From: Desulfobacterium sp.
Lineage (GTDB): Bacteria > Desulfobacterota > Desulfobacteria > Desulfobacterales > Desulfobacteraceae
Length of the DNA stretch: 64,000 bases
Direction: 5' to 3'
NCBI GenBank assembly: GCA_016342325.1
Contig: JAEINR010000008.1
Coordinates: 1-64,000 of the forward strand
The translations under genes were made by a program, and so were the position numbers. Shown here in pieces: positions 1 to 64,000 of this stretch. The notes under the pieces were generated by a model. The model ran no database searches. It was not told the origin of the DNA and saw nothing but the letters and a program-made list of their open reading frames with translations. How positions within the stretch are numbered: the stretch's first letter is position 1; each line of letters starts with the position of its first letter.

Positions 1-97
1 CAGAAAAAACCATGATATTTAACCAAGAGCTTTTCCTACACATTAGCAATTTTACCCACATGAAATGGAAAGGAGCCCCTTTTTACCCCTGGCATGG

Positions 98-1153
98 TTA
101 AAAAACGATATTCTTCGTACGCCTGAGATACTCAATGACGGCATTTGCAGCCGTGCTATGTCCTATATTGCTCCAATGGGTGTCGTTGGGCAGAAAAATA
201 TCCATTTCCCCTGCCGTTCGTATTTTTTGTGACAAGAATTCATGGATGGGTAAAACATTGAGGGAATTGACATCTCCCAACAACTTTAAAGCCGAAAGTA
301 TCGGTTTTGGAGAGTTTTGGATGTATGGCTTGTAAATACTTGATTTGTCAGCTGCAATCATTAACAGGAAAAGGGTCTGCCCATTGGCCTGTACCCTGTT
401 TTGTAATTTATGCAAATCACTATTTACAGAAATCCATTGATCTGGATTTATATCATTTTTCGAGAAATCGCCATAATAAATCAGGATTTCATCAGATGAT
501 TCATTGGAAAAAAAACGCCCATTGGAAAGCGGGAGTCTGAACACCTTTTGCCTTGATCCGGTCGCTTTCTTAATTGATTTTTGCAGTCGGTGGATACCAT
601 GGGAGATATCCATGTCAAAGGATAAAGCCTCTTTTTTTACGACTTTTTCTTTGGGAACGGGGTTTAGTTGTATTGCACCGTCAGGCCGTTTTGATCCGCT
701 CTTACCCCCGTGTTCCGCCCCTTTAAAGCGAAAGTCGTGGAGGCCATGTTCCGCTATTTCATAGATGAAAATTTTGGGAGGATGCTTTTGAAACGCTTCG
801 GAATTAAGCAGGTCCGGTATATTCACATCGGATTTATGAAAGGTTAGAATCGACCAGCCGCTTTTTTCTGCAATATAATTCTGCCAGCCGTACGCTTTGT
901 TTTGTGAAAAAGAATCCCCCACCACCAGGACGTCATGATAGGCCTTATACTCCCGTAAGTTGAAAATTTTGGTGAAGGCCGGTTTCTGGAATCGTATTTG
1001 GGGCTGTTTGGGTGCAAACGCTTGTTCACTATACCCGCCGATCCGGGTCAAGTCCCCTATAAAGCAAGGGGTTGTAAAAACAAACAGCGTAATAATACCC
1101 CACAACGGTATAAAGCCAATCAAAAACAATTTAAAGTAGTTACGATTATTCAT
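98..1153 (-). CDS. AlgJ/AlgX-like SGNH O-acetyltransferase accessory protein
   Basis: Probable periplasmic, membrane-anchored SGNH-fold partner of the MBOAT protein encoded just upstream; such pairs move acetyl groups from the cytoplasm onto an exported polysaccharide. Seen: an N-terminal hydrophobic segment (about residues 6-30), the nucleophile block VVGDSFS (Asp80-Ser81) and a C-terminal DTHWS block (Asp324, His326), which together supply a Ser-His-Asp triad as in AlgJ/AlgX. I start at the ATG at 1153 (MNNRNYF), five bases after the MBOAT stop; an upstream in-frame ATG at 1261 would overlap MBOAT by about 100 bases. About 351 aa, normal for AlgJ-like proteins. The polysaccharide substrate is unknown, since no other biosynthesis gene is in view. 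Family call is good, role inferred. Confidence 0.8.
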   Translation of the reverse strand: MNNRNYFKLFLIGFIPLWGIITLFVFTTPCFIGDLTRIGGYSEQAFAPKQPQIRFQKPAFTKIFNLREYKAYHDVLVVGDSFSQNKAYGWQNYIAEKSGWSILTFHKSDVNIPDLLNSEAFQKHPPKIFIYEIAEHGLHDFRFKGAEHGGKSGSKRPDGAIQLNPVPKEKVVKKEALSFDMDISHGIHRLQKSIKKATGSRQKVFRLPLSNGRFFSNESSDEILIYYGDFSKNDINPDQWISVNSDLHKLQNRVQANGQTLFLLMIAADKSSIYKPYIQNSPKPILSALKLLGDVNSLNVLPIHEFLSQKIRTAGEMDIFLPNDTHWSNIGHSTAANAVIEYLRRTKNIVF

Positions 1154-1158
1154 AATAT

Positions 1159-2655
1159 TCAAAATTGATAGTATAAAAATTCGCTCACTGTACTCATATT
1201 CCATAATGAAACCAGCAGGCAGATTAGGGTTAAGCTTAACCAGACGGCATTGGGTTTCCATTGAAATCTGGAAATCCGTTGCTGTAAATTGTTCTCATCC
1301 AGGGAAATGTCGGGAAATAATTCCTTTGTATTGGGAAACCCCCATGCAATGAGGCAAGCCACCAGGATGATTGCCAGGGGCTTGCTGTGGAATTCACCTA
1401 GGATCATGACGTTCGCTCCGATTTTTTCAAACCACATCCCCCATTCGGCAGGAATAATAATTTGGCCTGCCCCAATCATGATTTTCCAGAGACTCAAGGC
1501 GCTTTCCATATTTGGACTACGAAAAACCACCCAAGCAAAGACAACAAATATAAATGTGGCACCCGGGGATAAATAACGCCCAAACCGAGTAGGACTATTT
1601 TGAACTGTCGCCCGCCAGATATGATTAATACTGATGGCAACCCCGTGCATGGCCCCCCAGACAATGAACGTCCACCCGGCACCGTGCCAGACGCCGCCGA
1701 TCAGCATTGTCAAAAACACATTGAGTGTTTTTCGCCACTGGCCCACACGCCCACCCCCAAAAGGAAAATAGACATAATCCCGCAAAAAGTTGGACAGGGT
1801 GATATGCCATCGCCGCCAGAATTCAATGATACTTGATGATTGATACGGGGAATAAAAATTAATTGGAAGCCTTATTCCGAAAAGACATCCAATTCCGACC
1901 GCCATATCGCTGTACCCTGAAAAATCAAAATAAATTTGAAATGTGTATGCCACAGCCCCTACCCAGGCATCAAAGATATTAACAAGATTGCCGTGGGCAA
2001 TATCGTTGAAAACCGGGGTCACCAAAAGGCTTAGATTGTCTGCCAATACCGTCTTTTTAAACAGGCCAATGGTAAAGATGGAGATGCCCTTATTTATATT
2101 CTCCAACTTGAATGCTTCCAGCAAATTTTTGATCTGGGGCGTAAAGTCCCTATGGTGTACAATCGGTCCTGCAATCAGCTGGGGGAAAAAGGAAACAAAA
2201 AGTGCATATTCAATCAGCGGTTTGGGTTTTGTATGGCCCCGGCGTACATCCACCAGGTATGCAATTTGCTGAAAGGTAAAAAAGGAGATCCCAATGGGCA
2301 AAACAACATTCAAATGCCCAACACCCGCATTGGAAATCTGATTCACCACATCAATGCTAAAGTTCGCGTATTTAAAGAAAAACAAAAGCAGTAAATTTAA
2401 TGCAACACCCAGGGTGAGGACATAGCCTTTAAAAACCCTTGTTCGATGGATACGCCTTGCCCAAAAATGATTGATCAAAATCGATCCGATAATCAGCGGT
2501 AGGAATTTTGGGTTCCACCAGGCATAATAAATCAAAGATGAAATGAACAATGCCCATATCGTTCCCCCCAACATCCTTTTTGAAATTAAAAAAAACACCA
2601 CAAGCAATAGAATGGGGATGAAAACAAATATGAAAATATAACTATTGAAAAGCAC
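1159..2655 (-). CDS. algI: MBOAT-family membrane O-acyltransferase, AlgI-like
   Basis: Multi-pass inner-membrane O-acyltransferase of the AlgI/DltB branch, expected to carry acetyl groups across the membrane for polysaccharide O-acetylation with the downstream AlgJ-like protein. Seen: many hydrophobic helices, the RRWH motif (His284) followed by a DYVYFPFGGGR block, and the near-invariant catalytic histidine in GGVWHGAGWT (His324). 498 aa is usual for AlgI. The start is GTG at 2655, preceded by AGGCGG. The family is clear; the symbol is by similarity only, as alginate synthesis genes are not seen here. An alternative is acetylation of another exopolysaccharide. Confidence 0.9.
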   Translation of the reverse strand: MLFNSYIFIFVFIPILLLVVFFLISKRMLGGTIWALFISSLIYYAWWNPKFLPLIIGSILINHFWARRIHRTRVFKGYVLTLGVALNLLLLFFFKYANFSIDVVNQISNAGVGHLNVVLPIGISFFTFQQIAYLVDVRRGHTKPKPLIEYALFVSFFPQLIAGPIVHHRDFTPQIKNLLEAFKLENINKGISIFTIGLFKKTVLADNLSLLVTPVFNDIAHGNLVNIFDAWVGAVAYTFQIYFDFSGYSDMAVGIGCLFGIRLPINFYSPYQSSSIIEFWRRWHITLSNFLRDYVYFPFGGGRVGQWRKTLNVFLTMLIGGVWHGAGWTFIVWGAMHGVAISINHIWRATVQNSPTRFGRYLSPGATFIFVVFAWVVFRSPNMESALSLWKIMIGAGQIIIPAEWGMWFEKIGANVMILGEFHSKPLAIILVACLIAWGFPNTKELFPDISLDENNLQQRISRFQWKPNAVWLSLTLICLLVSLWNMSTVSEFLYYQF

Positions 2656-3105
2656 GTTCCGCCTAGGTTTTTATCTGTTCCGATGTTAAAGCCAGCCTGT
2701 TTATATCGGTAATGATATGGAAAATCAAGCATATCCTGGTCGAACAAACAGGGCCAAGGCATGGAGCGTCACGGGGCGTTGTGTAAAATAGGAAGTGATT
2801 TTTTTAAAATATAGTAAATTGAAAGGTATAGGCTTATGCTGGCAGGAAGGGAGATGATTCGGGCGTTCCACCGGGAGATTAGGTAGCCCTAGGAAATGGT
2901 AAGCAATGTTCTCCAGGTGTCCACAGTGAATAAGAAGGGTGATCTGTCTGCGCCAGAATTTACCATAATTATTCTCATAAGGATATTGGAATTAAAGCTG
3001 TTTTTCCGTGGGAGAGGGCTGAAAGACGTTCCGGGTAAACCCGTTGGCAAAGATTAAAGGAAAACGGATCGCTTTGGCCGATGATGTCTATACCAACTGT
3101 GCCAC
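2656..3105. other. Intergenic region, no gene recognised
   Basis: About 450 bases between the MBOAT start and the hairpin at 3106. Short ORFs only, none with a recognisable product. A small hairpin (CGGGTAAACCCG) lies near 3031-3042. The promoter of the acetylation genes should be in the first part on the minus strand, but I see no convincing -35/-10 pair. Confidence 0.4.
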
Positions 3106-3151
3106 GGCAAGGGAGGCGGCTTTGCGCTTACTTAACGCCGCCTCACTTGCC
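3106..3151. repeat. 15-bp inverted repeat forming a long hairpin
   Basis: Arms at 3106-3120 and 3137-3151 (left arm GGCAAGGGAGGCGGC) pair in 14 of 15 positions around a 16-nt loop. It lies about 40 bases past the stop of the zinc-ribbon gene and so could terminate the flavodoxin/zinc-ribbon transcript, although no good U-tract follows. It also resembles a REP-like palindrome. The GTTGAGC beside the right arm fits an integron attC inner core, but the left partner does not. Confidence 0.55.
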
Positions 3152-3189
3152 GTTGAGCTACAAATTTTGGTTCGTGCTTGAAAGAGGGG

Positions 3190-3402
3190 TTATTTCAGTT
3201 TATCGAACTTGTCGTGCCATGCGCAGTCATTGCAAAAGGTTTCGGTGCTTTCATCCACCGCAGGTGTCTCAGATGCATCCATGTCCGTATCAAAACGGAC
3301 TTTTCCCCCTTTGCATTCAAATTCAAAGATATCATACTCATCTTCAGGGTTCTTTACATAGAATTGTTTACACCCGCATACCGGGCACTTCCCTTCTGGC
3401 AT
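3190..3402 (-). CDS. Small zinc-ribbon protein
   Basis: 70-residue protein with paired cysteine knuckles, CPVCGC near residue 6 and CNDC near residue 57, plus a lone Cys in FECKGG, typical of a one-domain zinc ribbon or small metal-binding protein. Acidic middle segment, no signal peptide, so probably cytoplasmic. The ATG at 3402 is preceded by GGAGCG. It follows the flavodoxin gene by 23 bases on the same strand, suggesting co-transcription and perhaps a redox link. I do not recognise a named family; function unknown. Confidence 0.7.
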   Translation of the reverse strand: MPEGKCPVCGCKQFYVKNPEDEYDIFEFECKGGKVRFDTDMDASETPAVDESTETFCNDCAWHDKFDKLK

Positions 3403-3425
3403 TGCTCACGCTCCTTAAACCTGGG

Positions 3426-3866
3426 TTATAATTTTTCGGTCAGGACCTTTCCGTACTGCTGGCAGGCCTTTGCGCCCTCATCGCTTTCCATCATGGCTTC
3501 GGTGAGATTTAAGGGGCCGAGATCCACGGTATCCATTTTAAACACATGCTGCATGGTATCAAAGATCATGGGGGCTGACTCGCCGCTGTGGGTATGGGAG
3601 CCAAAGGCCCCTGCGACCTTACCTATTAGATTGGCTTTCTCCGCCAGGAACAGAAACTGTTTCATACCGGAGGTTATATCCTTGTGATAGGTGGGGCAGC
3701 CAAAGATATATGCATCAAAACCGGAGAGTGCTTTTTCGTTTTTAATGGATGAGGTTTTCATCAACTCCGCTTCTTGTCCGCCCATGCGAACACCTTCTGC
3801 CAGATAGTTGGCCATTTTTTCGGTAACACCGGTTCTGCTTACATACGCGATTAAAACTTTTTTCAT
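3426..3866 (-). CDS. Flavodoxin family protein
   Basis: 146-aa cytoplasmic flavodoxin-like FMN protein. Seen: the N-terminal phosphate-binding loop YVSRTGVTEKMA (residues 8-19) matching the T/SxTGxT pattern, the loop GCPTYHKD around residue 56, and FGSHTHSGE around residue 89 that would contact the isoalloxazine ring. Full length for a short-chain flavodoxin domain. It could be an electron carrier or an FMN-dependent reductase of the NAD(P)H:quinone type; the sequence does not decide. First gene of a pair with the zinc-ribbon protein. Confidence 0.88.
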   Translation of the reverse strand: MKKVLIAYVSRTGVTEKMANYLAEGVRMGGQEAELMKTSSIKNEKALSGFDAYIFGCPTYHKDITSGMKQFLFLAEKANLIGKVAGAFGSHTHSGESAPMIFDTMQHVFKMDTVDLGPLNLTEAMMESDEGAKACQQYGKVLTEKL

Positions 3867-4394
3867 GTTATCCCCTTTTGGTTTTTACGTTGCAGAGAGT
3901 GGTACATCAATTGGGTTTTCCCCATTCTATGGGATTCGCTTTATGCGATATCTCCTACAGTTGCAAAAGAGATGCCATTACTTTTTATGGTTGGGAACTG
4001 AACTCAAAATATTAAAGAAAGAAGGGTTGTCTACCAGGAAGGCGTTGTTTTTATTGGCTTATTTTTTTAAGATAGGTACTGTCATTTTTGTGGGAGGGAA
4101 GGAAACCCGGGCCGGGAAAACATATGTGTATCATTGTGTGGACGCAATCGTTTCATTTGAGACAATGTATGCAGGGATTTATCTTTGTTTTTCTTATTAA
4201 ACTCTTTTTATCAACATCCTAATAAGTGGTACGAATTATGCTATTTATCCATGACTGTTGAATGACAATGGGATTGACTGCAACGGGTAACGGATTTACG
4301 CTTGACCTGGACAAGCCAGACCAAAGAGGCCCTCTTATTTGTTGCCAAAATAATACGATCATCAGAGATTTTAGAACCTAAAGGAGATCATACC
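3867..4394. other. Divergent intergenic region
   Basis: About 530 bases between the flavodoxin start and the start of the MBL-rhodanese gene. A 130-codon open frame crosses it on the plus strand but overlaps the flavodoxin gene and resembles nothing, so I do not call it. The short palindrome AAGAGGCCCTCTT lies at about 4325-4337, some 60 bases before the MBL-rhodanese start. It must hold two divergent promoters; I cannot place them with confidence. Confidence 0.4.
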
Positions 4395-5774
4395 ATGTAT
4401 TTCAAACAGATAGCTGTCGAGGGAATGGGGTGTTTGTCTTATCTTATCGGGTGTCCCCAGGCCAAGGTTGCCTGTGTTGTGGATCCCAAACGGGACGTAC
4501 AGACCTACATCGACCTTGCCCGGGAGAACGGGATGACGATCACCCACATATTTGAAACCCATATCCATGCCGACCATGTCAGCGGCAACCAGGAACTTCG
4601 CTCCCGCACCGGCGCCAGGATCTGCTTCATGGAAGATACGCCGGTCACCTTTGATCACCTGGCCTTGACCCAGGGACAAACCATGGATTTCGGGAATGCC
4701 CACCTTGGGTTTTTAAAGACACCCGGACACACCCCCAATGCCATGTCCATACTGGTATCGGACCTGGCCCGGAGCCAGGATCCTTGGCTTGTTCTCACCG
4801 GGGATTGCCTGTTTGTGGGAGACATTGGCCGCCCGGATCTCGCTGGAAAGGAACGCATCGACGAACAGATCGATAACCTCTACCACTCCCTCTACAATAA
4901 GCTGGGCGTTATGGCCAACGACCTTGAGGTGTTTCCGGCCCATGGGGAAGGCTCCCTGTGCGGCAGGGGGATGAGTTCAAAATCCAACTCAACCATTGGG
5001 TTTGAAAAAAGAAACAACGATCTTTTGAACCTTGACCTGGAGCAGTTCCAGGTCCGGATGAAACAAAGTTTTCCCGAGCGTCCCAAAAGCTTTGCCCACA
5101 TCATCAAGACCAATCAAACCGGGGCCCCGTTGCTGGACCGCTGCCCCATGGTCCGGGACATGGCGCCGTTCCAGGTCAAGGCGGAGATCCGCAAGGGGGC
5201 ACTGGTGCTGGACACCCGGGATACGGCGGCCTTCGGTGGGGTTCATATCCCCGGCGCCATCAACATCGGATTTGCCAAACAGACGGCCAACTGGATCGGA
5301 ATGGTGATTGCGCCCAAAGTCCCCATCATCCTCATCGTTTCCGATGAAAAGGCCTATGATGAGATGCGGCTGCACCTTCACCGTATCGGTTATGACAATA
5401 TTATCGGTTATCTCTACGGGGGCATGGCGGCCTGGCAGGAAGCGGGTCTTCCCATCAGGCAATTATGGCAAATCTCCACGGAAAAGCTGGGGCAGAAGAT
5501 CGAAACCGGTCGGCTTGACTACCTGCTTGATGTGAGAACCCCTGGAGAGTGGGAAGGCGGCCACATTGATCATGCCATCCATCTGCCCTTGACTGCATTG
5601 CTCCGGGAGACGCCGGATATTCCCAGGGATAAAGAGGTGATCGTCGCCTGTGGTGTGGGGTACCGGGGAAACATTGCAGCAAGCTTTCTCCAGAGCCAGG
5701 GCTTCGAGCATGTGCACAGCCTTGCCGGTGGTATGACGGCATGGATCAACAGCGGGCAGCCCCTGGTGGGTTGA
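4395..5774 (+). CDS. MBL-fold hydrolase with two rhodanese domains (persulfide dioxygenase-like)
   Basis: 459-aa sulfur-metabolism enzyme. Domains: metallo-beta-lactamase fold (about 1-240) with metal motif HIHADH (His56, His58, Asp60, His61) and later GHTPNAM and FPAHGEGS blocks; a first rhodanese domain (about 265-355) with a Ser in place of the catalytic Cys (LIVSDEKAY); a second rhodanese (about 365-459) with catalytic Cys in VACGVGYRGN. This architecture is known for ETHE1/BlhA-like persulfide dioxygenases and related sulfurtransferases. The start at 4395 has AAGGAG ten bases upstream, better than the frame's earlier ATG. Likely monocistronic; a hairpin follows the stop. O2-dependent chemistry would be odd in a strict anaerobe, so detoxification or another reaction is possible. 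Confidence 0.88.
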   Translation: MYFKQIAVEGMGCLSYLIGCPQAKVACVVDPKRDVQTYIDLARENGMTITHIFETHIHADHVSGNQELRSRTGARICFMEDTPVTFDHLALTQGQTMDFGNAHLGFLKTPGHTPNAMSILVSDLARSQDPWLVLTGDCLFVGDIGRPDLAGKERIDEQIDNLYHSLYNKLGVMANDLEVFPAHGEGSLCGRGMSSKSNSTIGFEKRNNDLLNLDLEQFQVRMKQSFPERPKSFAHIIKTNQTGAPLLDRCPMVRDMAPFQVKAEIRKGALVLDTRDTAAFGGVHIPGAINIGFAKQTANWIGMVIAPKVPIILIVSDEKAYDEMRLHLHRIGYDNIIGYLYGGMAAWQEAGLPIRQLWQISTEKLGQKIETGRLDYLLDVRTPGEWEGGHIDHAIHLPLTALLRETPDIPRDKEVIVACGVGYRGNIAASFLQSQGFEHVHSLAGGMTAWINSGQPLVG

Positions 5775-5790
5775 TGCCCCCCTGGAATTG

Positions 5791-5827
5791 AAAGTCCCCG
5801 GGCTCAAAGCCGACCTCCGGGGGCTTT
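5791..5827 (+). terminator. Probable terminator hairpin after the MBL-rhodanese gene
   Basis: AAAGTCCCCGG and CCGGGGGCTTT pair over 11 positions with one G-T wobble, 17 bases after the stop codon. The A-run before and T-run after give a possible bidirectional terminator, but the T-run is only three bases. Confidence 0.6.
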
Positions 5828-5912
5828 GGGGGTGTGAAAAAACCAGGGTAACCATTATTGAGGAATGTTTTTTTAATTGTTCCGTCATGGTTGCCCCTGG
5901 GTTTTGTTTTTC

Positions 5913-6593
5913 TCAAGAACCGAAATTTTCCGCAAATTCCTGCAACTCCCCAATGCTCAGATTGCTTACCAGAGTGGCCAGGTCATATCCGTCCACATCG
6001 TTGTCCTTATCAAAATCCCCGAAAAATAAAGGTTCTGTGGTGTCAAATACGACCCGGCTGATTGCCATTCCCATGGCGGAGTAAATACTATAATATTCGT
6101 CATTATCAATGGTAAAGGAGACAAGGTTTTTCCACATGGGATCGGAAAAGGTTTCCAGGGACGACCATGCCACATTCTTTGCGGCAGAAGTCGTGATCGT
6201 GGTGCCGTCACCATACGCTAGGGTGAAGATAAGGTTGATATCGTCATATCCTGCAGCGCTTTTAATGCCTCCTCTCAGATCAAGAGAAACAAGATCAAAG
6301 GTGCCGCCGTCATCCCGTGTTATGGTATCAACATAGGACGTACTTGTACCAATTTCCTGACCCATATATGCCGAAGAACTGGTTCCTCTGTAACTAAAAA
6401 AATGGGATCCGTAGGGGGGCAGTTTATGGAACCCTGTAATGGTGAAGTTATCGGACCGGTAGCCCGGTTCTGGAAGAAAATGGATATATCCTTCTTCAAC
6501 AGGGATATCATCAAAATTCCAGGTGACATAATCCCCCCAGGCAACAGAAACGATACAACTTACCATGAGCAGGCATGATATTAGTGCTTTCAT
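5913..6593 (-). CDS. Secreted protein with C-terminal dockerin-like calcium loop
   Basis: 226 aa with a clear Sec signal peptide (MKALISCLLMVSCIVSVAWG, cut near residue 20). The body is beta-rich with aromatic residues and resembles no enzyme I know; spacing such as LVSLDLRGGI is reminiscent of PEP-CTERM-type extracellular beta-sandwich proteins. The C-terminus carries a single EF-hand/dockerin-like loop, GDFDKDNDVDGYDLATL (near residues 191-207), then a short helix ending in FG. The divergent gene at 7212 carries the same module, so the two are probably exported together. Function unknown; an extracellular or surface protein is inferred. Confidence 0.75.
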   Translation of the reverse strand: MKALISCLLMVSCIVSVAWGDYVTWNFDDIPVEEGYIHFLPEPGYRSDNFTITGFHKLPPYGSHFFSYRGTSSSAYMGQEIGTSTSYVDTITRDDGGTFDLVSLDLRGGIKSAAGYDDINLIFTLAYGDGTTITTSAAKNVAWSSLETFSDPMWKNLVSFTIDNDEYYSIYSAMGMAISRVVFDTTEPLFFGDFDKDNDVDGYDLATLVSNLSIGELQEFAENFGS

Positions 6594-7211
6594 TTTAATC
6601 CTCCGTGTTTAGTCTGTTAGGCATGTTTATGGGTTTTAACTTGAAATTGATTTGTTACATTCCCGTGATTCTCATCTGTCGGCATATATCGACATCAGCA
6701 ATTCCGATGCCTGGAAAAGTTGTTTTCAATGGGAGAAATGTTTTTAATTGTATCTACCAATGGTTAGGTATGAAAAAAAACTGTGGGTAATTCCATTGTT
6801 TGGACCGTACCCAGGTATAATTCAAAAAAAACAGGGTTTTCTACTAAATGGTGCAGTGAATTTCATACACATTAAGGGGCCAGAATTATAAGATTCCTTG
6901 ACTATGCCTGGGATTAAAGGAAATCAATATGTAGGGAATACCATTCAGGTATATTTAAGCCCAGGCCGTTCCAGGCCGGCCAGGCGGTTTCCTAGCCGGA
7001 TTCTATTCTTCTGTAACTTCGGGCGTTACACTGTGAAGGGTATTCCCTTCACTAAAACGGCGTATCCCTGTCCTTTTTATTCCTTTGGGGGATAGTAACG
7101 ATTTTATCTCCCATCATTTTAAATCGTTATATAAAAAGTAAAATCATCGGTATTTATCTTGCTTTTCAGACGCTGAACAAAAAAGCGAATGAATAAAAGA
7201 GAGGGGAACCC
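6594..7211. promoter_or_regulatory. Shared divergent intergenic region with clustered hairpins
   Basis: 618 bases between two divergent secreted-protein genes. The part next to the plus-strand gene is rich in small hairpins: GTAAC/GTTAC near 7014-7029, a perfect 8-bp stem GTGAAGGG/CCCTTCAC with a TATT loop at 7033-7052, and TATCCC/GGGATA spanning about 7063-7095. It looks like a structured 5' leader about 120-200 bases before the start at 7212. I checked it against the c-di-GMP-I, cobalamin and lysine riboswitch patterns I know and found no match. No convincing sigma-70 promoter was placed. Confidence 0.4.
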
Positions 7212-9023
7212 ATGAAGCTTTTAATGAAAATCATTTTAATGGCATGTTGCATATTTTTAATTCTGCCGTACTGTGCAACGGCAGATGATGTCCGGGAACC
7301 TGTGCTGCTAAAGCAGATAAAATGGACAGGCACATCATGGTATGGGTCTCCTGTGATTCATGATCTGGGAACGGGCGAGCCTAAGCTGATCGGAACATTT
7401 TACTCCATATTTGTATGGGATAAAGACTTTAATCAACTGGCAAAGGTCCCCTATGGTTCAGGGTTTCCCCATAGGGGCCGTATTTATCCGCCGGCTGTGT
7501 GTGCGGATCTGGAAGGGGACGGCATCTTTGAAATCATTGTGGGGTCTACCCAGGGATCTGTGGCTGCCTATGAATGGCGGGACAACACCCTTTCCATAAA
7601 GGCCGGGTGGCCGGCAAGTGCCTGTGATGCAGGCCAGTGCCCTGAAGTGCGGGGAATGGCTGCAGATGATCTTGACAATGACGGTGATATTGAAATTATT
7701 GTGACGACCACCCAGACGAATAATGGCGCCCAGGTTTTTGTGTTCAATCCTGACGGATCATTATATCAACCCGTGGACCAGTCATGCCCTGCATGGCCCC
7801 GGTATCGTCAGGAACCCGGTCCTTGCGGGGATGCCCATGCCAATGGCCCGGGCAATCACGGATATGGGTGCTTTGGCCTTAATGTTGGGACGGGAAACCT
7901 GGATGATGACCCGGATAAAGAAATCGTTGTGACATTTGACAATCACCAGATTAATGTTTTTGATCCTAGGGGCAGCAGCATGCTTGCGTCAGATTATTTT
8001 ACCAACCGTTCTTTTGCGTATTCCGGCAACAGGCTCAACTGGGGCCAGTTTATACGCTGGTTTGATTTTAAGACTGAAAACCACCATTATCATCTGCATA
8101 CCAATGACTGGCCCCATCCTGTCTCAGACAAATGGATGCAATGGACAAGTTCCCCGCCCAATGTTGTGGATGTGAACCATGACGGGAAAAATGAGGTGGT
8201 TTGTGTGGCCAACGTAGAAAAGGACCTGCCCTATGATACCAAGCATCATTCAATCATGGTTCTGGAAGGATCTTACACCAACGGCCCACGAAGTGCCAGG
8301 CGGCTCCCCGGATGGGAGACGCTGCCCTCCTCGGGGTCTCCCCTGGACCGGGGTGATCGCACCTGGTACCCCCCGAGAAATCCGCCGGCCCCGGTTACCG
8401 TAAATATCTTGGGCGATGCCCGTCCGGAAACGATTTATGCCGCCCATGACGGTTATATTTACTGCACGTCCCCGTTGTCCCAGCTTTTGTGGGAATTTGA
8501 TTTTACCCATAACCGGGCCCTTATGTATGCATCTGAAGTCATGGTGGCAGACCTGAACCAGGACAATGTGCCGGAACTGGTCTTTACCACCTATGGCGAC
8601 CCGGAAAATATCACACCGGGTCAATCCCATGGCTATCTCATGATCCTGGACGCAAACGGCACCCCGCTTTTTGATATGGAACTGCCCCAACAGGGAACCA
8701 ATGGTAACGGCAAAGGAGCGCCAGCCGCCCCCACCATAATGGACTTGAACCAGGATGGTAACCTTGAGATTATTGTTCAGACCTTTGGCGCAGGAATGTT
8801 TATATACTCGGTTCCCGGGTCAGCTGAAAACCAGTTGCTTTGGCCGACAGGGCGGGGAAACTATCTTCGGAACGGCCAGGCATTTGTTGATATTGAATTG
8901 TTCAATTATGATCTGGACAGGGACGGGGATGTTGACGGCATGGATCTGACCCGATTTTCAAGCAGTGGGGCCGGTGTTGACGAGCTGCCCTTGCTGGCTG
9001 CTGGGTTTGGCAGACAGCGATAG
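7212..9023 (+). CDS. Secreted FG-GAP/VCBS beta-propeller protein with dockerin-like C-terminus
   Basis: 603-aa exported protein. Residues 1-24 form a signal peptide ending at ATA. The body has at least six FG-GAP-type calcium repeats of the form DLNQDGNLEIIV (for example DLEGDGIFEIIVGS, DDLDNDGDIEIIVTT, VDVNHDGKNEVVCV), expected to fold as an integrin-like beta-propeller. The last 40 residues hold a single dockerin-like loop, DLDRDGDVDGMDL, followed by a short helix and AGFG, nearly the same as the tail of the divergent protein at 5913-6593. GAGGGGAACCC precedes the ATG. Probably a surface or extracellular binding protein; ligand unknown. Confidence 0.85.
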   Translation: MKLLMKIILMACCIFLILPYCATADDVREPVLLKQIKWTGTSWYGSPVIHDLGTGEPKLIGTFYSIFVWDKDFNQLAKVPYGSGFPHRGRIYPPAVCADLEGDGIFEIIVGSTQGSVAAYEWRDNTLSIKAGWPASACDAGQCPEVRGMAADDLDNDGDIEIIVTTTQTNNGAQVFVFNPDGSLYQPVDQSCPAWPRYRQEPGPCGDAHANGPGNHGYGCFGLNVGTGNLDDDPDKEIVVTFDNHQINVFDPRGSSMLASDYFTNRSFAYSGNRLNWGQFIRWFDFKTENHHYHLHTNDWPHPVSDKWMQWTSSPPNVVDVNHDGKNEVVCVANVEKDLPYDTKHHSIMVLEGSYTNGPRSARRLPGWETLPSSGSPLDRGDRTWYPPRNPPAPVTVNILGDARPETIYAAHDGYIYCTSPLSQLLWEFDFTHNRALMYASEVMVADLNQDNVPELVFTTYGDPENITPGQSHGYLMILDANGTPLFDMELPQQGTNGNGKGAPAAPTIMDLNQDGNLEIIVQTFGAGMFIYSVPGSAENQLLWPTGRGNYLRNGQAFVDIELFNYDLDRDGDVDGMDLTRFSSSGAGVDELPLLAAGFGRQR

Positions 9024-9068
9024 CTGCTGCCTGACTGTTCGCATCCGGCTGACGGCGCAATGACCTGT

Positions 9069-9800
9069 TTAAAGTTTGTCTTTGATGCCGGGGGCCATCC
9101 ATTGGTTCAGCCCGGCATAGGGGATGGTTACCCGTCGTTCGTCCAAGGCGCGGGACCCGGCCTGATAGACGGGAAAGAAAAAGGTGATTCCGTTCTGGTC
9201 GAGGTTGAAGTGTTGGAAATTTTGTTCCGCCGGCTGGAGCCTCTCCCGTGCCCTGGCGGACAGCCCATGGACGGATGTGGTTTCCAGTTGCCGGACAGCG
9301 GTTGTGGAAATGGATTCCAATGCCTTACCCGGCAGGGTAAAAAGGTCGGTCAGGCTTAGACAATGTCCGGTTTTCATATCAAAGACAAATGTCTCAATAT
9401 AGGTATTGTGATGTGCGCCTTCCACGAATTCAGCAATGTCGAACTTTAAGCTCAGGAATGGGTGCCGGCTCACGTGACGGGTGATGCGCCCTTCCAACGT
9501 CTTGGGCTCACTGTCCGGGGGGGCATTGGCGCTGCTTTCTGCGGAAAAGTCATCCACGATTTCAGAAATCCAGGCGTTTAAGCGTTTTTCAGCCTTTTTA
9601 TTGCTTAAAAGCGGTCTGTCAAAGCTGACCTCAAAGGCTTCGGATCTGCGGATTTCCCTGTCAATGGGAATGGGGAATTGCTTTTTCGCCGGTATCTGCC
9701 GCGATGGGAGATGGGGGGTGATCAGGCAGAAAATGACAATCAGAAGGCCAAACACCCGGGACCAATTACCTGTGACCAAACCTGCGGCTGTAAAGAGCAT
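9069..9800 (-). CDS. DUF3298/RsiV-like domain protein
   Basis: 243-aa envelope protein with one N-terminal hydrophobic segment (about residues 12-30) and a large outer portion. The C-terminal part matches the DUF3298 pattern known from RsiV and PdaC: AHHNTYIETFVFDMKTG (around 130), then LSLTDLF, and a final beta-rich FFFPVYQAG segment with IPYAGL. A DUF4163-like segment precedes it. ATG at 9800 with AAGGA upstream. Convergent with the FG-GAP gene, 45 bases away. In other bacteria the domain binds lysozyme or peptidoglycan; the role here is unknown. Confidence 0.7.
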   Translation of the reverse strand: MLFTAAGLVTGNWSRVFGLLIVIFCLITPHLPSRQIPAKKQFPIPIDREIRRSEAFEVSFDRPLLSNKKAEKRLNAWISEIVDDFSAESSANAPPDSEPKTLEGRITRHVSRHPFLSLKFDIAEFVEGAHHNTYIETFVFDMKTGHCLSLTDLFTLPGKALESISTTAVRQLETTSVHGLSARARERLQPAEQNFQHFNLDQNGITFFFPVYQAGSRALDERRVTIPYAGLNQWMAPGIKDKL

Positions 9801-9918
9801 GACGGCATCCTTTTAGCTGAAGATTTAATATTCATCATCTAACGGATAAAGCATATACCCAAAAGGGAGCCGATGTAAAGATGCTTACCGGGTCACAGCC
9901 GTTAAAAAGAGCCTGGGG

Positions 9919-10797
9919 TCATCGGTCTCCATTGTCAATAAACCTGCGAATGTGCCGGACACAGGCCTCCAGATCTTCCATGGGCGCGAAATGTCCACAG
10001 TTGTCCAGGGTGATCACCCGGCACTGGGGAATTTTCTTTTCCAGGCGATGGGCGGCATTTTTTCGGAATACGTTGGAAGTGGCTCCCCGAATCACCAGGG
10101 TAGGGCATTGAATTTTTCCCGCGTGCTTCCAGGTATCCATCTGAATGGATTCGAACACCTGGGCTTCCAGTTCCGGGCAGCACTTCAGGACTGCGGATCC
10201 GTTGAGGTCCATGAGTCCGTGTTCCACATAGGACCTGACGAACGCATCACTCCAGCCGGAAAACATCCCCCGTCCGCTGCTAAAACGTTCGTAGGCTTCC
10301 TCCCGGCTGTTGAATTTCCATTTTCTTCTCCGGGCCCCTTCCGCAAGGGGCACCTTTCCCCGAAGTCCTAGGACCTGTGTACCCCAGATCAATGCCAGAA
10401 ACGATGGAGCGAAGATCACCGGATCGATGAGCACCAGTTTCGAAAACAGTTCCGGGTACAAGGCGGCGGCCATGTAGGTTACATATCCCCCCAGGGAGTG
10501 ACCGATCCCCACCACCGGTCCGGTCCCGGCATGGGAAAGCACATCCTTCAGGTTTTGTGCAAACGGGGTCCAGTCCCGGATGGGCTCGGTTTCCCTGCGC
10601 TGGGATTCCCCATGTCCCTGGATATCGCTGGCGATGATATGATATTCGTCCCCCATGGCCCGGTAGAGCGGGGCGTACATCTCCCCATTGAATCCATTGG
10701 CATGGAGAAAATGAATTGGGGTTCCATTCCGGCGTGACCTGATGTAGTGAAGTCTGTTTTTTCCTGAGAAAATATAGTGTTTACTGTAATTTTGCAA
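9919..10797 (-). CDS. Alpha/beta-fold hydrolase
   Basis: 292-aa cytoplasmic alpha/beta hydrolase. Seen: oxyanion-region motif FLHANGFNG (residues 29-37), nucleophile elbow GIGHSLGGYV (Ser near 104), the acid-carrying strand TLVIRGATSNVF (around 232), and the catalytic His in NCGHFAPMED (near 270). A cap domain lies between. It resembles haloalkane dehalogenase/epoxide hydrolase/esterase relatives; the motifs do not fix the substrate. Divergent from the SDR gene, with about 240 bases between the starts. Confidence 0.85.
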   Translation of the reverse strand: MQNYSKHYIFSGKNRLHYIRSRRNGTPIHFLHANGFNGEMYAPLYRAMGDEYHIIASDIQGHGESQRRETEPIRDWTPFAQNLKDVLSHAGTGPVVGIGHSLGGYVTYMAAALYPELFSKLVLIDPVIFAPSFLALIWGTQVLGLRGKVPLAEGARRRKWKFNSREEAYERFSSGRGMFSGWSDAFVRSYVEHGLMDLNGSAVLKCCPELEAQVFESIQMDTWKHAGKIQCPTLVIRGATSNVFRKNAAHRLEKKIPQCRVITLDNCGHFAPMEDLEACVRHIRRFIDNGDR

Positions 10798-11039
10798 AAC
10801 AACCTCGGCTTGTGATTTTCAGGAGAATTCGGTGCGGGTAACACATTTAAGCAACAGCTGTGTCATGGTCCCCCCAGGAATACATTTACTACCTCCCATG
10901 TCTGCTTTTTCTTTCTCATATCATCTTTGAAGCCGTCTGCCAAGGCGGGTCCGTATATTTCGGGTTACAAAAAAACGTTGTTAATTGTTCCGGCTCCAGG
11001 TATATTTGCGCTTTTGTACAATCCACAGGAATTGAAACG

Positions 11040-12599
11040 ATGAAGACCGAAAACACCCTGGGCGCACCCTACTCTTTAGAGGATATCAAGGCGTGCATTC
11101 CTTTGCTTGAATCCCTTGTGAGCGACAGTGAAATGCTTGCCGAGCTTGAGGACGAGGAGCGTATTGCGCTGCTGGCGGCGGCGGGCCGGCTTTCCCGGCC
11201 GGATAGAAAGGAGATAAAGAAACGTCGAAAGGCGCTCAACCGTGCACAGATGAGGCCTTTGAAGGAGAAGGAGAGGGAGGCCAGGGCCCATACCGGCATT
11301 CGCCAGGCCAGAATCGCACCGGTGTTTGAAGCACCCGAGCAGCTTATCGAACTGGATGCCAGTGTTTCCCATGGGGCAGGGGCGGAGGAGCTCAACACCC
11401 CCCGGAACTGCTATGTGTGCAAGAAAGCGTTTACACGGCTCCATTCCTTCTACGACACCATGTGCCAGGAGTGCGGGGACTTCAATTACAAGAAGCGCTT
11501 CCAGACCGCCTCCCTGGAAAACCAGGTGGCCCTGATCACCGGGGCCAGGGTGAAGATCGGGTTCCAGGCGACGTTGCTGATGCTGAGGGCCGGGGCCAAG
11601 GTCATTGCAACGACACGGTTTCCCAGGGATGCGGCCATTCGCTATTCGGGTGAGAAGGATTTTGCCAAATGGGGTCACCGCCTTCAGATCTTTGGCCTGG
11701 ACCTGAGACACACCCCGAGTGTTGAGATCTTTGCCTCCTATATCGAGACCCACTATGAGCGCCTGGATATCCTGATCAACAATGCGGCCCAGACCGTGAG
11801 ACGGCCTCCGGGATTCTATACCCACCTCATGGAGAACGAAAACCGTTCCCTTGGGGAGTATGCAACCGGGGTGCAGTCCCTGTTAAATATGCACGAGAGT
11901 TGTAAGCATGAACTCCTTGACTGTTGCAATACACCGGAATCGGCCGAGAATGCGCTTCCTGTGGCGTGGCATGGCCAGGGACCGGGGGTAGGGCTTCGTG
12001 CTTCGGCCCAGCTCTCCCAGGTTCCCTACAGCTATGACAACTCCCTGGATGTTGAGAAGGTGTTTCCCAAGGGGGAGCTTGATGCGGATCTCCAGCAGAA
12101 GGATTACCGGAAGACCAACTCCTGGCGGTATACCATGGGAGAGATCCAGACCCCGGAACTTCTGGAGGTGCAGCTGGTCAATGCGGTGGCGCCCTTTGTG
12201 CTGTGCAACCGGCTGGTCTCGCTGATGAAGCGAGACCCTACAGGGCAAAAACACATTGTCAATGTTACGGCAATGGAGGGGAAGTTCTTCCGGTTCAAGC
12301 AGGCCTCCCGTCATCCCCACACCAACATGGCCAAGGCGGCCCTCAACATGATGACCCATACCGCGGCAGGGGATCTTTCCAAGCACGGCATCTACATGAA
12401 CGCCGTTGATACGGGATGGGTGACGGATGAGGATCCGGTTGAACTGTCCCAGATAAAAGTAGAAGTCCATGATTTCCAACCTCCCCTTGATATCGTGGAC
12501 GGGGCGGCCAGGATATGTGATCCGTTCTTTGACGGGATACTCACCGGCAAGCACTGGTGCGGCAAGTTCCTCAAGGATTACCGGCCCATCGACTGGTAG
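11040..12599 (+). CDS. SDR-family oxidoreductase with zinc ribbon and no catalytic Tyr
   Basis: 519 aa. A charged helical N-terminus (1-100) precedes a zinc ribbon with Cys124, Cys127, Cys142 and Cys145, then a Rossmann fold: TGARVKIG (167-174), NNAAQ (247-251). At the active site the usual YxxxK reads TNMAK (Thr428, Lys432) inside [13 protein letters not shown], and the usual Ser lies in NVTAMEG. So it keeps the nucleotide fold and Lys but lacks the proton-donor Tyr. I recall related bacterial and fungal proteins with the same HTNMAK signature, so this looks like a subfamily trait and not damage. Start at 11040 is chosen for AGGA upstream and because the N-terminal extension in the longer frame looks non-coding. 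Substrate unknown. Confidence 0.8.
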
Positions 12600-12607
12600 G
12601 TCAGGAA

Positions 12608-12811
12608 TTTTGTATGGAGAGTGAGATTCGTTTGCTCTTGATGTCCTTTTTAGGATGGTGACCGCCACTTGCTGACGGACCTTAACCTTCTCGTTAGGGT
12701 CCGTCAGCAAGGTGGTCGGTAAGCTCGGTAAGCTCGGTGGCAAGGTTCGGTTCGGGTGGTCACCATGCCTGGCGTTTCGATTGTATAGGGGGCAGGGCCA
12801 ACCGTTTTACC
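12608..12811 (-). pseudogene. Decayed duplicate of the tex 3' end
   Basis: Reads as a degenerate copy of the 3' end of tex (intact at 13444). 12608-12665 matches 13452-13510, including GTGAGAT and CTCTTGATGTCC; on the minus strand it still encodes DPNEKVKVRQQVAVTIL against [17 protein letters not shown] in Tex. The later part, about 12725-12811, matches a different stretch of tex near 13740-13825 (GGTCACCATGCCTG, TATAGGGGGCA), so roughly 180 bases of tex were lost between. It starts beside the SDR stop codon and ends at the stop of the cyclic-nucleotide-binding gene. Confidence 0.8.
12661..12720. repeat. Long quasi-palindrome inside the tex remnant
   Basis: Arms CTTGCTGACGGACCTTAAC (12668-12686) and its complement (12693-12711) pair at 18 of 19 positions around a 6-nt loop; with two small bulges the stem extends to about 12661 and 12720. 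The matching stretch of intact tex (about 13512-13570) has only the inner GACTTTAACC/GTTGGGGTC similarity, so the right arm has been rewritten as a copy of the left. It may now work as a terminator for the genes on both sides. Confidence 0.75.
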
Positions 12812-13255
12812 TTAAACCGTTGTCAGTACTTTCTTATTAGTGTCCCGGAGACGGGTGCTGAGCATTTTTAAAAAACTTAATAAGATTTTATTGCCGCTTT
12901 CAGCATTTTTAGTGATGATCTCACGGAAACTGGCTTTGGTTATAATCAGCAATACAGCATTCGCGCTGATCCGGGCTGATGCGGATCGTGGTTCGTCATC
13001 AATCATGGACATTTCACCAACAAACGAACCGGCCTTAAGTTTTGCCAGGCTTATTTCAGAGGGTCTCGCTTTTTGAAATATTTCGATTTCCCCACTTTTT
13101 ACGATATACATGACACCCCCCCTCATGCCTTCCTTGAACAAAGTGGTCCCTTTTTTAAAGGTTTCTTCAGAAACATAAATCTTAATCCTATCCAGTTCGT
13201 CATTGGAAAGGTCTTTAAATACACTGACACACTTTAAATCTTTTGATTCTATCAT
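12812..13255 (-). CDS. Stand-alone cyclic nucleotide-binding domain protein
   Basis: 147 aa, essentially a single CRP-like cNMP-binding domain: beta-roll glycines at KSGEIEIF, and the phosphate-binding cassette GSFVGEMSMIDDEPRSASA (about 88-106) with the expected Glu and Arg. A C-terminal helix follows, but no HTH or enzymatic domain, so it is not a CRP-type transcription factor; it may act by protein contact. It sits between a tex remnant and an SDR remnant, which suggests it arrived during or after a local duplication. Start at 13255; an alternative could not be distinguished by RBS. Confidence 0.82.
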   Translation of the reverse strand: MIESKDLKCVSVFKDLSNDELDRIKIYVSEETFKKGTTLFKEGMRGGVMYIVKSGEIEIFQKARPSEISLAKLKAGSFVGEMSMIDDEPRSASARISANAVLLIITKASFREIITKNAESGNKILLSFLKMLSTRLRDTNKKVLTTV

Positions 13256-13324
13256 TGGATCCAGTCCTCGACATCTTTCAGAAATCAGCTTATGGCAATA
13301 GGATCTGTCTTATTGCCGTTTTCT

Positions 13325-13368
13325 TGTTGGCAAGTATCGCAAAGGGTTACCGGCCCGACGATTGGTAA
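13325..13368 (+). pseudogene. Remnant of the SDR gene 3' end
   Basis: Matches the last codons of the SDR gene (12556-12599). In frame it reads SIAKGYRPDDW-stop against [11 protein letters not shown]-stop. It stands directly before the repeat at 13371 and the intact tex 3' end, on the far side of the cyclic-nucleotide-binding gene. Together with the tex remnant at 12608 it shows that the SDR/tex junction was duplicated. Confidence 0.75.
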
Positions 13369-13370
13369 TT

Positions 13371-13449
13371 TAGCTTCTTATCTCTGATTCTCGTGTTATT
13401 TTGGCAAGAGATCAGAACCCTTTTTAGGTCTGGCTTGTCCACGTTAGGG
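13371..13449. repeat. Dispersed stem-loop repeat, copy A
   Basis: About 79 bases, clearly similar to 42611-42691: both share TAGCTTCTTA, TTATTTTGGCAAGAG and TCTGGCTTGTCCA. Copy A keeps the left arm TCTCTGATTCTC, while copy B keeps the complementary right arm GAGAATCAGAGA. A second small stem (AGAACC/GGTCT here, AGAACC/GGTTCT in copy B) follows. It ends at the tex stop codon and lies between convergent genes, where it may terminate transcription. Confidence 0.7.
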
Positions 13450-15551
13450 TTTACGCATGGACAGTGAGATGCGCTTTCTCTTGATGTCCACTTCCAGGAT
13501 GGTGACCTCCACCTGCTGGCGGACTTTAACCACTTCGTTGGGGTCTTTTACATAGCGGTCGGCAAGCTGGCTGATATGCACGAGGCCGTCCTGGTGCACC
13601 CCGATGTCCACAAAGGCGCCAAATGCCGTGACATTGGTCACGAGCCCCGGCACCCGCATGCCCGGAACCAGATCCTCGATCTTGTGGATGGTGTCGTCAA
13701 AGCTGAAGGCCTTGAAGCTTTCCCTGGGGTCCCTTCCGGGCCGGGCAAGCTCGGCGGCAATATCCTTGAGGGTCACCATGCCTGTTGTTTCGGTCACATA
13801 GGGGGCAAGGTCCATGGTTCTCACCAGGGCGTCGTTGCCCACAAGTTCCTTGACCGTGTGACCGGCATTTTTGGCCATGGCTTCCACGATTTTGTAGGAT
13901 TCCGGGTGGATGCCGCTGCTGTCTAAGGGGTTGTCACCGTCGTGGATCCTCAGGAAGCCTGCGCACTGCTCAAAGGCCTTGGGACCCAGGCGGGGGACTT
14001 TTAACAGTTCCCGTCGCAGGGAAAACGGGCCGTTGGCGTCCCTGTAATTGACGATGTTGGCTGCAATGGTTTTGTTGAGGCCTGCCACATGGGTGAGTAG
14101 TTCGGGGCTGGCCGTGTTGACCTCGACTCCTACCCGGTTGACGCAGATCTCAATCACATCGTTGAGGGCGTTTTGAAGCAGCTTCTGGTCCACATCGTGC
14201 TGGTACTGGCCGACCCCGATGGATTTGGGATCGATCTTTACCAGCTCTGCCAGGGGATCCATGAGGCGTCTGCCGATGGAGACGGACCCCCGCACGGTGA
14301 TGTCGTGGTCCGGGAATTCGTTCCTGGCGGTCTCCGAGGCCGAGTAGATGGATGCGCCGCTCTCGTCCACCATGATGATCTGGATGCTGTCGTCAAGGTT
14401 GGCCGCCCGGACAAAGGCCTCGGTCTCCCGGCCGGCCGTACCGTTGCCGATGGCCACGGCTTCGGTTTTATATTTTTGGGTCAGCTTTTTCAGCGTATTG
14501 CCGGTCTTGTCTGAATTGGAAAAGGGGTAGATCACGTCATGGTGGAGAAGCGCCCCCTGGCGGTCGAGGCAGACCACCTTGCATCCGGACCTGAACCCGG
14601 GATCAATGGCAAGTACCCGTTTTTGGCCCAGGGGCGGAAACAGGAGCAATTCCTTGATGTTGCTGGCAAACACCTTGATGGACGCTTGGTCTGCCGAGAG
14701 TTTGAGCGTTGCCATGGTCTCTTTTTCAAGGGATTTACCCATGAGCCGCTTGTAGGCGTCCTTGATGGCAACCTTGACCTCCTGGGCGGCCTTTGTGCTG
14801 TTCTTGATGACCCGGTTCTCGATCATGGAGAGAGCCGTCTCTTCCGGGGGCAGCACATGGACGGTGAGGAAGGATTCCGCTTCCCCCCTGAACATGGCAA
14901 GGATTCGGTGGGAGGGGGTCTTGGCTGCCGGTTCCGACCAGTCAAAATAGTCCCGGAACTTTGCGCCGTCGGTATCCTTGCCTTTTTTCACCGTGGATTT
15001 GATTTGGGCCTTTGACGTAAAGAGCCTGCGCAGGGCTGATCGGATGGCTGCATCCTCGTTAACGGTCTCGGCCAGGATGTCCCTTGCGCCTGCCAGGGCC
15101 TGTTCCGGGGTATCAACGCCCTTGTCCGGGTTGACAAACCGCCGGGCCTCGGTCAAGGGGGTGTTGCCTTGCTGTTTCAGCAGAAGGGCGGCCAGGGGAT
15201 CGAGTCCCAGCTCCCGGGCGGCCTGGGCCTTTGTTTTGCGTTTGGGCCGGTATTTCTCGTAGAGATCCTCAAGGTCGGTTCGGGTTGAGGCCCGGTCGAT
15301 GGCCGCTCTCAAGTCCTTTGTGATGAGGTCCCGCTCTTCCAGGGAGGTGACAATGGTCTGTTTTCTTGCGGCCAGTTCCTTGGCTTTGGCAACCCTGTCC
15401 CGGATGGCGGCGATGGCCACCTCGTCCAGGGAGCCGGTGCGCTCTTTTCGATACCGGGCGATGAAGGGGATGGTTGCGCCTTCGTCAAACAGCTGGGTAA
15501 CGGTTTCGACCTGGCCGGGTTTCAGTCCCAGCTCTTTTGCGATGGTGGTGA

Positions 15552-15555
<4 letters not shown>
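13444..15555 (-). CDS. tex: Tex-family S1 RNA-binding protein
   Basis: 703-aa Tex protein: N-terminal helical region, YqgF-like RNase H-fold domain with [12 protein letters not shown] (around 320), tandem helix-hairpin-helix motifs (for example [20 protein letters not shown]), and a C-terminal S1 domain starting [18 protein letters not shown]. Known role: a nucleic-acid-binding transcription accessory protein. Length is slightly short of the usual 750-780. Its ATG overlaps the uvrA stop as ATGA (15552-15555), so it is the last gene of pdxA-uvrA-tex. A decayed copy of its 3' end lies at 12608-12811. Confidence 0.95.
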
Positions 15556-18374
<2,819 letters not shown>

Positions 18375-18393
18375 TGGTAGATACAACCCGTTT

Positions 18394-19407
18394 TTAAGAT
18401 AGCTGTCTGCTGGTTTCTGCCTGAAGGGCGGCCATGCGGATCGCAGCAACCAGGCTCGACGGGTCTGCAACGCCTTTCCAAGCGATGTCATAGGCCGTGC
18501 CGTGGTCCACCGAGGTCCTGATGATGGGTAGTCCCAGGGTTGTGTTGACGCCGTCGCTGAAGTGGATCATCTTAAAAGGGATGAGTCCCTGGTCGTGGTA
18601 CATGCACACCACGGTGTCGAATTTGCCGTTTGCTGCGTTGAAAAACAGGGTATCCGGCGGGTAGGGGCCGGATACGTTGAACCCCTCGTCCCTTGCCCGG
18701 TCAACGGCAGGGGAGATGATCTCCTCCTCCTCGGTGCCGAACATGGCATCTTCCCCTGCATGGGGATTGAGGCCTGCCACGGCAATCCTGGGTTCCTTCA
18801 TGCCGAACCGCTCGGTCAATGCCGTTGAGGTGAGCCGGATGGTGTTGATGATCTCGTCCTGGGTTAACCCCGGCGCGACTTCAGAAAGGGGGATGTGGAT
18901 GGTAACAAGGACGACCTTGAGACGATCCCCCGCCATCATCATGGCCACCTTTGGGGTATTTGTCCGGTGGGCAATGAGTTCTGTATGACCGTGGAATGTC
19001 GATTCCGCAAGTTTCATGGCGGTCTTGGTGATGGGGCAGGTGGCAATGGCCTGAATCTGGTTGCCCATGGCAAGGTCAACCCCCCGGGTGATGTAGTCGA
19101 TCATGGCCCGGCCGGTTTCCGGGGTCGGTTCTCCCGGAGAGAGCCGCTTTGATTCAAGTTGGGACAGGGGCATGAGATCGATGGCGCCAAAGGTGTAACG
19201 GCCGGTTTCCGGGGCGGTTGTCCTGTGTATTGTAATAGGGCTCGCCTTGAGGGCCAGGGCGTGCTCCATGACGGATGGGTCCCCAAGGACCAGGGGTCGG
19301 CACCATTTGTACAGATCTGGCTGGTCAAGGGCTGAAACAATAATCTCCGGTCCGATTCCCACAGGGTCACCCATGGTGATGCCGATGACAGGACGTTTTT
19401 CGTTCAT
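18394..19407 (-). CDS. pdxA: 4-hydroxythreonine-4-phosphate dehydrogenase
   Basis: 337-aa enzyme of pyridoxal phosphate synthesis (DXP-dependent route): NAD-dependent oxidation of 4-phosphohydroxy-L-threonine. Seen: [14 protein letters not shown] at the N-terminus, the HGHTELIA metal-binding His, and the C-terminal [11 protein letters not shown] and [12 protein letters not shown] motifs with further metal ligands. Start at 19407 ([12 protein letters not shown]) has AAGGAG about ten bases upstream; the earlier in-frame ATG at 19482 adds 25 unlikely residues. First gene of pdxA-uvrA-tex, with a good promoter about 110 bases upstream. Confidence 0.95.
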
Positions 19408-19515
19408 GGGCCTAACGCTCCTTACGTTGCTTCGTTGAATATCTTGCCCGGCCCCCCTCTTGCTAAAAACGATGGTATTCATGCCTGGCCTTTTGTGCTT
19501 GAAAATCAGCTTTTA

Positions 19516-19544
19516 AGTATACTATTGGCAGGCGAGGGTGTAAA
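19516..19544 (-). promoter_or_regulatory. Sigma-70-type promoter for pdxA-uvrA-tex
   Basis: On the minus strand TTTACA (19539-19544), a 17-base spacer, and TATACT (19516-19521), about 110 bases upstream of the pdxA ATG. Confidence 0.65.
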
Positions 19545-20266
19545 CAAAAAATCCAAAATCAACCCTTGAATGCAGACACGGGGGATGGGTCGGTATAGGT
19601 AAATTTTTCATGGGATCTGTTTAGTTTTTGTCATAGATACATGCTCTTTTTTACCCCATTTCAGGTCTGCCGGAATACCGATAATTGTGCAACCATTTAT
19701 CGGTTCAGGCTTACATGTGGGTGTGCCATCTTGTGGTGTAGATATTGCACTGAACTATCTTAAATCGATCTTCTGAACGTTAAAAAAAAATACACCACTT
19801 GTGGAGCGGAAATGGAACGTCATTGGATCGAAATAATCTTCTTTGTGAAACCATTGAAAAAATTGTATCCTTGGGTGTTAACCTCGGAATGGTAAAAACA
19901 GGAGCTATTGGGAGAAAATCGGAGGAATTTGAAGAAAAATATTTTTCAAGATTTTTGGTACTACTCCTGGAATAGCGGTTATTCCAAGGGAATATAACCC
20001 CTTAGGGAAGTTGCTGTAATTAAAGGTAAAAGGCCTGTTTCACGAATTAAAACCCTGTAAAATCAGTGGATAGCCGTTAGGGTTGTGACAAACAATAATA
20101 ATTTTTTAAACAAAGGGTTATCAGATTTGACTTGGCGCATGAGATGGCATAGAAGAGACTACATTTTTATTCGTTTTGAATTGTGACTATGGCGTAACCG
20201 CCTGTGAATACACCCTTTCGGGGTATGGTATTAATGCTTAACATAAACAAAAGAGATCGGAGTTCC
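19545..20266. other. Long AT-rich region upstream of dnaA
   Basis: About 720 bases without a gene. Contents: a spaced inverted repeat TGTGGTGTA (19732-19740)/TACACCAC (19791-19798), the palindrome GAAAAATATTTTTC near 19934, a hairpin GGAATA/TATTCC around 19970-19986, and a possible promoter TTGACT (20127)-17 bp-TAGAAG (20150) for the DnaA gene. No perfect TTATCCACA box was found on either strand. A replication origin here is possible by position, but nothing in the sequence establishes it. Confidence 0.4.
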
Positions 20267-21682
20267 ATGGAGTCAAGCTGGGAAAAAGTTAAATTAGAGA
20301 TGAAACAATCTTTACCAGACCACAGTTACAGAATGTGGATTCAACCCATGGGTTATTTGGAATCAGGCACCGACGTCGTAACACTCTCCTGCCCCAATTC
20401 ATTTTCAAAGAGGCGTATCAGGGAGAATTATCTGGCGGGTTTGGAAGCCCAGTTCAAAAAACTGGGGTGGGCCGATACAAAAATTGATCTCATGGTTGAA
20501 ACTGCAACGGTTAAGAAAAAAACCGTTAAAAAAAGCAGCACAACAGCAGCGGCTGCGACAGGGGTCTACCCAGCTGTTTCAATAAATGTACCAAGAAGAA
20601 CAAACCGTCCAAGGCAAATGACGCTTCCCGGCCTCAACCTCAGGTCTGATAGCGGCAGAATGCTGAAAAAAGGGTATACCTTTGATCGCTTTGTGGTGGG
20701 GGATAATTGTGATTTTGCCTATTCGGCCGCCCTCTCCCTTGCCCAGCACGGATCGTCCAACAACGGCGCCCTGTACCTGCTGTCAGATACGGGTCTTGGC
20801 AAGAGTCATCTCTCCCAGGCCGTTGGGCACCATGTGATGTCCCAGGGGATTTCCGACAAGGTCTATTATGTGACGGCCGAGGATTTTACCAATGAGATGG
20901 TCTCGGCCCTCAAGGAAAACACAATCAGCAGATTTAAAGATAAGTACCGTAAAAAATGCGATGTTCTGATCCTTGAGGATGTTCACTTTCTTTCGGGGAA
21001 GGATGCCACCCAGAAGGAGCTCGCCATGACCCTGGACTATCTTCTGGATTCTGATAAAAAAATCATCTTCAGCGGGTGTTACCTGCCGGACGACATCCCC
21101 AAGATGAACGAACAGCTCAAGTCGAGGCTTACCCTGGGACTGGTTACAAAGATCGATACGCCGGATTTCAAGACCCGGGTGAAGATCCTCAAGAACAAGT
21201 CGAAATTCAATGATTTTATCATTCCCAACGATGTCACAGACTACCTTGCCCAGGAGCTTTGTGACAACGTAAGGCAGCTTGAAAGCGGACTTATGGGTGT
21301 TGCAAGAAAGGGCGCCCTCATGGGTGAAAAGATCGATATCAACCTTGCCCAGAGCGTGCTGTCCACCATTGCACGGAACCGGAAGGCGGTCACGGTTGAT
21401 TCCATCAAAAAGCTTGTGTGTACCGAGTACAGCCTTTCCGAGAATGAACTGGTCTCGCCGTCAAGGAAAAGGCGGGTTGTCAAACCCCGACAGGTGGCGA
21501 TTTACCTTTCCAGGAAATATACGGACCAGCCCTTGAAAAAGATCGGCAGGAGCTTTAACCGTTACCATGCAACAGCCATTTATTCCATCAATGCGGTTGA
21601 AAAGCAGTTGAAGCAGCAGGGTATTTTCAGCGAGCAAATGAACCATCTATATCGAAAGATCGAGTCGGGAAAGCTTAGATGA
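20267..21682 (+). CDS. dnaA: DnaA-type replication initiator, divergent
   Basis: 471-aa DnaA-family AAA+ protein. N-terminal oligomerisation domain (SYRMWIQPM near residue 20), a basic/low-complexity linker (about 80-120), AAA+ core with Walker A SDTGLGKSH (Lys179) and Walker B LILEDVHFL (Glu237-Asp238), and a C-terminal helix-turn-helix domain beginning VVKPRQVAIYLSRKYTDQ. Usual DnaA has GDHTTV in the signature helix; here it reads RYHATAIYS, and the Walker A lacks the usual GG. Start at 20267 has GGAG five bases upstream. It overlaps glcD by four bases and is not beside dnaN or gyrB. Either the main initiator of this lineage or a paralogue. Confidence 0.85.
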   Translation: MESSWEKVKLEMKQSLPDHSYRMWIQPMGYLESGTDVVTLSCPNSFSKRRIRENYLAGLEAQFKKLGWADTKIDLMVETATVKKKTVKKSSTTAAAATGVYPAVSINVPRRTNRPRQMTLPGLNLRSDSGRMLKKGYTFDRFVVGDNCDFAYSAALSLAQHGSSNNGALYLLSDTGLGKSHLSQAVGHHVMSQGISDKVYYVTAEDFTNEMVSALKENTISRFKDKYRKKCDVLILEDVHFLSGKDATQKELAMTLDYLLDSDKKIIFSGCYLPDDIPKMNEQLKSRLTLGLVTKIDTPDFKTRVKILKNKSKFNDFIIPNDVTDYLAQELCDNVRQLESGLMGVARKGALMGEKIDINLAQSVLSTIARNRKAVTVDSIKKLVCTEYSLSENELVSPSRKRRVVKPRQVAIYLSRKYTDQPLKKIGRSFNRYHATAIYSINAVEKQLKQQGIFSEQMNHLYRKIESGKLR

Positions 21683-23055
21683 CCCTTCCCGATTCGTTGT
21701 ACAGAGAATTGGAAAAGATAACGGGCTCCGCCGGGATCACCACTGATCCCGAGGAGCTCGTTTGTTATTCCTTTGATGCAACGGCCCGTTCCTTTCTCCC
21801 GGATATTGTCGTCTTTCCCTCCTCAACCCTCCAGGTTTCAAAGATCCTTGAACTTGCCACCCGGCATTCAGTTTGCGTGACCCCCAGGGGGAGCGGCTCC
21901 GGCATGACCGGTGGAACCCTGCCCGTCAAGGGTGGGATTGTCATGGTGATGACCCGGATGAACCGGATTGTGGAGATTGATACGGAAAATCTCGTTGCCC
22001 GGGTCGAACCCGGTGTTGTGACGGGAGACCTCCACCGTGCTGCGGAAAAGCAGGGGCTTTTCTATCCGCCTGACCCGGCAAGCTCCGCCTTTTGCACCAT
22101 TGGCGGAAACATCGGCGAATGCGCCGGTGGTCCCCGGGCTGTCAAGTACGGCGTGACCCGGGATTATGTGCTGGGGCTCGAGGCGGTGTTACCGTCCGGT
22201 CAGATCATCAAAACCGGTGTGAGTACGGCCAAGGGTGTGGCCGGCTATGACCTGACCCGGCTCATCGTGGGGTCGGAGGGAACCCTGGCCGTGGTGACCG
22301 GTATTATCTTGAGGCTTGTTCCCCTGCCCGAAGCGGTCAAAACCATGTCCGCCGTGTTCAATAGCATGAAAACAGCCGCGGAAACGGTTTCCGGAATCAT
22401 CCGGGAGTCGGTGGTGCCCCGGTGTATTGAGTTTGTGGACCGGGCGTCCATTGATTGTGTCAGGGAAGATATTGACCTTGATCTGTCCTCCGATGTCCGG
22501 GCCATACTGATCATCGAGGTGGACGGTACTGCCCAGACCGTGGCGGCTGATACCGTAAAATTGGAGCGTTATTGCCTGGATAAAGGGGCGTCAACCGTTG
22601 TGATTGCCCAGACACCGGCAGAGGCAAAAGAGCTCTGGAAGGCCAGAAAAGCACTCTCTCCAGCGCTTTTCAAGATCGCTTCCGGCAAGCTGAACGAAGA
22701 TATAGTGGTGCCCATCAGCCGGATTCCGGAGATGGTGGCCAGGATAGAGTCCATTCAGGAGCGTTCCGGGCTTACCATTGTCAGTTTCGGCCATGCCGGG
22801 GATGGGAACATCCACTGCAACATCATGTACGACAAAAGGGACAAGGATCAACTCCAGCGGGCCGAGGCCGCCGTGGACGAACTCTTTGACGCAACCCTGG
22901 CGCTTGGGGGAACCATCACGGGTGAACACGGGGTGGGGATCACGAAGCAGAAATACCTCAGCCGGGAGATCGGTGATACGGAACTTGCGGTTATGAAGGG
23001 GATTAAAAAGGTGTTTGATCCCGGGAATCTGTTGAATCCCGGGAAGATTTTCTAG
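21679..23055 (+). CDS. glcD: FAD-linked oxidase, GlcD/D-lactate dehydrogenase type
   Basis: 458-aa flavoprotein of the VAO/PCMH family, oxidising a 2-hydroxy acid such as glycolate or D-lactate. Seen: FAD-binding TPRGSGSGMTGGTLPVKGG (about 72-90), GGNIGECAGGPRAVKYG (148-164), and the C-terminal GHAGDGNIHCN and GTITGEHGVG motifs with metal and substrate histidines. Full length for GlcD. The ATG overlaps the dnaA stop (ATGA), so the two are co-transcribed. No glcE/glcF or iron-sulfur partner is in view. Confidence 0.93.
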   Translation: MTLPDSLYRELEKITGSAGITTDPEELVCYSFDATARSFLPDIVVFPSSTLQVSKILELATRHSVCVTPRGSGSGMTGGTLPVKGGIVMVMTRMNRIVEIDTENLVARVEPGVVTGDLHRAAEKQGLFYPPDPASSAFCTIGGNIGECAGGPRAVKYGVTRDYVLGLEAVLPSGQIIKTGVSTAKGVAGYDLTRLIVGSEGTLAVVTGIILRLVPLPEAVKTMSAVFNSMKTAAETVSGIIRESVVPRCIEFVDRASIDCVREDIDLDLSSDVRAILIIEVDGTAQTVAADTVKLERYCLDKGASTVVIAQTPAEAKELWKARKALSPALFKIASGKLNEDIVVPISRIPEMVARIESIQERSGLTIVSFGHAGDGNIHCNIMYDKRDKDQLQRAEAAVDELFDATLALGGTITGEHGVGITKQKYLSREIGDTELAVMKGIKKVFDPGNLLNPGKIF

Positions 23056-23273
23056 TGTATCTTGGCGGGGAAAAAGTCCATGGTCAGAATATGGTCGAGA
23101 AGATCGACCCTTGGATTCTGGCTCTGCTCAATGGCGCAACGGATCGAGTAGGAGCAGTAGGTCGTACAGATCTTGTCTTCTTTGCTGAATTCTCCAAAGC
23201 AGTCAAGATTGTCACTTGAGTCTTCGAGTACTGAATCGTCAGCTATTACCTGGTTTGTCTGGTTAAATTTCAT
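23052..23273 (-). CDS. Small Cys-rich conserved-type protein
   Basis: 73 aa, acidic, with clustered cysteines in the C-terminal half: DCFGEFSKEDKICTTYCSYS and IRCAIE, i.e. Cys at about 25, 36, 40 and 46. This CFGEF-C-x3-C-x5-C layout resembles short hypothetical proteins I associate with Desulfobacterales, probably binding zinc or an Fe-S cluster. Its stop overlaps the glcD stop on the other strand. RBS is weak. Function unknown. Confidence 0.6.
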   Translation of the reverse strand: MKFNQTNQVIADDSVLEDSSDNLDCFGEFSKEDKICTTYCSYSIRCAIEQSQNPRVDLLDHILTMDFFPAKIH

Positions 23274-23384
23274 ACTTGTCTCAATATGCTCCAGCGTTTA
23301 TAAGGAAGGTTATGCTTCTGGACCGTTAAAAGCCTAACCCCTGTTCTTTGTTTGGTGCCAATATAATAGATCCCAGGATGATGG

Positions 23385-25013
23385 TCAACCTGTTTGTTGG
23401 CGAACCATGGATTCCAAGCGGCTCACAAGGGGCCTCAAGCTTTCGGGTCTGGTGGCGGATATCAGGGTCCCCTGGTTCAGGAGCCAGGGATTGTCAAATT
23501 CTGACAGCTCGATCCTGTCCTGCTTGTTGAACACGTAGAGCACCGGGGTTTTTTCCAGGTCGAGTTTCCTTAATATGGCCTCCACAGAGTGCATCTGTTG
23601 CTCGTATCTGGGGTTGCTGACATCAACGACATGGAGCAGGATGTCCGCATCCTGGAGTTCTTCCAGGGTTGCATGGAACGCTTCCATGAGTTCGTCCGGA
23701 AGATCCTGGATAAAGCCCACGGTGTCCGTGATGATCACCTCAGTGTCCCTGGGGAATTTCAGCCGCCTTGAAGAGGGGTCGAGGGTTGCGAACAAACGAT
23801 TTTCAGCGATGATGGTGCTTTGGGTCAGGGTGTTGAGCAGGGTCGATTTTCCCGCATTGGTGTATCCCACAATGGAGATCACCGGCACGCCTTTCCTGTT
23901 TCTTTTTGAGCGCTGCTGGGTGCGCTGCTTTCTAATCTTTGCGATCTCTTTGGTGAGTCGGGTGACCCTGTCCCTGACCCGCCGCCGGTTGATCTCAAGC
24001 TTGGTCTCACCCGGCCCCCTGCCGCCGATTCCGCCGGTGAGCCTGGACATGGCCGTGTTTTTGGTGGCAAGTCTGGGCAGAAGGTACTTCATCTGGGCAA
24101 GCTCCACCTGGAGTTTTCCCTCCCGGCTCTTGGCGTGGCGGGCAAAGATGTCAAGGATGAGCTGGGTTCGGTCGATCACCTTCATCTCCACAAAGTCGGT
24201 GACCGAGCGGATCTGGGAGGGGCTCAGTTCCCTGTCAAATACCAGCAGGGTCGCATGTTTCTGAAGGGCCCGGATGACAAGATCGGCAAGCTTGCCTTTT
24301 CCCACGACAAATTTGGGGTCGATTTTCTTTCGTTTCTGCAGGGCCGTGTCAAGGACCGTGATGCTGGAGGACCGGCACAGCTCCTTGAGTTCGTCAAGGG
24401 AAGCGACGGCCTCCTTGACCTTTTCAGTGAATACGTTGATCAGCAGCGCTTTTTCTTCACCGGATGTCACGGTGTGGAGGGCGTCCTTTCGGGTAAGCTC
24501 ATCCTCCAGGGCATCGATTCTCCCAGTGCAGTCGATGTTAAGGGCGTTTGCATGGATGGGATCCATGAGCTGATAGGGCTCATCTTCATCCCCGGGAAGG
24601 ATGTGACCCAGGTGGATCTTTCCGGGTAATCCTTTCGGTGTAATGCAGACAGCCGCCATGAAGTCCAGGCGGAGCAGGGCGAGGTCGGTGAGGTCATCCC
24701 GAGTGAGGCCTTCTTCGTTGAGATGGGAGTGGATGCACCGGAGTCCTTTCAGTCGTCCGGGGATGGCCTTGAAATCCGGGGTGTCCGGAATGACGATCCT
24801 GTGGGGTTCACCGGCGATGACATGGAGGGTCTTGCCGTTCCTTCCCAGGAGGATTCCAACCTGGCGCCGGATGTCGGTGGAGATGGCCACAAGGGCCTCC
24901 AGCTGTTCCCTTGAAACGAGATCCTCCGGGTGGGTCCTGAACTGGTACAGGTTTTCAAGCTGCCTGATCTGGGATGCTGACAGGCCGGTGGTGGAACCGA
25001 AGATTTTTTTCAT
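23385..25013 (-). CDS. hflX: GTPase HflX
   Basis: 542-aa ribosome-associated GTPase that rescues or splits stalled ribosomes. Seen: N-terminal HflX domain with glycine-rich LTGGIGGRGPGETKLEINRR (about 325-345), coiled coil of basic residues (VTRLTKEIAKIRKQRTQ), then a G domain with G1 GYTNAGKST, G3 DTVGF and G4 NKQD. Longer than E. coli HflX (426) by an N-terminal extension of about 100 residues. Twelve bases after dnaB on the same strand, last gene of the rpsF operon. Confidence 0.95.
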   Translation of the reverse strand: MKKIFGSTTGLSASQIRQLENLYQFRTHPEDLVSREQLEALVAISTDIRRQVGILLGRNGKTLHVIAGEPHRIVIPDTPDFKAIPGRLKGLRCIHSHLNEEGLTRDDLTDLALLRLDFMAAVCITPKGLPGKIHLGHILPGDEDEPYQLMDPIHANALNIDCTGRIDALEDELTRKDALHTVTSGEEKALLINVFTEKVKEAVASLDELKELCRSSSITVLDTALQKRKKIDPKFVVGKGKLADLVIRALQKHATLLVFDRELSPSQIRSVTDFVEMKVIDRTQLILDIFARHAKSREGKLQVELAQMKYLLPRLATKNTAMSRLTGGIGGRGPGETKLEINRRRVRDRVTRLTKEIAKIRKQRTQQRSKRNRKGVPVISIVGYTNAGKSTLLNTLTQSTIIAENRLFATLDPSSRRLKFPRDTEVIITDTVGFIQDLPDELMEAFHATLEELQDADILLHVVDVSNPRYEQQMHSVEAILRKLDLEKTPVLYVFNKQDRIELSEFDNPWLLNQGTLISATRPESLRPLVSRLESMVRQQTG

Positions 25014-25025
25014 CGAACCTCTTTT

Positions 25026-26396
25026 TTATTCATACCCCTGGTAGGATTCTGCGGCCAGCTCTTCAAACCGGGTGTAGGCGCCTATGAATGTCATGTGGGC
25101 CGTTCCGGTGGAGCCGTTCCTGTTCTTGGCGATGATTATTTCAGCCTTTCCCTTGTTGGGGTTGTTCTCTTCCTTATTATATACCTCATCTCTGTAGATG
25201 AATGCAATGATATCGGCATCCTGCTCCAGGGCTCCGGACTCACGAAGATCGGACATGAGGGGGCGTTTTTCGGCACGCTGCTCCAGCATACGGTTGAGCT
25301 GGGACAGGGCTATCACCGGAATCTCCAGCTCCTTTGCAAGGGCCTTGAGGTTTCGGGAAATCTCTGCAATTTCAAGGTCCCTCCGGTCGGAGTGGAACGG
25401 GGCTTTCATGAGCTGGAGGTAGTCGATCACCACAAGGCCGAGTCCCTTTTCCATCTTGAGACGCCGACATTTGGCCCGGACCTCCAAGGAGGAGATGTTG
25501 GGGGTGTCATCGATGAAGATGGGTACCTCGTTGAGGATGCCTGCAGCATCAGTGGCGTTCTGCCAATCTTCCGGGCTAATGAAACCTGTTCTCAGCCGGT
25601 TGGAGTCTATCTTGGATTCGGAGGTCAGAAGACGCATGGAAAGTTGGTCCTTTGACATCTCAAGGGAGAACACGGCCACTGGAACCCGTTCTTCAACGGC
25701 AACGTTCCTGGCAATGTTCAGGGCAAAGGCGGTTTTTCCCATACTCGGCCGTGCCGCAAGGATGATGAGGTCTGACTTCTGCAGTCCCGAGGTGAGGGAA
25801 TCGAGGCGTGAATAACCGGTGGACAACCCAGATAGTCCACCGCTGGATCCTTGGCGCTCCTCCAGGGTGTCGATATTCATGTCGATGAGCTGGCCCAGGC
25901 TTGAGAACGATTTTCCACCCTTTGATTCGGCGATCTTGAACACCTGGTTCTCGGCAAAATCGATGATATCCGCAAAATTTCCCTGGTCCTTGAGGGACCG
26001 CTCGATGATGGCGGATGCGCTGGAGATGAGGGCGCGAAGGGATGATTTTCCCTTGATGATATTCGCGTAGTGAACCCCGTTGACGGCCATGGGGGCTGAG
26101 TCAGCGATGGAGGCAAGAAGGGCTGCTCCTCCGGATTCTTCCAGTTCATCCTTTTCATTCAACCTGGATGCGACGGTGACAAGGTCGGCGGGTTCGTCCC
26201 TGGAAAAAAGTTCTAAAATGGCTGAGAAGATCTTTCCATGGGCTTTTTTGTAAAAATCTTCGGGCTTGAGGATTTCGATGACGTCGTAGAGGTTATCGTT
26301 GTCGATGAGGAGGGCGCTTAAAACCGCCTCTTCAGCGTCAAGGTCGTGGGGAGGGACCTTGCTCAGCAGGGGGTCTTTCGTTGTTTTTTCATTCAT
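25026..26396 (-). CDS. dnaB: Replicative DNA helicase
   Basis: 456-aa hexameric replicative helicase. N-terminal collar domain starting PPHDLDAEEAVLSALLID, and a RecA-like core with Walker A ARPSMGKTAFALNIA (about 214), DnaB motif VVIDYLQLM, and the arginine-finger region LRESGALEQDADIIAFIYRDE. Normal length. Follows rplI by 67 bases, with a terminator-like hairpin in the gap, and precedes hflX. Confidence 0.97.
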   Translation of the reverse strand: MNEKTTKDPLLSKVPPHDLDAEEAVLSALLIDNDNLYDVIEILKPEDFYKKAHGKIFSAILELFSRDEPADLVTVASRLNEKDELEESGGAALLASIADSAPMAVNGVHYANIIKGKSSLRALISSASAIIERSLKDQGNFADIIDFAENQVFKIAESKGGKSFSSLGQLIDMNIDTLEERQGSSGGLSGLSTGYSRLDSLTSGLQKSDLIILAARPSMGKTAFALNIARNVAVEERVPVAVFSLEMSKDQLSMRLLTSESKIDSNRLRTGFISPEDWQNATDAAGILNEVPIFIDDTPNISSLEVRAKCRRLKMEKGLGLVVIDYLQLMKAPFHSDRRDLEIAEISRNLKALAKELEIPVIALSQLNRMLEQRAEKRPLMSDLRESGALEQDADIIAFIYRDEVYNKEENNPNKGKAEIIIAKNRNGSTGTAHMTFIGAYTRFEELAAESYQGYE

Positions 26397-26424
26397 TGGT
26401 GCTGCTGCTCTTCAAAAAGTGCCT

Positions 26425-26452
26425 GCCGTTGCCCGGTGGGATGGGCAACGGC
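26425..26452 (-). terminator. Hairpin between rplI and dnaB
   Basis: Perfect 10-bp stem GCCGTTGCCC/GGGCAACGGC with an 8-nt loop. On the minus strand it is followed by AGGCACTTTTTG, an offset T-run, so it may act as a partial terminator lowering dnaB-hflX relative to the ribosomal genes. Confidence 0.6.
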
Positions 26453-26463
26453 AAGGCGGGTAT

Positions 26464-26919
26464 TTATTTTACATCTTCTTCGGGTACGACCTTGACGGTG
26501 ATCTCCGGTTCAACATCCTTGTAAAGACGGATGGGAACCTTGTACTCACCGGTCTCCCGGATGGGCTCAACAAGAAGGATGGACCGTCGTTCCAGGGTAA
26601 TCTCCTGGGCGTTCAGGGCAGCCTTGATGTCATGGGTCGTGATGGAGCCGTAGAGTCGGACGTCCTCATGGACCTTGGCCTTGATGGTGACTTCAACGGT
26701 CTTGAGTCGGTCAGCCATCTCCAGGGCAAGCTTTCTTTCTTTTGCAATCTGGAGCTCAAACTTGGCCTTGGCCTGCTCGATCACCTTTCTGTTCTGGGGG
26801 GTGGCTTCGATGGCCTTGCCCTGGGGCAGCAGGTAGTTGCGGGCATAACCCCGGGCAACATCACACTCTGAGCCAACGATTCCGAGAGTGTCTATTGTTT
26901 CTTTTAATATTACTTTCAT
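26464..26919 (-). CDS. rplI: 50S ribosomal protein L9
   Basis: 151 aa. The N-terminal domain begins MKVILKETIDTLGIVGS and contains GYARNYLLPQGKAI, diagnostic of L9; a long connecting helix and a C-terminal rRNA-binding domain follow. Start at 26919 has GGAGG seven bases upstream; the frame's earlier ATG at 26961 is unlikely. In the rpsF-rpsR-DUF2232-rplI-dnaB order. Confidence 0.96.
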   Translation of the reverse strand: MKVILKETIDTLGIVGSECDVARGYARNYLLPQGKAIEATPQNRKVIEQAKAKFELQIAKERKLALEMADRLKTVEVTIKAKVHEDVRLYGSITTHDIKAALNAQEITLERRSILLVEPIRETGEYKVPIRLYKDVEPEITVKVVPEEDVK

Positions 26920-27007
26920 TTCAACCTCCGATAAAGGTTCAACCTGATGACAGGCTGGCAATTATTTTTTTGATCAGTTGCAGTTGCTCTTATCTGATCA
27001 TATTTGT

Positions 27008-27976
27008 TTAGTTTTGTTCTTTCCCATCACCGACTGCGCCAAGTTTCCTGAAGTCGATCCATGTGTCAAAAAAACCGAGTCCCACAACAACAAACAGAAA
27101 TATCTGCTGGATTGCGATGATGCTGTAGATGAAGAATCTCAACATCCCGGGGAAGCGCCGTTTTTCAAACACAAAGGATACAACCGCTATGCCCTGGAAA
27201 AAATAAACGGGCATGAGAACGAAGATGCAGTTGAGTCCCACGATCTTAAGGGTCGATACCGGAACCAGCAAAAGCAGGCCGAACGCAATGGCCAGCCACA
27301 CAAGCTTTTCCGGCGCTCTCCATCGGTCAAGTCCGTCAAGCTGGGCAATACGGATCCCCTTTTTCATCAATAGGGTCTTGATGGACAGGATGTTTACCCA
27401 TACCACGAACATGATCATCATGGTAAACAACGCCGGCATGATCCTGACCATCACATAGTGGATGGTGTCGATGGAGCGGGATACCAGGTCGATGCTCTCC
27501 TGGGGAACGCCCATGCCGGAGTAGAGGGACAGGGTCATTTCAAGGTTGGCAGCAACATAGTCTGAAACCATTGAAAATAGATCCTGGCCGGCGGTGATCG
27601 AGTAAAGGAGGAGAACGAGGAGGCAGGTTCCCATGGTGGCCAGGCAGGTGTATAATCCTACCTTTTCAACCGGAACATGCATCTCGATAAATTCCCCCAG
27701 GAAAAAACCGGTCAGCAGCAAAGCACCGAAAAAGAGTACGTCCAGGGATACGCCTCCGGTAACACCCGCGATAACACAGCAAACAATCGCCATTATCAGG
27801 GCTCCCATATTCCTGCCCAGCTTGAGCCTGTAAAAGGTCACGGGCATGGGAAGAATCAGGGCAAGGAAGAATCCGAGCAGCGGCAGATAGAGGGTTGCGG
27901 AAAATATCAGCAGGGAAACGGATACGCCTGTGATACAATCTCTTATCACCGAATTTAGTGCTCTTTGTTGGGTCAA
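27008..27976 (-). CDS. DUF2232 (YybS-like) membrane protein
   Basis: 322-aa integral membrane protein with about eight hydrophobic helices (for example 17-45, 53-70, 83-100, 105-130, 180-200, 228-250, 255-275, 285-310). Its place between rpsR and rplI is where DUF2232/YybS-type proteins sit in other bacteria, and length and helix pattern agree. Molecular function unknown. Thirty-one bases downstream of rpsR. Confidence 0.82.
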   Translation of the reverse strand: MTQQRALNSVIRDCITGVSVSLLIFSATLYLPLLGFFLALILPMPVTFYRLKLGRNMGALIMAIVCCVIAGVTGGVSLDVLFFGALLLTGFFLGEFIEMHVPVEKVGLYTCLATMGTCLLVLLLYSITAGQDLFSMVSDYVAANLEMTLSLYSGMGVPQESIDLVSRSIDTIHYVMVRIMPALFTMMIMFVVWVNILSIKTLLMKKGIRIAQLDGLDRWRAPEKLVWLAIAFGLLLLVPVSTLKIVGLNCIFVLMPVYFFQGIAVVSFVFEKRRFPGMLRFFIYSIIAIQQIFLFVVVGLGFFDTWIDFRKLGAVGDGKEQN

Positions 27977-28007
27977 TGTTGCTCTCCGCTACAGGGCTGT
28001 TTCCAGC

Positions 28008-28259
28008 TTAACTGAGTTTTCCCACATAGGGTAACAGAGCAATGGTTCTTGCCTGTTTGATGGCGGTTGAAAGCGTCCTCTGGTGCTTGGCACAAGTGCC
28101 GGTGATTCTTCTGGGAATGATCTTGCCCCGCTCTGTGATAAAGGGTCTCAGGGCTTTTCCATCCTTGTAGTTGATCTCAAGGGTGGAATCTGCACAGAAC
28201 CTGCAGACTTTACGACGCTGATAAAATCTTTTTTTGGTGTTTTTTCGCTGAAAGGCCAT
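28008..28259 (-). CDS. rpsR: 30S ribosomal protein S18
   Basis: 83 aa. Contains [19 protein letters not shown] and the family core [20 protein letters not shown] followed by [20 protein letters not shown]. Starts one base after the rpsF stop codon region; S18 and S6 form a heterodimer in the 30S platform. CRFC and a later Cys may bind zinc. Confidence 0.97.
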
Positions 28260-28260
28260 G

Positions 28261-28773
28261 TTATTTATCCTCCTCGATCTCTTCGGTTCCAGCCTCTACT
28301 TCGCCGGTCTCGTCCGCGGCTGTCTCAACTGCCTCTTCTGCCTTGGGCTCTTCGGTCTTGGCAGCTTCGGTCTTGGCAGCCTCGGTCTTGGCTGCTTCGG
28401 TCTTGGCAGCTTCGGTTTCAGCTTTGGCTTCTGCTTCGGCCTGGGCCTCAGCTTCGATCTGCTGCTTCAGCGCTTCCGGATCAATGTCTTTTTCAAGAAG
28501 GATGGTCATGTACTTGAGGACTTTGTCATCCAGACGAAAGTTACGCTCAAGCTCTGTGATGAGCGCGCCTGTTCCGCCGTAGGTCATGCATACATAGTGA
28601 CCCCTGGATTTTTTGGCTATCTCATAGGCCAGTTTCTTGTTTCCCCAGTCATCGAAATTCGCCAGAATTCCACCCTCTTGAACGAGGATGTTCTTGAATT
28701 TCTCAAACAGGTCTTTCCGAACTTCGTCCTGAAGATCGGGGTCAGCGATAAAAATGGTTTCATACATTCTCAT
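28261..28773 (-). CDS. rpsF: 30S ribosomal protein S6 with long acidic repeat tail
   Basis: 170 aa. Residues 1-95 are a standard S6 ([14 protein letters not shown] at the start, [18 protein letters not shown] in the middle). From about residue 105 it carries an Ala/Glu/Lys-rich tail with the 5-residue unit AAKTE repeated four times, ending in EEIEEDK. E. coli S6 is about 135 aa and receives glutamates after translation through RimK; here a longer acidic tail is encoded. Start at 28773 has GGAG eight bases upstream; the frame's earlier ATG at 28836 lies in the leader hairpin. First gene of the operon. Confidence 0.95.
28346..28419. repeat. 15-bp tandem repeat inside rpsF
   Basis: Four full copies of a 15-bp unit like GGCAGCTTCGGTCTT at 28360-28419, preceded by a partial copy from 28346. 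Copies differ at only a few positions. They encode AAKTE units on the minus strand and keep frame, so copy number can change by slippage without breaking the protein. Confidence 0.85.
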
Positions 28774-28831
28774 ACTCTGTCTCCTCACGGATATTAAGCC
28801 CCGACTGTAGGCCGGAGCAAGGATTAAAAAC

Positions 28832-28854
28832 GGCACCCTCTTTTTGGGGGTGCC
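28832..28854 (-). promoter_or_regulatory. Terminator-like hairpin in the rpsF leader
   Basis: Stem GGCACCC/GGGTGCC with a 9-nt loop; on the minus strand it is followed by GTTTTTAATCC. It lies about 60 bases after the rpsF promoter and 60 before the start codon, so it can act as an attenuator in the rpsF leader, or as the terminator of uup, whose stop is at 28964. A second weak stem (GCTCCG/CGGGGC) lies at about 28800-28820. An S6:S18-type autoregulatory leader is known in many bacteria; I cannot confirm its signature here. Confidence 0.6.
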
Positions 28855-28899
28855 ATGGGCATCTGCACTGATTGTGGATGCTTTGCATAAAAGGAGAAT

Positions 28900-28928
28900 T
28901 ATATATCATTGATCCGGGTGGCGGTCAA
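28900..28928 (-). promoter_or_regulatory. Promoter of the rpsF operon
   Basis: On the minus strand TTGACC (28923-28928), 17 bases, TATATA (28900-28905); a TATAAT shifted by two bases overlaps. It lies between the uup stop and the leader hairpin. Confidence 0.7.
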
Positions 28929-28963
28929 GATCAATTTAACCCTCGACAAGAGGCGGTATAGAG

Positions 28964-30763
28964 TCAGGAGAGGTCTTTGAGGGTTTCGAGTTCTTCCCAG
29001 CGGGCATAGAGCCGTTCAACCGACTCCTGGCCCTGTTGAAGTCTGGAGCAGACATCCTTCAGTTTTTCCGGGTTTGACATGACCAACTGATCTTCCATGG
29101 CAAGTTCAAGTTCGCTGACCTCTGTTTCTGCCCCAAGGATTTTGGTTTCAATCTGTTCGAGTTCAAATTTATCTTTATAAGAGAACTTGATGGATTTTCT
29201 TTGATTCTTGACAGGCTTTGCCTTGTCCGTCTTTTTTGCCTTTTTGACCGGCGCTTTTGGGGTCAGGCATTGGGTGCAATCCGCATAGAGCCCAGTGCCG
29301 CCGTTGCCGTCAAAATGGAGGACGCGGGTGGCGACCCGGTCCAGGAGGAACCGGTCGTGGGACACCAGGACAATGGCCCCGGGAAATTCCACAAGGCTTT
29401 GCTCAAGGATCTCAAGGGAGGGGATGTCAAGATCGTTTGTCGGCTCATCAAGGAGAAGAAGGTCGGCTGGCTGGAGCATGATGTTGGCGATGAGTATCCG
29501 TGCTTTTTCCCCTCCTGAGAGGCGCCGCACCGGCAGGGTGAGCTGTTTTGGGGTAAAGAGAAATCGTTTTGCCCAGGAAGCGACATGGACACTTTGTCCA
29601 TTGTATACCACAGCGTCTCCGGCAGGGCTCAGCGCCTGTTTCAGGGTGATGTCAGGGTCCAGCCGGGATCTGTTCTGGTCAAATACGGCTACCTTCAGCT
29701 TATCAGCCCGCTTGACACTTCCCTGGTCCGGTTCAAGGGTGCCCTCGATGATGTTCATGAAGGTGGTTTTGCCGCAGCCGTTGTCCCCCACAAGTCCCAG
29801 CCGGGTGCCGGGTAGAAGCTCCAGGTTGATCTTGGAAAAGAGCTGTCTGTCCCCCAGGGATTTCCCGATATCTTCACAGGTGAGAAGCTTTTTTGTCTTT
29901 CGGTGGGTGGCGTTAAAGTCGATCTTTACCCGGTCGGTCTGCCGGTTTCTTATTTTGATGTTGGAGAGCTCGTCATCCAGTTTGTCGGCCTGGTCGATGC
30001 GGTATTTTGCCTTGGTTGATCTGGCCTTGGCCCCCTGTCTCAGCCATTCGGTTTCCCGCTTCATCTTGTTGGAAAGGACCTCCTCCTGGCGCATCTGGGT
30101 TTCGAGGACCCGGGCCTGTTCCTTTATAAAGGTGGTGTATCCGCCGTTGATCTTCAGGAATCCTTCCGGGTAGCACCGGCCAAGCTCGGTGACGGTTTTG
30201 CAAACCGCCTCGAGAAAACAGCGGTCATGGCTGACCACCACAAATGCAAAATCAGGATCCCTGAGCAGGGCCTCAAGCCACAGGATGCCGCTGATGTCAA
30301 GGTGGTTGGTGGGCTCGTCCAGCATCAGAATGTCCGGGGCAAGGCTTACGGCCCTGGTGATGGCAAGGCGCTTTCGCCACCCACCGGACAGGGTGCCGCA
30401 GGCTTGGGAGGCGTCTGCAAAGCCCCCCAGGCCGATCATTTTCTTGACCCGCCTGTACTGTTCCTGGTCGTCCAGGTTCTCCTGGGCAAGTCCGTCAAAC
30501 AGGGTCTCCTGGATGGTCTTGTCCGGATCGAGTTTATCCTTCTGGGGCAGATAGACAAGCCGGGTGTTCTTCTTGAGATAGCGTTCTCCCTGTTCCGGGG
30601 TGTCTTCGTCCGCAACGAGTTTAAGAAGGGTTGATTTGCCGGAGCCGTTGCTGCCGATGAGGCCGAGGCGTTCGTCATCCTCGAAGTTGATGGTAAGATT
30701 ATCGAACACCGGGGTGTCGCCATAGGATTTAAAAATGGATCGATAGCTGAAAACGAGTGTCAT
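28964..30763 (-). CDS. uup: ABC-F family ATPase Uup
   Basis: 599-aa soluble ABC-F protein with two ATPase modules and no membrane segments. Walker A GSNGSGKSTLLKL near 38 and GDNGCGKTTFMN near 325; signatures LSGGWRKR and LSGGEKAR; Walker B DEPTNHLDI and DEPTNDLDI. The C-terminal helical extension (about 520-599) fits Uup, which acts on ribosomes and branched DNA. Preceded by a small membrane-protein gene with a 4-base gap. Confidence 0.93.
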   Translation of the reverse strand: MTLVFSYRSIFKSYGDTPVFDNLTINFEDDERLGLIGSNGSGKSTLLKLVADEDTPEQGERYLKKNTRLVYLPQKDKLDPDKTIQETLFDGLAQENLDDQEQYRRVKKMIGLGGFADASQACGTLSGGWRKRLAITRAVSLAPDILMLDEPTNHLDISGILWLEALLRDPDFAFVVVSHDRCFLEAVCKTVTELGRCYPEGFLKINGGYTTFIKEQARVLETQMRQEEVLSNKMKRETEWLRQGAKARSTKAKYRIDQADKLDDELSNIKIRNRQTDRVKIDFNATHRKTKKLLTCEDIGKSLGDRQLFSKINLELLPGTRLGLVGDNGCGKTTFMNIIEGTLEPDQGSVKRADKLKVAVFDQNRSRLDPDITLKQALSPAGDAVVYNGQSVHVASWAKRFLFTPKQLTLPVRRLSGGEKARILIANIMLQPADLLLLDEPTNDLDIPSLEILEQSLVEFPGAIVLVSHDRFLLDRVATRVLHFDGNGGTGLYADCTQCLTPKAPVKKAKKTDKAKPVKNQRKSIKFSYKDKFELEQIETKILGAETEVSELELAMEDQLVMSNPEKLKDVCSRLQQGQESVERLYARWEELETLKDLS

Positions 30764-30767
30764 AGGA

Positions 30768-30989
30768 TTATTCTTTTAGTCTCTTGTAAACCCCTGCCAT
30801 CCTGATGATGAATCCCACCAGCAGGGTCAGGCTGATGAGAATGATCAGGCATGCGGCAAAAAAGGTTATGATAAAGTAGAATGGATTCTTCAAGGCGTAT
30901 GCCCCGAGCAGGAGATCGACGCCAAAGATCAGGAAAAAGAGGGAGACAAGGACGAGTCCGACCTGGAGCGGCCACCAGAAATATTTCAT
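30768..30989 (-). CDS. Small two-helix membrane protein
   Basis: About 73 aa, beginning MKYFWWPLQVGLVLVSLFF, with two strong membrane helices (about 7-30 and 38-62) and a short basic tail. AAGGA lies about 11 bases before the ATG at 30989; the longer frame starting 31058 adds residues that look unlike a signal. Co-directional with uup, 4 bases apart. No family recognised; function unknown. Confidence 0.65.
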   Translation of the reverse strand: MKYFWWPLQVGLVLVSLFFLIFGVDLLLGAYALKNPFYFIITFFAACLIILISLTLLVGFIIRMAGVYKRLKE

Positions 30990-31225
30990 TAAAAACAATT
31001 CCTTAAGGGTTGAATTCCGTGGCGAACCTCCTTCTTTTTTGAAAAAAAGTGTCGTCATGGTCTGTTTTTACGAGTCGTACTATACCGGTTTTTTCCGGGT
31101 AAAGCAATCGGGTTTGTCTGCCCGGGTTTTCCCTTTATTTTGTTTCTCCCCTATGATTAATATGAAGGGTTAAAGCGACTGAGTGGGTTTATAATTAAAT
31201 TTAGATGGAGCACAGGGGTTGAACC

Positions 31226-31909
31226 ATGAGGATCTTGCTGGTTGAGGATGATGTCAAGATTGCCGATTTTGTAGTCAAGGGGCTTACGGCTGCCGGATTT
31301 GTGGTGGACCATGCCACCAACGGCAGGGACGGGCTTCACATGGCCTTGTATGAAGAGAATGACCTGATGGTGGTGGATGTCATGCTGCCCGGGCTTGACG
31401 GGCTTTCCCTGATAAAACGACTCAGGGGGGAAAAGATCAACACCCCGGTCATTGTTTTGAGCGCCAAGGACCGGGTGGATGACCGGGTCAAGGGGCTCGA
31501 GGCCGGTGCCGACGACTACCTGACCAAACCCTTTGCTTTTTCAGAGCTCCTGGCCCGGATCCAGGCCCTGATGCGAAGGGCAGGCGGCATCACCGATCCC
31601 ACGTCCCTCACCTGCGGGGATCTTGTCCTGGATCTTCTGAAACGGGAGGTGAGACGGGGGGGCAAGCTTGTGGAACTCCAGCCCCTGGAGTTTTCCCTGC
31701 TGGAATACCTCATGAGAAACCAGGAGCGGGTCGTGTCAAAGACCATGATCATGGAGCATGTCTGGAACTACAACTTTGACCCCATGACCAATGTGGTGGA
31801 GGCCCGGGTGTGCAGGCTCCGGGATAAGGTGGACAAGGGATTTGCTTCACGGCTCATCCATACGGTCCGGGGGGCGGGCTATGTCCTGAGGCAGGCAGAT
31901 GATGCCTAA
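31226..31909 (+). CDS. OmpR-family response regulator
   Basis: 227-aa DNA-binding regulator. Receiver domain with acidic pair Glu7-Asp8-Asp9, phosphoacceptor Asp51 in VVDVMLPG and Lys101 in LTKPF; C-terminal winged helix (about 130-225) with LEFSLLEYLMRNQ, VVEARVCRLRDKVD and the terminal IHTVRGAGYVL. Overlaps the kinase gene by 11 bases, so the two form one two-component system. The family resembles copper/heavy-metal or envelope-stress regulators; the signal is not evident. HtrA lies next. Confidence 0.95.
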   Translation: MRILLVEDDVKIADFVVKGLTAAGFVVDHATNGRDGLHMALYEENDLMVVDVMLPGLDGLSLIKRLRGEKINTPVIVLSAKDRVDDRVKGLEAGADDYLTKPFAFSELLARIQALMRRAGGITDPTSLTCGDLVLDLLKREVRRGGKLVELQPLEFSLLEYLMRNQERVVSKTMIMEHVWNYNFDPMTNVVEARVCRLRDKVDKGFASRLIHTVRGAGYVLRQADDA

Positions 31910-33308
31910 GCTCTTCAGGACCCTGGCCTTTAGGCTCACCCTCTGGTATGCTGGGATCTTCACCGTCTCCTCCTGCGTGGCCTTTGTGCTCTTCTATTTT
32001 CTCGTCTCCCACACCATCTTAAACAGGATCGATCAGGATCTTCTTGACAAGGCCAACGTTTTTTCAACGGTGTTCTCGGTAAAAGGGGTCCCCGGCATAA
32101 AAACGCTTGCCGTGCTTGAGGCCCGGGCGGCGGGGGAGAAGAAGATTTTTTTCCGGCTCCTCTATTCCAGTGGTGAAGCGTTTGCCACTTCCCACATGGC
32201 CTACTGGCAGAACATCCGTGTGGGGGAGGACGCTGTCAAGGCCTTGATCGCCGGGAAGAAAAAGGTGTTTGAGACCGTCACCCTCAGGCCCCATTCCCAG
32301 CGGGTGAGGGTTCTCTATCATTTTTCAGGGCCCGGGGTGATTCTCCAGACAGGGATTTCCATGGAGACCTACTCCCATTTTTTTGTTGCCTTCAAGCGGG
32401 TTTTCACCGTTGCCATGGCCGTTGTGGTGCTCCTGTCCGCCCTGTGCGGATGGTTTTTGTCGAAAAAGGCCCTTTCCGGGGTGGGGGCCGTCACCGAAAC
32501 AGCCTCAAGGATCTCCGGGTCCAACCTGGATGCCAGGGTGCTTGAGACCGGCAACCAGGACGAGTTGGATTATCTTGCCAAGACCTTCAACAAGATGCTG
32601 GACAGGATCGCGGGGTTGGTGGCCAGCATTCGGGAGATGAGCGACAACATTGCCCATGATCTTAAGAGTCCCATCACTCGCATCCGGGGCCTTGCCGAGA
32701 TTACCCTGGTCCAGGGGAGTGACAAACAGGCCTTTGAATCCATGGCTGCCTCGACCATTGAGGAGTCTGACCGGCTTCTCGACATGATCAACACCATGCT
32801 GGTGATCTCCAGGGCCGATGCCGGGGAAGGGGGATTCCGGTTTGAGCCGGTGGATCTCTCAACCCTTGTGGTTGAGGCCTGTGACCTGTTTGCGCCGGTT
32901 GCCGAAGACAGGGGGGTGCAGCTTGAGTGCTCCACCCCGGCCAGGGCGGAGGTCATGGCGGATATCGGCATGGTCCAGCGGTGTCTTACGAACCTCATGG
33001 ACAACGCCCTTAAATACACTCCGGCCCAGGGCCGGGTGTGGATTGAAGTCGACGCTGATCCTTTAAACCGGGTCGAGATCCGGGTCAACGACACAGGTGA
33101 GGGCATCAAGGAGGCCGAGCGCGGGCGCATATTTGAGCGTTTTTACAGGGTCGATCCTTCCCGGAGCGAGGCGGGCGCAGGCCTAGGGCTCTGCCTTGCC
33201 AGGGCCATTGCCAGGGGCCATGGCGGGGATGTGACCGTCACCAGTGGTTCGGGCAGGGGCAGCTGTTTTTCCATTACATTACCAAAAGGTAATGTTCGGG
33301 TCATTTAA
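31899..33308 (+). CDS. Membrane sensor histidine kinase
   Basis: 469-aa kinase partnered with the regulator upstream. Two membrane helices (about 12-36 and 168-188) enclose a periplasmic domain of about 130 residues; HAMP (about 190-240); DHp with His253 in NIAHDLKSPITRI; N box LTNLMDNALKYTP; G boxes DTGEGI and GLGLCLARAI. Overlaps the regulator by 11 bases. Organisation resembles CusS/QseC-type kinases. Followed by htrA after about 150 bases, so an envelope-stress role is possible. Confidence 0.95.
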   Translation: MMPKLFRTLAFRLTLWYAGIFTVSSCVAFVLFYFLVSHTILNRIDQDLLDKANVFSTVFSVKGVPGIKTLAVLEARAAGEKKIFFRLLYSSGEAFATSHMAYWQNIRVGEDAVKALIAGKKKVFETVTLRPHSQRVRVLYHFSGPGVILQTGISMETYSHFFVAFKRVFTVAMAVVVLLSALCGWFLSKKALSGVGAVTETASRISGSNLDARVLETGNQDELDYLAKTFNKMLDRIAGLVASIREMSDNIAHDLKSPITRIRGLAEITLVQGSDKQAFESMAASTIEESDRLLDMINTMLVISRADAGEGGFRFEPVDLSTLVVEACDLFAPVAEDRGVQLECSTPARAEVMADIGMVQRCLTNLMDNALKYTPAQGRVWIEVDADPLNRVEIRVNDTGEGIKEAERGRIFERFYRVDPSRSEAGAGLGLCLARAIARGHGGDVTVTSGSGRGSCFSITLPKGNVRVI

Positions 33309-33457
33309 CCGTTATCTTTCTGCTGTATAGTCTTGGGTAAATGGAGTCGATGCCCGTTGAAGGCAGCATGGAAGAAGGTGTTCCGCTGTCGGTCGATCTT
33401 CAGGTTTAAAATGATACTTATTTAATATTCCGGCAAATCCGGGAGAGGAGTCTGACA

Positions 33458-34888
33458 ATGATCTTTAATAGAAATTTCCCACGTTTTTTTCTGTCTGTTG
33501 CCTGCCTTGCGCTGGTGGTTTCCATGTCCATGCCCCCGGCTGCATCCTGGGGCAAGTCCGTACCCATGGTGCCGGCAAGTTTCAGTGAGCTTGCCAAGAC
33601 TGCAAAGCCTGCCGTGGTAAACATCCGGGCGGTGAAGGTGAACAAGGGCGGGGGCAGGGTGTACAAGCATTTTTTCGGCCAGCCCTTTGGCAACAATGAT
33701 CCGTTCCGGGATTTTTTCGAACCCTTCATGCGCCAGCAGCCCCAGAGGGATTTCAAGCAGCAGAGCCTTGGATCGGGATTCATCATCAGCCGTGACGGCT
33801 ATATCGTAACCAACAACCATGTGGTGGCCGAGGCCGACGAGATCCGGGTGAAGCTCTACAACGATAAAGAGTATGATGCCACCATCGTGGGGGCCGATCC
33901 AAAGACCGATCTCGCCCTGCTCAAGGTGGAGGCAGACGACCTTGAACACCTTGAGCTGGGGGATTCCGAATCCCTGGAGGTGGGAACCTGGGTGGTTGCC
34001 ATTGGAAGCCCCTTTGGTCTTGAACAGACCGTTACGGCAGGCATTGTCAGTGCCAAGGGCCGCATCATCGGGTCCGGGCCCTATGATGATTTTATCCAGA
34101 CAGATGCATCCATCAATCCCGGTAACAGCGGTGGCCCTCTGCTGAACCTTGAAGGGGAGGTGGTCGGAATTAATACCGCCATTATCGCCTCGGGCCAGGG
34201 CATCGGCTTTGCCATTCCCGCAAACCTTGCCAGGGGCATCATTGATCAGCTACGGGATTCAGGTGAGGTTACCCGGGGGTGGATGGGTGTCGCCATCCAG
34301 GATATTACCCCCGAGCTTGCCGAGTATTACAATATTGAGGAGAAGTCCGGTGTGCTGGTGGCAAAGGTGTATAAGAACGATCCTGCAGACAAGGCCGGCA
34401 TTGTTCCGGGTGATATCGTGACCCATGTCAAGGATGTCCGGGTGAAATCCAGCCGGGATCTCTCCAGTGCCATCGCAGGCCTTGGGGTTGGAAAGAAGAT
34501 TCCCATCACCCTGATACGGGAAGGCAAGGAAAAGACCGTGTCTGTTGTCCTTGCAAAGCGAAGCGATTCCGAGCCCGGGGCGGCGCTTTCTGAAACCGGG
34601 TTTGATCCGTTCGGATTGGGGTTTCAGGAGCTCGATTCTGCCAATGCCAATGATTTTGGTTACGCCCGGGATGTCCGGGGGCTTGTGGTCGCGGATCTGA
34701 AGCCTGATGGCCAGGGTGCAACCACCGGAATAAGGCGTGGGGATCTATTAAAAGAGGTGAACCATACACCGGTGGCTACGGTTGAGCAGTATCTGGATGT
34801 TTTGTCTAAGATCAAAAAGGGGCAAACGGTGCAGCTCCTTTTCAGGCGGGGTAACACAAACTTCATTGTTGTGCGGCTCACCAAGTGA
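33458..34888 (+). CDS. HtrA/DegP-family periplasmic serine protease
   Basis: 476 aa. Signal peptide (about 1-33), trypsin-like protease domain with His121 (TNNHVVAEAD), Asp151 (DPKTDLALLK) and Ser224 (NPGNSGGPL), then two PDZ domains (about 265-360 and 390-475). Degrades or refolds damaged envelope proteins. Domain order and length match DegP/DegQ. Its own promoter region of about 150 bases separates it from the kinase; a strong terminator follows. Confidence 0.95.
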   Translation: MIFNRNFPRFFLSVACLALVVSMSMPPAASWGKSVPMVPASFSELAKTAKPAVVNIRAVKVNKGGGRVYKHFFGQPFGNNDPFRDFFEPFMRQQPQRDFKQQSLGSGFIISRDGYIVTNNHVVAEADEIRVKLYNDKEYDATIVGADPKTDLALLKVEADDLEHLELGDSESLEVGTWVVAIGSPFGLEQTVTAGIVSAKGRIIGSGPYDDFIQTDASINPGNSGGPLLNLEGEVVGINTAIIASGQGIGFAIPANLARGIIDQLRDSGEVTRGWMGVAIQDITPELAEYYNIEEKSGVLVAKVYKNDPADKAGIVPGDIVTHVKDVRVKSSRDLSSAIAGLGVGKKIPITLIREGKEKTVSVVLAKRSDSEPGAALSETGFDPFGLGFQELDSANANDFGYARDVRGLVVADLKPDGQGATTGIRRGDLLKEVNHTPVATVEQYLDVLSKIKKGQTVQLLFRRGNTNFIVVRLTK

Positions 34889-34934
34889 TCTCAGGGGCGC
34901 TCCTCCTTGCCCTTGTGACATGATGTCTTGATCA

Positions 34935-34963
34935 GGAATGCCGGCCGATTTGGCCGGCATTCC
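34935..34963 (+). terminator. Terminator after the HtrA gene
   Basis: Perfect 12-bp stem GGAATGCCGGCC/GGCCGGCATTCC with a 5-nt loop, 46 bases past the stop, followed after a few bases by a run of seven T. Confidence 0.85.
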
Positions 34964-35185
34964 CTGCTTTCCGTTTTTTTAATTCACTCCGAATTCCTTG
35001 CCTTGCCAAACGCCTCCCCCTGGGATCTCCTTTTGTCTGTAAATATCTGACTTGAATCTGTTTGTTGTCGGGCAACCATTAAATTTTATGGTATGATGAC
35101 CAAACAACGGGATTTGACTGTCGGTTTATACCCATACAGGAATACTGTTTTTCGGGATACGTCTCAAAAGGGGGAGATGAAAATC

Positions 35186-37219
35186 ATGGAAAACCGCGAT
35201 ATTTCAGATGCGATGACAATCAAAATGGATGAAATATTTACCCAACTTCCTGAAATGCCCGATTTTGTTGAAGGGATAAGACGGGCACCCAACAGACCGC
35301 TTCATCTAAATAAAAACGAAATTGAGCTGGCCCTTAAAAATGCCCTGCGATATGTGCCGGAAAAATGGCAGGAGCAGCTGGCGTCGGAGTTTCTGGATGA
35401 GCTTTTGACCCGGGGGCGAATTTACGGATACCGGTTCAGGCCCGGGGGACGACTTTCTGGTAAACCCCTAGAACAATATAAGGGACGGTGCATTGAGGGG
35501 CAGGCGTGCCAGGTGATGATCGAAAATAACCTGGATTTTGAGATTGGCCTTTACCCTTACGAACTTGTGACTTACGGAGAGACCGGTCAGGTCTGCCAGA
35601 ACTGGATGCAGTATCGCTTGATAAAAAAATACCTGGAAAACCTGACCCGGGATCAAACCCTTGTGGTGGAATCGGGTCATCCCCTGGGTCTGTTTCAATC
35701 TTCCCCTGAAGCACCCCGGGTGATCATTACCAATGCAATGATGGTCGGACGCTTTGATGATGAGAAAAACTGGGAGCGGGCCATCTCCCTGGGTGTTGCC
35801 AATTATGGACAGATGACGGCCGGCGGCTGGATGTATATCGGTCCCCAGGGCATCGTCCATGGCACCTACGGAACCTTGCTGAATGCGGCCCGTAAGGAGT
35901 TGGGCGTTGCAGAAGACGGGGATCTTACAGGAAAGCTGTTTGTAACCTCAGGGTTAGGGGGAATGAGTGGTGCCCAGGGCAAGGCCATCGAGATTGCAAA
36001 TGGGGTGGGAATCATCGCTGAAGTGGATTATTCCCGGATCGAGACCCGGCATGACCAGGGCTGGGTCAGTATGATCACCAAAGATCCGGGTGACGCATTT
36101 GAGGCGGCACAAAAGGCGGTGGCGGAGAAAAGGGCCGCTGCCATCGCCTTTCACGGTAATATCGTTGATATCCTGGAATATGTGGTTGACAACCATATCA
36201 ATATCGATCTTCTTTCAGACCAGACCTCCTGCCATGTGGCCTATACCGGCGGATACTGTCCCCAGGGCCTGACCTTTGAAGCGCGCACCACAATGCTCAA
36301 GGATGATCCTGGGAAGTTCAAGGGCCTTGTGGAAAAATCCCTTGTTCGCCATTACCAGCTGATAAAGACCCTGGTTGACCGGGGTGTTTATTTCTTTGAC
36401 TATGGCAATGCCTTCATGGGGGCCGTGTTTGATGCCGGTGTAACGGAAATTTGCAGGAATGGGGAAAATACCCTGGATGGTTTCATCTTTCCTTCCTATG
36501 TGGAAGATATCATGGGGCCCCTGATGTTTGACTATGGGTATGGCCCGTTCAGGTGGGTATGCCTCTCCGGGAAATCCGGGGATCTTCTCAAGACCGACCA
36601 GGCGGCCATGTCATGTATCGATCCTCACAGAAGGTTCCAGGACAGGGATAACTATAACTGGATCAGGGATGCGGCGAAAAACCGGCTGGTCGTGGGAACC
36701 CAGGCCAGGATCCTGTACCAGGATGCCATGGGCAGGGTGAAGATTGCCCTGAAATTTAACAGCATGGTGAGAACGGGGGAGATCGGGCCTGTGATGCTGG
36801 GCAGGGATCACCATGATACCGGAGGGACGGATTCGCCCTTCAGGGAAACCGCCAACATAAAGGATGGAAGTAATCTCATGGCAGATATGGCCGTCCAGTG
36901 TTTTGCAGGAAATTGCGCAAGGGGCATGAGTCTTGTGGCCCTTCATAACGGCGGCGGCGTCGGCATCGGTAAGGCCGTCAATGGGGGGTTCGGCCTTGTC
37001 CTCGATGGCAGCGCCCGGATAGACGGGGTGATCAGAAAAGCCATGCTCTGGGATGTCATGGGAGGGGTTGCAAGAAGGGCCTGGGCAAGAAACGAACATT
37101 CCATGGAAACATGTGTTGAATTTAACGACAGGTGCAAAGGGGAGGCCCACATAACGATTCCTTACCTTACGGATAACGATAAGATTGCGGAACTTGTGGC
37201 GGCGAAAATTAACAAGTAA
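35186..37219 (+). CDS. hutU: Urocanate hydratase (long form)
   Basis: 677-aa NAD-dependent urocanase converting urocanate to 4-imidazolone-5-propionate in histidine breakdown. Seen: YRFRPGGRLSGKPLEQYKGR near the N-terminus, NAD-binding TSGLGGMSGAQ (about 290), and GYCPQGLTFEAR (about 385), with RDHHDTGG later. The length matches the about 676-aa form known in eukaryotes and some bacteria, against about 550 aa in Pseudomonas. Start at 35186 chosen since GGGGGAG lies nine bases upstream; earlier in-frame ATGs lack one. Followed by hutI after 30 bases. Confidence 0.93.
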   Translation: MENRDISDAMTIKMDEIFTQLPEMPDFVEGIRRAPNRPLHLNKNEIELALKNALRYVPEKWQEQLASEFLDELLTRGRIYGYRFRPGGRLSGKPLEQYKGRCIEGQACQVMIENNLDFEIGLYPYELVTYGETGQVCQNWMQYRLIKKYLENLTRDQTLVVESGHPLGLFQSSPEAPRVIITNAMMVGRFDDEKNWERAISLGVANYGQMTAGGWMYIGPQGIVHGTYGTLLNAARKELGVAEDGDLTGKLFVTSGLGGMSGAQGKAIEIANGVGIIAEVDYSRIETRHDQGWVSMITKDPGDAFEAAQKAVAEKRAAAIAFHGNIVDILEYVVDNHINIDLLSDQTSCHVAYTGGYCPQGLTFEARTTMLKDDPGKFKGLVEKSLVRHYQLIKTLVDRGVYFFDYGNAFMGAVFDAGVTEICRNGENTLDGFIFPSYVEDIMGPLMFDYGYGPFRWVCLSGKSGDLLKTDQAAMSCIDPHRRFQDRDNYNWIRDAAKNRLVVGTQARILYQDAMGRVKIALKFNSMVRTGEIGPVMLGRDHHDTGGTDSPFRETANIKDGSNLMADMAVQCFAGNCARGMSLVALHNGGGVGIGKAVNGGFGLVLDGSARIDGVIRKAMLWDVMGGVARRAWARNEHSMETCVEFNDRCKGEAHITIPYLTDNDKIAELVAAKINK

Positions 37220-37249
37220 AGGGGTTGACTTCGTTAAAGGAGTAAAAAA

Positions 37250-38527
37250 GTGAGTGGAAACATAATCGTAAAGAATGCGGCCCAGGTCGTCACCTGCAGT
37301 GGGTTTAAGGCAAAGCAGGGAAAAGAGATGTCTGATCTTGGTGTCATTGAAAATGGGGCAGTGATCATTGAAGACGGTATTATCAAAGCCGTGGGACCCT
37401 CCCATGACGTGCTGGCGCATTTTGACACCAACGGATTCACAGTCGTAGATGCCGCAAACAAGGCGGTCCTGCCGGGGTTTGTGGATTCCCATACCCATTT
37501 TGTATTTGGCGGATACAGGGCAGATGAGTTTTCATGGCGGCTTGGGGGTGAGAGCTATATGGATATCATGAACCGTGGGGGCGGCATTGCAAACACGGTC
37601 AGGGCAACCCGAAAAACTTCAAAAGATGAGCTTGCCCGGCTTGGGCTGAAACGTCTTGATTCCATGCTCTCATTTGGGGTGACAACGGTTGAAGGCAAAA
37701 GCGGTTATGGACTCGACCATGATACGGAAATAAAACAGCTTGAAGTGATGAAGCGGCTGGATGGGGTTCATCCTGTTGATATCGTCCCCACCTTTCTGGG
37801 TGCCCATGCCGTTCCGCCGGAGTTTAGGGGGAAAGCGGATGATTTTATCGATCTTGTCATCCGCATGCTTCCTGGGATCGTTGAGGGGCAACTGGCTGAA
37901 TTCTGTGACGTTTTCTGCGAAAAGAATGTTTTTTCCGTGGCCCAGTCCCGGAGGCTGTTCTTGAAGGCAAAGGCCCTCGGGCTAAAACTGAAAATCCATG
38001 CCGATGAGATGGTGCAGCTGGGAGGAAGCGAACTTGCGGCAGAAGTGGGTGCCGTGTCTGCGGATCATCTTCTCCAGGCATCGGACCAGGGAATCAAAGA
38101 TATGGCAGGAACAGGTGTTGTTGCAACGCTTCTGCCGGTAACCGCCTTCAGCCTTAAGGAAGATTACGCCAGGGCACGGTATATGATCGATCAGGGGTGT
38201 GCCGTGGCCCTTGCAACGGATCTGAATCCCGGCAGCTGTTTTTCAGAATCAATCCCCCTTGTTTTTGCCCTGGCCTGCCTGTATATGAATCTCACCCCTG
38301 AAGAGGCTTTGACAGCCCTTACCATAAATGGCGCAGCTGCCCTGGATCGTGCCCAAACCCTGGGAAGTATAGACAAAGGAAAACTTGGCGACCTTGTGAT
38401 CCTGGAATTCCCCTCCTATCGGTTCATTCCCTACCATGTTGGCGTAAATACCGTTGAAACCGTTGTTAAAAAAGGTGAAATCGTTTTCACGAAAAATGGG
38501 TCGAAGGCCCGGAGCCAACATCACTGA
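37250..38527 (+). CDS. hutI: Imidazolonepropionase
   Basis: 425-aa amidohydrolase-fold enzyme hydrolysing imidazolonepropionate to formimino-glutamate. Metal ligands in DSHTHFVFGGYR, IHADE and the LATDLNPGSC block; substrate-side GKSGYGLDHDTEIKQLEV. GTG start at 37250 with AAGGAG eight bases upstream. Co-transcribed with hutU. The histidine ammonia-lyase and formiminotransferase genes needed for the full pathway are not within the window. Confidence 0.95.
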   Translation: MSGNIIVKNAAQVVTCSGFKAKQGKEMSDLGVIENGAVIIEDGIIKAVGPSHDVLAHFDTNGFTVVDAANKAVLPGFVDSHTHFVFGGYRADEFSWRLGGESYMDIMNRGGGIANTVRATRKTSKDELARLGLKRLDSMLSFGVTTVEGKSGYGLDHDTEIKQLEVMKRLDGVHPVDIVPTFLGAHAVPPEFRGKADDFIDLVIRMLPGIVEGQLAEFCDVFCEKNVFSVAQSRRLFLKAKALGLKLKIHADEMVQLGGSELAAEVGAVSADHLLQASDQGIKDMAGTGVVATLLPVTAFSLKEDYARARYMIDQGCAVALATDLNPGSCFSESIPLVFALACLYMNLTPEEALTALTINGAAALDRAQTLGSIDKGKLGDLVILEFPSYRFIPYHVGVNTVETVVKKGEIVFTKNGSKARSQHH

Positions 38528-38845
38528 ATCCATCGATTTGACAGGCGTTTCATATAAAAAACCTTGACAAGGTATAGAGTTATCTGGTTAACGTTAATCG
38601 TTTAAAATGAGCACGGAACAAAAAGGGTGTAAACGATTACTCAGCTAGGAAACCGGTGCTTTGCTTTGTGGTACACGTTTTGAAAAACAGGGGAGAGATA
38701 CTTACATGATGTCTTCCTTGGTTTGTTAAAAAGAATCATCGATCTGTGATAAACCTCAATCAACTGACCCCGAAATTCAATTCATATCCAGGCATAAATT
38801 TTATCATCAGACCGGAAACGGTTAAAGAGTATATAGAGGAGTATT
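38528..38845. promoter_or_regulatory. Intergenic region before sucC, with inverted repeat
   Basis: About 318 bases. A perfect 10-bp inverted repeat TAATCGTTTA (38595-38604)/TAAACGATTA (38640-38649), spaced by 35, follows two TTGACA-like -35 candidates (near 38539 and 38564). It may be a regulator site or hairpin controlling sucC-sucD-fum. No gene seen. Confidence 0.4.
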
Positions 38846-40003
38846 ATGAAGATACATGAGTACCAGGCAAAGGAGCTGTTCAGGACCTTTGGTGTACCTG
38901 TCCCGGACGGGGACGTGGCTTTTTCCGTGGATGGGGCCGTGGACGTCGCCAAGGGGCTTGGGGGCTATCCTGTTGTTGTCAAGGCCCAGATCCATGCCGG
39001 GGGCCGGGGAAAGGGCGGGGGAGTGAAACTTGCCGCCTCCGAAGCCGAAGCCAGGGCGTTTGCCGACGAGATCCTTGGCATGACGCTTGTGACCCACCAG
39101 ACCGGTCCTGAAGGCAGGTTGGTGAATACGCTTCTGGTGGAGGCGGGTCAGGAGATTGCAAAGGAGCTCTATCTGAGCCTTCTGGTGGACAGGGCCACGG
39201 CCGGTATTGTGATCATGGCAAGCCGGGAGGGGGGCATGGACATCGAGGAGGTCGCGGCCACTACCCCTGAAAAGATCATCAAGGTGAGGGTCGATCCCCT
39301 CACGGGTATCCAGGGTTACCATCTCAGGGAGGTGGGATTCGGTCTCGGCCTTCCAGAGGCCGCCCTTAAACCGTTTTCAGTGCTTCTCAAGAATCTCTAT
39401 ACCCTGTTTGTCACAAACGACTGCTCCCTTCTGGAGATCAATCCCCTGATCCTCACCCGGGACGACAGGGTCATGGCCCTGGATGCCAAGGTGGATATCG
39501 ATTCCAACGCCTTGTTCCGGCATAAAGACCTGCTGGCGCTCAGGGACCTTGATGAGGAGGATCCCCTGGAGGTGGAGGCTTCCAAGTTCAACCTCAACTA
39601 CATCAACCTGGACGGGAACGTGGGGAACATCGTCAACGGTGCAGGCCTTGCCATGGCCACCATGGATATCATCAAGAACGCAGGGGCCGAACCCGCCAAC
39701 TTCATGGATGTGGGAGGGGGGGCCACCTCGGAGATGGTGGAGAACGCCTTCAGGATCATTCTCATGGATGAGAAGGTCAAGGCGGTTCTCATCAACATTT
39801 TCGGCGGCATCCTCCGGTGTGACGTCTTTTCCCAGGGCGTTGTCAGCGCCGCAAAAAAGACCGGTATCCGCATTCCCGTTGTGGTTCGCATGGAAGGGAC
39901 CAATGTGGAAGAGGGAAAGAATATCCTTGCCGAGTCCGGTCTGAACCTGATCAATGCCGTGGATTTAAAAGATGCAGCCGCAAAGGTTGCAGCAGCCATA
40001 TAA
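38846..40003 (+). CDS. sucC: Succinyl-CoA ligase subunit beta
   Basis: 385 aa. N-terminal ATP-grasp domain ([20 protein letters not shown] at the start; [16 protein letters not shown] near 45), then a Rossmann-like ligase domain with [10 protein letters not shown] and [11 protein letters not shown]. Works with SucD to interconvert succinyl-CoA and succinate with NTP. A TAGAGGAG site precedes the start. Leads a sucC-sucD-fumarase group, consistent with a running TCA cycle or its reductive arm. Confidence 0.97.
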
Positions 40004-40093
40004 ACGATAGCGGGCGGAATTTTAGCTTTAGCTCAAATTTAAGTTTTAACCAAAATTTAAGCAAAAACTTGTTTCCGCCATGGGGAGTACGTT

Positions 40094-40963
40094 GTGAGTA
40101 TATTTATAAATAGAGAAACAAAACTCGTTGTCCAGGGTATTACGGGCAAGGAGGGCCGGTTCCATACCCGGCAGTGTATGGAATACGGCACCAATGTGGT
40201 TGCCGGGGTCACCCCGGGCAAGGGCGGCCAGACCATGGATAATGTCCCGGTGTTCAACACGGTCCGTTTGGCGGTTGAGGCAACAGGGGCCAACGCCAGC
40301 ATGATCTTTGTGCCCCCGCCGTTCTGCGCCGACGCCATCATGGAGGCGGCGGACAGCGGGGTGGAACTCATCGTGGCCATCACCGAGGGGATTCCCGTGC
40401 TCGACATGGTAAAGGTGAAGAACTTCCTTGCCACAAAGACCTGCCGGCTCATCGGTCCCAACTGTCCGGGTATCATCACCCCCGGGGAGTGCAAGATCGG
40501 CATCATGCCGGGCAAGATTCACCTGGAAGGAGGTCCTGCAGGGGTGGTTTCCAGGTCCGGGACCCTCACCTACGAGGTGGTGGACCAGCTCACCAAGCTC
40601 GGCATCGGCCAGACCACCTGCATCGGCATCGGCGGCGATCCCGTGAACGGCACCAACTTTATTGATGTGCTCGAGGCCTTTGAGAACGATGCCGAGACCC
40701 AGGGCATTGTCATGGTCGGCGAGATCGGCGGCAGTGGGGAAGAGGAGGCAGCCGCCTACATCAAGGCCCATGTGACCAAGCCCGTGGTGGGCTTCATCGC
40801 AGGATTGACAGCCCCTCCCGGAAGAACAATGGGCCATGCCGGCGCCATCATCAGCGGGAGCAGTGGCACGGGCCAGGCTAAGATCGAGGCCATGGAGCAG
40901 AACGGTATCCGGGTGTGTAAGAATCTGGGTACCCTTGGCGAGCTGTGTAAAGATGTTTTCTGA
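40094..40963 (+). CDS. sucD: Succinyl-CoA ligase subunit alpha
   Basis: 289 aa, the CoA-binding and phosphohistidine subunit. Seen: [14 protein letters not shown] at the N-terminus, [20 protein letters not shown] around 123, and GHAGAIISG with the active His near residue 245. GTG start at 40094 with GGGGAG upstream. Ninety bases after sucC, 23 bases before the fumarase gene. Confidence 0.97.
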
Positions 40964-40986
40964 TATTGAGCAGTGGGAGGAAAAAA

Positions 40987-42597
40987 ATGACCGCATTCAA
41001 ATATAAGCCCATGTTTCCCCTGGGAAAGGATACCACCGAATACAAACAGGTCTCCAGGGACTATGTCAACCTAAAGGAGTTCGGCGGAAAGGAGGTCCTC
41101 ACCATCGAGCCCCAGGCCCTGACGTTGCTTGCAAAGGCAGCGTTCAAGGAGGTGGCCCACCTTTACCGGCCCGGCCATCTTGCAAAGCTCAAAGGGATCC
41201 TTGACGACTCGGAAAGCAGTGACAACGACAGGTACATCGCCCTTGAGTTGTTGAAGAACGCTGTGATATCCGCCGAAAAGGTCTATCCCATGTGCCAGGA
41301 TACGGGAACGGCCATTGTCATGGGCAAGAAGGGACAGCAGGTCTGGACCTGGTCCGATGACGAGGAGGAGCTCTCAAAGGGCGTGTTCGAGGCCTATACC
41401 GAGAACGCCCTGAGGTACTCCCAGAACGCCCCCATCACCATGTACGAGGAGAAGAACACACGGTGTAACCTGCCGGCCCAGATCGATCTCTATGCCACCC
41501 AGGGTGATGAGTATCGGTTCCTGTTCATGGCCAAGGGCGGGGGGTCTGCCAACAAGACCTTTCTCTACCAGATGACCAAGGCCGTGCTCAACTCCGAGGA
41601 GATCCTGCTGGACTTCATGACCGAGAAAATGAAGAGCCTTGGCACGGCAGCCTGTCCTCCCTATTATCTCTCCTTTGTCATTGGCGGCACCTCGGCCGAA
41701 ACCAACCTCAAGACGGTGAAGCTGGCCTCGACCCGGTATCTGGATACCCTGCCCACAAAAGGGGATGACACCGGCCACGCCTTCAGGGATGTTGCCCTTG
41801 AGAAAAAGGTGCTGGACCGGGCCCGGAATCTCGGCCTTGGCGCCCAGTTCGGGGGCAAGCATTTTGCCCTGGATGTCAGGGTGGTAAGACTCCCCCGCCA
41901 CGGCGCCTCCTGTCCTGTGGGTATCGGTGTCAGCTGCTCCGCCGACCGCCAGATCAAGGCAAAGATCACCCGGAAGGGGCTTTTCATTGAAAAGCTTGAG
42001 GAGAATCCGGCAAAGTTTCTGCCGTTGATAGAGCCTGTGATGGCAGAGGCGGTCAGGGTGGACCTCAACAAGTCCATGGACGAGATCCGGGACCAGCTGA
42101 CGGCATATCCCGTTGCCACAAGGCTTCTCCTTTCCGGCAAGATCATCGTTGCCAGGGATATTGCCCATTCAAAATTCAAGGAGCGCCTGGACAGGGGAGA
42201 GGGACTTCCCGATTACATTAAGGATCACATCATCTACTATGCAGGTCCGGCCAAGACCCCGGACGGCCAGACCTCTGGCGCCCTGGGCCCCACCACGGCA
42301 GGGCGGATGGATCCCTATGTGCCGATCTTCCAGGAGCAGGGGGCTTCCATGGTCATGCTGGCCAAGGGCAACCGTTCCAGCCAGGTGACCGATGCCTGCA
42401 AAAAGTTCGGTGGGTTCTATCTTGGGTCCCCGGGGGGGACTGCCGCACGCCTGGGCCGGGATTTCATCAAAAAGGTGGAGGTCGTGGAGTATGAAGAACT
42501 CGGCATGGAAGCGGTCTTCATGGTGACGGTGGTGGATTTTCCGGCCTTTATCATCGTGGATGACAAGGGCAACGATTTTTACAGTGAACTCATGTAA
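40987..42597 (+). CDS. Class I fumarate hydratase
   Basis: 536-aa oxygen-sensitive [4Fe-4S] fumarase of the FumA/FumB type with both halves fused. Cluster ligands expected at Cys in MCQDTGTA, in [12 protein letters not shown], and in CSADRQ/VGIGVSC region; the C-terminal half has [11 protein letters not shown] and [13 protein letters not shown]. Start at 40987 with GGGAGG six bases upstream. Directly after sucD, so three successive TCA-cycle genes share a transcript. Confidence 0.94.
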
Positions 42598-42610
42598 CCG
42601 TTTCAAGCTA

Positions 42611-42691
42611 TAGCTTCTTAGCTCTTATGTTCGCGTTATTTTGGCAAGAGAATCAGAGAACCTCTTTGGTTCTGGCTTGTCCAGGTCAGGG
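42611..42691. repeat. Dispersed stem-loop repeat, copy B
   Basis: Second copy of the element at 13371-13449, about 80% alike by eye, starting 14 bases past the fumarase stop. The left arm is damaged (GCTCTTATGTTC) while the right arm GAGAATCAGAGA is intact, and a perfect second stem AGAACC/GGTTCT follows. Located between convergent genes as in copy A. Confidence 0.7.
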
Positions 42692-42732
42692 ACATATAGC
42701 GGTAACGCCATCCCGCCGGCTCTGTGAATAAA

Positions 42733-42760
42733 AAGGCCCGAAGTCACGACTTCGGGCCTT
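42733..42760 (-). terminator. Terminator of the PAS sensor gene
   Basis: Perfect 12-bp stem AAGGCCCGAAGT/ACTTCGGGCCTT around CACG. On the minus strand it runs into TTTTTATTCA, a good U-tract, 40 bases past the PAS gene stop at 42800. Confidence 0.85.
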
Positions 42761-42799
42761 ACATCTCGCACATCGTCACCATGGCGGGAAGCGCCCTCA

Positions 42800-45313
42800 C
42801 TATTCTAACTTCTTATCCAATCGTTTCTTTTTCGCTTTAATATACCAGCTTTCCTTGCCATAAAGGATATCGGAACACTCAGCGCATAGACCATGGCTGA
42901 ACAAAACCTCTGAATGGCTCTCAATGTATCCTTCCAAATTGTTCCAATACCCTTTATCATCACGAATTTTCTTACATTTGGAGCAGATCGGAAGCAGGCC
43001 ACTCAAGGTCTTAACGTCTTCAAGTGCTTGCTGAAGTTCCGTGATCAGTTTTTCCCGTTCTTTCTCTGTTTTCTTGCGGTCGGTTATATCTCTCGTAATG
43101 GCTATCACAAGTTTTTTATCGCCCAAAAGCATGGCACTGAGTGATATCATAACAGGAAACTGCTTCCCGTTTCGATTCAGGTGTAGCCATTCAAAAATGA
43201 TGGACCCTTCCATAAATGCCGTCTGGATATATTCTTGTGCCAGGTCCTGGGACGATTTTCCATTGGCTTGAAATTTAGGAGACATCCGGGCCGGTGTCAA
43301 CCCAATGAAATCGCTACGTGTTTTTATCTCATATACTTTTAATGCAGCCGTATTGCAATCTATGAACGTGCCGGTGTTCACATCAAGTATTGAGATGGCG
43401 TCAACAGAAGATTCAAAAAGCGTCCTGTATTTTTTATCGTTTTCTTTAATTTTCTCCTCATCCCGTTTGCGCTGGGTGATATCCAATACCTGGATAAGGG
43501 AATTTGTGTGGCCTTTGGAATCCTTATATACGACGCTGCTGATCTGTCCATTTCTAAGTTCACCATTTTTATGGATAAATGAAAACTCATAAAAATCCGG
43601 TACATCCTCTCCGCGATGTCGTTTTGAAAATCTTTCAACAGCCAGTTCCTTGCTTTTTCCCGTTAGCATAAAAAAGAAAGGTTTGCCAATGATCTGCTCT
43701 TTTCTGTAGCCTGACATGTTGCAGAACTCGTTGTTTGCGAAAATATATTGCGAATCATCGTTGATAATGGCAATGCCCATGGGTGAATTTTCCACTACAG
43801 ATCGATACCTTTCCTCACTCTCATGGAGCGCCTGCTCGACCTGCTTTCGTTTGGTTATGTCAATGTGGGTGCCTGTTACTCGCAATGGCTTGCCGTCAAT
43901 GTCCCAGTCCATTACCTTACCCCGGGTAAATATCCATATCCAGTCCCTGTTCTTGGGCCGAATTCTATATTCAGCTTCAAAATAGGGCCTACGGCCTTCC
44001 AAATGTGCGTTCATTTTTTTTCCGATATGGGGTTTGTCATCCGGATGAACAAGTCCTTGCCACGATTCCATATTGGGCTTGATTGTATCAATATCGTATC
44101 CCACCATCTCTGCCCAGCGATCGTTGGAAACCACTTGCCCGGTCTGAATGTTCCAGTCCCATAGGCCCAGATCGCCGCCCTTGAGAGCCAGTTCCAGCCG
44201 TTCTTCGTTGCGTTTCAGCTTTTCGGTCTGCTGGTTGATACGCTCTTTTAGTAAGGCATTGCTTGTTTCGAGTATTTGCTGGCGGATGCGAAAAAAACCG
44301 GCACTTATCACCAGGAGGAAAACTGCGAAAAATATACCTGAGATAATGCGCTGCATTCGGAGACCATAAAGGGTTTTGTTGATTTCAATATCCGGGGCGG
44401 AGAGGCAGATTATTAATTTGTGATCACCAACCACCGCCGAATTCCAAACGATCAACTTACGTGAAAGCCGGTCGCCCCGTTTGACCGTAAAGCTGTATTC
44501 ATCCGCTCCGGAAGGTTCGCTTATCAAGCGTTTGTCTACTTGAATTAATTCGGCGTATTGGGCGTGCATTCCATCAAAAATAGTTTTGCCGATGATCTCA
44601 GTCTCGTTGTCATAAACAACGGTTCCCCGTTCATCAATAAGATAACCTGCCCCATATTGGCCTGAACCTAGGGGGGCGATATAGTGATGAATGATCGGTT
44701 TCAGGTCGACAATAACTGCCAGCACGCCCCGCATTGATTCGTCCACCCGGATAGGAAAAAGCATCCCGAATAACTGATGTTTTTGGGTGATGTTAAAAAA
44801 AGGAATAAGCGGTCCCGTTTCCATGACCGTTAATTCCGCCCAGTGCTCAGAAGCCCATTCCACAGCCAGTCGGTTTGCCTCAACCCCTGGAGGTGAGCTT
44901 TTGCTTTGGGTTTGTATCACATGTCCCGGAGCGTCCAGGAATACATGGGCCAGATTTTCCGGATAAACGGCCTGCTCATATATAAACAGTTCGCGTAAAG
45001 ACTTTAAATCGCGCTTTCCTGAAGCAAACTCGGGCAAGGAATGGGCGGCCAGTATACTGGCTTCTTTTAAGATTCCTTTTATGCTGGCTTCCAGGGCGAT
45101 TTTTGCAAGTAAAACCTGGGTGGTCTGCTGGTCCTGAAAGTTCTTTTCATGTTGCAGAATGATTTTTTTATTAAAGAACAAGGTTACAATAACCAATATG
45201 GCTATCACCGATAATACGGTAGAGATGAGTATGATAATATTTTTTCGCTCAGAAGCGGATGAAAAGATTGCTTCCTTGTCGGTCAAAGGCTTTTGCATAG
45301 TTGGCTGATCCAT
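42800..45313 (-). CDS. Cache-PAS-PAS-PAS sensor with Cys-motif tail, no kinase
   Basis: 837-aa inner-membrane sensor. Two membrane helices (about 25-48 and 327-345) flank a periplasmic Cache-like domain; three PAS domains follow (about 368-490, 500-615, 625-745), each closing with a DIT/RK-type motif. The tail (about 765-837) has LSGLLPICSKCKKIRDDKGY and HSEVLFSHGLCAECSD, two CxxC pairs that would bind metal. No HisKA, HATPase, GGDEF, EAL or output domain exists, so how it signals is unknown. The tail is one I know from Desulfobacterota and Geobacter-like sensors and regulators, where its role is undefined. Confidence 0.85.
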   Translation of the reverse strand: MDQPTMQKPLTDKEAIFSSASERKNIIILISTVLSVIAILVIVTLFFNKKIILQHEKNFQDQQTTQVLLAKIALEASIKGILKEASILAAHSLPEFASGKRDLKSLRELFIYEQAVYPENLAHVFLDAPGHVIQTQSKSSPPGVEANRLAVEWASEHWAELTVMETGPLIPFFNITQKHQLFGMLFPIRVDESMRGVLAVIVDLKPIIHHYIAPLGSGQYGAGYLIDERGTVVYDNETEIIGKTIFDGMHAQYAELIQVDKRLISEPSGADEYSFTVKRGDRLSRKLIVWNSAVVGDHKLIICLSAPDIEINKTLYGLRMQRIISGIFFAVFLLVISAGFFRIRQQILETSNALLKERINQQTEKLKRNEERLELALKGGDLGLWDWNIQTGQVVSNDRWAEMVGYDIDTIKPNMESWQGLVHPDDKPHIGKKMNAHLEGRRPYFEAEYRIRPKNRDWIWIFTRGKVMDWDIDGKPLRVTGTHIDITKRKQVEQALHESEERYRSVVENSPMGIAIINDDSQYIFANNEFCNMSGYRKEQIIGKPFFFMLTGKSKELAVERFSKRHRGEDVPDFYEFSFIHKNGELRNGQISSVVYKDSKGHTNSLIQVLDITQRKRDEEKIKENDKKYRTLFESSVDAISILDVNTGTFIDCNTAALKVYEIKTRSDFIGLTPARMSPKFQANGKSSQDLAQEYIQTAFMEGSIIFEWLHLNRNGKQFPVMISLSAMLLGDKKLVIAITRDITDRKKTEKEREKLITELQQALEDVKTLSGLLPICSKCKKIRDDKGYWNNLEGYIESHSEVLFSHGLCAECSDILYGKESWYIKAKKKRLDKKLE

Positions 45314-45540
45314 TTAAAACAATACTGTTCACGCATCTAAACCAAATGTATAAAATTATAACCAAAAAACTATCAGGCTATTGGTCAAATGGCAATATGA
45401 AATATGGTCATACCCTTTGGCAAAGAGGGGGGGGCCGATGTCCGGGGAGAGTTCTTTTGCACCGGGGGTTGCCATTTTAATCAAATGGGATTAAATTCGG
45501 GTCTCTAATTGGCGATAAAGGATGAAAGGAAATAAATGTT

Positions 45541-46908
45541 GTGAAAGTTGTTAAGATTGGCGGCGGCTGCTTAAAAGGGAAGAAGACCATCGATGGGATC
45601 CTGGATCTTGTGGAGGAGAGGGGACCTGGAAATATCTTTGTTGTTTCGGCATTGAACGGAATAACGGATATCCTGATCAAGGGCATGGCGGATGCCCTCG
45701 TGGATGAGAGTACAATCGCCCCTCTGATGGGACGTCTGAAAAACAAACACATGGTTGTGGCCCGGCATATTGTTCGGGATACCGGACATCTTAAACGTTT
45801 TTCCAAGGATCTGAACACAGCCCTTCTGAAACTTGAGAGATACTATTACGGCCTTAACTTTACCGCCGAGATCTCTCCTAAAATGCGGGATACCATCAGC
45901 AGTTTTGGTGAGCGCATCAGTGCGGAGCTGCTCTCTGCGGCTGTTTTGTCCCGGGGGGTTCCTTCGGCCTGCCGGATGCCCCATGATATCGGTCTTGTGA
46001 CCGATGGTAAGTTCGGGGATGCCTCGGCTGATCTGGAAGTGACCCGGAAAAACTTCAAAAAACACCTGACCCCGCTTGTGGGGAAAAAGGTCGTTCTCTT
46101 TATTCCGGGGTTTTACGGGATCAGCGAGAACGGAGACATTACCACTTTTGGAAGGGGCGGCAGCGATTATTCGGCAGCCGTTGCCACGGTGGCAATGGAG
46201 GCCGGGATTTTGGAATTCTGGAAGGATGTGGCAGGGTTCATGAGTGCGGACCCCCGGATTGTCAGCGATGCTGAGTTGATTCCGGTTCTTTCCTATGGCG
46301 AGGCGGCCGAGCTCTGTTATTTCGGCGCAAAAATTCTCCACCCCCGGGCCGTGGAGCCGGTGAGGCGGTATGGCCTGGACATTGCCATCAAAAGCACCCT
46401 GGACCCGGATACGGCCGGGAGTCTCATCACCAGTGAAAGCCCGGAAACCGAGCAGGTGGTTAAAAGTGTGACCCAGAACACGGAGATCGGCATTTTAAAA
46501 ATCCATGCATCGGGCATGGGGGCGCGGCCCGGCATGCTCGCCACGGTGGTGGGGTGTGTGACAGACAAAGGCATCAACATCAAATCTGTGGTTACTTCCC
46601 AGACTTGCATCAGTCTGCTTCTTGATTATGGGGATCTTGAAACCGGTTATAGCGCCCTGAAGACTATGGACCCCATGCCATTTCGCAGCATCGAAAAGGA
46701 AGAGGATGTCGCGCTTCTGGGGGTTGTCGGAGAGGGGCTCAGCACCCGGAAAGGGGTGGCAGGTCGTTGTTTTACCGCAATGGATGAGGCTGGCGTGAAT
46801 GTGGAGATGATCTCCTTTGGGCCCTCCCGGGTTGCGCTTTATTTTATTGTTCAGAAGAATGATCTTAAGCGGGCGGTCCGCGCTATTCACAAAACCTTTT
46901 TTGCTTAG
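45541..46908 (+). CDS. lysC: Aspartate kinase
   Basis: 455-aa aspartokinase, first step to lysine, threonine and methionine. Kinase domain start KIGGGCLKG (residues 5-13) replaces the commoner KFGGTSV; further FGRGGSDYSAA (about 207), SADPRI (about 235) and GEAAELCYFGAKILHPRAVEP follow. Two ACT domains lie at about 315-455 for feedback control. GTG start at 45541 after AAAGGA. It stands alone with its own terminator. The unusual N-terminal motif leaves a small chance of a related amino-acid kinase. Confidence 0.88.
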   Translation: MKVVKIGGGCLKGKKTIDGILDLVEERGPGNIFVVSALNGITDILIKGMADALVDESTIAPLMGRLKNKHMVVARHIVRDTGHLKRFSKDLNTALLKLERYYYGLNFTAEISPKMRDTISSFGERISAELLSAAVLSRGVPSACRMPHDIGLVTDGKFGDASADLEVTRKNFKKHLTPLVGKKVVLFIPGFYGISENGDITTFGRGGSDYSAAVATVAMEAGILEFWKDVAGFMSADPRIVSDAELIPVLSYGEAAELCYFGAKILHPRAVEPVRRYGLDIAIKSTLDPDTAGSLITSESPETEQVVKSVTQNTEIGILKIHASGMGARPGMLATVVGCVTDKGINIKSVVTSQTCISLLLDYGDLETGYSALKTMDPMPFRSIEKEEDVALLGVVGEGLSTRKGVAGRCFTAMDEAGVNVEMISFGPSRVALYFIVQKNDLKRAVRAIHKTFFA

Positions 46909-46944
46909 CGGTTGCCCCGGCAGCGCCGCCGGGGACCAACCCAA

Positions 46945-46984
46945 AAACCGGCCAGGGAACCAGGAATGCAGCCTGGCCGGTTTT
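46945..46984 (+). terminator. Terminator after lysC
   Basis: Stem AAACCGGCCAGG/CCTGGCCGGTTT around a 15-nt loop, then TTTTGTCT, 37 bases past the lysC stop. Confidence 0.85.
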
Positions 46985-47117
46985 GTCTCCATTGCCTTGG
47001 CTGAAACCGGATATAAAGCCGTTCCATCCATGTCAACAAATATAAGGGGGGATTAAAAAGGCAGAGCCAATTGATTTGACCCTGCCTTAGCGAATGCACG
47101 ACTAAATATCGTTGCCG

Positions 47118-47822
47118 TTATTTTTTTAGGTTTCTTCTGCCGACTGCTGCAAAACCGAGGAGCCCAAGGCCAAGGAGGAGCATTGGGGCCGGTTCTGGTG
47201 TTGGGATGATTTCTACATCGTCCAGAAAACCCCCTAGGGTATTTTCAATTCCAGTGGCTGAGAACATAAGCTCATAATCTGCTGCTGTTTCAACGTTAAA
47301 TGAATAGCTATATTCAAGCCAGTCCATAAAATCGTCTCTCACTCCATCAGCGCTGCCGGAGAGTAGCGGATCTTCTTGAGGGGTGAGATTGCTGTTATAT
47401 ATCCAAAAATCTATGCCATTGTCATTGGGGGTATGGGTTCGAGCCATATACCAGAAAGAAAGGTTATACATGCCGCGGTCTAAAAAAACAGTTTGCGTAA
47501 TAGAACTGTTAGAGTTTGGATAAGGGTGGCTGTCGAGTTCTACATAAAAATTCTGGGAATGAGCCTGGACAACAGTATTATATTGAATTTCAACTCCTGA
47601 ATCACTATCGCCGGAGCGCCATCCCTCAATGGAGTCATATACATCCCATTGCCCGGATACCATCTCATCTAGTTTGATTTTATTGACGAGACCTTTATCC
47701 GGAGAATAGTTTTGTATACTGTCAAAGTTTCCGTTCACTAATGGTAATGCGCTTGAGGTTCCTGCAATACCAGCCAATATGGATGTAAACAAAAATATTA
47801 CAAGTAATTTTTTCATTTTCAT
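47118..47822 (-). CDS. PEP-CTERM exported protein, DUF642-like
   Basis: 234 aa. Signal peptide (about 1-25), a beta-sandwich body like DUF642 (LVNGNFDS, GWRSGDSDSGVEIQYN, FYVELDSH), and a C-terminal PEP-CTERM sorting tag: PTPEPAPM, hydrophobic GLGLLGFAAVG and basic RRNLKK. Such tags are processed by exosortase and usually accompany exopolysaccharide production. No exosortase gene is in view. Start at 47822 with AAGGA five bases upstream; the frame's earlier ATG at 47849 is weaker. Final location probably outside the cell or in the biofilm matrix. Confidence 0.85.
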   Translation of the reverse strand: MKMKKLLVIFLFTSILAGIAGTSSALPLVNGNFDSIQNYSPDKGLVNKIKLDEMVSGQWDVYDSIEGWRSGDSDSGVEIQYNTVVQAHSQNFYVELDSHPYPNSNSSITQTVFLDRGMYNLSFWYMARTHTPNDNGIDFWIYNSNLTPQEDPLLSGSADGVRDDFMDWLEYSYSFNVETAADYELMFSATGIENTLGGFLDDVEIIPTPEPAPMLLLGLGLLGFAAVGRRNLKK

Positions 47823-48260
47823 GTGTCCTTTCAACCCTAGCGAAGACAAACAAACCGTCTTCCCATGGTTCCTTTGAGGTTCTCGTCCATATTTCTGTAA
47901 CCGTTCTGCCTTTGTTATCTATTGAATAACCAATAGCAATGAATATGCCAGTATCTTGAAAGTTGGGGTAAGTTGCTGAATTGGTAGGGAAATATAGGGC
48001 AGGGTGTGCCGTGTTTGTTTTATGCTATTGTTAAAGTGTTACGTTTAGTAAATAAAAAGGCCTACTTTATGTGTTTTTATGTAAAAAAGGTAACATATTC
48101 GGTCTTGAACAACGCATATTGTGATAATAGTCTGATGTTTTTGGAAACACATAGGAAGGTAAGCCATAAAAAAATCCTTTTTTGCACCAGCGTGGCCCTG
48201 AATGGAGACACCCTGGGTAAAAAGGATATTTAAAGCTTAAGTAACTGAAATGATAGTTTT
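47823..48260. other. Intergenic region upstream of the PEP-CTERM gene
   Basis: About 440 bases. Short frames only. Looked for the -24/-12 sigma-54 pattern often found before PEP-CTERM genes: GC and CC pairs near 47999-48010 have the wrong spacing (8 instead of 10). Nothing else recognised. Confidence 0.35.
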
Positions 48261-48336
48261 TGGTGGAGCTGAGGGGGATCGAACCCCTGACCTCATGGCT
48301 GCCAGCCATGCGCTCTCCCAGCTGAGCTACAGCCCC
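48261..48336 (-). tRNA. tRNA-Ala (GGC), copy 1
   Basis: 76 bases including encoded CCA. On the minus strand: acceptor GGGGCTG pairs with CAGCTCC; D arm TAGCTCAGCTGGGAGAGC; anticodon stem CATGG/CCATG with loop CTGGCAG, anticodon GGC; T arm with GGTTCGATCC. Identical in sequence to the copy at 49928-50003 and about 1.67 kb from it. Confidence 0.97.
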
Positions 48337-48352
48337 TCCTAAAAACAGCGTC

Positions 48353-48381
48353 TTTATAGTCTATGGGGCTTTCCGTGTCAA
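48353..48381 (-). promoter_or_regulatory. Promoter of tRNA-Ala copy 1
   Basis: On the minus strand TTGACA (48376-48381), 17 bases, TATAAA (48353-48358), ending 17 bases before the tRNA. Near-consensus sigma-70 promoter. Confidence 0.85.
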
Positions 48382-48603
48382 CTAAAAAAACAATCACGCT
48401 GTTTTTTTGAAGCTTACTTTTGCGGGTGCCTCAAATAATTGCCGATTAATACCCTAGGTTTGATTCTGTCAACCGTGCTGGCCTGAATGTCCATCCTTCG
48501 TTCCAATATATTTCATTCTGCAACTTCTTTATTGCCTTCTTAATTGATGATAACGTTCTTTATATGCACGAAATTCAAATACCTGTATGGGATTTTTTTA
48601 TTA

Positions 48604-49014
48604 ATGTCAGAAGAAATCATAGAATCAGCCAAAGCCGTTCAAGAAGTTGCCAAAGTAACTTGGAAAACAATTCAAAGTACAGAGAGCAATTGGTGATTTT
48701 TTTTCACGTGTAATGAACGAAAATATAGAAGCAACATGGGGAATGCTTTTGTGAGGATAATTCAGCAGCTTGAGTCTGTTGTTCGAGTTAAGAATAGTGC
48801 TTCGAATTTATTTTGATGTTCGCAGGAATTGATTTTAGGTAAATTGCAGATCGATGGGCGGACGTTTCGGACCTCGATTGATAATTTGATAAGACAAAGA
48901 CTTGCCGCAACCTATGTTGAATATGGAATTATTAGTGAAGATAATTACGATGAAAAGGAAACATCTGTTGATCAAGGGTATCGTGTGGTCTGTCTAACTG
49001 ATTTGGGGTATTAA
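48604..49014 (+). pseudogene. Broken DUF4393 (Abi-alpha-like) gene
   Basis: ATG at 48604 opens MSEEIIESAKAVQEVAKVTW, stopping after 30 codons; the reading frame then shifts and continues FSRVMNENIEATWGML before another stop. At 48829-49014 a third piece reads LIRQRLAATYVEYGIISEDN and VVCLTDLGY-stop. The AKAVQEVAK, RVMNENIEATWG and final LTDLG elements fit my recollection of DUF4393/Abi-alpha proteins in order, with the middle missing. Frameshift, stop and deletion all seen. In other genomes such genes sit in mobile elements and some are linked to phage abortive infection. Confidence 0.55.
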
Positions 49015-49409
49015 TTCGTCAAAGCATGTCTACCAATAAAATAATGTCGATGGATGGCCCTGGTGATGACGATCGACAGCAAGAGTATCAGAGTGAGTGT
49101 TAAATCTGAAGAGCTTAATTCCTGCGTGGGAACAGTTCGGGACGTAATTTCCTGTGGGAGTAATTTCGACCGTCAGCACCAGAAGGATACCTTTAATCAT
49201 ATTCACCGGGATCTGTCAACTCTCCAATTAGCACCAGTATGGGCTTGCCAACTTTAAGGTAATAGTTGGCGAGTGGCGAATCCTTCAAGATCCCCTGGTG
49301 TCAAAGGTCTTAACCGCTTTGGTAAAAAATCTGTTTGACCCTGCTGCTATTTTGACTTGCTCAATAATGCCACTAAATCAACTCAGAGTTAACAAATAAA
49401 GGTTTGGCC

Positions 49410-49625
49410 GTGACGAATCCCAACCACCCGACCAAAGGCTCCAAGATTTCAGTTGAACCGATCGAGGCCATCAAGGCTGCAGACTATGAGCCTGATGATT
49501 ACGTTTTTCGGTATCAGTGAGGGGGCGTGCTGACTGTCCCTTCATTGTTCCGGTTGGTCAAGACGTGGTGCAAGATGATTCACCTCAAGGGAAACTATGC
49601 AAGCCACACGCTTCGTAAGGTCTGA
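49410..49625 (+). pseudogene. Broken tyrosine recombinase (integrase) gene
   Basis: From the GTG at 49410 the frame reads PTKGSKISVEPIEAIKAADY, an integrase N-terminal segment, then jumps within about 10 codons to late-domain sequence, meets TGA at 49518, and continues in the same frame VLTVPSLFRLVKTWCK and HLKGNYASHTLRKV up to TGA at 49623. HTLR carries the His and second Arg of the catalytic set. The first-Arg segment and the catalytic Tyr are missing. So an internal deletion plus a stop codon inactivated it. It ends about 300 bases from tRNA-Ala copy 2. Confidence 0.75.
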
Positions 49626-49927
49626 CATTCACAAACGATACCTTACCGATGTCCAAGCTTATACTTCAGAGTACACTGTTGAGTTGGTTTTTTAGCGATG
49701 TTTTTTGGTGGGATTTTATCCCGCTGCTACCAATTTTAATCCTGGTTTTTGCAGTCCATTGGTTCGTGCTATTATCTTCCATGGAAAAGCAGGGGCCTAG
49801 GGTTTGGGTATAACGTAGGTAGGTGTCAAAACAAAAAAAGCTCCTTCAACTGAAGACGTACCTTGAATCAGTACTTTACAGAAGAAAAGAGCCTAAAATG
49901 TGTCTAACATATTGGTTTGACAGTTTT

Positions 49928-50003
49928 TGGTGGAGCTGAGGGGGATCGAACCCCTGACCTCATGGCTGCCAGCCATGCGCTCTCCCAGCTGAGCTACAGC
50001 CCC
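49928..50003 (-). tRNA. tRNA-Ala (GGC), copy 2
   Basis: Base-for-base identical to copy 1 (48261-48336), 76 bases with encoded CCA and anticodon GGC. The stretch just after its CCA on the minus strand (AAAACTGTC) and the promoter side also resemble copy 1. Confidence 0.97.
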
Positions 50004-50019
50004 TCGAAAAACTTTGCAC

Positions 50020-50048
50020 TTTATAGTCGATGCGGTTTGCTGTGTCAA
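50020..50048 (-). promoter_or_regulatory. Promoter of tRNA-Ala copy 2
   Basis: On the minus strand TTGACA (50043-50048), 17 bases, TATAAA (50020-50025). Same boxes and spacing as copy 1, but the spacer differs at several positions, showing the duplication is old. Confidence 0.85.
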
Positions 50049-50174
50049 TGAAAAAAAAGGCATGGAACGAAAAAAAAGTGATATTCAATTAAGTATTGAC
50101 ACAACCTCTTATATAACGGTATGAAAACAGTTTCATAATCGAATTTATCTATTTGGGATAGTAAGGAGAGTGTA

Positions 50175-52067
50175 ATGCTCAAGTACATGCGTGAAAATAC
50201 CGGGTCATGGGTTATTAAAATCCTGCTTGGTCTTATTGTTTTAGTGTTTGTTTTTCTTGGAATGGGTTCCATCGGATCCAAGCGTGGCAACCAGGTTGCC
50301 ACAGTCAACGATGAGCCGATAACCATGGATGAGTACAAACGATCTTATCAAAATATTCTTGAGCAGATGCGCCAGCGGTTTGGAGATAATCTCAACGATG
50401 AGGTTCTTGAGATGCTCCAGGTGAAAAAGCAGGCCCTTGACCGGCTCATTGACGAGCGCTTGGTTACAAGCGAGGCTGGCAGGCTTAAGATCAGCATCTC
50501 CGACCAGGAACTTCGTGATTCGCTTCTTAATATTCCGGCTTTCAGGAAAAACGGTGCATTTGATGCTGCAACCTACAAGATGGTGCTTACAAGGAACCGC
50601 ATGAGCCCGGAATCCTTTGAGCAGATGCAGCGGGAAGCGTTGAAACAACAAAAGGTTCGGGATCTTGTTTTAAGTACCATCACGGCATCGGACCAGGAGG
50701 CCAGGGAGTGGTACACCTATGGTAAGACTGAGATGGGTATTGATTATTCCACGTTTGAGCCGGCGGCCTATAAAGATATCAAGCCCGATGACAAAAGCGT
50801 GACCGAATACTATGAGGCCAACAAGGAAAATTACAAGTCCGAGCCCAAGGTTAGTGTTGAATACCTTGAGTTTGCAATCAATGATTATAAGGATAAGGTT
50901 GCGATTTCCGATGGGGACATCAAAGTCTACTACGAGGAGAACCTTGAACAGTATCAGGTTCCCGAGAAGGTGGAGGCTCGCCACATCCTGATCCGGATTC
51001 CGGAGGAGGCTGACGAGGCTGCAGTTGAAACGGCAAAAAAAGAAGCCGAAGCGATCTACGATAAGGCGGCAAGTGGTGACGATTTCTCAGAGCTTGCAAA
51101 GCAGTTTTCCCAGGGACCGACAAAGGATAGCGGCGGATACCTCGGATCGTTCTCCAAGGATACCATGGTAAAACCCTTTGCAGATGCGGCCTTTGCCATG
51201 GCTCCCGGGGAGATCAGCAAGCCTGTTCGGTCCAGTTTCGGCTGGCACGTGATCAAGGTTGAAGCCAAATTTCCGGCCGCCACGACCTCCATTGAATCGG
51301 TGACCACCGATATCCGGAAAAAACTTGAATCTTCCGAGATCAAGAACCTTGCCTACGATGATGCCGGCAAGGCCTTTGACGGCATTATCGACGGGGATGA
51401 TCTGGAGCAGGCAGGTCTTGTTACTGGAAACAAGGTTCTTACGGCAGGGCCGTTCACAAAGAAGGGACCCGACGCTGTGGCCTCAGACAGCCGACGATTT
51501 GCAGAGGCGGCGTTTGCTTTGCCCCTGAAGGAGATCGGTGAGGTTCAGGAGATCGGGGATGCCTATTACATTATTAAGCCCGTCGAAAAAATCGAGCCTG
51601 AGGTTCTGGCCCTTGAAGCGGTTCGGGCAAGTGTTGTAACCGATTTGACTGCCAAGCTTCAGCAGGAGCGGGCAAAGCTTGAGGCGGACACTTTTCTTGC
51701 TGCGCTGAAAGAGAGTAAGGATTTGAAGTCCCTGGCCAAGGAAAAGGGTCTTGAGGTAAAGGCGTCTTCCCTGTTTGCCCGGGGCGGCTCAGCACCCGAA
51801 TTTGGCGGGAATCAAGAAATTGCACGGGCCGCATTTGAGCTCACCTCCAAGGCCCCCATCTACTCCAAGGTGATCCAGGGTAATGGCAGTTACTATGTCA
51901 TCGCTTATCGGGAGAAAAAATTGCCTGATGATGCCGAAATCAACGAGAATCTGGCGGATGTGAAAAAATCGGTTGTCCAGTCGAAACAGGGCAAAATCTA
52001 CGAAGAATGGCTCCAGGAACTGAAGAAACGCGGCACAATCAAAATCGAGCCGGGATTCCTGAATTAA
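50175..52067 (+). CDS. PpiD-like periplasmic folding chaperone
   Basis: 630-aa membrane-anchored SurA-N/parvulin protein. One N-terminal helix (about 13-31), SurA-like chaperone segment (about 36-190), then a parvulin rotamase domain (about 265-365) with EARHILIRIPEEAD, GPTKDSGGYLGSF and SSFGWHVIKVE, and a C-terminal helical region. Matches PpiD in order and length; PpiD helps newly exported outer-membrane proteins. AAGGAG precedes the ATG. Followed by an M16 lipoprotein gene after a hairpin. Confidence 0.92.
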   Translation: MLKYMRENTGSWVIKILLGLIVLVFVFLGMGSIGSKRGNQVATVNDEPITMDEYKRSYQNILEQMRQRFGDNLNDEVLEMLQVKKQALDRLIDERLVTSEAGRLKISISDQELRDSLLNIPAFRKNGAFDAATYKMVLTRNRMSPESFEQMQREALKQQKVRDLVLSTITASDQEAREWYTYGKTEMGIDYSTFEPAAYKDIKPDDKSVTEYYEANKENYKSEPKVSVEYLEFAINDYKDKVAISDGDIKVYYEENLEQYQVPEKVEARHILIRIPEEADEAAVETAKKEAEAIYDKAASGDDFSELAKQFSQGPTKDSGGYLGSFSKDTMVKPFADAAFAMAPGEISKPVRSSFGWHVIKVEAKFPAATTSIESVTTDIRKKLESSEIKNLAYDDAGKAFDGIIDGDDLEQAGLVTGNKVLTAGPFTKKGPDAVASDSRRFAEAAFALPLKEIGEVQEIGDAYYIIKPVEKIEPEVLALEAVRASVVTDLTAKLQQERAKLEADTFLAALKESKDLKSLAKEKGLEVKASSLFARGGSAPEFGGNQEIARAAFELTSKAPIYSKVIQGNGSYYVIAYREKKLPDDAEINENLADVKKSVVQSKQGKIYEEWLQELKKRGTIKIEPGFLN

Positions 52068-52083
52068 CCATATATAATAGAGT

Positions 52084-52112
52084 GGTGCAGGCGCTCCATC
52101 GCCTGCATCACC
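52084..52112 (+). promoter_or_regulatory. Hairpin between the PpiD-like and M16 genes
   Basis: Stem GGTG-CAGGCG paired with CGCCTG-CATCACC (two-base bulge), 17 bases past the stop. No T-run, so it is more likely an mRNA-processing or attenuation hairpin than a full terminator. Confidence 0.45.
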
Positions 52113-52133
52113 CTAATAAGGTAGAGAAAAGCC

Positions 52134-54974
52134 ATGTATCGGGTAAAGCTGTTTTTTGTTGTTTGTCTTTTTGGTATAACGGCTTGTACTCAAGCCGGTA
52201 AGAATATAACCCATTCACCTGAGGCCCGGTCCGGTCCGGAGCGTCTTGAAACTGATTCCCACCTCATCCGGGGAACCCTTCCCAACGGTTTTACCTACCT
52301 CCTCCTTGAAAATTCAAATCCGGAAAACAGGGTCAGTATGCACCTGGACATCCAGGCCGGTTCCATGAACGAGACCGAGGAACAGCGAGGGGTGGCCCAT
52401 TATCTAGAGCACATGCTCTTTAACGGTTCCACCCATTTCAAGCCCGATGAGCTGGTTGAATATTTTCAGTCCATCGGGATGCGTTTTGGTTCGGATGCCA
52501 ATGCCCATACCGGCTTTTTTGAAACCGTTTATGACGTTTTTCTTCCTGCAGGCGACCGGGAGAGCATTGATCAGGGTTTCCTGGTTCTTGACGATTTTGC
52601 CCGGGGTGCGCTGATCCTCGACTCTGAAGTCGACAGGGAGCGGGGGGTGATCTTGTCGGAGAAGCGGGAGAGGGATTCGGTTTCCTTTAGAACCTTGGAG
52701 GCGACCCTCGAATTTGAGCTTCCCGGGTCAAGGATTGCGAGGCGTTTTCCCATTGGCACGGAAGCGGTCATCACCCAAGCCGATCGGGCGCTGTTGAAAG
52801 GGTTTTACGATACCTGGTACCGGCCCGACACCATGGTTTTGGTGGTGGTTGGGGATTTTGATGTTGCCATCGTGGAAACGCTCATCAAGGAGCGGTTTTC
52901 CGGGATGCAGCCCAGGGAAGCAAAGCAGGTTGTGAATAGGGACTCCTGGGAAGGGGCTTCCCAAGACAGGGCGTTTTACCACTTTGAGCCGGAAGCCGGA
53001 AACACCACTGTTTCCATTGAGACGGTTGTGCCGGTGCCGTTTGAGGCGGACACCCTGGCGGCTTTCAAGGAAAGAGCTGTGCGGGATGTGGCTGAGGCAA
53101 TTGTGCAGAACAGGCTGTCCAGAGCTGTGAGGAAGCAGGGGGCCCTTCTTTCCGATGCCGGGATCTATTCCGGTAGTTTTCTTCAGGGCGTTCATTTTTC
53201 GGCCATTACTGCTGAAACCCAGCCCGACCGGTGGGAGGAGACCCTTGGTGTTCTGGAGAAGAGTCTTCGAAGGGCCCTCGAGTTCGGTTTCTCAGACCAG
53301 GAACTGGCCCGGGTAAAGGCAGATTTTATCCAGGAGCTGGAAAGCTTCGTCAAAGAGGCTTCCACCCGGAAGAGCAGTCAGCTTGCCCGGGAAATCATCC
53401 GAACGACAAACAAGAAACAGGTGTTCCAGTCTCCCCGGCAGAGACGGGATATCCTGGAACCCTACATTCGGTCGCTTACCCTTGGGGATGTGGTACGGGC
53501 CTTCAGGGATACCTGGGCCAAGGAGCATCGATTGGTTCTTGTGACCGGAAGTGCTGTCATTGATTCATCAAGCGGATCTGGTGCCGACCAGGTGATATTA
53601 ACGGCGTTTAACCGGAGCCGCTCCCAGGCCGTGTTGCCCGCACAGGGTCATGACCGGGTCAGTTTTCCCTATCTTCCGGAACCTGGAACCCCTGGCCCAA
53701 TCAAGGCGCAAAAATCCATTGATGACCTTGGTATCTCAGTTGTAGAATTTGGCAACCAGGTAAAATTGAGTCTCAAGCCCACAGAGTATAAAAAGGGTGA
53801 ATTTATTTTCAAAATCGGGTTTGGCCAGGGAATGAAGGCTGAACCTGAAGATATGCCCGGGCTCGCCCTCCTTGGTGCCAGTGTCATCAATGAGAGCGGA
53901 TTTGGAGGAATTGATAAAGATCAGCTGGAAGAGACGCTGGCAGGCAGGAACGTAAATATTCATTTTGTGGCCGGTCCGGACAGGTTTTTTCTGGAAGGCT
54001 CTGCCGGACCTGATGAGGCTGAGCTGGTATTTCAACTGGCTCGCACCTATCTCCTTGATCCAGGATTCAGGGCCGATGCTCTAACGCTTGCAAAGGAGCG
54101 GTACAGGCAGATGCACAGGGAGATGATTGGAACTCCCCAAGGCGTCATGGAACTCAAGGGAAGAAGGTTTCTGGCCAATGGCGATTCCCGATTCGGCCTG
54201 CCGACCCTGGAGGCCGTGGAAGCAATCACCCTCAAGGATATTGAATCCTGGATGAGGCCCTTTTTTGATCATGGCAGTGTGGCGGTTTCCGTGGTTGGGG
54301 ATGTGGACCCATCCACAGTGGTCGACGCCGTTGCCCGGAATTTGGGATCCCTGCCTGAACGGGACGGGGTCGTACTTGAGCAGCATCGTTTGGATCCCGG
54401 CTTTCCCGTTGGAAAGTCCCTTGAACTAACCGTGGATACGGCCTTGGACAAGGCCTTGGTTCAGCTGGCGTTTCCAACCGACGATTTTTGGGATATTGGG
54501 CAGACCCGGCGTTTGAATCTTGTTGCTGCCATTTTTTCGGACCGGCTCAGGAAGAACGTGCGTGAAAAATTAGGCGCTTCCTATTCTCCCTATGCGTATA
54601 ACGATCCCTCCAGGTGCTATGACGGGTATGGAATCCTGCGCGCCGTTGTGGGGGTCGAACCGGGTGCCGCCCCCATGGTGATGGATGAGATCCAGTCAAT
54701 TGCCGCCTCCCTTGCCGAAAACGGGGTGAGCCAGAAGGAGGTAGATCTTGCGCGCAAGCCAGTTCTAACCCATATCAAGGACATTAAAAAGTCCAATGGG
54801 TATTGGCTCGAATCCGTACTCTCAGGTTCTGGCGATCATCCCGAAAAATTTGAATGGGCAAGGCGCATTCTCGATGATTATGAATCGATAACCGTTGACG
54901 AAATCAACGAGCTTGCAAATAATTATTGCGACCCGAAAAGAGGGGCTTCAATTGTTATAAAGTCCCTTAATTAA
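52134..54974 (+). CDS. M16-family zinc protease, lipoprotein
   Basis: 946-aa pitrilysin-like protease with both halves. Lipoprotein signal with ITAC lipobox (Cys18), so anchored in the envelope. Zinc motif HYLEH (His89, Glu92, His93) with the downstream Glu in the VDRERGVILSEKRERD segment; the second, inactive half (about 530-946) keeps the fold. Close to the PqqL/YmxG type of large periplasmic insulinases. Follows the PpiD-like gene by 66 bases, suggesting shared envelope duty. Confidence 0.93.
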   Translation: MYRVKLFFVVCLFGITACTQAGKNITHSPEARSGPERLETDSHLIRGTLPNGFTYLLLENSNPENRVSMHLDIQAGSMNETEEQRGVAHYLEHMLFNGSTHFKPDELVEYFQSIGMRFGSDANAHTGFFETVYDVFLPAGDRESIDQGFLVLDDFARGALILDSEVDRERGVILSEKRERDSVSFRTLEATLEFELPGSRIARRFPIGTEAVITQADRALLKGFYDTWYRPDTMVLVVVGDFDVAIVETLIKERFSGMQPREAKQVVNRDSWEGASQDRAFYHFEPEAGNTTVSIETVVPVPFEADTLAAFKERAVRDVAEAIVQNRLSRAVRKQGALLSDAGIYSGSFLQGVHFSAITAETQPDRWEETLGVLEKSLRRALEFGFSDQELARVKADFIQELESFVKEASTRKSSQLAREIIRTTNKKQVFQSPRQRRDILEPYIRSLTLGDVVRAFRDTWAKEHRLVLVTGSAVIDSSSGSGADQVILTAFNRSRSQAVLPAQGHDRVSFPYLPEPGTPGPIKAQKSIDDLGISVVEFGNQVKLSLKPTEYKKGEFIFKIGFGQGMKAEPEDMPGLALLGASVINESGFGGIDKDQLEETLAGRNVNIHFVAGPDRFFLEGSAGPDEAELVFQLARTYLLDPGFRADALTLAKERYRQMHREMIGTPQGVMELKGRRFLANGDSRFGLPTLEAVEAITLKDIESWMRPFFDHGSVAVSVVGDVDPSTVVDAVARNLGSLPERDGVVLEQHRLDPGFPVGKSLELTVDTALDKALVQLAFPTDDFWDIGQTRRLNLVAAIFSDRLRKNVREKLGASYSPYAYNDPSRCYDGYGILRAVVGVEPGAAPMVMDEIQSIAASLAENGVSQKEVDLARKPVLTHIKDIKKSNGYWLESVLSGSGDHPEKFEWARRILDDYESITVDEINELANNYCDPKRGASIVIKSLN

Positions 54975-54996
54975 AGTCGCTTTCTGCTAGGAATGG

Positions 54997-55020
54997 CCCC
55001 GGGGCTAGTGTGCCTCGGGG
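54997..55020. terminator. Convergent hairpin between M16 and PilZ genes
   Basis: CCCCGGGGC pairs with GCCTCGGGG (one mismatch or wobble) around TAGTGT, followed by GTATTTT on the plus strand. It overlaps the last codons of the PilZ gene. Confidence 0.6.
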
Positions 55021-55406
55021 GTATTTTCCACTGTTTCGATTACGTTGTTTCTCAAGTAGAAGTCAAGGTCGAACAACTGTTTAAAGGTCAGTTCCGTAAA
55101 TCTAACACGTCGTTTTCTTAGTTTCATGGAACTGAACGAGGGATAGTTGGTTATTTCGTAATCTTCAATGGTTTTAAAGGGCAGTTCTCCGACATAATAT
55201 CCAAGGCTGCTCAAGAAGATCGACCGTTCCGGCTTATCTTCTCTGTCATCGTTGTTGTCGATATATTTGAATGCAAGCCCTCCCATGCTTATATCGACGA
55301 TTTGGCCTAACTTTCTCGAATGGGGGCTGATCGCTGCGTAAGCCCCTTCTTTCGCTCTATATCTCTTGTTTTTTCGTCTTTCAACTGTTCTTTTTCTGGT
55401 AGCCAT
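55005..55406 (-). CDS. PilZ-domain protein
   Basis: 133 aa. A basic start (MATRKRTVERRKNKRYR) gives the RxxxR part of the c-di-GMP site, and VDISMGGLAF near residue 45 gives the D/NxSxxG part, so c-di-GMP binding is likely. The rest is a beta-barrel with a short C-terminal helix. Start at 55406 with AAGGA seven bases upstream. No effector domain; acts presumably by protein contact. Alone on the minus strand between the M16 gene and the asparaginase-like gene. Confidence 0.82.
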   Translation of the reverse strand: MATRKRTVERRKNKRYRAKEGAYAAISPHSRKLGQIVDISMGGLAFKYIDNNDDREDKPERSIFLSSLGYYVGELPFKTIEDYEITNYPSFSSMKLRKRRVRFTELTFKQLFDLDFYLRNNVIETVENTPEAH

Positions 55407-55671
55407 GTTGAGTTCCTTTATAGACACCAATGTATGTTAAAATAACGACGTTGAAGGGTAAGAATGCAAATAATATACCGTTTGTTTACATTCGGGGCGA
55501 ATGGCGGGGATAGGATCGTTACCCTAGGGTAGATCGCTTTTCTCGTCGCCATGTGATGATAAAAAGTCATCCAGTTACCCAATTTAACCGGATAACTGTT
55601 CGGGATTTTGTGTAAATGTGAAGAAGTTGTAATACTTCTTATGGAATAATCTTCTCATTTGACATTTTTCT

Positions 55672-56157
55672 TTATCGCTTTTCTTCAAATTGCTTTCGCT
55701 CTCGATTTTTTTGAGTCTTTTCCGGGTCAAAGATCCTTCCGCTGATTGCGATGTAGACGCCGGGGGGCAGGGTCTGGACCGCGGCGATGGCACAGCCGAG
55801 GTTGAAGGTTGCATCGCTGGATTTGAACCCGGCGGGTTCCATGGCACCGGTGAGAACGATGGTCTTGTTTTTTATCTGCTTAAGGGCTACGCCTGTTTCA
55901 ACCATGGTGTCTGTTCCGTGGGTGATGACGATGCGATCGTGGGGGTCTGCCACCACTGCCTTAAGGAGACTTTTTCTGTCCTGGTCTGTCATGTCCAGGG
56001 AGTCTTTTTTCAGGAGGGAGTCCACCTCGTAGTCAAAGTTGATCCGGGCATCCTTTAGGATCTCCTGGATACTGGGCGGCCCAATCTCATACCTGCTCAT
56101 GGCGTCAAAATAGACCTTGTCAATGGTTCCACCCAGGGTGATAAATTTGATTTTCAA
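55672..56157 (-). CDS. Short asparaginase-like domain protein
   Basis: 161-aa protein equal to the N-terminal domain of L-asparaginases: FITLGGTIDKVYF carries the first catalytic Thr, and VITHGTDTMVETG (about 77-89) the second Thr-Asp pair with VLTGAMEPAGF after it. The C-terminal domain of full asparaginases (about 330 aa) is absent; stand-alone versions of this size occur in several bacteria. TTG start at 56157 overlaps the recX stop as TTGA and has AGGAG six bases upstream, so it is translationally coupled. Substrate unproven. Confidence 0.8.
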   Translation of the reverse strand: MKIKFITLGGTIDKVYFDAMSRYEIGPPSIQEILKDARINFDYEVDSLLKKDSLDMTDQDRKSLLKAVVADPHDRIVITHGTDTMVETGVALKQIKNKTIVLTGAMEPAGFKSSDATFNLGCAIAAVQTLPPGVYIAISGRIFDPEKTQKNRERKQFEEKR

Positions 56158-56630
56158 CGGTACTCCTCTGATCGATGGTTTGGATCCAGGCAATTTCGGT
56201 AGGTTGAGATCGAGACCTCATAGCCGAATCCCCTGTTTCTTAAATGGTTCATCACCTTTTTCTTAAAGGTTTCCCTGTCAAGATTTTGCCACTGGCCGAG
56301 CTTGGATTTGACGGCTCTCAGGGCTGTGTCAAAATCGTCAACCCCAGCGATGGTTTCCTGGATGATGGCGTCGCTGATCCCCTTTTGTCTCAGTTCATAT
56401 TTCAGGGCAAACCTGGATTTGGGTCGAAATCGCTCCCTGCTTTCAACAAACAGTGCGGCGAATTCCTTGTCATCAAGCAGGCGCTCTTGCTTGAGGGTTG
56501 ATACGGTCTGGTCGATCACCTGGGACTCAAACCCCTTTTTTTTGAGGTTCACCTCTGTCTCCTTTATGCTCCTTGCCCGGGGGGCAAGGAATCGGATCGC
56601 CTGGTTATAGGCCTTTGAACAATCACTCAT
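56154..56630 (-). CDS. recX: Regulatory protein RecX
   Basis: About 158 aa, made of three-helix repeats typical of RecX, an inhibitor of RecA filament growth: AIRFLAPRARSIKETEVNLK near the start, LDDKEFAALFVESR in the middle and FKKKVMNHLRNRGFGYE at the end. Start at 56630 (MSDCSKAYNQ), two bases after the thioesterase stop; an upstream GTG would add seven residues. recA itself is not in view. Confidence 0.88.
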   Translation of the reverse strand: MSDCSKAYNQAIRFLAPRARSIKETEVNLKKKGFESQVIDQTVSTLKQERLLDDKEFAALFVESRERFRPKSRFALKYELRQKGISDAIIQETIAGVDDFDTALRAVKSKLGQWQNLDRETFKKKVMNHLRNRGFGYEVSISTYRNCLDPNHRSEEYR

Positions 56631-56632
56631 TT

Positions 56633-57397
56633 TCAGTTCTGGGGCCTCCACGAGATGTTAATCCGGGCAAGTTCCATGGTTCCCTTTTTTCCCAGGATGG
56701 AGTGCCGGGTTTGAGGCCCTTCCCGGGTTTCAATGATCTGGGTCCTGGATACGATGGCCTCTCCGTAAAAGGACTCCCTGTGAAAGGTGACATTGATCGT
56801 TTCCGGCTTGTAGTTTAAGAACAGGGACTCCGGAACCGTTTCAACGGCCCACTCCACGTAGATGGCATTGTTTACGTGGTGGTTCAGATCTAGGTCGTGC
56901 ATCCGTATCTTAAACGGCAGTTCGAAATCAACCTGATCAGGGCTTTTGAGCGCCTGAAAAAACTCTGTGGCTGAGGGGGTGTTCTGCTGCAGAAATCTGT
57001 CCGAAAGATATCTGCTCAACCGGACGGGCCTGCCGTTCTGCTTCTTGACCATCACCCAGAATGCCCTGGCCGTGACGATCTCCGTGGCGTTGCTGTCTAT
57101 GATTCTGAAATGCCGCAACTCGTAGAGGTTTTTTACCGGAGTTCTCCAGGTCTCTATCCATATTTCGTCACGCCATTTGGGGGGTGCTTTTATCTCTATC
57201 TGATATCGTGAGATGACCCAGGCAAGATCTTCTCTGGCCAGGTCAAATCCTGAAACGCCCAAGGTCGCGGCATGTTCCGAGGCCGCATCCTGAAGAAAGT
57301 TGAGAATGCTTACGATCTTGAGCTGTCCTTGGGAACCTAGTGTCGAGTATCCGATATCTGCGTTTTTGGTGTAGATGGAATCAGGATCAGGCATCAT
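56633..57397 (-). CDS. Acyl-ACP thioesterase-like protein
   Basis: 254 aa with two hotdog domains as in bacterial/plant acyl-ACP thioesterases. N-terminal half has VSILNFLQDAASEHA and WVISRYQIEI; C-terminal half has MHDLDLNHHVNNAIYVEW, where the Asp-x-Asn-His-x-x-Asn residues form the active site. It would free fatty acids from ACP. Start overlaps the upstream gene's end by 11 bases. Member of a five-gene run from asmA to the asparaginase-like gene. Confidence 0.85.
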   Translation of the reverse strand: MMPDPDSIYTKNADIGYSTLGSQGQLKIVSILNFLQDAASEHAATLGVSGFDLAREDLAWVISRYQIEIKAPPKWRDEIWIETWRTPVKNLYELRHFRIIDSNATEIVTARAFWVMVKKQNGRPVRLSRYLSDRFLQQNTPSATEFFQALKSPDQVDFELPFKIRMHDLDLNHHVNNAIYVEWAVETVPESLFLNYKPETINVTFHRESFYGEAIVSRTQIIETREGPQTRHSILGKKGTMELARINISWRPQN

Positions 57398-57743
57398 TGT
57401 CGTCTTTGTTGCTCTCTGTCAGTATCAGGTCATTCAAGGTTGTTATTTTCACAGCATGGTAAGCCGGCTCTTCATATGGGTGCGTATCGACCAGTTCCAT
57501 TAGAACCGCTTTAATAATATCATTGTTACAGATCAAATCAACCTTATATTCTACTTCCCGGTGAATTTTTCCTTGGTTGCCTGTGAAAGGGGTGCTGCCG
57601 GCAAGGGCACGAAACTGGCCGACCCCCTTTGTCTGCCATGCACAGCAGTCGTAGCTGCCCAATTTGCCGGCCCCTTTTTTAAACAGCGCTGTTTTTACGG
57701 TTTCCAGGTGGGAATCGGGTACATAAAACGATACAAGATACAT
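57387..57743 (-). CDS. CutA/NIF3-insert-like protein (YqfO-type)
   Basis: 118 aa, beginning MYLVSFYVPDSHLETVKTAL and ending with THPYEEPAYHAV; this is the CutA1/PII-like domain found inserted in NIF3/YqfO proteins and as stand-alone short proteins. Start at 57743 has AGGAGG five bases upstream; the longer frame to 57887 runs into asmA. Sixteen bases after the asmA stop. Probably a small trimeric or metal-binding protein; role unknown. Confidence 0.78.
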   Translation of the reverse strand: MYLVSFYVPDSHLETVKTALFKKGAGKLGSYDCCAWQTKGVGQFRALAGSTPFTGNQGKIHREVEYKVDLICNNDIIKAVLMELVDTHPYEEPAYHAVKITTLNDLILTESNKDDNDA

Positions 57744-57759
57744 GGAACCTCCTTGTCGA

Positions 57760-60700
57760 TCAGTTGTTCGGAAGCTTTTCAATAAGCTTGAACGGTGTTT
57801 CAAGAATTCGCTGCATGGTTCCGACCAGCCCTTTGCCGACTTCGGAGGGGGGAAGCAGGAACACCTTAGGATCATGGAGGTTTCCAACAGCCTTTACAGG
57901 AATGGAAATCAACCTTCCATTGAGAATCGTTCCAAGGATGGGAATCTTTTCAATGAGGATATCAGCGGTCTTGAACGGGGCAACAAGGCAGGTGAGTTCC
58001 ATGGTTTGCTTTACCGGGTCGATCCAGCCGGTGAAAATGAGGGTCATGTCTGCACCGTCGATTACGGCGCTGTTAAGAACGATTCTGCTGTCTTTTACAT
58101 CGGCATCCACCGTCAACGATGTGTAGGCAAAGCCGTTCTGTTCGATGTCCGGCAGTTTTCCACTGAAAAGCGCTGATATGTTGACCACCGAGAGGATCCT
58201 GGAGAGCAGTGTCAGTTTGTAGATGCGTCCACCCTGGGAGGTGAGGTCGACAGGGCCCTGGACGTTGCCGGCCACGGTCTCTGCACTGCCGCTTGCGTGG
58301 AGATTTGCCTTGAGGGAGTACTCTCCCTTGATCAGATTTTTTTTGCCCCAGATGCATGAAAAAGTCTTGTTCAGGTCTCCCTTTGGGATATCAACGGCTG
58401 CTTTGATATCAATGGCACCGTCATTATTGACCATGGTGCCGGTGCCGTCCAGGGTGCAACATCGGGCGTGGACGATGGTAATGTCTGTTTTTGGGCCGTT
58501 CAAGGAGACCCTGGCCTCAACCGGGCTGAAAATGTATCCCTTATACTTAACGGCTTTGGCTTTCAGGGTGATGGGTTTGGAGAAAACCTGTTTAAGGACC
58601 GGCTCTTTTTTCGTTTCTGCTCCGGGTGTTTTGATTGTATCCAGGTCGATAAAATCAGCCACCACCGTAATGCTGTTTTCAATGTTGGATTCGATTGAAA
58701 AATGCTTTCCCTGGGTCAGGGAGAGGAGGCGTTTCAGAATCAGGCTGCCTGGGGCCAAAAGGGGCTCCAGGGTCCGGGTATCCAGGTTGCCAAGAAAGTT
58801 CAGGCGGTCTTCCTGAATTGACAGTTGGGCGTTGGTTCGGTCTTTCTCCCTGAGTTCCGCCCGGTTGATCACATAGGCATCGGGGGTGCCCTTGATGTTG
58901 AGGAACAGGTCGGTTTCCCTGTCAAATGTGAGCTGCCCTTTGAACTCGGGTGTTCCCTCGCCTGTACTGAAAAATCCTTTGGACAAGGTGAGGGGCATGG
59001 CCAGTTCGTCTATATAGGGCACCTTTGTCAACGAGGAGACCAACCCCGGCCCGGTGACGGTTCCAGCCATGTTGGTGAGCGTTGCCGTTTGGTGGGAAAC
59101 ACGGAAATCACAGGCAGCGTCGTATATCTCAGCCTTTGAATTTGCGGTTCCCAGGTCCAGGTCGGCCAGGTCGCCGGTGACGTCGTACTGCCATTTTTCA
59201 GGCGTCAGAACCGGCCCCTCCATGGTGATCCGGTCAACCTTTAATTTGCCCAGGGCCGATTTGATAGGGAACAATGCGGTTTGAACAGGGTTGAATGAGG
59301 TGAGCCATGGAAAGAACCTTGACAGATCAAGCTGGGCCCCGGCTGTCTCTATTGTGAGAAAGGGGGTGCTGCCCAGGGTGACCGAGCCGGTGACATTGGA
59401 GAACGTTCCCATGTCAGACGCGCCATTCATGTTGTTGACGGAGATGGCGTCGGCCTCGTAGGTGAACTCCTTTGCGATGATGTGCATGTTGCCGGGAATG
59501 CGGTTGTATTCACCATCAAGGCTGATCTCTGTGGCCTTGACCCATACGGAAAGGTCGCCGTTGCCTTTTTTCAGGTGGAGAACGCCCTCAGCCTTCCCCT
59601 GGATTCGGTCACAGCGGTCAAGTTCTTTTGCCAGAAGGGTGTCGGGTAGGAGTTTTTTTAAAGCCCGGGGAAGTCTTGACAGATCTGCGGAAAGGTCGAA
59701 TTCACCTTCAAAGGCGTTGTGATCGCCAAGGATATCCACATCCAGGGTGCCTTTACGGATCAACGCCCCCTCGACACGGCCGTTGGTCACATCTGTGTGG
59801 AGAATTCCCTTTGCCATGGTCACCGTTCCCTGGATGTTGGAAACGGTAAGCACTGTTTCAGGGATCCTGACACCTCCCTTTATGATGAAGCCGGTGATGA
59901 CCATGGCTTCAGGGTCGAACAGGTCTTTCAAGCTGTCTGAATTGAACGAGACTGTGACAGAAGGGGCAAGGCCGCTTCGTAATATCCAGAATATTTCCTG
60001 GCAGACCTCGTCGGATTTGAGGAGCTCAAGGGCGGCGCTCCTTGTCTGGTCGATGTTGACATTGGTTCCTTTGAAGGTGATGGCGGAGCGCTTTGTCTTG
60101 CGGTCAAAGGTAAAGTCGATGGCGCAGTCAAGTTTGGGGGAGTCAAGCTGGATCGGATCGATGGACGCAGCGATTCGCTCCTTGGTTAAAACGGCCCTTG
60201 CCGTTATTTTTTGTCCCGAGATTTCCGGGGCCTTTGGGTTTTTCAGCAAAATCTTCGGAGACACCAACTCCAGGTCAAGGGTGAGGAAGGTCGACTGGGT
60301 GTAGGAAAATTGTATCTTTACACGTTCCGAGGTCACGGATGTGATGGTTTCTCCCAGGGAGAGGCCCGGGATGGTATTCTCCCCAAGCTTGAGGTCTCGA
60401 ATCAATGCCTCTCCGTTGATTCTCCGGGTTTTAGGCGAGACCATAAAGGATGCATCCATCCTAGCAAACAGGTCTGACTGAAAATTTTCTACAACCACGG
60501 CAAGGTCGTTCTGGGTTTCCGGAAGCAGGGAAAAGAGCGCCGGCTCCGATATCTCCATCAGGGGCGGCAGCCCCGGTTGCTTCCTTTTTATTGCTGTTTT
60601 AGCATCCACCTGTGAGGCCAGAACCGTTTTAAAGCATATCTTGTTGATATCGATCTTGCCCATTGCAAGGTTCAGGACGTCGGGGTAGAGCAGGGTCTCG

Positions 60701-60963
60701 TTGACGGAGAGGCGGATCCTGCCCTTGATATCCATGCCAAGGCCTTGGATGGTCAAAAGAGGGCGGGGAAAAAATTTAAAATCGATGTTGTGGGTGGTTG
60801 TGGTGGCGTGGAGTCGCTTGGATAGAAACGTTGAGATCTCGTGTTTAACAAAGGCCGAGTCAACGATCCAGGGAAGGGATGCCATGAGGCCCGTGACGCA
60901 GATAATCACAAACAGGGTGATGAAAAGGAGGGGGCGTTTAAAGCTTTTTTCTTTTGGGGTCAT
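57760..60963 (-). CDS. AsmA-family envelope protein
   Basis: 1067 aa. One N-terminal membrane helix (about 13-35), then a long beta-rich periplasmic part of the AsmA/TamB kind, with an N-terminal chorein-like segment (FLSKRLHATTTTHNIDFKF) and a C-terminal AsmA_2-type region (about 870-1050, with GKLPDIEQNGFAYTSLTVD). Family members bridge inner and outer membranes for phospholipid transport. First gene of asmA-CutA/NIF3-like-thioesterase-recX-asparaginase-like. Confidence 0.85.
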   Translation of the reverse strand: MTPKEKSFKRPLLFITLFVIICVTGLMASLPWIVDSAFVKHEISTFLSKRLHATTTTHNIDFKFFPRPLLTIQGLGMDIKGRIRLSVNETLLYPDVLNLAMGKIDINKICFKTVLASQVDAKTAIKRKQPGLPPLMEISEPALFSLLPETQNDLAVVVENFQSDLFARMDASFMVSPKTRRINGEALIRDLKLGENTIPGLSLGETITSVTSERVKIQFSYTQSTFLTLDLELVSPKILLKNPKAPEISGQKITARAVLTKERIAASIDPIQLDSPKLDCAIDFTFDRKTKRSAITFKGTNVNIDQTRSAALELLKSDEVCQEIFWILRSGLAPSVTVSFNSDSLKDLFDPEAMVITGFIIKGGVRIPETVLTVSNIQGTVTMAKGILHTDVTNGRVEGALIRKGTLDVDILGDHNAFEGEFDLSADLSRLPRALKKLLPDTLLAKELDRCDRIQGKAEGVLHLKKGNGDLSVWVKATEISLDGEYNRIPGNMHIIAKEFTYEADAISVNNMNGASDMGTFSNVTGSVTLGSTPFLTIETAGAQLDLSRFFPWLTSFNPVQTALFPIKSALGKLKVDRITMEGPVLTPEKWQYDVTGDLADLDLGTANSKAEIYDAACDFRVSHQTATLTNMAGTVTGPGLVSSLTKVPYIDELAMPLTLSKGFFSTGEGTPEFKGQLTFDRETDLFLNIKGTPDAYVINRAELREKDRTNAQLSIQEDRLNFLGNLDTRTLEPLLAPGSLILKRLLSLTQGKHFSIESNIENSITVVADFIDLDTIKTPGAETKKEPVLKQVFSKPITLKAKAVKYKGYIFSPVEARVSLNGPKTDITIVHARCCTLDGTGTMVNNDGAIDIKAAVDIPKGDLNKTFSCIWGKKNLIKGEYSLKANLHASGSAETVAGNVQGPVDLTSQGGRIYKLTLLSRILSVVNISALFSGKLPDIEQNGFAYTSLTVDADVKDSRIVLNSAVIDGADMTLIFTGWIDPVKQTMELTCLVAPFKTADILIEKIPILGTILNGRLISIPVKAVGNLHDPKVFLLPPSEVGKGLVGTMQRILETPFKLIEKLPNN

Positions 60964-61059
60964 GGTCAGGAGGGTTTATGGTGTTTCCACTCGAATTGAT
61001 GTCTGTTTTACCGCATGTGAAAAGACATGGGGTCTATTCATATCCGAGGCGCTATAATC

Positions 61060-61092
61060 CCAGCACCGGCGGAAAACAGAGGCCGGCGCTGG
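61060..61092 (-). terminator. Weak terminator hairpin after the small parvulin
   Basis: CCAGCACCGGC pairs with GCCGGCGCTGG (one wobble) around an 11-nt loop, 10 bases past the parvulin stop. No T-run on either side. Confidence 0.5.
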
Positions 61093-61102
61093 AATGGGAT
61101 GC

Positions 61103-61384
61103 CTATTCAGTGCGGCTGGTGACTTCAACCACATGGTAACCGAAATCGGTTTTTACAGGACCATGGGGTTTTCCAACCTCTTCGTTAAATACAACCCGGT
61201 CAAATTCCGGAACCATCTGTCCTGGGCCAAACTCGCCAAGGTCTCCGCCCTGTCGTCCGGAAGGGCATTTTGAATGCTGTTTCGCAAGCTCAGCAAAATC
61301 GGTTCCGTTGTTGATCTGGTCGATAAGGTCCTGGCACTGATCTTCTTTGTCTACAAGAATATGGCGCGCACACGCTTTTGCCAT
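61103..61384 (-). CDS. Small parvulin-type peptidyl-prolyl isomerase (PpiC-like)
   Basis: 93 aa, a bare parvulin domain without signal peptide, hence cytoplasmic: [20 protein letters not shown] at the start, [20 protein letters not shown] in the middle and [13 protein letters not shown] at the end, as in E. coli PpiC (93 aa). AAAGGAG-like RBS before the ATG at 61384. Between asmA and the Ctp-type protease genes, same strand, with gaps of about 140-155 bases, so probably its own unit. Confidence 0.93.
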
Positions 61385-61538
61385 GGGTTTCTCCTTTTTT
61401 GTAGGTTATGGCTCCTTGCATATGAATTGAGCCTTTTCTGATTACACTTCGGTAAGTCAGGTATCAATTCGAGTGCAAGCATCTGTAATTAATCATACAG
61501 GGCGAAATACTAACCAATTACAGGCCAAATAGCAAGGA

Positions 61539-63623
61539 TTACCAGTGTAGTTCCTTGGTTTTGGCAAGGTCAATGAAATCGACAACCACCTGTTCTGTTT
61601 CCTTCAGGAGAAAGTCATGGTCGTTTTTGCCCTCCTCGGTTCTATCCTCGTTCTCCTCCATCTTTTCCAGGGGGGCAAGGCCCTTGGCCTGTCGGGATCG
61701 GTTCTCGATCTCAAGCTCCATGGTGGTGAATCGCTCTTTCTGTTCTTTGCGCATTGTCTCGTTCAACGACCACTGCTTCAGGTTGTATATGTCCGAGGCA
61801 AGGCGATATTTTGATCTGAGGTAGAGAAAGTCCGGGCTTGTTTCGGTTCGTTTTTCATGGTTTGCCCGAAGTGTCCCTATGAACGGTGACAGGTCTTTGT
61901 AGGGCTGGAACTCTGCCCTACGGGACATGTCCCAGGGAAGGGCGCCCTTGAGGGAACTTTCACCCGTCTCCTCGGGGTTGTAGAGCCTTGGATAACTGAT
62001 GTCCGGAGCCACCCCAAGGTTCTGGGTGCTCTTGCCGGAGATCCTGTAAAATTTGGCGCTGGTGAGCTTCAGCTGGCCCTTGTCTATGGATTGAAGGGCT
62101 TGGACTGTTCCCTTGCCAAAGCTTCTGGTCCCGGTGATAATGCCCCGGTTGTAATCCTTTATGGCCCCTGCAAAAATTTCGGAGGCCGAAGCGCTCATGC
62201 GGTTTATCATGACCACCAGGGGGCCTGTGTAGACGATGGAGGGGTCAGGATCGTTGAGCCGGGACATGAACCCGTTTCTTCCACGGATCTGCACCGTCGG
62301 CCCGGAGTTGATAAAAAGCCCCACAAGCTGGTTGACTTCCTGGAGGGAGCCGCCGCCGTTGTTTCTAAGGTCGATGATGAGTCCGTCGATGTTTTCCTTT
62401 TTGAGCTCCTCGATCAACTGTCTGACATCCCGGGTGGTGCTCCGGTAGTCGGTGGCCCCGGCCTGGGAACCCTTGAAATCCTGGTAAAAGGCGGGGATAT
62501 CGATGATGCCGATGGTGTAATCCCGGCCATTGGCATGGACGGTTTCCACTGTCTTCTTGGCGGCTTGGTCTTCAAGTTTTACCTTGTCCCGCTTGATGCT
62601 GACAAGCCTTGCGTTGTGGTCGCCTTTTTTTTCAGCCGGAATGATCTTGAGTCGGACGACGGTGTCCTTGGGGCCCCGGATCAGCTTTACCACATCGTCG
62701 ATTCTCCAGCCCACAACATCCTGGATCTCCCCCAGGTCGTCCTGGCCAACGCCGATGATCCTGTCCCCGGGCATGAGCTGGTTTGATTTTTCAGCAGGGC
62801 CTGCCGTGATGAGCCTGACAACTTTAGTGTACTCATATTCGTTTTGGAGCACAGCGCCAATGCCTTCCAGGCTGAGACTCATCTGGATATCGAAATCCTC
62901 CGAGATTCTGGGGGGATAATATTGGGTGTGGGGGTCAAAGCTCATGGCAACGGCGTTCATGTAAGTTCTGAAGCCGTCGGCCGAGGTTGTCTGGGCAAGC
63001 CGCTTGAGCCTGCTCGTATAGCGCTTTGTCAATGTTTCGGTGATGGCGTCGTTTGGTTCCTTGTCAAGCTTCAGGGTCAGAACGGTGTTTTTAAGCGCTT
63101 TTTTCCACAGAAGTTCAAGTGCTTTCTTGTTGGCGGGCCATGGTATCTCCTCCCTGGAGAGGTCGATGGTCTCAGTGGTGGTGAAGTCCAGGTCCGTTTC
63201 CCAGGTTTTTGCAAGGGAGATGATATAATCGAGCCGTTCACGGGACCGCTCAATAAAGAGGTTGAAGAGATCGTTTCCCGGGGTCAGGTCACCCTTTTTC
63301 AGGGTGTTGTCCAACCGGTATCGCAGGGGCTCGAACCGATCGATATCCTCCTGGGTGAACAGGTTCTTGGACGGGTCCAGCATGGTGAGGTACCTGTCGA
63401 GAATCCGTGATGACACAGCGTTGTTGAGGCGGTTTCCCGAGTAGTGGTTCCGTTCAAGGGAGTTGATGATGGCAACGCAGGTGGTTCGGTCATCTGAAGT
63501 GAAGGTGATCTGGTCGGGGGGGGCAGGGTTTTTGCCTGACGCTGTTGCCAAGGCAGGCGGAACAAAAACCATGATGGCTGCTGCAAGAAGGGCAGCGATT
63601 GAAACAATCGGTAGACGCTTCAT
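61539..63623 (-). CDS. Carboxy-terminal processing protease (Prc-type)
   Basis: 694-aa periplasmic tail-specific protease. Signal peptide (1-28), N-terminal helical lid, PDZ domain (about 245-330), and S41 protease core with Ser479 (RMSASASEIF) and Lys504 (SFGKGTVQ), spaced 25 residues apart as in Prc; a long C-terminal helical region follows. Length matches Prc (682 in E. coli). It degrades or trims envelope proteins such as lipoproteins and murein hydrolases. Its ATG overlaps the stop of the GTPase upstream (ATGA), so the two are coupled. Confidence 0.94.
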   Translation of the reverse strand: MKRLPIVSIAALLAAAIMVFVPPALATASGKNPAPPDQITFTSDDRTTCVAIINSLERNHYSGNRLNNAVSSRILDRYLTMLDPSKNLFTQEDIDRFEPLRYRLDNTLKKGDLTPGNDLFNLFIERSRERLDYIISLAKTWETDLDFTTTETIDLSREEIPWPANKKALELLWKKALKNTVLTLKLDKEPNDAITETLTKRYTSRLKRLAQTTSADGFRTYMNAVAMSFDPHTQYYPPRISEDFDIQMSLSLEGIGAVLQNEYEYTKVVRLITAGPAEKSNQLMPGDRIIGVGQDDLGEIQDVVGWRIDDVVKLIRGPKDTVVRLKIIPAEKKGDHNARLVSIKRDKVKLEDQAAKKTVETVHANGRDYTIGIIDIPAFYQDFKGSQAGATDYRSTTRDVRQLIEELKKENIDGLIIDLRNNGGGSLQEVNQLVGLFINSGPTVQIRGRNGFMSRLNDPDPSIVYTGPLVVMINRMSASASEIFAGAIKDYNRGIITGTRSFGKGTVQALQSIDKGQLKLTSAKFYRISGKSTQNLGVAPDISYPRLYNPEETGESSLKGALPWDMSRRAEFQPYKDLSPFIGTLRANHEKRTETSPDFLYLRSKYRLASDIYNLKQWSLNETMRKEQKERFTTMELEIENRSRQAKGLAPLEKMEENEDRTEEGKNDHDFLLKETEQVVVDFIDLAKTKELHW

Positions 63624-64000
63624 ATGGTCTCCATGGGGATGGTATCGTTGGGGGTCTCAAGGCTGATTCGGCCGAGTTTTCCTGCCCGAAGTTCCCGGAT
63701 CAGGATTTCCGACGCCTTTTGGTAATTGAGGGTACCCCCTTTCTGCAGGCATCCCCGTTTGGCTCCGATGGCCTCCACAAGGGCGAGTCCCTCACTGGGC
63801 AGGGGCTCGCTCAGCTTATACCGTTCACACAAAAGAGCCGGGTAGTGTTTCACGAGAATTTCTGCCGTAAAGCAGGCGATCTCGGTATAATCGATGGCCG
63901 TGTCGGAGATGGCACCGCTGGCTGCCAGGCGGTAGGTGGTCTCCTGGTTATCCATCACCGGCCAGAGAATGCCCGGGGTATCGTAGATGTCGACACCGTT
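63620..64000 (-). CDS. RbgA/YlqF-type ribosome biogenesis GTPase, 5' truncated by window edge
   Basis: Only the last 126 residues are inside the window; the frame runs open to base 64000. It opens with GVDIYDTPGILWPVM, where DTPG is the G3 motif and the following ILWPK-like segment is typical of circularly permuted GTPases of the YlqF/RbgA type, with the C-terminal ANTAR-like helical part (RLAASGAISDTAIDY, SEILIRELRAGKLGRISLE). In the family it helps late 50S assembly. Stop overlaps the protease start by four bases. Confidence 0.85.
   Translation of the reverse strand, partial: NGVDIYDTPGILWPVMDNQETTYRLAASGAISDTAIDYTEIACFTAEILVKHYPALLCERYKLSEPLPSEGLALVEAIGAKRGCLQKGGTLNYQKASEILIRELRAGKLGRISLETPNDTIPMETI

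Follow-up and report, generated by a model that had tools for sequence, protein, structure and literature searches.

DnaA boxes are used in automatic origin finding and are thought to be nearly universal. According to PMC5742627, the helix starting at residue 434 of DnaA reads the TnCACA half of the box and Arg399 reads the TTA half, and PMC5043019 assigns base contacts to residues 432-435 and 438-439. PMC5043019 also describes a class-wide change of the box in the epsilonproteobacteria, which is put down to changed helix-5 residues. For Thermotoga maritima DnaA, PMC10316083 gives the box ACCTACCAC, unlike the canonical TTATCCACA. In the basal unwinding system (BUS), as set out in PMC8287927, a box is followed by a spacer whose length peaks at 10-13 bp, often with a second, weaker box, and by DnaA-trios with the consensus 3'-GAT-5'; the same paper has E. 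coli oriC unlinked from dnaA.

The locus compared here lies in the window, the whole stretch of 64,000 nucleotides of Desulfobacterium sp. DNA that was analysed. The window DnaA shares its domains with canonical DnaA (TIGR00362), which it matches over the full length, but its recognition motif lacks one residue and has Tyr in place of Asp and Ala in place of Thr, Ser replaces the first Gly in its P-loop, and it falls in a tree clade of its own. T. maritima DnaA (2z4r) aligns to it without gaps at that motif (FNRSHPVV), with Ser where the window has Tyr; it belongs to another lineage, and its box also departs from TTATCCACA, yet differs from the TTWTNAACA found here. Epsilonproteobacterial boxes fix position 5 as T (core TTCAC), whereas the order of the window, the Desulfobacterales, changes position 6 from C to A, with loss of the Asp/Thr pair. 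As in the BUS, a box stands before a 12-nt spacer (containing another weak box and often C-rich at its end) and a run of TTA/TTG triplets, equal to 3'-AAT-5' or 3'-AAC-5' on the opposite strand with the middle A kept; the differences from the published system lie in the triplet, the box TTWTNAACA and the site at dnaN, apart from dnaA. Compared with E. coli, the order would have kept its origin with dnaN-gyrB, and it is dnaA that has left. The reading preferred here, at a probability of roughly 0.75, is that a divergent sole DnaA may act in trans on a distant origin upstream of dnaN-gyrB, by way of TTWTNAACA arrays and DnaA-trios, and that the region upstream of dnaA is a promoter and regulatory region.

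The window DnaA and its branch

The product of 20267-21682 is a genuine full-length DnaA. The gene runs from an ATG at 20267 to a stop at 21682 and encodes 471 aa (492 aa from an alternative GTG at 20204). Against TIGR00362 the product scores 389.7 bits, where the cut-off is 343.9, and covers all 437 profile positions (1-437); DnaA_N (PF11638), Bac_DnaA (PF00308) and Bac_DnaA_C (PF08299) are all above cut-off, corresponding to domain I, the AAA+ domain III and the helix-turn-helix domain IV. The top Foldseek match of its AlphaFold2 model, which was built from 18 sequences (mean pLDDT 74.6, pTM 0.49), is 8btg, the B. subtilis origin-opening complex. The gene, its motifs and its neighbours are as follows.

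18394..19482, - strand: pdxA-like gene, divergent from dnaA across the intergenic region
20267..21682, + strand: dnaA (TIGR00362; Pfam DnaA_N/Bac_DnaA/Bac_DnaA_C; AlphaFold2 model matching 8btg best), the sole DnaA gene found in the assembly
20783..20809, + strand: P-loop SDTGLGKSH, in which Ser replaces the first Gly of GGxGLGKTH, the usual form
21554..21580, + strand: DNA-recognition motif FNRYHATAI (aa 430-438), placed by alignment to 8btg where the domain IV helix begins
21679..23055, + strand: glcD-like FAD-linked oxidase gene, overlapping dnaA by 4 bases (ATGA, 21679-21682)

The original prediction was of a DnaA with RYHATAIYS and SDTGLGKSH, possibly the only one of the genome, whose gene overlaps a glcD-like gene instead of preceding dnaN, and it was borne out on all of these points. 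Both motifs are present, and the window lies on contig C56 of its assembly (6,674,045 bases, 205 contigs, 99.99% complete, 4.36% contaminated), with dnaN on contig C130, directly followed by a gyrB-like frame. In profile searches of the whole assembly, PF00308 gave one match and PF08299 two, the second in a 359-aa frame on contig C65 that has no PF00308 match; no second canonical dnaA was found by these two profiles.

The P-loop reads SDTGLGKS where the Walker A pattern is GxxxxGK[ST], the first Gly being Ser and the GKS kept. The GRDHTTV motif of canonical DnaA is absent (N-RYHATA): in the alignment to 8btg, N-RYHATAIY stands opposite GGRDHTTVIH, one residue shorter, so that FNRYHATA replaces the usual FGGRDHTT at the beginning of the domain IV helix (residues 434-449 in the AlphaFold2 model). 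Since TIGR00362 also includes T. maritima DnaA with FNRSHPVV, the missing GRDHTTV excludes the canonical subtype, not DnaA.

The unusual recognition motif and P-loop are clade traits and not local decay, and the earlier view of this DnaA as unusual for its kind is reversed by its relatives. These were the best 80 of 185 loci, with identities between 91 and 48% and titles of Desulfobacterales or broader, one of them Desulfarculaceae. Position 433 is Tyr in 73 of the 78 that are long enough to read (Gln in 4, Lys in 1; the incomplete loci L070 and L083 were left out), and Tyr again in 19/19 further DnaA loci from 18 genomes, while TG[LM]GKSH is found in 73/80 of the relatives and a variant in the other 7. 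Across 18 aligned DnaAs of the order, H434 and T436 are invariant, R432, Y433 and A435 are nearly so, and the P-loop residues G176, G178, K179, S180 and H181 are invariant. The gene order is shared as well: a uvrA-pdxA-dnaA-glcD-hflX-dnaB block recurs, whole or partial, across the order among the 80 relatives, with the glcD-like gene downstream of dnaA in 60/80 (some loci end early) and dnaN near dnaA in 0/80, within flanks of up to 5 kb per side that are shorter in some loci. Apparently, dnaA is separated from dnaN throughout the order.

In a phylum-wide draw, DnaA was found at E < 1e-60 in 115/118 genomes, with scores that fall into two groups of about 475-591 and 255-447 bits. Among 50 phylum loci read, the 30 best-scoring carry [KR]DH[ST]T, mostly as GG[KR]DHST, and the 20 picked from the low-score group mostly carry a short motif (NRDHST, NRSHAT, NRNHAT, NRHHAT or RDHAT) together with xTGLGK[ST]H P-loops. 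In a midpoint-rooted tree of 71 rows with several very long branches, the window DnaA and 37 others form one divergent clade (support 100/98), inside which the window and 20 sampled relatives form a clade of their own (100/99); the canonical rows are weakly supported as a clade (88/26). Both types occur together by motif in genomes G170 and G250, and G154, G186 and G214 have one copy with the divergent motif and another that is classed by its high score. Within the phylum there are thus genomes with the canonical DnaA, genomes with the divergent one and genomes with both, and the divergent subfamily appears to be the only DnaA in the Desulfobacterales. We read it as an old paralogous or transferred copy, with canonical DnaA later lost in the order.

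Box arrays, DnaA-trios and GC skew at dnaN

The original prediction also held that the boxes and the origin may be non-canonical and pointed to the AT-rich stretch before dnaA. The stretch itself was described correctly: 19545-20266 covers 722 bp with a GC content of 0.381 (0.512 window-wide), no 9-mer within one mismatch of TTATCCACA occurs in 19483-20266 (three are at two mismatches), and among the palindromes and inverted repeats claimed for it, an imperfect inverted repeat GGTTATTCC/GGAATATAACC was seen by eye at about 19977-19998. The over-represented 9-mers expected there did not appear, none being repeated more than twice in the window sequence, and this negative result on the window alone made a comparison with relatives necessary. 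A skew shift at dnaA was likewise not found. In 2-kb bins, the GC skew of the window is positive from 2 to 64 kb except in the bin at 42-44 kb, with no flip at dnaA, and the region upstream of dnaA has no box cluster and, by the strict pattern given below, no trio run in 19483-20266.

The evidence on skew flips was taken from relatives; genome-wide skew is unreadable in the 205-contig draft of the window. In the best complete relative, G017 (same genus, 5,589,073 bp), skew samples are positive between 0 and about 2.9 Mb and negative beyond, with one exception on each side (at 0.94 and 4.5 Mb). The skew flips at the record start, which is dnaN (4-kb bins; -0.038 in the last 20 kb, +0.023 in the first 20 kb), and is near zero again at 60-100 kb; dnaA lies at 2.11 Mb, with a surrounding skew of +0.04 to +0.09 on both sides. 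A flip at dnaN is seen in some of the other single-contig genomes: over 20 kb before and after dnaN, the skew turns from negative to positive in G108 (-0.014/+0.033) and G111 (-0.033/+0.023), and weakly in G117 (-0.054/+0.021), where the outer stretches are opposite in sign; it does not flip over the same distance in G068 (-0.052/-0.011) or G115 (+0.011/-0.017). In G046, a coarse skew change at 3.9-4.2 Mb lies beside dnaN at 4.26 Mb, with dnaA at 1.80 Mb, and G033 is noisy. In the Desulfobacter-type genome G057, the coarse skew minimum near 0.15-0.5 Mb is far from both dnaN (5.72 Mb) and dnaA (3.43 Mb), so either the origin has moved there or the skew misleads. As an origin marker, parB proved uninformative: where one contig carries it together with dnaA, the two are anywhere from about 32 kb to 1.6 Mb apart. 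The AT-rich region before dnaA does not look like an origin, and the origin seems to lie before dnaN instead.

Boxes were counted in the 600 bp before dnaN in 25 family genomes, with five Desulfobacter-type genomes (genus g8) kept apart; G052, whose dnaN frame is broken, and G047, with 171 bases upstream, were left out, and G060 (L269) was kept out of the order set. TGTTNAWAA, the complement of TTWTNAACA, occurs in 78 copies in 22/25 family genomes, against 6.7 in shuffled sequence. The TGTC type has 23 copies (shuffled 2.2) and the TGTA type 7 (4.5), and the classical TGTG type, with C at position 6, is near chance (5 copies, shuffled 2.8). A tenth base C accompanies the TGTT type in 49 cases (1.0 shuffled) and the classical type in none. 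The density of TTWTNAACA is 5.2 per kb before dnaN and 0.25 per kb in 120 other stretches of the order (2.07 Mb), a background that includes L174 and L318, 1.4-1.9 kb before dnaN, so that true background clusters are fewer. Three boxes within 300 bp are present in 20/25 family genomes; 29 genomes from other families have 2.6 boxes per kb, with three inside 300 bp in 5/29, and in all five g8 genomes examined there are no TGTT-type boxes before dnaN. In most of the family, TGTCAATAAC stands at about -400 and is followed by two inverted boxes at about -285/-270, separated by 17-18 bp, then by others and by one at about -150, and many of the 29 other-family genomes have an inverted pair at about -196/-179 and a last box at about -58. 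The genome of the window has nine boxes before dnaN (C130:65009-65691), made up of two copies of a module (an 11-bp tandem plus an inverted box) and three others.

The position-6 shift is a preference, not absolute. Some members of the order keep C-type boxes near dnaN (G106 TTATCCACA, G088 TTATGCACA, G117 CTTTCCACA), and in the outgroup A-type boxes are far more frequent than those with G or T: in 48 kb before 34 phylum DnaAs, most of them canonical (unshuffled; L361, L363, L365 and L368 are included, of which L361 and L368 carry other motifs), position 6 is C in 42, A in 23, G in 4 and T in 2. Upstream of 16 divergent phylum loci (22.6 kb), the counts are 4 C, 5 A, 1 G and 1 T. The consensus before dnaN is TTWTNAACA, one base off the textbook TTWTNCACA, and the predicted DnaA box is likely non-canonical; this half of the earlier claim about boxes and origin is supported, and the half that looked to the 720 bp before dnaA for the origin is not borne out, the arrays and trios lying before dnaN and the skew flipping there in G017 and some other genomes. 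A literature search returned no paper joining 'DnaA box' with Desulfobacterium autotrophicum, nor one joining oriC, DnaA and Desulfobacterota, which does not imply absence from print.

DnaA-trios were sought with the strict pattern TTWT.[AG]ACA, 2-26 nt, then at least four [CT]T[AG]. Before dnaN it is found in 14/25 family genomes, always with a spacer of 12 nt (0 in 30 shuffles), in 0/5 g8 genomes, and in 1/29 other-family genomes, which is not above chance as the shuffles also reach 1; with C or T at box position 6 the pattern never occurs. In the family spacer, TATGAACAC-CCC fits a second, weaker box. The genus of the window (G000, which is the genome of the window, G008 and G017) is outside the 14 genomes, and in G000 and G017 a TTA-rich run follows a degenerate trio-proximal box. 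In several other families the last box before dnaN is followed, by eye, by CTTATT-rich sequence, and many of the 29 genomes show an arrangement similar to that of the family.

TTWTNAACA before dnaN could instead be the site of another protein, such as a regulator of dnaN-gyrB, with DnaA still binding classical boxes that escape notice through scatter or degeneracy. The C-type boxes kept in a few loci are in keeping with this, but the box-12 nt-trio geometry matches the spacer peak of the BUS in PMC8287927, classical boxes are near chance before both dnaN and dnaA, and boxes of the TTWTNAACA kind also exceed chance ahead of dnaA in the order's 35 other loci (31 TGTTNATAA, 3.0 when shuffled), as autoregulation by DnaA would give. 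On the sequence evidence, a foreign binding protein is judged unlikely, and recognition of these arrays by DnaA is preferred.

Element E upstream of dnaA

In the group of the window, those TGTTNATAA boxes before dnaA are at chance level (3, shuffled 4.1; loci with <300 bases upstream, including L012 and L030, were left out), with one TTWTNAACA before dnaA in the window, at 20104. A different module, element E, is found there.

19843..20044, + strand: element E, bounded by inverted GTGAAAC/GTTTCAC boxes, upstream of dnaA in the family-level group of the window
19843..19852, + strand: left box of E, TTGTGAAACC; GTGAAAC invariant in 37/37 aligned
19900..19939, + strand: four 10-bp repeats (aggagctatt gggagaaaat cggaggaatt tgaagaaaaa), phased A/G tracts
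20002..20026, + strand: conserved block of E, ttagggaagttgctgtaattaaagg in the window and AGTTGTCGAAGTnGTTGTAATTT as the majority in the alignment of 37 relatives
20036..20043, - strand: right box of E, TGTTTCAC on the + strand and GTGAAACA on the - strand; GTTTCAC in 33/37, GTTCCAC in 4/37

In the 1-kb regions before dnaA, GTTTCACAA is the top 9-mer (53 copies in 40 loci of 78, 1.7 expected). The two boxes are inverted and 190-197 bp (about 192 bp) apart, the outer one lying about 410-670 bp and the inner one about 215-470 bp ahead of dnaA. When the loci are grouped by relatedness, with L004-L045, L070, L073 and the window on one side and all others on the other, the pair is present in 42/43 loci of the window's group, L020 being the exception, and in 0/35 other loci of the order. 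Genome-wide, GTGAAACN{181,203}GTTTCAC occurs in 43/59 family genomes (14/59 for the reversed control), three of which (G037, G039 and G043) look chance-like by eye; the genome of the window has the pattern once and the reversed control also once, and TTGTGAAACC alone mildly above control (21 vs 13). In the alignment of 37 rows, from which L010, L033, L038 and L040 were left out, a 65-bp stretch between the boxes has a 10-bp periodicity of G (z 13.4 at lag 10, 11.8 at lag 20) and A (12.0 and 9.2 at the same lags, with a further high value at lag 5), z values that are inflated by related rows and single-letter shuffles. The periodicity suggests bent DNA. DnaA boxes are at chance before dnaA in the group of the window and enriched in the other loci; it would thus appear that E, a compact conserved module before the initiator gene, has taken over from DnaA boxes in the control of dnaA. 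A regulator bridging both boxes is a guess, and divergent promoters might read outward from them, with little sequence conserved to the left of the left box. The E boxes were rejected as the DnaA box of the order, since the pair is confined to one locus group at dnaA and missing from the dnaN arrays. In other loci, GTCAAACC reads GGTTTGACA; its TTGACA resembles a -35 element and it occurs mostly once per locus, and it was set aside as a second box type.

E could also be a structured RNA, an sRNA or a dnaA leader, closed by a GTGAAAC/GTTTCAC stem. The + strand of the window does fold with the closing stem (z -1.9, compared with -0.7 on the opposite strand), U-A stands at pair 14-221 in 29/37 and U-G in 8/37, and the first pair beyond the box is formed in 26/37. 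Against these stand the 0/7 predicted pairs with compensatory changes, the decay of pairing to 6-10/37 farther out and 0-22/37 farther in, a pair 18-217 that is broken in 4/37, and mean z values over the 37 that are about equal for the strands (-1.1 and -1.3); Rfam gave no match at gathering score and four weak ones far below it. An RNA is accordingly considered quite unlikely, and 6S RNA was rejected, with the 6S of the genome on C136, no Rfam match at gathering score and no covariation.

In E. coli oriC, R1 and R4 are the outer strong boxes, with low-affinity sites between them. That E itself is such an origin, with two strong inverted boxes about 192 bp apart and phased low-affinity sites between, would fit its presence in 42/43 close loci, AT-richness, near-fixed box spacing and phased repeats, the TGTTTCACA of its boxes (one mismatch from TTWTNCACA and sharing the TTCAC core of the epsilonproteobacterial boxes in PMC5043019) and the exact E pattern in 6/11 g8 genomes, a genus whose examined members have no dnaN array, but it is very improbable given the positive skew on both sides of dnaA in the window and G017, the lack of a strict trio run in 19483-20266 and the position of TGTGAAAC outside the dnaN arrays (1 copy in 25 genomes).

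Proposed initiation mechanism and change of the box

In the preferred reading, the divergent DnaA would be the replication initiator of the cell, acting in trans at an origin a long way from dnaA. It may bind the TTWTNAACA arrays before dnaN, and the most likely reason is a change, from GGRDHTT to N-RYHAT, in the helix by which the CACA half of the classical box is read. DnaA could then spread from the last box over the DnaA-trios and melt the DNA, as in the BUS. The AT-rich region before dnaA would serve as the dnaA promoter and regulatory region, in which, in the family-level group of the window, E probably binds another factor where DnaA boxes have fallen to chance level. The changed residues and the changed base fall in one half of the box, a correlation in which Y433 and A435 may be the cause.

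A wider evolutionary course can be drawn tentatively, at slightly less than even odds: the order would have lost canonical DnaA, kept a paralogous subfamily and re-coded both the recognition helix (Y for D433, A for T435) and box position 6 (TTWTNAACA for TTWTNCACA), and one family-level group would also have swapped DnaA-box autoregulation of dnaA for E and a regulator of its own. Searches for TTATCCACA, like the rule that places the origin at dnaA, would overlook the origins throughout an order of sulfate reducers. The phylum is a ready series for testing the joint change of an essential initiator and its sites and, if the proposed course is true, would amount to a natural experiment in initiator/box co-evolution, including genomes that still have both DnaAs.

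Copies of dnaA, sequences upstream of it, and E-like elements

In G042, a genome of the Desulfobacter-type genus g8, a tandem trio of dnaA genes spaced about 2.4 kb apart was found (G042:C2:4079412-4085672; loci L288 and L298), and an exact pattern match placed the E pair, the inverted GTGAAAC/GTTTCAC boxes, upstream of the second and of the third copy. Across the phylum, at least two DnaAs per genome, one canonical-looking and one divergent, are encoded in G154, G170, G186, G214, G250 and others. Second, diverged E-like elements were recognized by eye on other contigs (G058:C605:30157-30355, G015:C18:1975-2170 and G004:C22:69208-69403). In other loci of the order, GGTTTGACA, which is similar to a -35 element, lies upstream of dnaA, mostly as one copy per locus, for example at about -165 in L049, L062 and L076.

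Other genes of the window

The following genes were also noted, the tRNA genes with Rfam.
5913-6593, (-), secreted-looking protein
7212-9023, (+), secreted-looking protein
47118-47849, (-), secreted-looking protein
48264-48336, (-), tRNA gene
49931-50003, (-), tRNA gene

The two tRNA genes have equal Rfam scores and are separated by 1.6 kb. Inspection by eye indicated a PEP-CTERM-like tail at the end of one of the three proteins and dockerin-like D-x-D-x-D motifs in two.

Boxes and origin position

In the same-genus complete genome G017, four clustered TGTTNAWAA boxes, including a 17-bp inverted pair, are present at about 5.455 Mb (L168 5897-6092), about 134 kb from dnaN; this cluster could be a DnaA-titrating site or a second site. 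In genus g8, the TGTTNAWAA box is absent from the 600 bp upstream of dnaN in G022, G032, G042, G046 and G057, and the skew minimum of G057 is close to neither dnaN nor dnaA; the origin therefore seems to have moved in this genus.
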